Of a DNA stretch of 35,094 bases, positions 1-35,094 are shown in pieces. The number at the start of each line of letters is the position of its first letter. Position 1 is the first letter of the stretch. This DNA is from a virus: positions 1-35,094 of IMG/VR virus record IMGVR_UViG_3300042387_000288; one strand, given 5' to 3'. The translations under genes were made by a program, and so were the position numbers. The notes under the pieces are model-generated. The model worked only from the letters and a program-made list of their open reading frames with translations, was not told the origin of the DNA and did not search any database.

Positions 1-1
1 T

Positions 2-244
2 TTCGTGCTGGCCTACGTCCTGAAGGGCGTGAGCAAGCACGAGTACGTGACGTGGAAATACGCGCTCGCCAAGGACGGGACGGACTTCCGTGACGGCATC
101 CTCTGCCACAACGGGCACTACTTCGGCAGCCTCATGGCTGCAGTGAAGGACATGTCTCGCCGAATCAATGGCGAGGACGTGGAGTTGTGCGAGACGTGCA
201 ATCAGCGCGGCTCGAATGGCGGCTGCGCCTGCCGAGAGATCTAG
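2..244 (+). CDS. Hypothetical protein, 5' end cut off by the window
   Basis: The frame is open to the first base, so the true start probably lies upstream; a GTG at 5 is the only early internal candidate and has no visible ribosome binding site inside the window. The visible 80 residues hold a CHNGHYFGS stretch and a C-terminal cysteine cluster (CETC, then CAC) that could bind a metal. I do not recognise the family. It is the first of a run of closely spaced plus-strand small genes ending at the terminator near 3100, a pattern typical of phage early or accessory genes. Confidence 0.6.
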   Translation, partial: FVLAYVLKGVSKHEYVTWKYALAKDGTDFRDGILCHNGHYFGSLMAAVKDMSRRINGEDVELCETCNQRGSNGGCACREI

Positions 245-296
245 TTTCCCTCATACATGCCATAATGGAGACATCAACTACAGAACGGAGCACGAC

Positions 297-572
297 ATGA
301 GTCACATCGATCTAACCGAGTACGTGGTCTCGTACCTTGAGGCCGACCCGCTGCCGATCACGGTCCTCGCATACGGCGAGCATCGTTTCATTCAGGTCAC
401 GCAGCACGGGAGCCTGCATGAGCAGTTCGATATCGAGATCTCCAACAACGGGGAGATGACGGGCGTGCTGAACGCATGGGATGAGCCGTGGTTGCTGGTC
501 GCCACGGTGTACGGTCGCAGCAACATGTGGACTATCCTCCGCATGTACATCAACGAAGGGATGAGCAAGTGA
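297..572 (+). CDS. Hypothetical small phage protein (91 aa)
   Basis: The ATG at 297 follows a GGAG at 287-290 and begins MSHIDLTEYV; a longer in-frame extension upstream overlaps the previous gene and lacks a ribosome binding site. The product is acidic, with alternating hydrophobic and polar residues that suggest a small mixed alpha/beta fold (for example FIQVTQHGSLHEQFDIEI). No family is recognised and no membrane segment or metal motif is visible. The stop overlaps the GTG start of the next gene (GTGA), so the two are probably translationally coupled. Confidence 0.65.
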   Translation: MSHIDLTEYVVSYLEADPLPITVLAYGEHRFIQVTQHGSLHEQFDIEISNNGEMTGVLNAWDEPWLLVATVYGRSNMWTILRMYINEGMSK

Positions 573-781
573 GCAACTACGCAATCGACGTGCCCGCCTC
601 GATGATCGAGGTCGGGCATCGTCCGAACGATTCCGTCGTCGTCACTCGTGCGGATCGCACGGCTGACGGCAAGTACTACATCGAAGTGTCGTACGAGTAC
701 GCCTTCGGGCAGGCGAGAGCATTCACCTGCATCCTCGGGGAGGACAACGTCCTCACCTACGACGTCGAAGTGGAGGATTAG
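569..781 (+). CDS. Hypothetical small phage protein (70 aa)
   Basis: The start is the GTG at 569, which overlaps the TGA of the preceding gene. GAAGGG at 555-560 lies at a good distance as ribosome binding site. The protein (MSNYAIDVPAS...) is strand-rich and acidic, ending in EVED. It shares no obvious motif with a known family. Its tight coupling to its neighbours and good codon usage support it as a real gene. Confidence 0.6.
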   Translation: MSNYAIDVPASMIEVGHRPNDSVVVTRADRTADGKYYIEVSYEYAFGQARAFTCILGEDNVLTYDVEVED

Positions 782-1021
782 ATGAGCATCAACGATTACG
801 AGCGCGAGTCGTGCGTTACCTGTGGCATCGACACGTTCGGTGTTGACATGTGCGACAAGTGCGAGACCGAAGCGACGGTCTCGTGCCCCAACTGTGGGGA
901 TCTCACCACCCCGTACCAGATGTACGTGGATGGATTGTGCGAGCGGTGCGTCGAGGCAGGACATGACGCCTACGACCGTGAGCATGCTAGCCTTGCCAGA
1001 TGGTACGCGAACAACAACTAA
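782..1021 (+). CDS. Small cysteine-rich zinc-ribbon protein (79 aa)
   Basis: The start at 782 follows GGAGG at 771-775. Four CxxC pairs are visible: CVTC, CDKC, CPNC and CERC, at roughly residues 11-14, 24-27, 35-38 and 53-56. This spacing fits two treble-clef or zinc-ribbon units. Such proteins in phages often bind nucleic acid or host proteins, but nothing here shows which. The C-terminus is rich in charged residues and Asn. It is in the same plus-strand unit as its neighbours. Confidence 0.65.
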   Translation: MSINDYERESCVTCGIDTFGVDMCDKCETEATVSCPNCGDLTTPYQMYVDGLCERCVEAGHDAYDREHASLARWYANNN

Positions 1022-1037
1022 CGAAAGGAATGCGACA

Positions 1038-1256
1038 ATGTTCATAAGCCTCGGACAGCGGGTCGAAACCAACAACGAGTACACCAGGATCCGCTCGAAC
1101 TACACCAATGATGTGGGCCTCGGCCCGCGCATCACTATCGCCTTCGGGTACGGGGATGCGCTGCGGCTCGACATCACCGAAGCACGCACCCTCGCTCTCG
1201 AACTGGAGCAGGCACTGCGTGATGCATGGAGCGACGACGCCGAGGGCATCGCGTGA
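1038..1256 (+). CDS. Hypothetical small phage protein (72 aa)
   Basis: The ATG at 1038 is preceded by GAAAGGAA at 1023-1030. The product begins MFISLGQRVETNN and ends in an amphipathic helix (TLALELEQALRDAW) followed by an acidic tail. No family is recognised. Its last codons overlap the GTG start of the membrane protein that follows (GTGA), suggesting coupled translation. Confidence 0.6.
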   Translation: MFISLGQRVETNNEYTRIRSNYTNDVGLGPRITIAFGYGDALRLDITEARTLALELEQALRDAWSDDAEGIA

Positions 1257-1399
1257 CGTGCCTCCTGTTCCTCGTGGCCGTGGCCTTGGGCGCAATCGTC
1301 CTTGGCTACGCCATGGGACGTGACACGGGCAAGGAATACGGCTACAATCAGGCAGAGAAACACTTCAAAAACCATAACAACAATCACAAGGAGATCTGA
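1253..1399 (+). CDS. Small single-pass membrane protein (48 aa)
   Basis: A GTG at 1253 overlaps the previous stop codon, and the frame runs to TGA at 1397-1399. The first 20 residues form one hydrophobic segment (CLLFLVAVALGAIVLGYAMG). A basic, Asn- and His-rich tail (NHNNNHKEI) follows. The shape is that of a small inner-membrane protein with its polar C-terminus on one side. Candidate roles include membrane anchoring, superinfection exclusion or a holin-like accessory, but none is shown by sequence. The gene's final codons contain the AAGGAG that serves DUF932 downstream. Confidence 0.55.
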   Translation: MTCLLFLVAVALGAIVLGYAMGRDTGKEYGYNQAEKHFKNHNNNHKEI

Positions 1400-1400
1400 A

Positions 1401-2366
1401 ATGAATACCGCAACCGCACGCCGCATCACCAACATGTTCGGCAAGACACTCATCAACACAGCCGACGCAACCAGCGTTGACCAGGCCATGCACATCGCAG
1501 ACCTGGACTTCCGCGTCGCGAAGGTGGATCTGCATTCCACCTACCTCGACCCCAATGGGGCAGGCGTGATCGACTTCCCGTCACACGCTGGCATCATCCG
1601 CACTGACACACTCAAGCCGCTCTCGATCATGGGATCGAAGTACGGTGTGCTGCAGAACGATGAGGTGTTCGCACCTCTCGACATCCTCATGCGTGAGGGC
1701 ATCGTCGAGTCCATCCCGCAGGCTGGCTACACTAACGACGGTGCGCGTGTGTTCATGCTCGCTCGCTTGTCGGGTGGCTCGAAGTTGGACTCATTCGATC
1801 CGACACTGCGCAACATCCTGATCGCTACCACGCATGACGGTAGCGGTGCGACGACGGCACGTGGCTGGCTTGAGCGTGTGGCTTGCGCCAATCAGATGCC
1901 GACGATGCTGTCGAAGAAGGGATCGATGATGCAGATCCGCCACACTGCTAACGCAGCCGACTACCTGCAGGGATTCCGTTCGGCAGTGCTCGGTGCGGTG
2001 CGCTCGATCGAGACGTTCGAGCAGCAGATCATCGAACTGTCTCAACTGCGCACGTACAGTGCGGACGTGGACAACTTCATCAAGAAGATGTTCCCGATCA
2101 ATCCGTCGCTGCTCAATACCCGTGAGGAACTGCTCACCCGTGGCGAGAAGACGAAGGTCACACGCACCATCGCAGGGCGTGACCGCCTGCGCAACCTCAT
2201 CGAGGAGGCGCCGACGAATGAGAACGTGCGCGGCACCAAGGCTGCCCTGTTCCATGCAGCGGTCGAGTACTCGGACTACTACTCGGCTGGCAACCGTGTC
2301 GAGCGTGCCTTGTACGGGCGCGACGTGGCCTTCAAGGCCAAGGCGCTGGAACTCGCAGCGCTCTAA
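1401..2366 (+). CDS. DUF932 family phage/plasmid protein (321 aa)
   Basis: The start ATG at 1401 lies 7 nt after a strong AAGGAG; an upstream in-frame extension overlaps the membrane protein and is rejected. The sequence matches the DUF932 (TIGR03299-like) family by its typical blocks: a central YGVLQNDEVFAPLD segment, GARVFMLARL, then TTHDGSGATTARGWLERVACANQ, and a helical C-terminal half with RTYSADVDNFIKKMF. This family is widespread in phages and plasmids; its molecular function is not established. The length is usual for the family. It is the largest gene of the plus-strand unit. Confidence 0.85.
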   Translation: MNTATARRITNMFGKTLINTADATSVDQAMHIADLDFRVAKVDLHSTYLDPNGAGVIDFPSHAGIIRTDTLKPLSIMGSKYGVLQNDEVFAPLDILMREGIVESIPQAGYTNDGARVFMLARLSGGSKLDSFDPTLRNILIATTHDGSGATTARGWLERVACANQMPTMLSKKGSMMQIRHTANAADYLQGFRSAVLGAVRSIETFEQQIIELSQLRTYSADVDNFIKKMFPINPSLLNTREELLTRGEKTKVTRTIAGRDRLRNLIEEAPTNENVRGTKAALFHAAVEYSDYYSAGNRVERALYGRDVAFKAKALELAAL

Positions 2367-2378
2367 CCCACAATCGCC

Positions 2379-2439
2379 GTGAGGCGAGGCGTATCTGATT
2401 CCGTTGGAGCGGTTATCAGAGGGAAGCGTCTCGCCTCAC
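2379..2439 (+). ncRNA. Strong nested stem-loop in the gap after DUF932
   Basis: The outer arms at 2379-2388 and 2430-2439 are perfect 10-bp complements (GTGAGGCGAG / CTCGCCTCAC). Inside, CTGAT at 2395-2399 pairs with ATCAG at 2415-2419, capped by CCG/CGG around a TTGGAG loop. No T tract follows, so it is not a classical terminator. It sits in a 100-nt gap between two genes of one unit and ends 13 nt before the next ribosome binding site. It may be an mRNA-stabilising or processing element, or a small RNA. Typing it as RNA is an inference. Confidence 0.4.
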
Positions 2440-2466
2440 GTGCATCAACCTAGAAAGGATCAGACC

Positions 2467-2790
2467 ATGCTGGAATTCAAGGAACCGAAGGGCGGATACC
2501 GCCGACGCAAGCAGGTGCATGACCTCGCAATGGAACTGCGCAGTTACCCGAACAGATCAGCCATCGTCCGCACCTACCCGATCGATCGACAGCAGAACGC
2601 ACACACGTACGCCTACCACATCAACGCTGGCAGGCATCAGGCATTCGCTGGCTTCACTGCTAGTGCTGTCACCGAGAACGGTGTCGTCAACGTGTACGCC
2701 ATGTACCCGAGGTTCGATGACGTCGAGCGCATGAGTGACGCTGTCTGCTTCGATGCAGTGGGAGACCACGATGGCGCCTCGTCCGACTGA
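2467..2790 (+). CDS. Hypothetical phage protein (107 aa)
   Basis: The ATG at 2467 follows GAAAGGA at 2453-2459. The N-terminal third is basic (GGYRRRKQVHDLAMEL); the rest is strand-rich with many Tyr and His residues. A nucleic-acid-binding role is possible from the basic patch, but no family is recognised. The last 20 nt overlap the start of the next gene. Confidence 0.6.
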   Translation: MLEFKEPKGGYRRRKQVHDLAMELRSYPNRSAIVRTYPIDRQQNAHTYAYHINAGRHQAFAGFTASAVTENGVVNVYAMYPRFDDVERMSDAVCFDAVGDHDGASSD

Positions 2791-3076
2791 GGTGACGCTG
2801 CTCGCCAAGATGATGGACCCTGACCTGAGCGATGACGCCAAGGCGCTAGCGAAGGACATGATCGAGGCGCTCGACAAGGCACGAGAGGATCGTGACCAGT
2901 GGATTGTCACTGCACGCACGATGGTGGGTGGTCCGATCATCACGGTCGGACCATTCAGCACTATGCTGCAGGCTGGCAAGGCAATGAAGAAGATCTCGTT
3001 CGTTGATCTCGACGGCGAGGGAGTGGGCGCAATGTTCCTGAACATGAAGCCCGTGTCATGGATCGACAAGTACTAA
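2771..3076 (+). CDS. Hypothetical phage protein (101 aa), last of the plus-strand unit
   Basis: The ATG at 2771 lies inside the end of the previous gene, with GGGAG at 2760-2764 upstream. The N-terminal half is predicted helical and acidic (DLSDDAKALAKDMIEALDKAREDRD). The second half looks like a beta-rich domain (GGPIITVGPFS...). No motif is recognised. A strong intrinsic terminator begins 6 nt after the stop codon, which marks this as the final gene of the unit. Confidence 0.65.
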   Translation: MAPRPTEVTLLAKMMDPDLSDDAKALAKDMIEALDKAREDRDQWIVTARTMVGGPIITVGPFSTMLQAGKAMKKISFVDLDGEGVGAMFLNMKPVSWIDKY

Positions 3077-3081
3077 CAACT

Positions 3082-3115
3082 AGAGGGGACATCATCGCGA
3101 TGTCCCCTCTTTTTT
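3082..3115 (+). terminator. Intrinsic terminator of the plus-strand unit
   Basis: Perfect 12-bp arms, AGAGGGGACATC at 3082-3093 and GATGTCCCCTCT at 3099-3110, enclose a 5-nt loop and run into six T residues (3110-3115). It lies between two converging gene sets: the plus-strand unit ends at 3076 and the minus-strand unit at 3122. Read on the minus strand the arm is followed by TAGTTG rather than a U tract, so it is expected to work best for plus-strand transcripts. Confidence 0.9.
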
Positions 3116-3121
3116 GCCCAT

Positions 3122-3811
3122 TTACTGCCCTGGATTTCGCCCTCCAAGGAAGTCAATGATGCGCTTCACGCCTGCATCCACCAACTGATCGACGCGCTGC
3201 GCTGAGATCTCCATCTCTTCACCGATGGACTCAAGCGTTTCATCCTCGACGATCCTGCGCACCAGCACGAGGCGATGCCGATCATCGAGCCGCTTCATAG
3301 CCGAGTCAATGTCAGCCATCATGGCTAGCAGATCGTTGCCCTCGTTGGGCAGTGACTTCTTCCGCTTGCCACCCATCTCGGCGGGGTCGAGGATCTGGCC
3401 AGCGATGTCGTACTCGCCTGATCCCCACACCTTGATGAGGTTCTCCACCATGATGGGACGGTAGAAGTACTCGTCCTCCATCTCGTAGCCGAGCGCTGTC
3501 GCTTTCTCCTTGCGTGCGTGCCGCTCGCAGCGGCGACGCAGGAACGTGATCATTGCCGTCTCACCTGCACGCTGGCTGCCCTTGTCCTTGCGCCTGACGT
3601 GCTGGCCTGTCTCCTCGTCCACCTCGTACATGTACTCAAGCACCTTGTCCTGCCGCTTGAATGCGTACTCGGCTGCGATCTGACGCAGGTCATCTGCCTC
3701 CACCCAGCGTCGGAAGTCTCGGGCAACGGGGCGGGCAGCGAGCGCCGCTAGTTCCACGATGTCGAGCCACACTGGATCCGTGCTGCTGATCTGTTGCACT
3801 TCGGCTACCAC
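3122..3811 (-). CDS. Sigma-70-like RNA polymerase sigma factor (229 aa)
   Basis: The C-terminal 50 residues look like sigma region 4: LDDRHRLVLVRRIVEDETLESIGEEM, then a recognition-helix-like stretch ISAQRVDQLVDAGVKRIIDFL. An upstream VEADDLRQIAAEYAFK segment resembles a region-2 helix, followed by a basic linker. The length suits a small phage or ECF-type sigma, though region 2 is weak. The role would be to direct host RNA polymerase to phage promoters. It starts at a GTG at 3811 that overlaps the end of the metallophosphoesterase gene and is the last gene of the minus-strand replication unit, a position that would delay its expression. A sigma-like regulator without core-binding function is the alternative. 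Confidence 0.65.
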   Translation of the reverse strand: MVAEVQQISSTDPVWLDIVELAALAARPVARDFRRWVEADDLRQIAAEYAFKRQDKVLEYMYEVDEETGQHVRRKDKGSQRAGETAMITFLRRRCERHARKEKATALGYEMEDEYFYRPIMVENLIKVWGSGEYDIAGQILDPAEMGGKRKKSLPNEGNDLLAMMADIDSAMKRLDDRHRLVLVRRIVEDETLESIGEEMEISAQRVDQLVDAGVKRIIDFLGGRNPGQ

Positions 3812-4548
3812 TTGTACTGCACTCCGTCTACTACGAAAGACTTGTTGATGATGGGGACAGGGAGCGGCGTGACAGCGCCGCGATCCTCAATGAGGATGCC
3901 GAACCCTTGCTGCCAGTTCGCCATGCCCTTCATGTATGCCATGCCGCTGGTCTTGATGTCGATGAGGTGGCCCACTTCGAATCCCCAGCGCACGCGCTGG
4001 ATCTTTGCGCCGATCATCTCTGTCTGGGGAACGAGCCCGATGCGATGCGTGTGCCCGCACACTACCGAGGCACCGATGCGGGTGGACAAGCCTGCCGCTG
4101 TCATGCCTCCGTGTTTCGATAACGCACCCTCATCACCGTGCATGAGGTACCAGCCCTTGGCTAGTTGATACGGCTCACGATGGAATGTGATGCCGAGTTC
4201 GGCGTGACGGAAGAACGCCGAGTACTCCAGTTCGGGCAGGCCCATGAGCCCAGGCAGGCGAGTGGAGATGGATGTCCACAGCCTGTCGCCGTGGTTAGAT
4301 CGGGAAAGTTGTTGCACCCCAAGGCTTTTCAGCACATCGACGGTGACGTCCCGATGCTTGGCGATGTCGCCAGTGAATTCACCCTTGGTCCCACGGGTCC
4401 AGCGTGACAGCATGGGAAGGTCGGCTTCGTCTCCCACGCAGGCCACACTGTCAGGCTTGTAGTCCTGAATGAACTGGGACACGGCATCGACGGCACGTCG
4501 ATCAACGTACGGCGCTTGGAGATCTGAGATGATGACCGTCGTTCTCAC
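3805..4548 (-). CDS. Calcineurin-like metallophosphoesterase (247 aa)
   Basis: The metal-binding signatures are in the usual order: SDLQ near residue 9, VGDEAD near 39-43, a SNHGDR variant of GNHD near 84-89, LMHGDEG in the middle, and CGHTHRIG near 168. Such enzymes hydrolyse phosphodiester or phosphomonoester bonds with two bound metals. Phage members may act on DNA ends or nucleotides; the substrate is not readable here. The gene starts with a GTG overlapping the stop of the DUF6378 gene, preceded by GGAGAG. The NHGD order in place of NHD is a small oddity. Confidence 0.85.
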   Translation of the reverse strand: MRTTVIISDLQAPYVDRRAVDAVSQFIQDYKPDSVACVGDEADLPMLSRWTRGTKGEFTGDIAKHRDVTVDVLKSLGVQQLSRSNHGDRLWTSISTRLPGLMGLPELEYSAFFRHAELGITFHREPYQLAKGWYLMHGDEGALSKHGGMTAAGLSTRIGASVVCGHTHRIGLVPQTEMIGAKIQRVRWGFEVGHLIDIKTSGMAYMKGMANWQQGFGILIEDRGAVTPLPVPIINKSFVVDGVQYKW

Positions 4549-4808
4549 GTTGACATCTCTCCGCCGAGGGCGGCGTAGCCGCAGATATCAACCCAAGAAT
4601 CTAGGTACCCGATGTTCTTGCTAGCCCTGATGGACTTCAGTGCGATCATCATGAGGGCCACTTGACCAGGGGAAATAGTCTGCACGTTGAGGATGGCGGA
4701 CCACGCTTCACCTACTCTGCGATGCGTATCGTATGCGTCACCGTACTGGGTAGCCCTGTCCCCACCAATGAGTGCCTTCGCATCATCCAATATCTGGTCA
4801 CGCAGCAT
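4545..4808 (-). CDS. DUF6378-like protein (87 aa)
   Basis: The sequence shows the pattern common to this phage family: ADDAKxLIxGDRxxxYGD-like N-terminus (LIGGDRATQYGDAYD), a central ALMMIALKSIRAS helix, and a C-terminal SWVDICGYAALG. Related short all-helical domains resemble MazG-type nucleotide pyrophosphohydrolases, but catalytic residues are not clear, so function is left open. The ATG at 4808 follows AAGGA. A 10-nt gap separates it from the TOPRIM gene upstream, one of the few gaps in this chain. Confidence 0.7.
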   Translation of the reverse strand: MLRDQILDDAKALIGGDRATQYGDAYDTHRRVGEAWSAILNVQTISPGQVALMMIALKSIRASKNIGYLDSWVDICGYAALGGEMST

Positions 4809-4818
4809 CGGAGCATCC

Positions 4819-5463
4819 TTACTCTATGGACCCCACCAATTCAGCGAGGTACTGCGCTCCGTGTGACAGAAGTGTACTGTTGATGTCTTCCCCCATAGGA
4901 AGCGACACGCGGACAGCGTTAGGCAGGGTATCGACTAGGCGTCGGGCAAGATCCTGCCCTGGATTAGACCCGTCTTCTTTGAGATCGTTATCAGTAACGA
5001 CAATGACTCGTCCGATTCCGTCAAAGCATCGAGCAAAGTGGGGCTTCCATGCGTTGACTCCTGCGACAGCAACGGCAGGTAGTCCTGCTGCGGTAGCGGC
5101 GATGGCATCGAGTTCCCCCTCTACGACGAGGACTTGTTCGACTGCGTCGATGATGGCTTGGACGTTGTAGAGGTGATGCTTCTGCCCCGTGGGGCTCGTG
5201 TATTTGGGCGACGAGTCATCGAGTTTACGGAACTTGAAAGCGACCACACCGCTGGCCGTTCGGTACGGGATGGAGAGGGTGTTGATGAACCTATCCTCAT
5301 GACCTGGCGCAGGTTCCGCCACGTATCCGAGAAGAAATTTTTCGGCATAGTCAAGTAGTCCTCTCTTCTTCAGGTATTCCTCGGCGGGTGAGCCCGCTAG
5401 TTCCATGTGGTAGTCGCTTGCTGCTCGGCTCCACATGTCTATGAGTTTCTGATTTGGTTTCAT
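4819..5463 (-). CDS. DNA primase, TOPRIM catalytic part (214 aa)
   Basis: The N-terminus has the DnaG-like EEYLKKRGLLDYAEKF block (residues 28-43), followed by IPYRTASGVVAFKFRKL. The TOPRIM fold follows, with the catalytic VVEGELDA at 113-120 and the metal-binding VVTDND at 155-160 (D158, D160). The zinc finger of a normal DnaG is absent and is encoded separately at 7212-7553, so primase is split in two. It would make RNA primers for phage replication with the ATPase encoded at 8183-9004. The ATG overlaps the stop of the upstream gene (ATGA). Confidence 0.85.
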   Translation of the reverse strand: MKPNQKLIDMWSRAASDYHMELAGSPAEEYLKKRGLLDYAEKFLLGYVAEPAPGHEDRFINTLSIPYRTASGVVAFKFRKLDDSSPKYTSPTGQKHHLYNVQAIIDAVEQVLVVEGELDAIAATAAGLPAVAVAGVNAWKPHFARCFDGIGRVIVVTDNDLKEDGSNPGQDLARRLVDTLPNAVRVSLPMGEDINSTLLSHGAQYLAELVGSIE

Positions 5464-6023
5464 GTTATTTCCGCAGCCAATCCGTTCAAAATTTTTAGGT
5501 CCGCCTCGGTGATGACGGCACTGCTTGGTTCGATGATGCGCATCTTATCGGTAGGTATCATCCATACTTCCTCAGTGCTCGTGATGCGATGCGCCGACTT
5601 CGTATCAGTGATACGCGCTGGCTGCAGGCCGTGAAGTATAGGCATCAGGTTCTCTACACTCTGATACGCGATCGAATCCTCATACTGAGCGATGAACACC
5701 ACTGGCACACGGGACGCAGCCTGCTTGGCAAACAACGATCTCCACTTACGAAGGTTGAGTATCGTCTTACTGCCCATCGTCCTGCCAGCGTGGCTCTTGA
5801 TCTCCGTGAATCCCTTAACCACCCCGTCGCGCATCCACTTGCCATCGATGGTTGCGAATGGGTCATCATCTGGAAGGTAGTCGCACTCGGCGTGCGACGG
5901 GAAGCGTGCCTTCATGATTGCAACAGCACGTTGCTCGTTGAACTTGTCGCTCGGTCGGCAGATGGATCCGTTCGAATCCCACGTGCGTTCCCCCACGTTG
6001 AGTAGCGGGGGCCAGTTACTCAC
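5460..6023 (-). CDS. PD-(D/E)XK nuclease-like protein (187 aa)
   Basis: An N-terminal helix with NEQRAVAIMKARFP is followed by TIDGKWMRDG and then GFTEIKSHAGR. D60 and E74-x-K76 are placed as in the active site of PD-(D/E)XK nucleases, and the hydrophobic strand VPVVFIAQY fits the next core strand. It may nick or cut DNA in replication or host-DNA degradation. The assignment is by motif only; a structural, inactive relative is possible. It starts with a GTG at 6023 overlapping the stop of the upstream gene. Confidence 0.55.
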   Translation of the reverse strand: MSNWPPLLNVGERTWDSNGSICRPSDKFNEQRAVAIMKARFPSHAECDYLPDDDPFATIDGKWMRDGVVKGFTEIKSHAGRTMGSKTILNLRKWRSLFAKQAASRVPVVFIAQYEDSIAYQSVENLMPILHGLQPARITDTKSAHRITSTEEVWMIPTDKMRIIEPSSAVITEADLKILNGLAAEIT

Positions 6024-6217
6024 TGTGTATCGTCTTCGATACCTTGCGCCGCTTCCACTTCATGATCCAAGCCTGACGCTTCTTCGACCACTTCCACTTG
6101 CCCGTGAACTGCTTCATCATTCTCCTCGTGGCAGTCGCATGTGCATGCGACCATTGCGTATACGTGTGGACAGATCTCGTGGTCGTCGGTGATACACCAA
6201 CCAGACACGAGTGTCAC
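6020..6217 (-). CDS. Small Cys/His-rich acidic protein (65 aa)
   Basis: The first half holds CITDDHEICPHVYAMVAC followed by CDCH, a set of Cys and His residues suited to bind one zinc. The second half is very acidic. The family is not recognised. The GTG start at 6217 overlaps the stop of the upstream 38-residue gene, and its own stop overlaps the GTG of the next, so it sits in the coupled chain. The other reading frame over the same bases (6117-6317) has no such context. Confidence 0.5.
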   Translation of the reverse strand: MTLVSGWCITDDHEICPHVYAMVACTCDCHEENDEAVHGQVEVVEEASGLDHEVEAAQGIEDDTQ

Positions 6218-6330
6218 TGCGACTCATAGCCGCTGCGCACTGCTCGGATAACCTCGCAGTAGATGCAATCGTTCGGTCGCACCATAGTGTTCTTATCTCG
6301 GGGACATTGCGGATCATGTTCCGTAGCCAC
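6214..6330 (-). CDS. Very small CxxC protein (38 aa)
   Basis: I choose the GTG at 6330, giving a product beginning MATEHDPQCPRD and holding DCIYCEVIRAVR. The pattern of an early His-Asp and Cys, then a CxxC and a helical end, is one I associate with short actinophage proteins. A longer in-frame version of 82 residues would overlap the lysin gene by about 150 nt and is unlikely. With the chosen start it overlaps the upstream gene by 17 nt. Function unknown; probably a mini zinc-binding protein. Confidence 0.5.
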   Translation of the reverse strand: MATEHDPQCPRDKNTMVRPNDCIYCEVIRAVRSGYESQ

Positions 6331-6691
6331 AGCCAGTTCCTTTCCAGGCGAGCACGCCTCCGTTACGAATCGAATGAATGAACACTGCATCCTGCACACG
6401 TGCAGGTGCGTTGCCTGCTGGCCCGTTGGCGTATCGCTTAGCGATGGGCACCCACTTGGCATTGCCGTGCCAGAACTTGAAGATCATCTGGTACGCGCCG
6501 CTCGCTGTGCTGGTGGGATTCTCTGCTTCGTAGTGGCCCATGTTCAGGGACTCATGCTTGCGGATGCACAGCGACAGTTCGCGTATCCACTTGGGCACGC
6601 CCTTCCATACGTCACTGTTTGAATCCTGGTACCGATTGGTTGAAACAACCCGTTCTTCTATAACGGCGGGCGTTACTAGTAGATCAATCAT
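6314..6691 (-). CDS. Transglycosylase-like (Rpf/lysozyme fold) cell-wall enzyme (125 aa)
   Basis: The core IRELSLCIRKHESLNMGHY carries the likely catalytic Glu (E47), and NPTSTASGAYQMIFKFW matches the second conserved strip of resuscitation-promoting-factor and transglycosylase domains. Cys42 and Cys121 could pair as in Rpf. The substrate would be the glycan strand of peptidoglycan. There is no signal peptide or binding domain. It is placed among replication genes, far from the lysis cassette at 13120-14064. AAGGAG precedes the ATG. An early cell-wall role or a virion-borne role are both possible. Confidence 0.75.
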   Translation of the reverse strand: MIDLLVTPAVIEERVVSTNRYQDSNSDVWKGVPKWIRELSLCIRKHESLNMGHYEAENPTSTASGAYQMIFKFWHGNAKWVPIAKRYANGPAGNAPARVQDAVFIHSIRNGGVLAWKGTGCGYGT

Positions 6692-6693
6692 GG

Positions 6694-7215
6694 TTACTCT
6701 CCTTGAATCAACTCACTCACTGGACCGCCAGAGTTTACGTCAAGGTCAATGGCAATGTCCATAGCGCGGTAAGGATTAGCGCCCGCCATGTAGGCGGCGA
6801 CGGCTAGACTTCCGCCTGTCCCGATGCCCATCACGTTGCGCTCGTCGAGCAGCACGGTCAGATCATTCTCGATCAGGAACAAGGTGCCGACCAGGGACAC
6901 GAGCGCCTGGAAATCGTACTCACCTTCCTTGGCTGGGCATGTCTCATCGAGTGCAGCACGTAGCGATGGTACGAAATGTCGTACCATATGCTCATACTCT
7001 GAGCAGCCATGTGCATAGAACGGTGGCTGCCACTGCCACAGGAACAGGTCGCATGCTGCGCCACTGCCAGCGACACCGAACAGGTACTGCCCGTCCCGCT
7101 CCATCACCTTGGGCTGCAGCACGTGGCGCATCGGCCTGTCTCCTGCCACGGTTCGGCTGTCCCCCAGTAGGCGGACCATGCCATCGTGGTGCTGGATGCC
7201 TAGAATTGTAGTCAC
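6694..7215 (-). CDS. HslV/proteasome-beta-like Ntn hydrolase (173 aa)
   Basis: The N-terminus after Met is TTILGI, the form needed for an N-terminal threonine nucleophile. Counting Thr as 1, D18 in LLGDSR and K35 in LQPKV align with the catalytic Asp17 and Lys33 of HslV. FGVAGSG and later GIGTGGSLAVAA match the conserved glycine strips of the family. The length is close to HslV (about 175). It would form a ring peptidase, normally fed by an ATPase; no HslU-like partner is in the window. The GTG start overlaps the stop of the CHC2 gene. Target proteins are unknown; host regulators or phage proteins are candidates. Confidence 0.75.
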   Translation of the reverse strand: MTTILGIQHHDGMVRLLGDSRTVAGDRPMRHVLQPKVMERDGQYLFGVAGSGAACDLFLWQWQPPFYAHGCSEYEHMVRHFVPSLRAALDETCPAKEGEYDFQALVSLVGTLFLIENDLTVLLDERNVMGIGTGGSLAVAAYMAGANPYRAMDIAIDLDVNSGGPVSELIQGE

Positions 7216-7553
7216 ACTACGCTCCTCAACTTAGGTGGAATCCATCTGCCACCCCTCGACTTGCCCCTGGATGGCCTTGTGCGGGCCGTAGAGCCACCTG
7301 TGAGCCTGTCTACCCACGCCCTGGCATCTTTGTACTCTAGATTTTCTAGGGCCATGACGAGGCTTACAGCGTTTCCGCCTGCCCCGCAGGCGTGGCAATG
7401 CCACAGCCCCTTGCCCCTGTTGACCGAGGCACTCGCGATCTTGTCCCCATGAACGGGACACTTCATCGGGTGCTCACCATGCCTAGGCTCAGGCAGGCCA
7501 TAGTGCTCGAACACTGCCAGCAGTTCAGCCTCAGCCTGCTCCTCATCCATCAT
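7212..7553 (-). CDS. DNA primase zinc-finger (CHC2) subunit (113 aa)
   Basis: The CHC2 zinc motif is complete: C32-P-V-H35 and C53-H-A-C56, with the usual ASVNRGKGLWHCHACGAGG context. The following helix (NAVSLVMALENLEY) and a basic C-terminal tail rich in Arg, Gly and Ser complete it. The domain reads DNA sequence in primases and works with the TOPRIM part encoded at 4819-5463. It starts at ATG 7553 overlapping the stop of the resolvase gene. A split primase is known in some actinobacteriophages. Confidence 0.8.
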   Translation of the reverse strand: MMDEEQAEAELLAVFEHYGLPEPRHGEHPMKCPVHGDKIASASVNRGKGLWHCHACGAGGNAVSLVMALENLEYKDARAWVDRLTGGSTARTRPSRGKSRGGRWIPPKLRSVV

Positions 7554-7912
7554 GACAACTCCAGCCCATGCAGCATGTTGACCAGTTCCTCAAACTCCAT
7601 CGTGACCCGAGCCTTGCGAGTGGCCTGGTTCCTGGCCTTCACAATGACCAGCGGATAACTCACAACTCCGTACTTATCTTCGTAGTTCTGAGACTCGACG
7701 TCAGCCTGACGCAGGAACTCAGCCATGTTCGCGGCCTTCACATTCTTAGCCTCGACCACCAGCACCTGCCCGTTACGCAGTTCAATGGCCACGTCACCAA
7801 TGTCCTTGGCCCCAGCGCGGGGAAGGCGTCTAGCCTTCAGCCCTTCCTCGTTCGCATAGTTCTCGATGTCGGCCTCCCACTTGGAGCCTTTCGCTTTATT
7901 GGCTGCGCTCAC
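7550..7912 (-). CDS. Hjc-like Holliday-junction resolvase / PD-(D/E)XK nuclease (120 aa)
   Basis: The order KGSKWEADIENYANEEG, then RLPRAGAKDIGDVAIEL, then VLVVEAKNVKA matches the Hjc pattern: an N-terminal Glu in helix 1, a Gly-x-x-D (D37 to D40 region) and E-x-K. The size fits the archaeal-type resolvases found in actinophages. It would cut branched DNA made in replication or recombination before packaging. The start is a GTG at 7912 that overlaps the end of the WhiB gene by 17 nt. Confidence 0.75.
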   Translation of the reverse strand: MSAANKAKGSKWEADIENYANEEGLKARRLPRAGAKDIGDVAIELRNGQVLVVEAKNVKAANMAEFLRQADVESQNYEDKYGVVSYPLVIVKARNQATRKARVTMEFEELVNMLHGLELS

Positions 7913-8192
7913 GGTAACCCACCAGATGCTCGATGTGCTTGCTCGGATTGTCGTTGATGATGTTGCGCCGCTTACGAATCTCGCGACGTTGGATGGGCGT
8001 CAGCCCACCCCACATGCCATAGCCGTAGTCATGATGCACTGCCCACTCACCACAAGGCTCACGCTCGGGACAGTTCATGCACACACGGTGAGCAGTAGCC
8101 GAATACATGGACGAGTCCTCATTAAAGAACGACTCGGGATCCGTGCCAATACAGGATGCGAGCGGAAGGTTCGGGAAGTCTCTCACTGCCAC
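7896..8192 (-). CDS. WhiB-family iron-sulfur transcription regulator (98 aa)
   Basis: The four cluster cysteines are visible as ASC at residue 14, then CMNC and EPC at about 38, 41 and 47, followed by the family turn GMWGGLTP and a basic RREIRKRRN segment. WhiB proteins bind a 4Fe-4S cluster and the host primary sigma factor, and are restricted to actinobacteria and their phages. This is the clearest host marker in the window. Two GTG starts are possible: 8192, or 8186 which would give the usual 4-nt overlap with the stop of the ATPase gene. Confidence 0.92.
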   Translation of the reverse strand: MAVRDFPNLPLASCIGTDPESFFNEDSSMYSATAHRVCMNCPEREPCGEWAVHHDYGYGMWGGLTPIQRREIRKRRNIINDNPSKHIEHLVGYRERSQ

Positions 8193-9004
8193 TGCCTACG
8201 AGTGCGATGCATGTCTAACTCCTGATGTGAATTGAACAGGGACATGGATGCGGCATCAACGTAGACAGTGATCGGACTCTCTGCATTCGGATCTGCTACA
8301 CCGTCACGGTTCTTGACGGCAGCAACGTGGTACTGGTCACCGTCAAGAGCGACGGTAAGGATAGTCTCAGGTAGTTGTGAGACCTTACCCATGATGGACT
8401 TCATCGGACCAGGACGTGTCGCCTTGGATGTTTCCTCTGAGGTGTGGTGCAGGACGACAACTGCAGCCTCAGTTTCACGGGCCAGTGAGTGGAACGCGGA
8501 CATGGCATCACGCATGCCAGTCCATTCTGATTCGGCCATTGATGCAACGTTCATAAGATTGTCGATGAAGATGGCAGACGGGCACTTACCGAACAGTTCG
8601 ATGTACGCCTGTACTTCTTCGTAGATACCATCGATAGATGGATGCGGATCAGGATCGATGCGCACGCGACGGTTCAGTTCAAACAGTTCATCCTCAATCA
8701 AGGTAACGCCAGCACCCTGGCGCATCTCCTTGACTTCGTTCACTGTCTTCTTCAGCATCACGGCACTAGCACGGTTAGCGACCGTGCCCATGTCCGAGTC
8801 GGCACTGAAGTACAGCACGGGCTCGCCACACTTGATGGCGTACCAGAGCGCGAGAAGAGTTTTCCCGCGCCCTGGCTGGCCACAGATCAAGTGCAGTTGC
8901 CCGTGACGAAACTGAATCGTTGCCGCCGTGAGGTTGGGCAGGATCTCAGGGAGATCCTTGCCCGCCTCCGACGTACCACGGACTACCTGCAGCAGTGAGC
9001 GCAT
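8183..9004 (-). CDS. RecA/DnaB-type helicase ATPase (273 aa)
   Basis: Walker A is GQPGRGKT at residues 42-49, Walker B is AIFIDNL in the middle, and the VVVLHHTSEE strip resembles the sensor motif of DnaB-like ATPases. The C-terminal strands (YHVAAVKNRDG) complete a RecA core. The N-terminal DnaB collar domain is missing, so it is a core-only form. It probably acts as replicative helicase with the two-part primase in the same unit. A recombination ATPase is the alternative. Its ATG lies 1 nt after the stop of the preceding gene. Confidence 0.8.
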   Translation of the reverse strand: MRSLLQVVRGTSEAGKDLPEILPNLTAATIQFRHGQLHLICGQPGRGKTLLALWYAIKCGEPVLYFSADSDMGTVANRASAVMLKKTVNEVKEMRQGAGVTLIEDELFELNRRVRIDPDPHPSIDGIYEEVQAYIELFGKCPSAIFIDNLMNVASMAESEWTGMRDAMSAFHSLARETEAAVVVLHHTSEETSKATRPGPMKSIMGKVSQLPETILTVALDGDQYHVAAVKNRDGVADPNAESPITVYVDAASMSLFNSHQELDMHRTRRQWQ

Positions 9005-9005
9005 A

Positions 9006-9446
9006 CTAGTTCGGGAACACCATGTCGCAGGTGGCCTGCTTGTAGTCGCCCCACGGTGAACCGTTCACGCAGACGTAGCCCTTGTAGGCACGGCCTGCCT
9101 TGTTGGTGCCGTTCTTCACGTAGCGGGGACCGTGCGAGCAGGTGCCAGCGGACGGGTCACCCTTCGTGTACACGTTGCCCCACTTGTCAGTCTTCTGCTC
9201 GATAGCGGCAGGAGTGTCGGTGATGTCGGTCGCTGCGATACCGCCAGCGGCCAGATTTTGTACCGCATTCGGTACGGTTGTGACAGGGGCAGCGTTGCTG
9301 CTCATGCCCATGTATGCCTTGACGGTGTTCAGTTCGTCAATGCGGCCCAGCATCTCTTCGAGAGTGTTGGCTCTGCCCGTAAGTAGATCATTGTTCGGCC
9401 CGACCTTGATGGTCAGGGAGAATGGGGACTCAGTGCTGTTACTCAT
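9006..9446 (-). CDS. Replication-associated protein with C-terminal zinc motif (146 aa)
   Basis: An N-terminal strand-rich segment (SPFSLTIKVGPN) and a helix (TLEEMLGRIDELN) are followed by a low-complexity linker. A C-terminal metal-binding-like region reads CSHGPRYVKNG, GYVCVNGSPWG, then TCDMVF. The spacing of CxH, C and C resembles zinc ribbons of phage single-strand-binding or recombination partners. Placement between a RecB-like nuclease and the helicase ATPase fits that role. It overlaps the nuclease stop by 4 nt (ATGA). Confidence 0.55.
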   Translation of the reverse strand: MSNSTESPFSLTIKVGPNNDLLTGRANTLEEMLGRIDELNTVKAYMGMSSNAAPVTTVPNAVQNLAAGGIAATDITDTPAAIEQKTDKWGNVYTKGDPSAGTCSHGPRYVKNGTNKAGRAYKGYVCVNGSPWGDYKQATCDMVFPN

Positions 9447-10114
9447 GACTTGCCTTCCTTCAATGGATTATTCATTGGATACTTTGCAGACTTGGAACCG
9501 TTCACTGCAATGCAGTAGTCACGGTAAGAGCAGTACGAGCAGTGGTCGCCGACATTCGCTGGGAAGAAACCCGTACCCATGTATGCGTTCATTGCTGCGA
9601 ACTGCTGGTCGAAGAAGTCTATGCCCCAAGGGGTGAGGTCCGTCAAGTCATCGAGCGCAGCCTTACGTGTCATGTAGTACGCGCCCCACTTGGGGCGGAT
9701 GTCATACGCCTGCTCGATAGCGGAGGCATACAGACCCAACTGCATGACGCCAGTAGGTGTGCGCGAACCTGTCTTGTAGTCCACGACGATCCAGTCCTGG
9801 CCGTTGCTGTAGATACCGTCAACGATCAGACGGATCGGTGACCCACCGAACGTGACCTGCGCTTCCCACTCGATACCAGGCTTGCCGTCAGGCATGGTCG
9901 CGATCTGCCAGCCGCACGTCTCAAGCCACTCCTTGTACTTCTCGATCTGCTGCAGGCCATCACCCTGCCACCAGTCAAGAGTCTCCCCATCAGGGTTGGC
10001 CTTCGTCCTGCGGCCAGCAGTACGCCACTGATCCAGCGGCAACTCATGCTTCTGCTCAGCCTCGATCAGCGCGTCACGCCATACGTCAGCCCACAGTTCA
10101 GTAAGACTCATCAT
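9443..10114 (-). CDS. RecB/Cas4-like PD-(D/E)XK nuclease, C-terminal part of a split gene (223 aa)
   Basis: The catalytic strip is RLIVDGIYSNGQDWIVVDYK, giving D and D-x-K of the nuclease core, followed by the QLGLYASAIEQAY helix. A C-terminal CSYCSYRDYC cluster resembles the iron-sulfur or zinc cysteines of Cas4-like enzymes. The N-terminal strip with the conserved SYSQMSTFYKC and GTAVHTAIE is missing and is encoded at 10274-10465. The start I prefer is ATG 10114, which overlaps the end of the zinc-ribbon gene; an open frame continues upstream but is the shadow of that gene. The two parts probably assemble as an exonuclease. Confidence 0.75.
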   Translation of the reverse strand: MMSLTELWADVWRDALIEAEQKHELPLDQWRTAGRRTKANPDGETLDWWQGDGLQQIEKYKEWLETCGWQIATMPDGKPGIEWEAQVTFGGSPIRLIVDGIYSNGQDWIVVDYKTGSRTPTGVMQLGLYASAIEQAYDIRPKWGAYYMTRKAALDDLTDLTPWGIDFFDQQFAAMNAYMGTGFFPANVGDHCSYCSYRDYCIAVNGSKSAKYPMNNPLKEGKS

Positions 10115-10277
10115 CAATCTCCGTCGGTACAGTGACGGGTGCATCGCACGCGGCACAGTAGCCGCTTGTCGTGTACCAGCCGATGGTGTTGTCCTCGTCA
10201 AACCTGACAAGAATCTTGAACGTGTCATGCCCGCAGTTCACGCAAGTACGGGAAGGGATCCCCCGTGTGTCTATCAT
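10098..10277 (-). CDS. Zinc-ribbon protein between the two nuclease parts (59 aa)
   Basis: The product begins MIDTRGIPSRTCVNCGHD and holds a second knuckle GYCAACDAPVTV, so CVNC and CAAC frame a strand-rich middle (KILVRFDED). This is a compact zinc ribbon. The ATG at 10277 overlaps the stop of the N-terminal nuclease part (ATGA), and the last 17 nt overlap the start of the C-terminal part. All three are therefore likely to be translated together. It might bind DNA or bridge the two nuclease pieces; this is inference. Confidence 0.7.
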   Translation of the reverse strand: MIDTRGIPSRTCVNCGHDTFKILVRFDEDNTIGWYTTSGYCAACDAPVTVPTEIDDESY

Positions 10278-10465
10278 GACTTAGATGTCTTCTCATAATG
10301 CGCATGGTTGATCTTCTCGATAGCCGTATGCACGGCAGTGCCAGCCACCAGATACACGGCAGGCACCTCAGGTACTTGAGCAATCTTAGAAAGGTAATAC
10401 TGATGAGCACACTTGTAGAACGTACTCATCTGCGAGTACGACCTGTGTGCTGGCGCTGTATTCAC
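10274..10465 (-). CDS. RecB/Cas4-like nuclease, N-terminal part of a split gene (63 aa)
   Basis: The short product contains SYSQMSTFYKCAHQYYL and VAGTAVHTAIEKI, the two N-terminal hallmarks of the PDDEXK_1 / Cas4-like family, including the conserved His of the GTxVH motif. It stops (TGA at 10274) where the family would continue into the DxK core, found in a separate ORF at 9443-10114. The GTG start at 10465 overlaps the upstream stop. It could be read as a pseudogene fragment, but the clean overlaps with both neighbours argue for a functional gene split. Confidence 0.7.
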   Translation of the reverse strand: MNTAPAHRSYSQMSTFYKCAHQYYLSKIAQVPEVPAVYLVAGTAVHTAIEKINHAHYEKTSKS

Positions 10466-10722
10466 TCTGCCTCCATTAGCATGTAGTCCCAGTCACTGCA
10501 GTCGATCTCGGGAATCTTGTAGTCAACCATGTTGCCGACCTCGGTCATCGTGGTGAAGCCCATCGTCTCCGCAGTGAGCACGGACTCGCGGACCACCTCG
10601 GGATCTAGCCACCAGGGCCACGTGATGATGCAGCGATCCTTGTGCATCAGCATCTCCACTTCGCCCTCAAGGCGAATGCGCTGGAAGTTTTCTAACTCCC
10701 ACTCTTCGTCACCAAGTCTCAT
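10462..10722 (-). CDS. Hypothetical acidic protein, first gene of the replication unit (86 aa)
   Basis: The product begins MRLGDEEWELENF, is rich in acidic and aromatic residues (TWPWWLDPEVV, CSDWDYMLMEAE), and has no known motif. The acidic surface could suit a protein that mimics DNA or binds a host regulator, but that is speculation. There is no Shine-Dalgarno sequence before the ATG at 10722. Instead a consensus-like -10 hexamer ends only 6 nt upstream of it, so the mRNA probably starts at the start codon. Confidence 0.65.
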   Translation of the reverse strand: MRLGDEEWELENFQRIRLEGEVEMLMHKDRCIITWPWWLDPEVVRESVLTAETMGFTTMTEVGNMVDYKIPEIDCSDWDYMLMEAE

Positions 10723-10728
10723 GGTCAG

Positions 10729-10757
10729 ATGATAGTCACATCAGTAACAGCCGTCAA
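10729..10757 (-). promoter_or_regulatory. Promoter of the replication unit, probably leaderless
   Basis: On the minus strand TTGACG (10757-10752) and TATCAT (10734-10729) are separated by exactly 17 nt. Transcription would start about 7 nt beyond the -10 box, at or next to the A of the ATG at 10722. The lack of a ribosome binding site there agrees. Leaderless mRNAs are common in actinobacteria. All genes from 10722 to 3122 can be read from this promoter. Confidence 0.75.
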
Positions 10758-10769
10758 GGGTCTTGACCC
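10754..10769. promoter_or_regulatory. Candidate operator overlapping the -35 box
   Basis: GGGTCTTGACCC at 10758-10769 is a dyad (GGGTC, 2-nt centre, GACCC), and TCAAGGGTCTTGA at 10754-10766 is a second, offset dyad. They abut and overlap the -35 hexamer. This is where a repressor or activator would act. No repressor gene is seen nearby; the phage WhiB or a host protein are candidates. Confidence 0.4.
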
Positions 10770-10963
10770 CGCATAGTTTTCGTGTATCATCCGAGGGCGG
10801 CTTGCCGTGGGGCGGGAACTCCAGATGACGGATGACGGAAAGATCCAGAGGAGTTCTCCTACACCACCTGAATAATTATTCACGGGGGGTAGGGGGGCGT
10901 TTCTCAAATTCGAGAATCTGGAAAGGGGCCGAGCGTTAGCGAGGCCCTAGAGAACGCAGAAAA
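10770..10963. other. Non-coding control region with several dyads
   Basis: No convincing gene lies here. Visible structure: a perfect 14-bp AT-rich palindrome TGAATAATTATTCA at 10869-10882; a near-palindrome TTCTCAAATTCGAGAA at 10901-10916; complementary 7-mers GAACTCC (10816-10822) and GGAGTTC (10850-10856); a tandem GATGACG repeat (10824-10837) between them; and two G6 runs at 10884-10898. It could hold operator sites, an attachment site or an origin, but nothing decides between them. Confidence 0.4.
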
Positions 10964-10985
10964 GGGGGCACCCGAAGGTGCCCCC
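10964..10985 (-). terminator. Intrinsic terminator of the late unit
   Basis: Nine-bp arms GGGGGCACC (10964-10972) and GGTGCCCCC (10977-10985) enclose a 4-nt loop. Read on the minus strand the loop is TTCG, the very stable UUCG tetraloop, and the stem is followed by TTTTCTGC. It lies 16 nt after the last late gene (11001) and separates late transcription from the promoter region of the replication unit. Confidence 0.85.
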
Positions 10986-11000
10986 ATGGTCTGGAAGGTT

Positions 11001-11210
11001 TTAATATGCGGTTATTCCGAAGAGAGAAAGAGTCTGTTCATCCAGTTCGCCGTGTGGAGTTAGTCCATTCGAGCGTTGCACCCCACGCAACAACTCCGCT
11101 AGACCTTGATCTAGCGTGTTATCGCCTGGAACGTTTAGCGCTCTCCTCACATGTGCAACCAAAGGATCCGAGGAACCAAGCATTACTAGCGGCACTAAGG
11201 AAATCTGCAC
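11001..11210 (-). CDS. Stand-alone peptidoglycan-binding-like domain (69 aa)
   Basis: The pattern DPLVAHVRRALNVPGDNTLDQ..., LAELLRGVQRSNGLTPHGELDEQTLSLF follows the PG_binding_1 fold: a first helix, a short turn, a second helix ending in QRSNGL, and a final TxxxL helix. Such domains usually form part of a lysin. Here it is a separate gene, the last of the late unit, while the M15 peptidase at 13120-13620 lacks one. I prefer the GTG at 11210 with GGAG upstream. It may guide that enzyme to the wall or be a tail tip part. Confidence 0.6.
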   Translation of the reverse strand: MQISLVPLVMLGSSDPLVAHVRRALNVPGDNTLDQGLAELLRGVQRSNGLTPHGELDEQTLSLFGITAY

Positions 11211-11212
11211 GG

Positions 11213-13114
11213 TTACGTAATCTCCACATCGACGGTTTGAAGTTGGACAGTAACCATACCACCAAAGCCCTCAGTAAAGGTGGGCGGGGACGACTGATCG
11301 TATTGAATCGCACGAACAATACAGATACGTTCTTCGCCCGTCGTGAAGTCTTGGAAGAGGCAGGCTCCGCCCGACTGTTCCAACTGTTCAAGGGACCGAA
11401 GGCGAATCCAGGGATCACTAGCACGTACGTTGCCGAGGGAGTCACGTTCCTCGCTGTAACACATGAGAGGTATCGTGATAGTGCGGGAACGGAGTGGTGC
11501 TGGGAGCGCACGCAACTGCCACTCCTCGACCATCGGCCCCTTCGTAGTATCGCTGCTGTCCCGAGTAAGTGTAGTGACTACCTGGAACTGAGTATCAGGC
11601 AGCATGTTGGAGGACAGCGGAATGTTGAGGACGCGATCCTGAGGGATCGATTCAAAGGTGACGTTATCCCCGTCGTTACTTTGCACAGTGACGCCGAGAG
11701 TACCGTATGCAGTACCACTGTGAACGGCAAACGATACTGGCTGCTTATACTCGGTGGTGCCGAAGCGGACGTAGCCAGAATTGACGTAGCCAGTAGCAGC
11801 CAGGACCGTCGCGGACTCAGCAAATATCTTCGCCGACGTCGCAATAACCATGCGGCCAGTAGTTCCTAGTACTGTCGCAGCGACTGGCGTGCCAGTAGCG
11901 ATAGACAGATCAGCGGCATAAGCGTAGGTGGAATCCACCTGAGTGCCTAGATGCACACGCCACAGGCCCTTGACTCCAAGGAACTCATCGGAGCGGGTGG
12001 CGTAAATGTATTCGCCATTGAACGAAACATCAGAGATGTTTCCAGGAATAGTGATCGGACCATACGTGAAGCCCAGACCGTTAGCGGTTTCTTCCGCCAC
12101 ACGCAGCCCCTTAGTGGTGGCTGCGATGACATACGTGGACAGGTAGCCGCGCAGTTCGTTAACCAGTTCCCCGCTAGGGAACTCAGCCACGATGATCGGT
12201 TCCAGCAGAGCAGCGTTACCCGACGGGCTGTTATCGACAGTGAACGACAGCACCTTCGAACGGTTGCCCGTGTTAATGGCAACAAGGATTGCGCCAGTGG
12301 TCTCCGTAATAGCGGAGAACGTCACCACACTCTTCGATGCGTAACGTGAATCAGTATTGATGCTGACGTTAGTCGGGGGCGTAGCGGGATTGCGACCAAA
12401 CTCAAACACGTGATACGGGAACGTGTCAGTTACCTGCGCCGCAACCATGATGCGCGACTTCACCAACTCGATGTGGTGCGGGGTCCAGCCAGAACCAGGT
12501 GCGTTGTACAACTTAGTTGCTGTCAGCGTGGACTCTGCCACTTCCCAGATACCGTTAGCGGTAGCGACAACAACGTTCTGCCCATCAGTGGCGATGTCAT
12601 ACACGTCACTCGTGACGCCAGTAACCGCAGTGAACGTAGTTCCGTTGTACAGGTACAGATCCCTGGATGCATCCACCATCCAGAAACCACTGTCGCAAGT
12701 CTCCAGCAGGGTAGCGCCAGATGCACGGATCTCTGCCGTCTCCTTCAGCAGGGTAATCTGACCCTGTGTCCACACGTCAACGTTCGCAGAAGAACCAAAA
12801 CGATACTGGTCTGCTGCATCACCGTCATAGAACAGGACACCAGCACCACGATGCCACGACGTGGCAGACCGTAGCCACCAGTTAGACAGCGAGTTCTCAC
12901 CAGCCGAAGCCTCCTGATCCACCCGCTCCTTCTGGTATGCGGTAGTGATACGGGAGATACGGTTCTGATCAGAGGCCATGCTCATCCACGGCTGATTGCC
13001 AATGGCATAGTCAGCGGCGAACGTGGAGCGGTCGTAGCGGGCAAGGCGGTCGATAACATCGACGCCGAGGACTAGCGGAAGATCACTGGGAAGTGTCTTG
13101 TTGTTCGCAACCAT
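11213..13114 (-). CDS. Tail protein with beta-propeller-like repeats (633 aa)
   Basis: After an N-terminal region with QPWMSMASDQNRISRITTAYQK and a NWWLRSATSWHRGAG strip, repeated blade-like units follow (SGFWMVDASRDLYLYNG, VYDIATDGQNVVVATANGIWEV, NGEYIYATRSDEFLG). The last quarter is a beta-domain with a VRASDPWIRLRSLEQL segment. In short-tailed phages the tail nozzle has such propellers, and minor tail proteins of actinophages have a similar N-terminus. I read it as a tail-tip or nozzle protein. Its ATG at 13114 lies 5 nt after the lysin gene's stop. Confidence 0.6.
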   Translation of the reverse strand: MVANNKTLPSDLPLVLGVDVIDRLARYDRSTFAADYAIGNQPWMSMASDQNRISRITTAYQKERVDQEASAGENSLSNWWLRSATSWHRGAGVLFYDGDAADQYRFGSSANVDVWTQGQITLLKETAEIRASGATLLETCDSGFWMVDASRDLYLYNGTTFTAVTGVTSDVYDIATDGQNVVVATANGIWEVAESTLTATKLYNAPGSGWTPHHIELVKSRIMVAAQVTDTFPYHVFEFGRNPATPPTNVSINTDSRYASKSVVTFSAITETTGAILVAINTGNRSKVLSFTVDNSPSGNAALLEPIIVAEFPSGELVNELRGYLSTYVIAATTKGLRVAEETANGLGFTYGPITIPGNISDVSFNGEYIYATRSDEFLGVKGLWRVHLGTQVDSTYAYAADLSIATGTPVAATVLGTTGRMVIATSAKIFAESATVLAATGYVNSGYVRFGTTEYKQPVSFAVHSGTAYGTLGVTVQSNDGDNVTFESIPQDRVLNIPLSSNMLPDTQFQVVTTLTRDSSDTTKGPMVEEWQLRALPAPLRSRTITIPLMCYSEERDSLGNVRASDPWIRLRSLEQLEQSGGACLFQDFTTGEERICIVRAIQYDQSSPPTFTEGFGGMVTVQLQTVDVEIT

Positions 13115-13119
13115 GAACC

Positions 13120-13620
13120 CTACTTCTTGATAGCACCAGTGGCAGTAATGTTAAGTCGCTTCATCTCGGCCTTAACTGCTTTAATGTCGTTCACCTTGAT
13201 CACTACGTGCATAGGATCCCAAGCCCGCTTGTAATCCCCACCCCATTCAAGGAGTTTGAACTTCCTCAGCAGGCTCCGCTGCGCGAGAGCCTTCAGCGGA
13301 TGCTTCTTCCAGAACACGTTGCTGCTCGACTGGCTTCCCTCAGCAGTGGCGTTGAGATCCAGGGCTACGCCCGCACAGTGATCACTGATCTTGGTGGAAG
13401 CGTTGCCCTTACGTAGCGGTGCCCACGCCCAGTCGTCGAACGTACCCACATCAATGGGTGCGATCTTCTGATGGTACTCAGCGGCATACGCGACAAGGTA
13501 TGCACCGATGTCGCGGCGCAGCAGAACCTTGCGCTTCGTGCCAGGAATAGTGAACGACTTCAGAAGCGGTGACGAGCCAGTCTCGATAGCAGGCCAGCCG
13601 TTGATCGTGTACTTAACCAT
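13120..13620 (-). CDS. M15-family (VanY-like) peptidase endolysin (166 aa)
   Basis: The zinc motif is complete: KISDHCAGVALDLN supplies His and Asp (SxHxxGxAxD), and WGGDYKRAWDPMHVVI supplies the catalytic region and the third His. These enzymes cut peptide cross-bridges in peptidoglycan. The start MVKYTINGWPAIE at 13620 is chosen because the longer frame overlaps the holin gene. It overlaps the holin gene by 8 nt, forming a lysis cassette. There is no signal peptide, so release depends on a holin. Confidence 0.85.
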   Translation of the reverse strand: MVKYTINGWPAIETGSSPLLKSFTIPGTKRKVLLRRDIGAYLVAYAAEYHQKIAPIDVGTFDDWAWAPLRKGNASTKISDHCAGVALDLNATAEGSQSSSNVFWKKHPLKALAQRSLLRKFKLLEWGGDYKRAWDPMHVVIKVNDIKAVKAEMKRLNITATGAIKK

Positions 13621-13831
13621 TAGTTCCACGGCCCCAACGATCGTCTTGTGGATCAAGCCATGCGATGATGGGCGGGATGGCTGACGCCAGCCCACCGATG
13701 ACCCACGTCTCCCAGTTGCCGAGAGCGATACCGCCACCCGTCACCCAGTCCGCTACAGCCGCCGCAATCACAAACGCGAAGAACGTCTTCGCAGCACTTC
13801 CAAGCGGTGTCTTCGCTAGCCACGTACCCAT
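13613..13831 (-). CDS. Putative holin with two membrane segments (72 aa)
   Basis: Hydrophobic stretches TFFAFVIAAAVADWVTGG and TWVIGGLASAIPPIIAWL form two likely membrane helices with a short turn between, followed by a polar charged tail (DPQDDRWGRG). This, together with position directly upstream of the M15 endolysin in transcription order, indicates a holin. I choose the ATG at 13831, 5 nt after GGAG; a GTG one codon earlier is too close to it. No family-level identification is possible. Confidence 0.65.
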   Translation of the reverse strand: MGTWLAKTPLGSAAKTFFAFVIAAAVADWVTGGGIALGNWETWVIGGLASAIPPIIAWLDPQDDRWGRGTNG

Positions 13832-14064
13832 CACTTCTCCTTATCCATATGCCAATCGATGTGCCCATCGAGTTTGTCCGTAAGCCTGTCTATGTTTCTT
13901 TCGATGCGATCAATCGCATCACGCATGCTCGCACCCGAGTTCGGCTTCGTCTCATGCTGGATAGCCGACACGGCTTTGATAAGCCACATCAGGCCAGCGA
14001 AGAGTGCTGCCGTAATTGAGATGATGATTAGCGCTTCGTTGGGGGTGTCGAGCCAGTCGGGCAT
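13831..14064 (-). CDS. Small membrane protein with coiled coil, probable second holin or antiholin (77 aa)
   Basis: A single membrane helix (ALIIISITAALFAGLMWLIKAV) is followed by a charged helix with heptad character (MRDAIDRIERNIDRLTDKLDGHIDWHMDKEK). This layout is frequent in the second small gene of phage lysis cassettes. Its stop overlaps the start of the two-helix holin gene. Whether it promotes or delays lysis cannot be read from sequence. Confidence 0.55.
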   Translation of the reverse strand: MPDWLDTPNEALIIISITAALFAGLMWLIKAVSAIQHETKPNSGASMRDAIDRIERNIDRLTDKLDGHIDWHMDKEK

Positions 14065-14067
14065 GGC

Positions 14068-14721
14068 TTACGAGTTCCTGTATCCGTACACGCGGATGGT
14101 TCCAGTAAGAGTGCCCGAAGTCGGGAAGACGGTAATCCCGTTATATGAAGCAGTGTTGTCTAACCAACCTTGGTACATCCCGAAAAACGCTGAACCCGTC
14201 CCGACACCTTGATAAAGGGAAGTCATTGATGTGCGTGTTGACGAAAGGAAAGGGCTGAAAAGATCTAAAGAGGAAGTAGTTCCTCCATTGTAATCACCGA
14301 CATCTCCCGAAGTAAATTGCGCGACGTTGGCATTGTATGCTCGGGTCGGGCCAGTGCTTTGGTTTACGTAAGTTCCAGCCTGGTAATAGCCAGTCGTGGT
14401 GTCGGTACTTGTAGCCCTCATGCGCATGGCTCTCGTGGCTGTTCCCGCGACAGTCCCGTAGTCGGAAAACATTATTCGGTAATTGTCGTAAGTAGCGGAA
14501 AAAATTCCATTGATACTCAGCGAAGTTATTCCAGCATAGGTAATAACTCCGCCAGACAAAGTAGCCGAACCGCCGCTGAAGGAAATTCCAGTAGGCGCGA
14601 CTAGGTCCATGCCCGCACCGACAACGGCACCACCGAACGTCGTCTTACCATCAGACGCAAGCACCATGTTCGGGGAAGCAGCAGACGGATGCTGAAGGTT
14701 AGTAGTCTTAAGAGTAGACAT
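14068..14721 (-). CDS. Adhesin-like tail appendage protein, paralog C (217 aa)
   Basis: The product is strand-rich in Ser, Thr, Gly and Tyr, with SLSINGIFSATYDNYRIMF in the centre and the C-terminal signature GTIRVYGYRNS. These are shared with the products of 14721-15269 and 15510-16088, so this is one of three paralogs. The N-terminus differs (MSTLKTTNLQHPSAASPN, a motif seen in many phage tail proteins before AASxNIxL). It probably forms part of the tail surface that binds the host. Its ATG overlaps the stop of the neighbour (TAATG). Confidence 0.6.
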   Translation of the reverse strand: MSTLKTTNLQHPSAASPNMVLASDGKTTFGGAVVGAGMDLVAPTGISFSGGSATLSGGVITYAGITSLSINGIFSATYDNYRIMFSDYGTVAGTATRAMRMRATSTDTTTGYYQAGTYVNQSTGPTRAYNANVAQFTSGDVGDYNGGTTSSLDLFSPFLSSTRTSMTSLYQGVGTGSAFFGMYQGWLDNTASYNGITVFPTSGTLTGTIRVYGYRNS

Positions 14722-15269
14722 TATGAATTCCTGTAACCGTAGACGCGAAGACTTCCAGTGATAGTGCCAGACTGCGGGAAGAATGTGAATCCATCAAACT
14801 GCGCAGAGTTGAAGAACCCTCCCGACATTGATCCCGCCGCCTGGGAGTACGCAGTAAGCCCGAGGTAAGCAGAGTTTTCCGCCACCTGTGGACCCATAAG
14901 ATCCATTGATCCCCATGACGGAGATGTACCAGCGTCTGTCGAAGTAATCTGCCAGGAAGTTTGTCCACTGGCCCCAGTGGTTGAGCCTCCAGTAGCGTAG
15001 TTTCCTACCGCAATTCCATACCAGTAGTTAGCGGAAGTGTTATCCGCGCCAGAAGCCCTTAGCCGAAGCAGAGTCGTGACGTTTGCGGTCGGATCTAGAT
15101 CCCATAAAATCTTGTAATTCTTGTAGGCGCTAGTAAAACAGTTGTTTACTGACACCGATGCCGCTGCGCTGAACGTGGTTGTATTAACCAGGACTAGCCC
15201 TGGCTGTAAAGAATCAGTAGGCAGCGTCAAACCATTAATGGCCCCGCTACCACTAAGAGTCAAAGGCAT
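14721..15269 (-). CDS. Adhesin-like tail appendage protein, paralog B (182 aa)
   Basis: It shares LPTDSLQPGLVLVN, a central SVSVNNCFTSAYKNYKILW and a C-terminal GSLRVYGYRNS with paralog A (15510-16088), and the centre and end with paralog C. The conserved ends with a variable middle suggest a fixed fold with a changeable binding face. It lies in the cluster of tail surface genes downstream of the large fibre. No enzymatic motif is visible. Confidence 0.6.
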   Translation of the reverse strand: MPLTLSGSGAINGLTLPTDSLQPGLVLVNTTTFSAAASVSVNNCFTSAYKNYKILWDLDPTANVTTLLRLRASGADNTSANYWYGIAVGNYATGGSTTGASGQTSWQITSTDAGTSPSWGSMDLMGPQVAENSAYLGLTAYSQAAGSMSGGFFNSAQFDGFTFFPQSGTITGSLRVYGYRNS

Positions 15270-15271
15270 GA

Positions 15272-15499
15272 CTAGCCCTCCAACAGCAGAGCGGCCTCAT
15301 CAGCCGTAATACCAAGACGACCCAGCAACTCTGCACGAGCAGCAGCCTTAACCTCAGCCTCGGCAGCAGCAGAAGCAGCAGCCTCGGCAGCAGCGGTAGC
15401 GTCAGCCTCGCGCTGAGCAAGTTCCTCAGGAGTGAAGTCACGTTCGATTGTTTCTGAGGTTCCATCTTCGAGGATGGTGATTTCGATTACGTCAGCCAT
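15272..15499 (-). CDS. Small Ala/Glu-rich helical protein, possible tail fibre chaperone (75 aa)
   Basis: I choose MADVIEITILEDG at 15499, after AAGGAGAAACAA; the longer frame overlaps paralog A. A short beta start is followed by a long Ala-rich helix (AAAEAAASAAAEAEVKAAARAEL) and the end LGRLGITADEAALLLEG. Proteins of this build are common beside tail fibre genes, where some act as assembly helpers. The function here is inferred from position only. Confidence 0.55.
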   Translation of the reverse strand: MADVIEITILEDGTSETIERDFTPEELAQREADATAAAEAAASAAAEAEVKAAARAELLGRLGITADEAALLLEG

Positions 15500-15509
15500 T
15501 TGTTTCTCC

Positions 15510-16088
15510 TTATGAATTACGAAGGCCATAGATGCGGATTGTGCCAGTTATCGTCGATGAAGGAACAAGCAAAGTCATTCCGTCATACGCAGTCGCAGTG
15601 GTGTGGATTCCCGAGTAGTTGCCAATTCCATTTGTGACATCCCATGTTCCCGACTGCAATGTGCTTGCCGCTGCAACTGCTGGGTTGAACAGCGTCGCAA
15701 CCGCCGAAGATACCGTTGTTGAAGTCCACCCAAAATTTAATTCAGACTGTGAACTTGCCGCTGAGCCTGCAACAGTAGTACCCGACGCATAGAGCCTCTG
15801 CCAAGAACAGTTAGTAGTCGCATCTGTTCCAGCGAGTCGCAATCTCAGGCTTAAGTTTGTGTTGCCAGAAGCCAAGGTTGATTTGATGTATATCAAATAG
15901 TTGTCATATGTGCTGGTAAAACAGTTATTGATTGAGATTGATGAGACGGAAGTGAAGTCAGTCTTGTTTACTAGCACCGTTCCAGGCTGGATCGAATCAG
16001 TCGGCAGGACCAGAGTCCGAGTACCCGCAACAGCAGGCGCATCAATCTCAATATAGCCAGACGTAGAACCATTAAGACGCAGAGTCAT
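15510..16088 (-). CDS. Adhesin-like tail appendage protein, paralog A (192 aa)
   Basis: The N-terminus MTLRLNGSTSGYIEIDAP is typical of phage tail spike or fibre bases. It then shows LPTDSIQPGTVLVN, SISINNCFTSTYDNYLIYI and the C-terminal GTIRIYGLRNS, matching paralogs B and C. The start is ATG 16088, overlapping the upstream stop; a GTG further upstream is less likely. Probably part of a trimeric host-recognition structure. Confidence 0.6.
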   Translation of the reverse strand: MTLRLNGSTSGYIEIDAPAVAGTRTLVLPTDSIQPGTVLVNKTDFTSVSSISINNCFTSTYDNYLIYIKSTLASGNTNLSLRLRLAGTDATTNCSWQRLYASGTTVAGSAASSQSELNFGWTSTTVSSAVATLFNPAVAAASTLQSGTWDVTNGIGNYSGIHTTATAYDGMTLLVPSSTITGTIRIYGLRNS

Positions 16089-16291
16089 TACACCACCACC
16101 CAAACCGAACCAGAAGGAACCGTCACAGTTGCACCCGAAGCAATCGTTACAGGGCCAGCAGTCACAGCATTAAAGTCAGTAGAGATCGTGTACGAGTTAT
16201 CGATAGATACTTCGTTCTCGAAAAATACTTTCTCACCGTTGGCGCCAGTAGCGCCACCGCCACCGTTAGCACGTTCACGCGCTCTAGTCAT
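16088..16291 (-). CDS. Small tail protein with ENE..TVPSGSVWVVV end (67 aa)
   Basis: After a charged, Gly-rich N-terminus the product reads VFFENEVSIDNSYTIST, then AGPVTIASGATVTVPSGSVWVVV. This C-terminal module is one I have seen at the end of many phage tail proteins, where it forms a small beta domain. Here it stands alone. It overlaps paralog A by 1 nt (TAATG), and probably joins the tail surface structure. Confidence 0.55.
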   Translation of the reverse strand: MTRARERANGGGGATGANGEKVFFENEVSIDNSYTISTDFNAVTAGPVTIASGATVTVPSGSVWVVV

Positions 16292-16310
16292 TTAAACTCC
16301 TAACCAATCC

Positions 16311-16925
16311 TTAGCGGGGAACACGGAAGATAACAACGCCAACAATTCCAGGCGCTCCATTGTTTCCGCCAGAACCGTTGCTGCTAGAACTTGCCCCACC
16401 GCCTACGCCATAAACAACGTTAGTGGAACCGTCAAGGATTGTGGATCCGATGCCGTTGATGCTTTGATCCATAAGTGCGCCATAGCCAGTCTCGTTATTG
16501 CCCCCACCCGCTGGGCCAACCCATCGACCACCGTGAGAGCCGCCGCCACCAGGAGCGACAATGTTAGTTCCAATAACGGATCGAGAACCGTAGCCGCCAT
16601 TGGTAGATCCGTTTGCGCCATTTGCACCAACGGTCCAAGAGATAGTTCCAGCCGCGTACAGGGAACCCTGCACTACGCCTCCCGCACCCCCTCCTGCATA
16701 TCCAGCACCGTTAACGTCGCCACCACCACCGCCGCCTACGCATAGGTAGTCAATGTACCCAGGCGATGAGAACACGATTGTTCCCGAGCCAGCAGTACAC
16801 TTATAAATATCGTAAGTCACGCCACTGAGAGTGTATGAAGTAGTAGTAATTGTTCCCGTCGTTGAAGAAACAACAGCACGCGGAGCATTCATGACAGCAT
16901 TAGTGCTAAGTCGACTGATTCCCAT
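16311..16925 (-). CDS. Glycine-rich tail adhesin (204 aa)
   Basis: From about residue 62 onward the protein is rich in glycine clusters (CVGGGGGG, GYAGGGAGG, PGGGGSHGG, GGGASSSSNGSGG), with a final VGVVIFRVPR strand. This is the pattern of glycine-rich phage adhesins of the gp38 type, which tip tail fibres and bind receptors through loops between polyglycine helices. The N-terminal YTLSGVTYDIYKCTAGSGTI strip is also usual in that group. It sits in the host-recognition cluster. Confidence 0.65.
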   Translation of the reverse strand: MGISRLSTNAVMNAPRAVVSSTTGTITTTSYTLSGVTYDIYKCTAGSGTIVFSSPGYIDYLCVGGGGGGDVNGAGYAGGGAGGVVQGSLYAAGTISWTVGANGANGSTNGGYGSRSVIGTNIVAPGGGGSHGGRWVGPAGGGNNETGYGALMDQSINGIGSTILDGSTNVVYGVGGGASSSSNGSGGNNGAPGIVGVVIFRVPR

Positions 16926-17272
16926 TACGCGATCTCCACTCCGTATGCCGAGAAGTTAACGGAACTCGACGAAGAAGAAGCATTGAGATACCTGTTAGTT
17001 GGATCAAGAACAATGCCAAGCGTTAACGAGATTGTTTCGTTTGCCTGTAGTGTCGCCTGGTACACAACGTATCTTCCAGCGGCATACGTCGCGCTTGCCG
17101 CGTTGATAGCAATAGTGTAAGTTGCTGCGCTACCAGATGCGTTGCAAATTACAATGCTTGAAATGATCGTTGAGGTTCCAGCGGTACCAGACGCAGCGTA
17201 AAGGTTTGCTGCAGTGCCAATCGTTCCACTTCCCGCCGCAGCGCAAAGTTGCTTATAGGTTTGAGTTGCCAT
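16925..17272 (-). CDS. Small beta-rich tail or decoration protein (115 aa)
   Basis: The sequence is Ala-, Ser- and Thr-rich with alternating strands (TSTIISSIVICNASG, TYTIAINAASATYAAGRY) and a central LQANETISLTLGIVL. It looks like a single beta-sandwich domain of the kind found in phage tail or capsid decoration. No enzyme motif. It lies directly after the fibre gene and overlaps the adhesin start by 1 nt. Confidence 0.55.
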   Translation of the reverse strand: MATQTYKQLCAAAGSGTIGTAANLYAASGTAGTSTIISSIVICNASGSAATYTIAINAASATYAAGRYVVYQATLQANETISLTLGIVLDPTNRYLNASSSSSSVNFSAYGVEIA

Positions 17273-17275
17273 TAG

Positions 17276-18721
17276 TTATGCTCCCATCAGAAGGAATGTA
17301 GGTAGACCTGCGCCAGCAAGTTCCGTCTTGGTGGCAAACGTTGCATCAGCAACAGCAATAGTGTAAGTGTTAGCAACGCTAAGTGAAGCCATCGCTAGGA
17401 CAGCAAGCGAATCTCCAACGGTGGCGCCCGACGCAAGAACAACGCTAGTACCGTTACTCGCCGTGTAGTCGTCTCCTGGCATGAGCATCACGCCATTGAG
17501 GAATACCTGAGCAAGTCCCACCGTGTATGCCAGTGACACTCCGTTTAGGTCATTCCCACTGAACGTGGTCTGCCCACCAGTAGCGGTGTACTCGTACACG
17601 GTGTAGGAAACTGTCTGCGCGGCTGAAGCCTTTACCCAACCAGCACCGTCGTAAACATACATGCCGATCTGATCGGCAGTACCAGTGTTCAGGTAGTACA
17701 GCGCACCAGTTACGAGGGCGTTTCCGTCGTTATCGACAGTGGGGGCAGATGACTTACTACCGAGGTACCTGTCGTCAAATGAATCGTAGGACGCCGCAGC
17801 AGCCGCAGCGCTAGCAGCGGCAGCGACCTGAGAAGCAGCAGCAGCAGTCGCCGACGTGGAAGCATTCGACGCTTGCGTCGTAGCGGTAGACGCGGAAGAA
17901 GATGCACCACTGGCGCTAGTTGCCGCCGCCTGCGCGTGGTACTTCGCTGAGTATTCGCCACCTGCCACCGTCCCGCTAGTCTTGGTCGCCCAATCATTAG
18001 CCAGGATAGCAGACGCGGCACTCTCAGAAGCCTTTGTCGTGGCCGTAGAAGCGCTAGTGGAAGCGTTGCTAGCAGAGGTACTAGCGTTAGACGCTGACGT
18101 CGCAGCGGCACTCTGAGAGGACGCAGCGGCACTTGCAGAACTGCTAGCAGCCGATGCTGAACTAGAAGCAGCAGACGCAGACGAAGCAGCGTTAGTAGCC
18201 TGAGTGGTGGCCTGAGCCACCTGGCTGGTCATGCTGGTTTCGGTCCAGTTCTTAGTCGCCGCATCCTGAGCGTTCGTCGGATCACCAAGACCAGTGATCT
18301 TGTAACCACCAGCAGCCAGGGCAGAACCCAGCGTCTTGTTCGACAGGGTCTGGGCAGTGGTCGTGCCGACCACGCTAGCGCCAGCACCAATGTCGTGGAC
18401 GTTAGCGGCAGCAGCCTCATGCGCACGGAAGTTCGTGAAGTCCAGGGCAATAACGCCATGCTCCACCGAGATGCCAGCCGAATGGCTACGGCCCGATGTG
18501 CCATCCACGCCACGAGTAATCGTCAGCGACGTACCCACCAGGGCCGTTACGGTAACGATCTCCTCGTTCGCTGAATCCTTTTCCAGGATCAGCGTGTACG
18601 GATAAGACGTCGGGAAGCCAGACGTAGACGCAGTCGTCATCGACGTATCGGAAGAACCGATAGACGACGACAGAGTCGTCTTGACCGCAGTCGAAGAATA
18701 GTAACGTGCAATAGCAGCCAT
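17276..18721 (-). CDS. Tail fibre with long Ala/Ser coiled-coil stalk (481 aa)
   Basis: The first 100 residues form a beta domain. HDIGAGASVVGTTT and TLSNKTLGSALAAGGYKITGLGDP follow, the collar pattern before a fibre shaft. Residues about 165-310 are a long run of short Ala/Ser repeats predicted to coil, interrupted by NDWATKTSGTVAGGEYSAKYHA, a strip seen in T7-type fibres. The C-terminal third is a beta-rich head. It is the main host-binding fibre. The repeat tract would be prone to length change. Confidence 0.75.
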   Translation of the reverse strand: MAAIARYYSSTAVKTTLSSSIGSSDTSMTTASTSGFPTSYPYTLILEKDSANEEIVTVTALVGTSLTITRGVDGTSGRSHSAGISVEHGVIALDFTNFRAHEAAAANVHDIGAGASVVGTTTAQTLSNKTLGSALAAGGYKITGLGDPTNAQDAATKNWTETSMTSQVAQATTQATNAASSASAASSSASAASSSASAAASSQSAAATSASNASTSASNASTSASTATTKASESAASAILANDWATKTSGTVAGGEYSAKYHAQAAATSASGASSSASTATTQASNASTSATAAAASQVAAAASAAAAAASYDSFDDRYLGSKSSAPTVDNDGNALVTGALYYLNTGTADQIGMYVYDGAGWVKASAAQTVSYTVYEYTATGGQTTFSGNDLNGVSLAYTVGLAQVFLNGVMLMPGDDYTASNGTSVVLASGATVGDSLAVLAMASLSVANTYTIAVADATFATKTELAGAGLPTFLLMGA

Positions 18722-18725
18722 GTAA

Positions 18726-19613
18726 TTACCTCTGGTAGTTTATGACGGAGAAGAAGTTGTCAGCCTGCTTAGCCTTCTCTTCAGCAAGACGGACCGTGAA
18801 CAACTGGTACACGTACCGAGCCACCGTGGTCGAATCACCAGGCCGAATGGGCGTATCCACCAGATCAGCGGAAGGCGTGTTCGCCACAACCTTGCCCGAA
18901 TCCACAGTGGACAGAAGGCGCCAGATAGCGCCGAGACGAATGACATCCTCACAAGAAGCAGGAAGGCCAGTGTCAGAGAAGTCGTCACCAGTCGTCAGGC
19001 TGGTAGGGAATCCCGTGTACTGCACGCGCACAATACGACCAGGCTGCGGGTACTCGTTCAGCACAATGGCTGAACGGTCAACAGTGGGCGCATCATCGGT
19101 ACGGTAGTTGCGGTCAACGCGGTAACGGCGGATGATCGGCCACACCTCGGTAGTGTCGGGAGCATTCCACGACACACCAGTGATGTTGTCGAAGTCAGTC
19201 GGAAGTACGTAAGCATAACGGGTTCCGTCAAACTCGAACTCGGTAGACTTCAATGCACGCAGATCAACAGCGTTGATCGTGTCGTTAAGCGCACGCTTAA
19301 TCTGCGAGCGAGGGAACGTCGGGTTATTGCGGATGATCTCATTCACGCCATGCGAGACAGCAGTGCTGCCCTTCCAGCCGCGACCGCCAGGAAGCACCGT
19401 CGCAGTGCCAGCGTTCTTGTTCACGCTCTTCACGTAAACAAGTTCGTCACCGATCTCGACAAGACCCTTAGAGATCTGGGTAGCGTCATCGACAACAAGT
19501 TCAACAGCGCTGCTATTCACAGCCTGAGTCAGGACAGTGATCGACTCCTGGTTACGGATATAGGAGGACGCCTCAGAGAGGGTGTCCTCAACCATCGTAG
19601 CGAAAGAACTCAT
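18726..19613 (-). CDS. Head-tail adaptor / tail tubular A-like protein (295 aa)
   Basis: An N-terminal helix (FATMVEDTLSEASSYIRNQ) is followed by a strand-rich domain with GLVEIGDELVYVKSV and a GGRGWKGSTAVSHG turn. The second half is mixed and ends in helices (YVYQLFTVRLAEEKAKQADNFF). This arrangement and the position between capsid genes and fibre fit the dodecameric adaptor of short-tailed phages. I assign it by context and general form, not by a definite motif. Confidence 0.5.
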   Translation of the reverse strand: MSSFATMVEDTLSEASSYIRNQESITVLTQAVNSSAVELVVDDATQISKGLVEIGDELVYVKSVNKNAGTATVLPGGRGWKGSTAVSHGVNEIIRNNPTFPRSQIKRALNDTINAVDLRALKSTEFEFDGTRYAYVLPTDFDNITGVSWNAPDTTEVWPIIRRYRVDRNYRTDDAPTVDRSAIVLNEYPQPGRIVRVQYTGFPTSLTTGDDFSDTGLPASCEDVIRLGAIWRLLSTVDSGKVVANTPSADLVDTPIRPGDSTTVARYVYQLFTVRLAEEKAKQADNFFSVINYQR

Positions 19614-19849
19614 GCCTTTACCGCCCTACCAAGAGTGTCCGACATGCGGACAGCAGCGTTAATGTCCTTCATCTTGGTGCTCTTCGGTTGAATGCCGTCC
19701 TTGCGTGCAGACTTATATGAGTCCAGTTCCTTGTCATTCGCGTGCGACCAAGCACGGATGTGCATGTCAGCAAACGACAGCGTAGATACCTTGCAACCAA
19801 AACAGCCCTCAACATAGTCAGGATGGACACGGTGGCGGTGCAGTGACAT
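19610..19849 (-). CDS. Conserved small CxxC phage protein (79 aa)
   Basis: The N-terminus has HRHRVHPDYVEGCFGCKVSTLSF, in which HP-YVEGCFGCK is a pattern I associate with small proteins in actinophage late regions. The rest is helical with KELDSYKSARKDGIQP and a C-terminal MSDTLGRAVKA. A zinc-binding role is plausible from the Cys and His residues. It overlaps neighbours at both ends by 1 to 4 nt. Function not known. Confidence 0.6.
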   Translation of the reverse strand: MSLHRHRVHPDYVEGCFGCKVSTLSFADMHIRAWSHANDKELDSYKSARKDGIQPKSTKMKDINAAVRMSDTLGRAVKA

Positions 19850-20100
19850 CAGTCCTCCGTGATGTAATCGCCGTAACCCGCTGCCGTAAGTTCGGTAGCG
19901 AGTTCATCAGTAATATGGTTTACGTACCCGCCACGGAGAACAACCTCACACGTGGCCATGTAATCTTCCTGCGGCGTCATAACCGTACGCCACACACCAT
20001 CCTTCTTCAGGACAGTCTTGCCAATCTTCTGCTTAACAAACCACAGTTCCTCAGGCCGACCAGGCTGAGACGTAAGAGTCGGACCAACAAAGATCGGCAT
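19849..20100 (-). CDS. Hypothetical late protein (83 aa)
   Basis: The start MPIFVGPTL at 20100 overlaps the upstream stop (TAATG); the longer frame has no support. The sequence reads as a small mixed domain with VKQKIGKTVLKKDGVWRTV and a helical end. No family is recognised. It lies in a run of small genes between capsid and adaptor, where phages often encode head-completion factors. Confidence 0.6.
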   Translation of the reverse strand: MPIFVGPTLTSQPGRPEELWFVKQKIGKTVLKKDGVWRTVMTPQEDYMATCEVVLRGGYVNHITDELATELTAAGYGDYITED

Positions 20101-20390
20101 TACCACTTCACCTTGTCTGCCCAATACGCGGCACTAGTCGGACCCTCAGCAATGTTCTTACGATGCCTAGACTTGAAGTTGGATCGCTTCTTCTTCATCT
20201 CGGCGCTCTCGCCAGCCTTCGGCTTGCCAGCAGTCTTAGCGCCCTGCTCACCAAACCGAATCGTCTTAGCCTTACCATCCTTCTTCACCACAACAACATG
20301 GCTCTTCGTCGGATGACTAGGCGTAGCCTTAGGCTTATTGAAACCAGAAACCCCAGCCCGCTTCAGGCTCGGATCCTTGCTACTTGGCAC
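20100..20390 (-). CDS. DUF6321-like small basic protein (96 aa)
   Basis: The blocks SGFNKPKATPSHPTKSHVVV, KTIRFGEQGAKTAG and KSRHRKNIAEGP followed by SAAYWADKVKW are the usual pattern of a small basic protein widespread in environmental phages, which I know as DUF6321. The GTG at 20390 gives MPSSKDPSLK; a TTG further upstream is less likely. Its function is not established; the many basic residues suggest contact with DNA. It overlaps the preceding gene by 11 nt. Confidence 0.7.
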   Translation of the reverse strand: MPSSKDPSLKRAGVSGFNKPKATPSHPTKSHVVVVKKDGKAKTIRFGEQGAKTAGKPKAGESAEMKKKRSNFKSRHRKNIAEGPTSAAYWADKVKW

Positions 20391-20541
20391 GGCCCGCTCG
20401 CATGTTGTCAACGAGATTCGGGTAGGGGCGCCCGCCCTTCTTCGCCATTGCCTTCGCGCTAGTCTTCTGCGCAGCAGTCAACGGCTTAGACTTCTTCTTC
20501 GGGTTCGGCTTCTCCCACACGGGAGGCTTCTTCGCAGGCAT
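20380..20541 (-). CDS. Small Lys-rich protein with GRPYPNLVDNMRA motif (53 aa)
   Basis: The product begins MPAKKPPVWEKPNPKKK, has a helix with LTAAQKTSAKAMAKK, and ends GGRPYPNLVDNMRAGRAK. The end motif is one seen in short basic proteins of many uncultured phages, beside the DUF6321-like gene as here. The ATG at 20541 lies just after the stop of the upstream gene (TAATATG). Probably a virion or DNA-associated basic protein. Confidence 0.65.
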   Translation of the reverse strand: MPAKKPPVWEKPNPKKKSKPLTAAQKTSAKAMAKKGGRPYPNLVDNMRAGRAK

Positions 20542-20542
20542 A

Positions 20543-20716
20543 TTAATCTTCCTCTGTGTACTTGCCGTTCTTCATCTCGGAACGCTCATGCTTATTTGAA
20601 TCCTGATGCTCAGGCTCCTGCTTAGCGATCTTGCCGCTAGTACCAGAACCGAGACCAGACTTGTTACCAGGGAAGCGGACGTCGTTGACGTTGTCGCAGC
20701 CACAACCAGCACACAT
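20543..20716 (-). CDS. Small Cys-containing protein directly after the capsid gene (57 aa)
   Basis: The product begins MCAGCGCDNVNDVRFPGNKSG, a tight CxxCxC cluster, followed by a polar, acidic tail (HERSEMKNGKYTEED). GAAAGG precedes the ATG at 20716. It is separated from the capsid gene by a strong hairpin. No family is recognised; metal binding is likely. Confidence 0.6.
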   Translation of the reverse strand: MCAGCGCDNVNDVRFPGNKSGLGSGTSGKIAKQEPEHQDSNKHERSEMKNGKYTEED

Positions 20717-20736
20717 ATTGAAACCTTTCGAAAGGA

Positions 20737-20765
20737 GAGGGGGCCACCTTGTGGGCGACCCCCTC
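20737..20765 (-). terminator. Hairpin after the major capsid gene, possible attenuating terminator
   Basis: Arms GAGGGGGCCACC (20737-20748) and GGCGACCCCCTC (20754-20765) form a 12-bp stem (with G-T pairs) around a 5-nt loop. On the minus strand the stem is followed by TCCTTTCG, only a weak U tract. A separate perfect 12-bp palindrome CCTTTCGAAAGG (20724-20735) adjoins it and contains the next ribosome binding site. The element could lower read-through so that capsid mRNA exceeds downstream mRNA, or protect the 3' end. Confidence 0.55.
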
Positions 20766-20784
20766 CCTCAAATTTCGAATCGAA

Positions 20785-21954
20785 CTAGATGCTCGACTCG
20801 ACCGAGATGACGTAGCGTGCCTCGGTGCGGTAGATGTTCCAACCGAGCAGACCCTTCCAGCCAGCGTGGCGGAAGCGCATCAACTTGTCGGTCACGGGAC
20901 CAATGACGGTCTTCGGCTCGTAGGTAACAGCCTCGATGAGAGCCTGCTTGCCCATGATGATGACCTTGTGATCCAGCGAACGAGCAAGCGCGCCAGCATC
21001 AGAGACAGCAGCCGACGTAACGTTCGACGCGGTCTTCGCGTAGGAGAACGTGTCAGTCGTCTTCGCCGTGATGGTGAAGGTGCCGTTGAACGTAGCGTCC
21101 ACACCGACAATAGTGACGGTGTCGCCAACCTCGAAGCCATGAGCCGCAGCGGTCAGGGTTGCGACGTTGGAGGTCAGTGCCTTGTTGGTGATGGTGCGGG
21201 CAACGTTGCCGTATGCCTGCTCGCAACGCGGCGACTCGATGAACTTGACACCCTCGTACACGCCAATCTCGCCTGCCCAGATGTTGCCCACGCCAGCCTC
21301 GGTGTAGGTGTGCGGCTGCTGCCACACGTTTGCACCACTGGATGCAGCCTCGGTACGAAGATCGTACGAGACATCGGGGTGAAGGAGGCCAACGTAGTTG
21401 GAGCCATCCTTCGGCTGGACCGAAGCGCCACGCAACTTGGCGACAGCCTTGCGGATGTCGGCAGCAGTGATGGTGCTGGTCGCGAGAGCGGTCTTGTCGA
21501 GACCGTTCACCACAGTCTCGTCTGCCGCGCTGGCGCCAGTGTAACGGCCAGTTGCGGGGGTAACGAGAACGTTGTAAACGATAGCGTCAAGCGAATCACG
21601 CTGGTTGTAGGCAAGCATGTCTGCCACAGCGGGATCGATTGCCGACAGAGACTCAAGAGCCAGACGCTCAGTCGTGGTAACGGCATTGCCGTACTCGTTG
21701 ATCTGAACCTGAACCTTGTTGGTGTTGTTCAGTGCAACAGCGTCGATGTCTGCGGTCTCCGACAGAGCAGAGGTAACGCGAGACAGGTCGTTGTGCAACT
21801 GGAACACGACAGTAGCGCCAGGGTTCGTCACATCGACGGGACGCTTGTCAGCGAACTTGCGGAACATCGGCTCGGACCGAAGTTCCATTTCAACGTACTT
21901 GTCGTACGCGGTTTGGATGAGGTTAGTCATCGTGGAGGTAGAGGTAGTTGCCAT
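20785..21954 (-). CDS. Major capsid protein, N4-gp56 family (389 aa)
   Basis: The N-terminus (MTNLIQTAYDKYVEMELRSEPMF) and the KFADKRPVDVTNPGATVVFQ strip are typical of the N4-gp56 capsid family, as are LHPDVSYDLR and the C-terminal LMRFRHAGWKGLLGWNIYR. Residues about 253-323 (from ARTITNKALTS to SDAGALA) form an inserted beta domain with a GFEVGDTVTIVGV strip; such domains sit on the outer capsid face. The protein builds the icosahedral shell with the scaffold encoded upstream. The ATG at 21954 has a weak ribosome binding site. Confidence 0.9.
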   Translation of the reverse strand: MATTSTSTMTNLIQTAYDKYVEMELRSEPMFRKFADKRPVDVTNPGATVVFQLHNDLSRVTSALSETADIDAVALNNTNKVQVQINEYGNAVTTTERLALESLSAIDPAVADMLAYNQRDSLDAIVYNVLVTPATGRYTGASAADETVVNGLDKTALATSTITAADIRKAVAKLRGASVQPKDGSNYVGLLHPDVSYDLRTEAASSGANVWQQPHTYTEAGVGNIWAGEIGVYEGVKFIESPRCEQAYGNVARTITNKALTSNVATLTAAAHGFEVGDTVTIVGVDATFNGTFTITAKTTDTFSYAKTASNVTSAAVSDAGALARSLDHKVIIMGKQALIEAVTYEPKTVIGPVTDKLMRFRHAGWKGLLGWNIYRTEARYVISVESSI

Positions 21955-21993
21955 GAAAGGCGACCTACTTTCTATTAGTAGTTGTTAGGACTG

Positions 21994-22449
21994 TCAGCCC
22001 CGCAACAGCGCAGTCAGCTCATCAGGACTTGATGCACTAGCGATACGCGCCGCGAGATCCATCCCCACCTGGGGATCGATGCCGCCCTCTTCAATCTCTG
22101 ACATAAGTTCGGCGGCTGAAATTGATTCGGCATCCGTGTAGGATCCCGCATCTTCCACGGCCCCGACTCCGAAGACATCGCCGTACTCGGCGAGCCACTG
22201 CTCCAGGTCGTCACTATCCTCGACATCATCAGGAATGAACTTCGCGATCTTCGGATTCACACCCATGTCCTGCAGAGCAGCAGCAATCTCCTGCTCACGA
22301 GACATAGAGAAGTAATCCTCCAACTGCGAGTCGCGCTCCTTCAGAGCCTTCGACAAGTCAGTAACCTGCTTACGCAGTTTCTTCACAAGATCCGTACCGC
22401 TAACTTCCTCGGTATCGAAATCGAAATCATCTTCATCGTACTGGGCCAT
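21994..22449 (-). CDS. Scaffolding protein (151 aa)
   Basis: The product is strongly acidic and helical: QYDEDDFDFDTEE at the start, a coiled-coil segment (DLVKKLRKQVTDLSKALKERDSQLEDYF), then helical repeats rich in Asp and Glu. Position just before the capsid gene, size and charge are all usual for a scaffold, which guides capsid assembly and then leaves. No protease gene is nearby. AAGGGAG precedes the ATG at 22449. Confidence 0.7.
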   Translation of the reverse strand: MAQYDEDDFDFDTEEVSGTDLVKKLRKQVTDLSKALKERDSQLEDYFSMSREQEIAAALQDMGVNPKIAKFIPDDVEDSDDLEQWLAEYGDVFGVGAVEDAGSYTDAESISAAELMSEIEEGGIDPQVGMDLAARIASASSPDELTALLRG

Positions 22450-22630
22450 AGCAACTCCCTTTTAGTAGTGACCCTTACATTGGGTTGCGCCAACCGCACC
22501 ATGCACAAGGGGTTATGCATGCTGGATGTCAACGACTATCGGTCTAACTACACTCACCAGGGCCGACAGATCTGGTAGAGGAGTGGATCCCCAGGGCTTG
22601 CACCTGGGAGCCTGCTAGTGACCCGTAAAA
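22450..22630 (-). other. Non-coding leader before the scaffold and capsid genes
   Basis: About 180 nt without a gene, the longest gap inside the late unit. On the minus strand there is a CCCAGG-TGCAAGC-CCTGGG hairpin (about 22592-22610), a perfect -35-like TTGACA at about 22530-22525 without a good -10 at the right distance, ATGCA/TGCAT complementary pentamers and a GGTTG/CAACC hairpin. This suggests an internal promoter or an RNA leader that raises capsid expression. It does not fold as a tRNA. Confidence 0.4.
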
Positions 22631-23839
22631 CTAAACGTCCTGCCTGCGAGACAGAGACGACTTATCTAGAGCGGACTGGCCACCGAACGCTGCGCGTTCC
22701 TTCGAAGCAAACTTACGACGCTTCTTGCCAGACTCGACACCGCCAGTGAGAGACAACGTCTCCTTCACCATGTCCTTGAAATCGAGAGGCTCACCATAGA
22801 GTGAGCCGAGACGCTTAACGTTCTCGTTCTCCGCACCAGCGGCAGAGAATGCCTGCTCCGCGTACTGCTGCTTGCCCTGCTGAACGATCTCCTCAGACAG
22901 GCCCTGGCCAGCGTCCAAGCCCTGCCGTGCGGCAGAGCCACCGACCTGGGCGGCAGCGTACTGACGCTGCAGTTCCTCGCGAGAGTTAAGGCCGTACTGG
23001 CCCTGCGTCTGGCGACCCTCAAGGAGCGGCATAGCGCGAGTCGGGTCAAGCAGGTAGGCGACGAGGTCACCCTGTGACAGGTTGTAGTACTGCTGCAGCG
23101 TGTTAAGCGTGGAAGTATCCGCTTCACGTAGCGCACTGCCAGCAGTGTCAACGCGGGACTTCAGTTCCGCAGCAGACACGCCATTGCCGATCAGGTTGGC
23201 GAAATCATCCACGTTGTCGTAGTAGCCAGCAGGCATCTCCGCGTCAGAGAAGATCGTGCGGTACGTGTTCTCTAGCGCGATGTATTCAGCGGGGCTGAGG
23301 ATCTGGTCGCCAGGGCGCCCCTGGCCGTTGGCCATACGCTGGCGAATGGTCTCGTTACCCTTGAAGCGGGTCTTGTAAGCCTGCGACGTATTGATAGCGG
23401 TCTTGATCTGTCCAGTGGTAGGTGCCACGTTCGCAGCGTACACGCCACGGATCGTGTCCATCAGGCTATTGACGAAAGCCTCATCGAGTCCCGCTGCGCG
23501 GAACATGTCAGCAGCAGCCTCACCAGCAGACATGTCGGTCTCTTGTGAGACCTCCTCCTCGGAACCGTCCGAGTAAACGTTAACAGTAGCGATGACACCG
23601 CCAAGGCGCCTCACCTGCTTCTGCGTGACAAGAGTCTTAGTCGGGGCTACCTGTGTGGCAACAGTGCTCGGGGCAGGAGCACCGATACCAGCAGCAACAG
23701 CCTCATCCTTCTGCTGCCAGTAGGACGCAGCATTCCGCGTAGCGGCAGCGTCCTGTGCCGCCTTCATCGCATCAAGCAGGCCAGTCGCTGGCCCCTGCAT
23801 GTTGACGGTCGGTCCAGTCTTAGGCTTCTTCGGTGCCAT
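22631..23839 (-). CDS. Internal virion-type protein (402 aa)
   Basis: The N-terminus is Lys/Pro/Ala-rich (MAPKKPKTGPTVNMQGP). A folded centre includes ILSPAEYIALENTYRTIF, AGYYDNVDDFANLIGNGVSAAELKSRV and QGDLVAYLLDPTRAMPLLEGR, a module I have seen in virion proteins of environmental actinophages. The C-terminus is Gln/Ala-helical and ends in a basic segment. It lies between capsid genes and the giant protein, so it is probably ejected with DNA or lines the portal vertex. Its exact role is not known. Confidence 0.5.
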   Translation of the reverse strand: MAPKKPKTGPTVNMQGPATGLLDAMKAAQDAAATRNAASYWQQKDEAVAAGIGAPAPSTVATQVAPTKTLVTQKQVRRLGGVIATVNVYSDGSEEEVSQETDMSAGEAAADMFRAAGLDEAFVNSLMDTIRGVYAANVAPTTGQIKTAINTSQAYKTRFKGNETIRQRMANGQGRPGDQILSPAEYIALENTYRTIFSDAEMPAGYYDNVDDFANLIGNGVSAAELKSRVDTAGSALREADTSTLNTLQQYYNLSQGDLVAYLLDPTRAMPLLEGRQTQGQYGLNSREELQRQYAAAQVGGSAARQGLDAGQGLSEEIVQQGKQQYAEQAFSAAGAENENVKRLGSLYGEPLDFKDMVKETLSLTGGVESGKKRRKFASKERAAFGGQSALDKSSLSRRQDV

Positions 23840-24882
23840 CAGCCCTCAAATCCAAAGTCTTTAAGAATCGTGCTAGCAATATCCGTATACTCTTTCTTAG
23901 CCGTCTCCGTGTACTGCCAGCGGTCATCCTTGCGAGCAGCCAACTTAGCCTCGTACAAACTCATCGGCTTGAAGTTACCCTGCTCATCCGTGCTGTTAAG
24001 AACACGCTGGACAAGATCATCGTTAAGATCAAGAGCATCCGCGTCATAACCGAGCGTGTCCCCGATGGCCTTAAGGTAAGGATTGGCAGCCTCCCGCAGC
24101 GTCAACCCGCGCTGCAACTGTGGAGTCATGCCAGGGAACTGCGAAATCGCCATCCCCTGCAGTTCATCATCAACATCCTCGACAGCCATCTCACCACGGG
24201 CAACCGCACCAAGAGACTTTTCAAACCACTTAGTGAATCCAGTGTTCGTCATAGAGGTATCGACACCGTACTCGTAAGCAATCTTGTAGAGCGCCTCAGC
24301 GCTCTTCTCCGCAGTACCAGAAAGATCATAGATCTCGACTCCACCGACAGTCTTCGTCTTAGTGAAATCGATAGAAGAATCAATCTTCTTCGCAAGCCAA
24401 GCCTTGTCATAGATCTCGAAGTTACCGTCGCGGGCATCGCCTGATGATCCATAAATCATCTGCTCTGCATACTTGGCGGCAGTAGCATCGTCAATGGGCA
24501 CACCAGACTCGGTGTACTTTCTTTTAATCTCATCTGCCTGCTTGGCTACCTGTGCATTCCAGATATCTTCGTTCTGTCCTGCACGCTGCTTCGATACCTC
24601 TAGATACTGCGGGAGGTAAGACTTGTACCATTCGCTGTTAGTGATGCGAGCCATCTGCAAGTTCGGATCAGTGATTCCATCTTGCAGAATTCCAGTGAGA
24701 ATCTCCTGAAGTTCTGGGTAATCCGTGAGGATAGTGGCGGCGTAGCCGTACTGTTCACCGAGAGCAGTCGTGTCCAGTTCGTCAACTGGACGTCCAGCCT
24801 TATTCCAAGCCTTAAGTTCCTTCGGGCCGATCTTGCCGTCCTTGTTCAGGTCAACGCTCGGCATGTAGTTAGCGGCAGCCAT
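23839..24882 (-). CDS. Virion-type protein with N-terminal EF-hand-like loop (347 aa)
   Basis: Residues 11-22 read DLNKDGKIGPKE, which fills all calcium positions of an EF-hand loop (D11, N13, D15, G19 and E22). The remaining sequence is helical and charged, with SEWYKSYLPQYLEVSKQRAG and TKWFEKSLGAVARGEMAVEDVDDELQ blocks. Length and neighbours point to an internal virion or ejection protein. The gene overlaps both neighbours by 1 to 4 nt. Whether the single loop binds calcium is not certain. Confidence 0.55.
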   Translation of the reverse strand: MAAANYMPSVDLNKDGKIGPKELKAWNKAGRPVDELDTTALGEQYGYAATILTDYPELQEILTGILQDGITDPNLQMARITNSEWYKSYLPQYLEVSKQRAGQNEDIWNAQVAKQADEIKRKYTESGVPIDDATAAKYAEQMIYGSSGDARDGNFEIYDKAWLAKKIDSSIDFTKTKTVGGVEIYDLSGTAEKSAEALYKIAYEYGVDTSMTNTGFTKWFEKSLGAVARGEMAVEDVDDELQGMAISQFPGMTPQLQRGLTLREAANPYLKAIGDTLGYDADALDLNDDLVQRVLNSTDEQGNFKPMSLYEAKLAARKDDRWQYTETAKKEYTDIASTILKDFGFEG

Positions 24883-25676
24883 TACTCAAGTCCCTTCACG
24901 ATCTGCTCAATGGCATTCGGCTGCGAGATGACCCTGTCAAGCAGGCTCATGAAACTGCCAGCCGCGTACGACTCGGCGAAGTCAGACTGCGACCGAGCCC
25001 AGTCGCGACCGAAAGCAGCAGCATCAAAGCCACCAGTAGTCTTCGTAGAAGAAGTAGTGTTGCGTCCACGGGAAACACCGCTAGTCACCGACGTAGTTGG
25101 CGATCCCTGCTCTGCAAGGTTCAGTGCCTGCTGAAACTGAGTTGATTCATCCTTGGTCGCCATGCGACCAATCTCAGATTCGAATGCCGCATTGGCGGCA
25201 GTGCGTGCGGCACTCGGGCTACTGAGACGTGTGCTTGTCTGCACCTGGGTGTACGGCCCGCCAGATCCAGAACCTCCGCCGCTACCACTGCTTGCTTCCT
25301 GTGCCGAAATCCAAGAAAACGGATCATCAGTTCCAGAGTAAGGATTCTGGGTGTAGTCAATTCCGCGACTAATCGCGGAAAGCATCTGGCTGTTGGTCTT
25401 GTAGCCAAGACCCTTAAGCGCCTTTGAAGTTGTGTTCCAGGCGTCAGTTCCCTGAACTGCCTGTGCCTGCCACCAAGACTTTGCGGTATCTGGGTCTACT
25501 CGCGCTGGCTGTCCCTTGTCGTCAAATGTTGGGATGCGTACCATCCCATCGCCCATCGACTGAGCAGTTCCGCCAGCGCCACCATTCCAAACGTAGGGGG
25601 ACTGCTGGGGCTTGCGGAGAAGAGTTGGGATCTGATCCTCGTCGGGAATACCGTTATTGTCCACATCTTTAGCCAT
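24882..25676 (-). CDS. Virion-type protein with N-terminal DxDNNG calcium-loop motif (264 aa)
   Basis: The protein begins MAKDVDNNGIPDEDQIPTL, a short Asp-rich loop of the type found in dockerin and thrombospondin-3 calcium sites. A Ser/Gly/Thr-rich linker (EASSGSGGGSGSGGP) lies near the middle and the C-terminal third is helical. It overlaps the 1707-aa gene by 8 nt. As its neighbour also opens with a calcium-loop motif, the two may share a mode of assembly. Confidence 0.5.
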   Translation of the reverse strand: MAKDVDNNGIPDEDQIPTLLRKPQQSPYVWNGGAGGTAQSMGDGMVRIPTFDDKGQPARVDPDTAKSWWQAQAVQGTDAWNTTSKALKGLGYKTNSQMLSAISRGIDYTQNPYSGTDDPFSWISAQEASSGSGGGSGSGGPYTQVQTSTRLSSPSAARTAANAAFESEIGRMATKDESTQFQQALNLAEQGSPTTSVTSGVSRGRNTTSSTKTTGGFDAAAFGRDWARSQSDFAESYAAGSFMSLLDRVISQPNAIEQIVKGLE

Positions 25677-28600
25677 TGGGCTGAGCCTCCATTGCTTCCG
25701 TATCCCTCAACTCGGGAAGAGAATCAAGCCACCGCGCAGCGAAAGTCTGGAACCGTGGACTTGCATTATTGATGTAGTCGAAATGCCAAGCGGCAAAACT
25801 CTCACGCATCGGACCTAGTCGCGGCTTGCCGCCAGTAGGATCGTTACGCTCATTCTCGTACGCTTCGTGGAAGTTCTCTGCCTGGATAACCCAGTCAGCA
25901 ATCTCACTCCACAACGGGCCAGCCTGAGCAGCATCAGCCATCCACTTAGCATCATCCGTTGCCGCCTTAAGCGGCTCGAAGGTTTCAACCCAAAATGCGC
26001 TACGCGCATTCTCCTTCTCCACAAACCACGAACGGTACTTGTCCCCCAGGCGCTCCTCTTCAGTTTCCACAAACTGCTTCAAGCCAGAAGTGCGGTAACG
26101 GTTATCCTGAGTGGACTTGATGTTGTACTGCTCCATGACAGAGTCACGGAACTGAATCAACTTGTTGTACTCGTACCATCCGATGCGTCGAACAGAGTCA
26201 TTCATGATCTCGTCTACGCGCTTACGTTCAGTAAGCGGCATATCGATACCAGGGAACGGGCTGTTTTTAAAGATCTCGCTGACGACTTCGTTGTACTCGT
26301 CGCCCTCATCGCCATAACCAAACGAAAGCATCGACGCTGCCGCTGGGTTACCTCCAGCGATTTCATACATGTTGTACATGAGGCCACTGTGCTTGCGGTA
26401 AGTACGCAGATCCTGGCGGGTAATCGCTAGGCCAGCATTGTTCTTTGTGCTGGACCCGAGAAGCGCTAGGTTCTCTACACCGTAGAGTTCAACGAAACGA
26501 TCCTCTGCAGCCCTGTAGTCACCGCTATTCTCCTCTAACAGATCCTGGTAAAGGTTCTGCGCTGCGCGAGTCTCGGGATCAAAAGTCGTGCTTATGACGT
26601 TACTGAACTGCACTATAGCCTTGATGAAAGACATGACACCAGTAGCCTGGATGACAGTTTCCTGCGAGGGAGTCTGGCCCAGCGCACCATTCTTGTAGTA
26701 CTCGCGTAGCGCGTACTTAGACATGGCACCAAGGTCACGACCAAACGTGTCGTCTCCAGGGATGAAGGACTCACGCTTACCTAAGAGGCTTGACACTCCT
26801 CCAGCAAGAGATGAGACATACGACGGAATGCCAGCGTTAAGCGTAGTTTCAAAAATGTTTGTGCCAGAAACAGGACGGCCCTGGAAAAGAATGCTTGACT
26901 CGTAAACGTCATCGCCGACAGTGGCACGGATAGCGGCGTCAATATCCTCGCCGTATACCTTCCACGGGCCTACGCTCACTCCGCGCTTGATCGCCTCAGA
27001 GAGCGGTATGCTAGTCATCCACGAGATACTCGGGTCGCCGAGCATGAACTCCATCTGCTTCGGGTTGGTCTTCGTCTGACCGCCGATTGCGTCATTAGGA
27101 GCGTAAAGACCCATCGACTGCTTGTATGCATCCTGCAACTGCCCGCCAACAAGCGGAGCCTTGCCAAGAACATCAAACAAAGGAAACGCCAGGGTCACAC
27201 TCTTGCCCTTGGGGACATCATCGAGTTCCTTGTAGACGTTTCCGTCTTCATCTTCGTAAGGCGCAAAGCCATCAGCGGAATCGACAACACTCTGATACCA
27301 CATGGCGTTAGCGGGGTTCTTCGCCATTAGGCGAAGGGCCGTAACCTGCGAGTTGTAGTAAGCAGCAGGGAACGCCATCAGGTAACGCATCACGTAGCCA
27401 GCATTAGTCAAGCGACGGGCGGAGTACAGCGTCTGCTCAATGCGCTCGGTTGCTGCACGGTATGCCTGCTGACGAATCTGATTATGTACCACAGCGTCGT
27501 CAACATTGATGCCAGCAAGTTTCGCTGCGCGAACCTGCTCCACCATGTTCTGTCTCGCGTAAGTCATGAACAGAGGATTGCGAACGAGTCGGTTCTCCAC
27601 GCCAGAAAGAATCTTCCAGCCCACATCGGTGACGACGCCAACCTTACTAACGGCAGCAGCCGTCCCGCCGAACTTTCCAGAAGCGTTCTTCGCCTCCTGC
27701 AGCGCGAGAGCACCAGTAATATCTGGACCCTTAACGTACTGCGGCATGCCAGAACGGTCCTTCAGGAACGCGCTGATCTCGCCAGTGGAAACCTCACGCT
27801 CAAGAATAATTCTGCGGAGTTGCTCATCGGGGAACATGGCGAGCAGATCCTTCTGGGTGCCCTCCAGCCAGTCGCGCACGCCAGCCTGAGTCTTATCCTC
27901 AATACGATCAGCCATGCGGCGCAGGTACTCGCGCCCGTCAGGCGTCTTGTACAGCCAGTTCATCATAGAATCCACGGACTCGCCGCGAATAACCATGCCG
28001 CCGATCTCTTCAAGTTCGTTGCGGACAAAGCGGTTAGCGGTATGCGCGAGGGCGTTGGTGTAGGCATCCCAGTTATTGATGCCGATCTTTACCCACTTCT
28101 GCTGCGCTGCGCTGATGTTATTGGAAAGTTCAGAGCGGCGAGTAGCGGCATAGAAATCTTCCATCGCGGAGATGCCACGGAACCAAGACTTGACGCCCTT
28201 AATGTTCGGGTCCGCTAAGCCAGGAAGAGTGAACTTTTGGCCGTCAACATCCAGCACAAACTCTTTCTGCCCAATCGTCTTACGCTTTGATCGGGTAGCA
28301 GCAAGGTCGGTTTCCACCTCGGTCACCTGCTTGCGGATCTCCGCCGCATGCATTTCAAGTGCAGGAATCTTAGTCTTCGCATCAGCAACAGAAGCGCGAA
28401 GCCCGACAGCGCGAGTATTGATATCGTCAATACGAGCCTGAGCCGTAGCAATCTGATTGCTTATCTCACGCTTCTTGGCAGGATCCTTCTCTGCCTTAAG
28501 TTTGTTATTGTTCGCGGCAATACGGCGATTGAGTCTCTTAAGATCGAGATCCATCTGCTTGATTTCCTTGGCTCCATCGATGCTGACACGCATCTGAGCC

Positions 28601-30792
28601 TTCAGGTCGCCTGACGCTACAGTGAAATCTTTTTTCAACTGCTTGCGGGAATACGCGGTTGCGAGCAGTTTGCCACCGTACATGGCCGCTTGGCTACGGT
28701 TGTAAAGAATGTTCCCGATGCCAGGAACGACGTTACGTAGACCAAAGATGGTCTGCTGGTCCATCGATGCGCGAGCCACTGGATCGATGACAGAGTTCTT
28801 AGGGATATACGCAAGGCGCAGAAGGTTCAAGTTGCTGAACACCATGTTCGCAATATCGAAATACGTGTTCAGGCCCATCGTGAAGCGTGCGGCTGCGCCG
28901 CGAGCGGCGGTACCAGCCTCAACGCCAGCGCCCTCAACCTCGCCCTTCTTCGTCTTGCGACGCATCTGGCGGATGACTTCGAGTTCCAGTTTGCGGAAAT
29001 CGAGAAGGGGAATAGTGGTCGGCTCGTTGGCTCGCATCTTCAAGTCGATCATGTTGATGTTGCCATCTTCATCAGGCATCATATCGTGGTTATCGACAAA
29101 GTCGCGTGCTGATTGGCGGCGGCTGCTAATGCTGGCGTGCCACTCGTCAATCTGCTTTACGGCATCCTCAAGATTACCATCGATGCCCCTGAGGTTGCCG
29201 ACGTTGTATTCCTTGGCCATTTGCAGCATGACTCTTTTTTCGAGATCAGCAATGGAGAGAGCCCGACCAGTGTCAGTAATTTCTGCCGAGAAGTTGCGAA
29301 TAATCTCGCGCTTAAACTCTGCGCCCTTCTGGCCCTTAAGGAAGTTAACGCGGTTAAGGTCAGAGAGAATGTCGTACTGAACTTCGTAACGGCGAGGGTT
29401 GGAGACATTCACGTAGCCCTGCGGGCGACCAGTGCCAGCCCAAGTAATCAGGCGAACGCCACGGTCGTAAGCGCTAGACTTGTAGAAACTACTCTTCCAA
29501 GATCCATCTTCGGCCTTGCCGAAAATCTCAGTGTCACCGTACTGCATACGCGCCTTAGCGCGAGCGCGGCTAGTGTTAAGTTTCTCTAGACCAGCGTAGC
29601 GCCCAGGCTGGTAAGAAGAAATCGCAATGCCAGAAGCCTTCTCTGCCGCGAAACTGTCGAGAGCGTTGGCAAGCGCCTCATCACGCTTGCCAATCTCCCC
29701 GACAATCTTAACGAGACGAGACGCCATGTTGCTGTCAGGAATCTCGTGAACCATGGCAAAGTCAGACAACGGAGTCTGCTTAAAGCCGTGGCCAGTCAGC
29801 GCATCAGCGGCTGACGCCTGTGAATTGAACAGCCGCTCCAGGGCGGCGAGATCTCCACGCTCTGCCTTCAAGTAGTCGCCAACATCGTTGGCGTTATCCA
29901 CGTGGGAAAGAATAGTTGCGGCACGCATCGGGTTGTTGCTTGCTGCTACGAGCGAGTTGTTGAGAAGGCTGGTTACGTCTGTTTCTTTGACTGCGTCGTC
30001 GAGCAGTTTAGTCATGGCATCGCCGTAGATACCATTAACGGTATCACCCTTGTTGATTGACTCAACAGCGTTGTCAACACGGTTGCCGAACTGGGCAAGA
30101 TCCCCAGCGTTCTTGATCGTTCGGTTGCCGAGCGCTGCGCCACGCAGTGCAGTTGTAGCGGCACCAGTGCCCTTGCTCGTCGCAGCCATCGCGCCGAAGG
30201 CGAGAGTTCCAGAGATAGCGATGCCAACTGGATCGTTCTTAAAGTAATCTTCGCGTGCTTCGGTATCGGTGAGATCGAAGTCTTCGCGGAGGAAAGGCAG
30301 GTGGTCGGTGACAAACTTGTTGTTTGCAAACGGGCCAAGCATGCCGCCAATGATTGGCTCGGCCAGAGCCTGACCGACGTTAACCTCGTTAGCGTACTCG
30401 CGAGCAAGACGAAGGTTAGCAAAGACAGAGTTGTTGGGGTTCTTCTTCGCAACATCGCGGTACAGTGCGGGCGATAACGCCGCCACTTCTTCCAGAATCG
30501 GCTCGAAGACGTAGTCGTCGATTGCACTGGAGATAGCCAGGGCTGGGTTGATGATCGACCCAAGCACTGGTGTGTTTGAGATGAAGGAAAGAACTCCGCC
30601 GACCTTCTCCTCTACCGCGCCAACGCGAGTAGTTGCAGGCTGAACGCGCTGTTGCGCCTTCTGCTGCAGTTCCTGCTGCGCCTTCTGATTGTTCTGCACC
30701 TTGAAAGAACTAGCGGGAGACGGTGCCTGCGACGGCTTCGTCGGCATAAGATCTTCAATCGAAATTGGGCCCTTAGCCAACGTCACCACCAC
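25669..30792 (-). CDS. Giant internal virion / DNA-ejection-type protein (1707 aa)
   Basis: The N-terminus is a Lys/Gln-rich disordered stretch, followed by hydrophobic segments (SFISNTPVLGSIINPALAIS and GIAISGTLAFGAMAA). Residues about 740-840 form a long coiled coil (for example DLKRLNRRIAANNNKLKAEK). Later regions are alpha-helical with RYLMAFPAAYYNSQVTALRL and an acidic C-terminal third. There is no clear enzyme motif. Size, helicity and place upstream of the capsid genes suit an ejection protein forming a channel in the envelope, or a large polyvalent protein. Three consecutive GTG codons (30792, 30789, 30786) are possible starts. Confidence 0.55.
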   Translation of the reverse strand: MVVTLAKGPISIEDLMPTKPSQAPSPASSFKVQNNQKAQQELQQKAQQRVQPATTRVGAVEEKVGGVLSFISNTPVLGSIINPALAISSAIDDYVFEPILEEVAALSPALYRDVAKKNPNNSVFANLRLAREYANEVNVGQALAEPIIGGMLGPFANNKFVTDHLPFLREDFDLTDTEAREDYFKNDPVGIAISGTLAFGAMAATSKGTGAATTALRGAALGNRTIKNAGDLAQFGNRVDNAVESINKGDTVNGIYGDAMTKLLDDAVKETDVTSLLNNSLVAASNNPMRAATILSHVDNANDVGDYLKAERGDLAALERLFNSQASAADALTGHGFKQTPLSDFAMVHEIPDSNMASRLVKIVGEIGKRDEALANALDSFAAEKASGIAISSYQPGRYAGLEKLNTSRARAKARMQYGDTEIFGKAEDGSWKSSFYKSSAYDRGVRLITWAGTGRPQGYVNVSNPRRYEVQYDILSDLNRVNFLKGQKGAEFKREIIRNFSAEITDTGRALSIADLEKRVMLQMAKEYNVGNLRGIDGNLEDAVKQIDEWHASISSRRQSARDFVDNHDMMPDEDGNINMIDLKMRANEPTTIPLLDFRKLELEVIRQMRRKTKKGEVEGAGVEAGTAARGAAARFTMGLNTYFDIANMVFSNLNLLRLAYIPKNSVIDPVARASMDQQTIFGLRNVVPGIGNILYNRSQAAMYGGKLLATAYSRKQLKKDFTVASGDLKAQMRVSIDGAKEIKQMDLDLKRLNRRIAANNNKLKAEKDPAKKREISNQIATAQARIDDINTRAVGLRASVADAKTKIPALEMHAAEIRKQVTEVETDLAATRSKRKTIGQKEFVLDVDGQKFTLPGLADPNIKGVKSWFRGISAMEDFYAATRRSELSNNISAAQQKWVKIGINNWDAYTNALAHTANRFVRNELEEIGGMVIRGESVDSMMNWLYKTPDGREYLRRMADRIEDKTQAGVRDWLEGTQKDLLAMFPDEQLRRIILEREVSTGEISAFLKDRSGMPQYVKGPDITGALALQEAKNASGKFGGTAAAVSKVGVVTDVGWKILSGVENRLVRNPLFMTYARQNMVEQVRAAKLAGINVDDAVVHNQIRQQAYRAATERIEQTLYSARRLTNAGYVMRYLMAFPAAYYNSQVTALRLMAKNPANAMWYQSVVDSADGFAPYEDEDGNVYKELDDVPKGKSVTLAFPLFDVLGKAPLVGGQLQDAYKQSMGLYAPNDAIGGQTKTNPKQMEFMLGDPSISWMTSIPLSEAIKRGVSVGPWKVYGEDIDAAIRATVGDDVYESSILFQGRPVSGTNIFETTLNAGIPSYVSSLAGGVSSLLGKRESFIPGDDTFGRDLGAMSKYALREYYKNGALGQTPSQETVIQATGVMSFIKAIVQFSNVISTTFDPETRAAQNLYQDLLEENSGDYRAAEDRFVELYGVENLALLGSSTKNNAGLAITRQDLRTYRKHSGLMYNMYEIAGGNPAAASMLSFGYGDEGDEYNEVVSEIFKNSPFPGIDMPLTERKRVDEIMNDSVRRIGWYEYNKLIQFRDSVMEQYNIKSTQDNRYRTSGLKQFVETEEERLGDKYRSWFVEKENARSAFWVETFEPLKAATDDAKWMADAAQAGPLWSEIADWVIQAENFHEAYENERNDPTGGKPRLGPMRESFAAWHFDYINNASPRFQTFAARWLDSLPELRDTEAMEAQPNG

Positions 30793-30925
30793 CCATCATT
30801 TCTTCAAGAACAGCACGACGCTCGTCATCATTGGGGAAAGGGAACTTAGCCAAGTCCCACGCAACAGGCGCAAGATCGAAACCAAGAACCTCAAGGTTCT
30901 CCTCAAATCTGCGCATCACGTTCAC
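30773..30925 (-). CDS. Small acidic protein before the giant gene (50 aa)
   Basis: The frame reads MNVMRRFEENLEVLGFDL, then APVAWDLAKFPFPNDDERR and ends AVLEEMMGGGDVG. The GTG at 30925 overlaps the stop of the upstream gene (GTGA), and its end overlaps the giant gene's start by 20 nt. The helical, acidic product resembles small co-factors in phage structural regions. It may couple translation of the giant gene. Function not known. Confidence 0.55.
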   Translation of the reverse strand: MNVMRRFEENLEVLGFDLAPVAWDLAKFPFPNDDERRAVLEEMMGGGDVG

Positions 30926-31359
30926 TGCGATTGACTCCTCAAGTAACGAACAAACGACTTCAACGTCCCACTAGAAGCGGGACTCGTCGCATACTTCTCC
31001 ATCAACGGGAGGTAACGCGACAACTTATTCATGTCAGCCAACTGCGTGTCAGCCGTAGTCTTCAACCCAAGAACCTCGGGGCCAGGGCCAGGGCCCATTG
31101 CGACACCTGCGGTAACTGGCTCATCGGGCCGCATCGTGGGTGCGCCAATCGGCGTCACCTGCGGCATCGGAGGACGCTCAGCCCGAGCCATCGAAGCCCC
31201 AGCCTGAATCTCCCCGAACGCCTTCTGCTCACCGTATGCTGCGTTAGCGAGACGCTGCTGGGGTTGCCCTGCCCCGCCGCCATCAGTGCGACGAGACAGA
31301 GCCCCAGGACCACTTACGGGTGCAGGATTAGAAGGCTTCTGATATCCACCTCTAGCCAT
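30922..31359 (-). CDS. Pro/Gly/Ala-rich virion-type protein (145 aa)
   Basis: The first 110 residues are low-complexity and rich in Pro, Gly, Ala, Gln and Met (PPMPQVTPIGAPTMRPDEP, GPGPGPEVLGL), hence disordered. Only the C-terminal 45 residues look folded (LADMNKLSRYLPLMEKYATSP). It is read with the basic proteins upstream and the giant protein downstream. Probably an internal or connecting virion part. No family recognised. Confidence 0.5.
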   Translation of the reverse strand: MARGGYQKPSNPAPVSGPGALSRRTDGGGAGQPQQRLANAAYGEQKAFGEIQAGASMARAERPPMPQVTPIGAPTMRPDEPVTAGVAMGPGPGPEVLGLKTTADTQLADMNKLSRYLPLMEKYATSPASSGTLKSFVRYLRSQSQ

Positions 31360-31362
31360 GCG

Positions 31363-34005
31363 TTATCCCTCCAGTGCTTGCTTAAGGCGCTTAGCGCCGT
31401 AGTAGCGACGAATCGCTTCTAGATATTCAGGATCGTTTCGGCGGGACTTGACTGCAGCGAGTGCCTTAGTCATGCCCTGCTTGTTGATCTGATCGATAAC
31501 TGACTGGCGGACAGCCGAACGTCCCTTGAGGAACTTTGACTCTCCAGCCGCACCGAACTTCTTGTTCGGCTTAGCCTTGGCCTTAGCCTTCTCGAACTGT
31601 TCCCGACGTGCGTTCAACCTTCTTGTACGAGCGTCATCCATAGCCGCTTGCCCAGCGGGCTTCGACTTAGCATCGTTAGGCGAAACGTCACTATCGCGAG
31701 TTATCCCGAGCGCTGAACCTGTAGCGACAACTGCACCAGTGGCGGCGACACCCTTCGCGATGGCCTGCGCCTTGTCCTTTTGCTTCGGTGTGACCTTCGG
31801 CTTCATACGCTCGTCGAGAGCCTTCTGCGCCTTAGTGTCAGTAACGTAGCGAGTGCCAGCCTTGTTAGTGAAAACTCCACGCTTACTAGCGGGGGTTTCA
31901 CGCGACTTGAACTTGCTGTCCGCTGGACGCGGTGGCAGAGGATCCTGCTTGGGGGCCTTGGGCCGCTTAGGCGTAGACTTCTTCGGCGCTGCTTCTGGCT
32001 GCTGCTCAGCAGGCTTGGGCTTGCTTGCCCGAGGAGCCTTAGGCGTCGGAGCCTCTGGAGTCTCTGCTTTAGTTGCCTCAACAGGCTTTGCGTCCTCAAC
32101 CTTTTCCTTCTTCGCCGAAGGTCTCTTCGGAGTAGAAGCAGCAGGAGTCGGAGATGCTGACTTAGACGGTGCCTTCATGCCAGGACGGAACTTAGTCTTG
32201 CTAGCGCCAGCCTTAGTCGGAGACTTCATCGCTGCAGGCCGAGTAGTGGCAGACTCGGGAGTTGCCTCTGGGGCTTCTTCCTTCGCCTTAGTTTCTGTCT
32301 TGGCTTTGCCCTTAGACTTTGCAGCAGGAGCCTTCGCCGAGGGAGCCTTTGCCTTGGGGGCTGGCTTCGCGTCAGGAAGGTTATCAATTACGTTGCGGTA
32401 CTCAGGAACTTCCTTGCCAGGACGGATGCCCTGGAACTGCTTCCTTGCCTTAATTGACTCTTCGCCGACATAAGCCTCTTCGGTCAATTTCGGACGCTTA
32501 GTCATCTCAGGCTCGCCAGCCTTGCCAGTCTTGCCCTCAAGCCTAAAGCGAGAACCAGTCTCCTTAAAACCACCCTTACGGGAAGGAGCCTTGGGTGCGA
32601 TGCTCGGTGCGACATTGCTAGGACGATCAGTCGGAGTATCGGTTCCAGGCTTTACACTCTGCTGCTTAACGTCAGCCTTGGCACGAGCATCCGCAATAGC
32701 CTTATCATACTTGTTCTTCGCCGACTTGTACTTAGCATCAGTGGCAAAATTTTCACGCTTTGGTGCTACACGAACCTTTGCTGGTCGAGTAGTAAACTTG
32801 CTCTTTCTTGAGTCATAGGTCTTTCCGCCACGCGTTCCCTCGTTCGGGTAACGCACAGGAGGACGCTCAGGAATAACCCCGCCAGGAGTTTCCTTCAACA
32901 TCTCAGCGTATTGAGCGCCACGCGCACGATCTACGGCGGCTTCTTCCTTCAATGCCGTGCTTTGGATTCTTGCTTCCGTAGATCCTTCTTGCTTCCCAGC
33001 CTTGTAGAAGTCTCCCTTGGCCTCACGGAATCGAGCCCTGGAAACATCCTCACGCATCTTTTCTAGCGGAGTTCCAGTGCGCTGCTCCGCTGGAGCATTA
33101 GCCGCCTTTTTCTCGGCTGCGTTGCTCTTACGCTTCCATTCCTTAACAGCGGCCTTGAACTTTGCCTTCTCCGCTTCGCCATACTTGCCGTCAACCTTAA
33201 ACTGCTGATACTGGGGCCTTGGCGCGTCAAACGGCTTAATCGTTTCGCCAGCAACATCTGTCGGCCTAGTTGCACGGTACTCTTCAGGAATAACGCGAGG
33301 CGACCTAGGGCGCCCACCGATCTTAGGGGTGTCATCAGTCTTGATGGCAACACCCTTAGTGGGCGGAACAGTCGGAGGTGACTTCTTCGGCCCTTGCTTT
33401 GGAGTAACCTTTACTTGATTTGCATTAATCTTGGTGCGCGACTCGCCCGTCTTCTCTGCAATCTTGGCAAGGTCAGCACGACGCTGCTTGTTAACCATTG
33501 CAGGGATCTGCCTTGGCTTGCCCGCCCAAGGATTTTCTGCAGTTGCCTTGGCAACCTTCGGGAGGGTAGCCTTGGTTGCAGCGTACGCAGGCGTAGGATT
33601 AGCAAGAGCCTTAGCACCCTTACCGACGGCCTGAAAGCCCTTAGCGGCTGCCTTAACTCCAGGCACGGGAAGAAGAGAAGCAAGAGCCAAGTAATCCTCA
33701 GCGTCAAGCGCCTGCCGATTTACAATTTTGCCAGCAGTCTTCTGCGGCATTACAAAATCAGCGGCACCTCCGCCGATCTCATCAATACGTTGAAGAACAG
33801 ACTTCGAAGCACCAGGAGCCTGCGGCTTAAACTTCGTGCCATAGCGACTAGTCGCAACGACATCGTTGCTTTCTTTGCGCGTGGTGATAGTAGGCTGCTT
33901 GGGCGGCGTCCAAGTAGACTTCTTGGGCAGACTCCTCTTGATGGAAGCCGAAGCGCGACGTGCGTCGCTTTCGCGCTTAGTCATTCCAAACTTTTTGGGG
34001 GCCAT
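31363..34005 (-). CDS. Very large Lys/Ala/Pro-rich basic protein (880 aa)
   Basis: Most of the length is low-complexity and strongly basic, with histone-H1-like strips (KAKAPSAKAPAAKSKGKAK, EAAPKKSTPKRPKAPKQDP). Some ordered parts occur near the N-terminus (DAEDYLALASLLPVPGVKAAAK) and the C-terminus (EYLEAIRRYYGAKRLKQAL). The gene lies in the virion unit. A DNA-binding virion protein that helps condense or eject DNA is the simplest reading. There is no enzyme motif. Its base composition matches its neighbours, so recent transfer is not suggested. Confidence 0.55.
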   Translation of the reverse strand: MAPKKFGMTKRESDARRASASIKRSLPKKSTWTPPKQPTITTRKESNDVVATSRYGTKFKPQAPGASKSVLQRIDEIGGGAADFVMPQKTAGKIVNRQALDAEDYLALASLLPVPGVKAAAKGFQAVGKGAKALANPTPAYAATKATLPKVAKATAENPWAGKPRQIPAMVNKQRRADLAKIAEKTGESRTKINANQVKVTPKQGPKKSPPTVPPTKGVAIKTDDTPKIGGRPRSPRVIPEEYRATRPTDVAGETIKPFDAPRPQYQQFKVDGKYGEAEKAKFKAAVKEWKRKSNAAEKKAANAPAEQRTGTPLEKMREDVSRARFREAKGDFYKAGKQEGSTEARIQSTALKEEAAVDRARGAQYAEMLKETPGGVIPERPPVRYPNEGTRGGKTYDSRKSKFTTRPAKVRVAPKRENFATDAKYKSAKNKYDKAIADARAKADVKQQSVKPGTDTPTDRPSNVAPSIAPKAPSRKGGFKETGSRFRLEGKTGKAGEPEMTKRPKLTEEAYVGEESIKARKQFQGIRPGKEVPEYRNVIDNLPDAKPAPKAKAPSAKAPAAKSKGKAKTETKAKEEAPEATPESATTRPAAMKSPTKAGASKTKFRPGMKAPSKSASPTPAASTPKRPSAKKEKVEDAKPVEATKAETPEAPTPKAPRASKPKPAEQQPEAAPKKSTPKRPKAPKQDPLPPRPADSKFKSRETPASKRGVFTNKAGTRYVTDTKAQKALDERMKPKVTPKQKDKAQAIAKGVAATGAVVATGSALGITRDSDVSPNDAKSKPAGQAAMDDARTRRLNARREQFEKAKAKAKPNKKFGAAGESKFLKGRSAVRQSVIDQINKQGMTKALAAVKSRRNDPEYLEAIRRYYGAKRLKQALEG

Positions 34006-34014
34006 TAAGATTCC

Positions 34015-34578
34015 TTATCGAAACTTCTTCACGGGAGGCTTAGCGGGAAGCATGCGAACCGCGTCCCTACGCTGTGTGTATGTCTTGTTCTTATTCATAA
34101 CGGCCAACTTGCGAGCAGTCTCGGGAGAGACACGTCCAGGCTGAGCCTTCTTTACAGGAATTGCTCCCCTGGGAGGAACTGGCGCCTTCTCTGCCTTAAG
34201 TTTCTGCATGCGTGCAGCCTTGGCAGCCCCTGCTGCTTTGCCCATTTGCGCTAACTCTGCTGGTGTCCGCTTTGCGGGGGCCATCTTCTTGGCAGGAACA
34301 GCCTTCTTTGCAAGCGGAGTAGCGTTGATCATCGCTGGACGACCAGTCTCATCCATGTACTTATCCATGCGGCCCATCGGGCCACGCTTTGGTCCATTAC
34401 CTGGAAGAACCTTCACGTTCGGGCCGAAACGCCCAGGAGGAGTCGGCTTAGCGGGAGTAGCCTTCTTCGGCATTGCCCCTACACCGCGCTGAGCGGGCTT
34501 AGTACCTTTGGTCATTTCCTTAGCGGCCTTAGCGCCACTCTTAAAAACAAAATCAAAAATTCCCGACTTAGCAGCCAT
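34015..34578 (-). CDS. Basic Lys/Pro/Ala-rich protein (187 aa)
   Basis: The protein opens MAAKSGIFDFVFKSGAKAAK and then becomes a chain of KKA/PAK-like strips (AKKAVPAKKMAPAKRTPAE, AKRTPAELAQMGKAAGAAKA) with a basic end PPVKKFR. It is similar in composition to the 880-aa neighbour. It is probably disordered until bound to DNA or to virion partners. No family recognised. Confidence 0.5.
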   Translation of the reverse strand: MAAKSGIFDFVFKSGAKAAKEMTKGTKPAQRGVGAMPKKATPAKPTPPGRFGPNVKVLPGNGPKRGPMGRMDKYMDETGRPAMINATPLAKKAVPAKKMAPAKRTPAELAQMGKAAGAAKAARMQKLKAEKAPVPPRGAIPVKKAQPGRVSPETARKLAVMNKNKTYTQRRDAVRMLPAKPPVKKFR

Positions 34579-34580
34579 GA

Positions 34581-34733
34581 CTACTTAGCCTTGTTGCTGT
34601 TGCCCTTGATGCCCTTAGGAGTGACGCCCTTCATGACGTTGCCGCCACCGACGACCTTGCCACCAGGCTTGCCACCCATAATCGGCTTTCCCACTGGGGC
34701 GGTACCCTTCCCACCCTGCTTACCCATACCCAT
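34581..34733 (-). CDS. Small Gly/Lys-rich basic protein (50 aa)
   Basis: The product MGMGKQGGKGTAPVGKPIMG continues with GGKPGGKVVGGGNVMKGV and ends in KGNSNKAK. It is nearly all Gly, Lys, Pro and Val. It is 2 nt from both neighbouring genes, so it belongs to the same transcript. It resembles short basic virion peptides that bind DNA; this is inference. Confidence 0.5.
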   Translation of the reverse strand: MGMGKQGGKGTAPVGKPIMGGKPGGKVVGGGNVMKGVTPKGIKGNSNKAK

Positions 34734-34735
34734 AA

Positions 34736-34879
34736 TTACTTACCCTTCTTGAACGGAACGAACTTCTTCTTGGACTTGGACTTGTCTGCCGCACCCGTAA
34801 GGAAAGCGGGAAGCGGCTTCTTACCCTTAACTGCGGGGCCCTTCTTGCCACCCTTTGCTGCAGGCTTTGCGTAATTCAT
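34736..34879 (-). CDS. Small Lys-rich basic protein (47 aa)
   Basis: The product begins MNYAKPAAKGGKKGPAVKG, has a short hydrophobic centre (PLPAFLTGAAD), and ends KSKSKKKFVPFKKGK. About a third of residues are Lys. AGGAGAA precedes the ATG. It lies just after the truncated gene at the window end and is followed by three further basic proteins. Probably a virion DNA-binding peptide. Confidence 0.5.
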   Translation of the reverse strand: MNYAKPAAKGGKKGPAVKGKKPLPAFLTGAADKSKSKKKFVPFKKGK

Positions 34880-34887
34880 TGATTCTC

Positions 34888-35094
34888 CTAAGCGGGAACC
34901 TGGCGAGACACCTTGCTCGACAGGGTTGGATTACCAGAACCAGTCAACCCAGCAAGCAACTGCTGCATCGGCGGACGACCCTGCGGCATAACATCTTCAG
35001 GTGCGGGACCAGCAGGCATCTGCTCAGGAGGCGCACCAGCGCCACCCATCATCGCCTCAAGCCCAGACGGAGCAGCAGGAGCAGGCTCAGGCTT
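34888..35094 (-). CDS. C-terminal end of a late gene, truncated by the window
   Basis: Only the last 68 codons are in the window. They encode a Pro/Ala/Gly/Met-rich tail (for example GLEAMMGGAGAPPEQMPAG) ending LSSKVSRQVPA and a TAG stop at 34888-34890. A tail of this kind is frequent at the end of phage portal proteins, and portal would fit the position upstream of the virion genes. The visible part does not prove that. Confidence 0.45.
   Translation of the reverse strand, partial: KPEPAPAAPSGLEAMMGGAGAPPEQMPAGPAPEDVMPQGRPPMQQLLAGLTGSGNPTLSSKVSRQVPA

Follow-up and report, generated by a model that had tools for sequence, protein, structure and literature searches.

The window, a 35,094-nucleotide stretch of DNA from a virus, contains three overlapping open reading frames (ORFs) on the minus strand, in the order nuclease N half, zinc ribbon, nuclease C half. 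The first (positions 10274–10465, minus strand) encodes 63 aa and has a GTG start with GGAGG a few nucleotides upstream; the second (10098–10277, minus strand) encodes a 59-aa protein with the pattern CxxC-x25-CxxC; and the third (9443–10114, minus strand) encodes 223 aa from its own ATG with GGAG upstream. GGAG(G) motifs thus precede the starts of both nuclease halves, the zinc-ribbon start having only a weak one. The stop of the N half and the start of the zinc-ribbon ORF overlap by 4 nt (ATGA), and the zinc-ribbon ORF overlaps the C half by 17 nt, or by 14 nt if its second ATG is used. These coordinates, frames and overlaps are the same as in the original prediction, which described a nuclease divided into two genes with a nested zinc ribbon.

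Each nuclease half by itself exceeds the 22-bit cut-off of the Pfam family PF12705, with 29.9 bits for the N half (profile positions 3–50) and 48.1 bits for the C half (profile positions 82–246). On phrog_1870, which is 313 positions long, the N half matches 12–68 and the C half 73–300, so that the two matches adjoin without overlapping and the split takes away almost nothing of the family. The C ORF alone, limited to 73–300, accordingly does not represent the full family; as originally predicted, the first ORF is the N-terminal family part and the third is the carrier of the D, DxK and C-terminal cysteines. Against the profile of Cas4 proper (PF01930), the C half reaches 21.1 bits, below the cut-off of 22.7, and the nuclease is for this reason called Cas4-like rather than Cas4. 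A PDB sequence search with the C half returned nothing significant.

The N half carries the first helices, the first cysteine of the predicted iron-sulfur site, C19 (codon 10411–10409), and the motif-I His, H46 (codon 10330–10328), while the C half carries D99, D112-x-K114, Q125xxxY129 and Cys2–4, namely C192, C195 and C201 (C-x2-C-x5-C). The stretch from D99 to DxK, comprising invariant residues of the PD-(D/E)XK site, lies at 9773–9820 (minus strand), and the codons of Cys2–Cys4, which belong to the predicted iron staple and do not vary among the complete C halves, lie at 9512–9541 (minus strand). The motif-I His, D, DxK and QxxxY of the PD-(D/E)XK_1/RecB-like family are therefore all present over the two ORFs, and the iron-staple pattern of one N-terminal Cys plus a C-terminal C-x2-C-x5-C is likewise complete, but divided between them. 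All three genes are under strong purifying selection, with dN/dS of about 0.03–0.06 for the N half, about 0.05 for the zinc ribbon and about 0.06–0.09 for the C half.

We modeled the nuclease with AF2 as one read-through chain in which the stops were read as residues. In this model (pTM 0.81), pLDDT is 92–97 in the N half and 90–98 over most of the length of the C half, falling below 50 in the 36 linker residues 71–106, and the break lies between a helix ending at residue 66 and a helix starting at residue 121. The two halves are thus predicted to fold as one nuclease domain around a disordered linker; because a single chain was modeled, and because AF2 also knows the superfamily, this result speaks for compatible surfaces and not for the association of two chains. 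In a Foldseek search with the model, the best match was the Cas4-family protein ACE1, followed by AdnA, Dna2, Exo5 and SSO0001, and the alignment spans both halves.

We classified 155 distinct records; a scan with the C half of Planktophila phage LanE43AprE7 (hereafter E7) had matched 305 related stretches in IMG/VR, and the best 80 of 305 were retained. Among the matches listed, both halves are present in 145 records, and in 130 of these they form separate ORFs divided at the same loop. Clustering at 90% identity gives 30 split and 15 single-chain clusters (45 in all, among the matches listed), a fairer count than that of records, since many contigs sample the same phages. Sorted by junction, the 155 records among the matches listed comprise 76 with a split and no insert, 48 with a split and a zinc ribbon (the window counted in), one, L144, with a zinc ribbon plus a 56-aa ORF, five with another insert (L128, L134, L100, L101 and L103), 15 with a single chain and 10 that are incomplete. 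The trio of ORFs recurs in IMG/VR contigs of many metagenomes at about 100% down to about 45% identity, for example about 99–100% in L001, about 90% in L002 and L003, and 54–58% in L004 and L006.

The split without an insert is exemplified by L036, where the halves overlap by 8 nt, and by L063 (record OX376640), where they overlap by 17 nt, the N half lying at 31712–31897 and the C half at 31881–32489 of that record. OX376640 and OX376641 are E7 and LanE43AprF5 (F5), cultured lytic phages of a Nanopelagicales strain (PMC10202952), and both have the split without an insert; the main text of the paper that describes them makes no mention of Cas4, RecB or a split (PMC10202952). The records L063, L160 and L163, which represent these two phages, carry no gene annotation in the collection, so annotation-based searches miss their split nuclease. 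The two halves together amount to 286 aa in the window and 263 aa in E7, inside the single-chain range. A single chain was found in 11 of 11 other GenBank phages, from Mycobacterium, Rhodococcus, Streptomyces, Thermobifida and Cutibacterium hosts, and a single nuclease ORF occurs also in L053 and L153–L155; the single chains measure about 260–318 residues, in keeping with the figure of about 290 originally given for actinophage homologs. By these sequence comparisons, the putative split nuclease is present in a wide group of freshwater actinobacterial phages. Scans of genome contigs with A1 and with the E7 C half returned no relative and hence, by that route, no host of the window clade.

Occurrence in many independent assemblies and in the two sequenced isolates E7 and F5 rules out chance and an assembly error, and, together with the strong purifying selection, makes a decaying pseudogene or a faulty assembly or sequence a negligible explanation. 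Its one point of support is L026, where a stop at about 1208–1210 interrupts the C half just before DxK in an otherwise intact trio, representing a sequencing error or a decaying copy. Two sets of candidates were set aside during this survey. GenBank entries of the type "Cas4 exonuclease | hypothetical protein" had been considered as further splits but proved to be single-chain genes overlapping a neighbor, and L038, with a weak, distant C-type match covering hmm positions 56–134 only, was put aside as another nuclease family.

In a tree built on the N and C halves of the 45 clusters, the split rows fall into three groups separated by single-chain rows, namely the window clade, the clade of L036, L144 and L146, and the E7 clade, so that three changes are implied; an AU test nevertheless does not reject a single split clade (p-AU 0.081; 0.23 without three long rows). 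The history could accordingly consist of one fission with later fusion, or of several fissions. Across the three split clades, C19, H46, the D, the DxK, the Q-Y and Cys2–4 are invariant.

The content of the junction is less constant than the split. All 19 tree rows of the window clade have the zinc ribbon at the junction, coupled to its neighbors by start/stop overlaps, so the order of split and insertion is not defined by that clade alone. Most split loci, however, have no zinc ribbon, including L036, although it is sister to the zinc-ribbon-bearing L144 and L146. In the E7 clade, the insert of L128 and L134 is an ORF of 109–114 aa, while in L100, L101 and L103 a 107-aa member of this ORF family is accompanied by a 218-aa ORF; these inserts lie at L100 3045–4017, L128 3682–4011 and L134 3661–4005, and the L134 copy of the 107–114 aa family had no PHROG match. 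Because the insert varies while the split stays, both in the L036/L144/L146 clade and in the E7 clade, the two are separable there, whichever the direction of change.

The zinc ribbon itself has invariant cysteines (C12, C15, C41 and C44) in 20 relatives and is modeled by AF2 as three-stranded with a pLDDT of 89. It had no curated family match above cut-off, the fold search with its model gave no confident match to a solved structure, and tblastn of the window copy against GenBank phages returned nothing; the L144 copy, searched in the same phages, matched E7 and F5 only. In E7, the zinc ribbon lies 5.7 kb from the nuclease on the opposite strand, and in L153 and L154 about 1.8 kb downstream of a single-chain nuclease. 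A zinc-ribbon relative at L007 4704–5036, in a 67-kb phage contig, has no nuclease half adjoining it. Being found in several contexts, the zinc ribbon is a small phage gene in its own right for which the junction is one of several sites.

These distributions bear on the original proposal that an intact nuclease gene was divided by a zinc-ribbon gene whose product would serve as bridge or regulator of the two parts. The constant presence of the zinc ribbon at the junction of the window clade, its start/stop coupling and the purifying selection on it would fit such a history; yet 76 split records among the matches listed, E7 and F5 included, have no insert, others have unrelated ones (L100, L128, L134), L036 lacks the zinc ribbon that its sisters have, and zinc ribbons occur away from the nuclease (L007, E7, L153/L154), even in phages where it is a single chain. 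We therefore consider it highly improbable that the zinc ribbon was the cause of the division, and neither this part of the proposal nor the bridging or regulatory role is sustained, whereas its other part, a divided nuclease that is probably assembled in trans, is supported. The sequences point instead to the junction as an insertion spot for unrelated small genes in an already divided nuclease gene, and the zinc ribbon is presumably dispensable for the nuclease. The zinc-ribbon insert had no HNH or GIY-YIG match, and the other loci have either no insert or ORFs of no assigned family.

The two halves might still be joined during translation. All 76 no-insert loci among the matches listed have the C half in the +1 frame relative to the N half and overlapping it by 8 nt or more, an arrangement in which a +1 shift could join them, and the two halves of the window happen to share one frame. 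However, the frame relation is lost where inserts exist, zinc-ribbon loci showing 0 or +2; the window frame has three stops separating the halves; the C half has the ATG and GGAG noted above; and the insert separates the halves by up to 926 bp. The codon ahead of the N stop varies as well (GAA, AAC, AAT, GGT, GAC or GAG), with no conserved slippery codon, and the variable frame and variable codon together argue that no common frameshift, readthrough or bypass yields a fusion. A single polypeptide made by frameshifting, readthrough or ribosome bypassing is thus highly unlikely, although a low-level +1 frameshift product may exist in the no-insert clades. Neither an intein nor an intron was found at the junction, where the insert forms an ORF of its own whose only features are those of a zinc ribbon, and an Rfam scan detected no intron and no other RNA family, a match to sR3 (20 bits versus 41) being discarded as chance. 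Two separate chains are the plain reading of these sequences.

Downstream of the nuclease lie a 146-aa gene, a DnaB-like helicase, a WhiB-like gene, a RusA-like resolvase and parts of a primase, a neighborhood that is an actinophage replication module. The WhiB-like gene, along with the kinship to Planktophila phages, suggests an actinobacterial host for the window phage. The 146-aa product of the next gene (9006–9446, minus strand) has a Cys/His-rich, zinc-binding-like tail (CSHGPRYVKNGTNKAGRAYKGYVC...C), and L004, L006 and E7 (L163 32609–32992) likewise have such a gene after the nuclease. The primase is also divided between two genes, one for a zinc-binding part of 113 aa (phrog_360) and one for a TOPRIM-like part of 214 aa (phrog_849/47), at 7212–7553 and 4819–5463 (minus strand), separated in the window by three genes, one of them for an HslV-like peptidase; in E7, the primase-like parts are adjacent, overlapping ORFs (L163 34482–34871 and 34720–35346).

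Taken together, these observations lead us to propose, with a probability of about 0.82, that the locus encodes a two-subunit RecB/Cas4-like "iron staple" PD-(D/E)XK nuclease of an actinophage replication/recombination module, assembled in trans. Judging from the sequences, the enzyme is probably put together from two chains, which, by analogy with iron-staple nucleases, whose cluster is bound by a single cysteine close to the N-terminus together with three close to the C-terminus (PMC3466216, PMC4176176), probably share one predicted iron-sulfur cluster. Fission in the loop that links the N-terminal helices to the remainder of the domain would have produced two genes with their own starts, and chains of ~60 aa and ~200–225 aa would be translated side by side from one mRNA and dock as the corresponding parts do in the single-chain enzyme. 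The cluster, to which the small chain would supply one ligand and the large chain three, would lock the two together, and the motif-I His of the small chain would form part of the active site. The zinc ribbon would be a separate small phage protein that settled in a permissive junction. The role of the nuclease is most likely the processing of DNA ends during phage replication or recombination.

One Cas4 that has been studied does not require the cluster for activity (PMC4176176), and hence something other than the staple may hold the chains together. That Cys mutants of this enzyme remain active (PMC4176176), and that the C half contains the D and DxK, would also agree with the C half being active on its own, either without a staple or with a different protein as partner, and with another function for the N half. 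We give this little chance, given that the N half retains the family's own signature (Cys1, His, RSxSQ-like) under a low dN/dS and, in all close relatives with a contig long enough, precedes the C half by no more than 1 kb. A more far-reaching variant of the two-chain reading, in which fission occurred two or three times independently at this loop and was retained because assembly around a shared cluster is useful in itself, for instance as a switch in which assembly depends on iron or redox state, appears doubtful.

If the two chains do share the cluster, this would be a natural two-part iron-staple nuclease, which we found in no paper; our literature search, with limited coverage of subscription journals, returned none describing a split Cas4. 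The role of the staple in Cas4, AddB and Dna2 nucleases would then become directly testable, as the ligands would come from separate chains, and, as the split is present in the cultured E7 and F5, such tests could use lytic phages that infect a bacterial group among the most abundant in freshwater. Annotation can miss the enzyme, because the N half, at 60 aa, is readily discarded for being so short an ORF. The junction, occupied by several unrelated genes, also illustrates clearly how a split gene can act as an insertion site when phage genomes are compact.

The closest known relatives are the single-chain phage Cas4-like PF12705 exonucleases of mycobacteriophages and of Rhodococcus, Streptomyces, Thermobifida and Cutibacterium phages (phrog_1870), which have the same domain, catalytic residues and four cysteines and, like the window nuclease, are often near a DnaB-like helicase, but consist of one chain of about 260–318 aa in 11/11 cases, whereas the window has two chains cut after the first helices. 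AddB, Cas4 (SSO0001), Dna2 and Exo5 share with the window protein one N-terminal and three C-terminal cysteines around a RecB-like domain, as well as the fold match, but their staple closes one chain, whereas the cluster predicted here would join two. Split phage enzymes acting in trans include Aeh1 NrdA (mobE), the 43A/43B DNA polymerase of Aeromonas phages 44RR and 25, and T4 topoisomerase with gene 60 (mobA), and the 43A/43B split is found both with and without an inserted gene (PMC2988022). In these three systems, as in the nuclease described here, a contiguous phage gene has been cut in two; in contrast to them, the inserts here are not homing endonucleases, the cut parts the predicted metal-cluster ligands, and the split is spread far wider. 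Split phage enzymes are already known as a kind, and the present one differs in its cargo and in the division of predicted metal-cluster ligands between chains.
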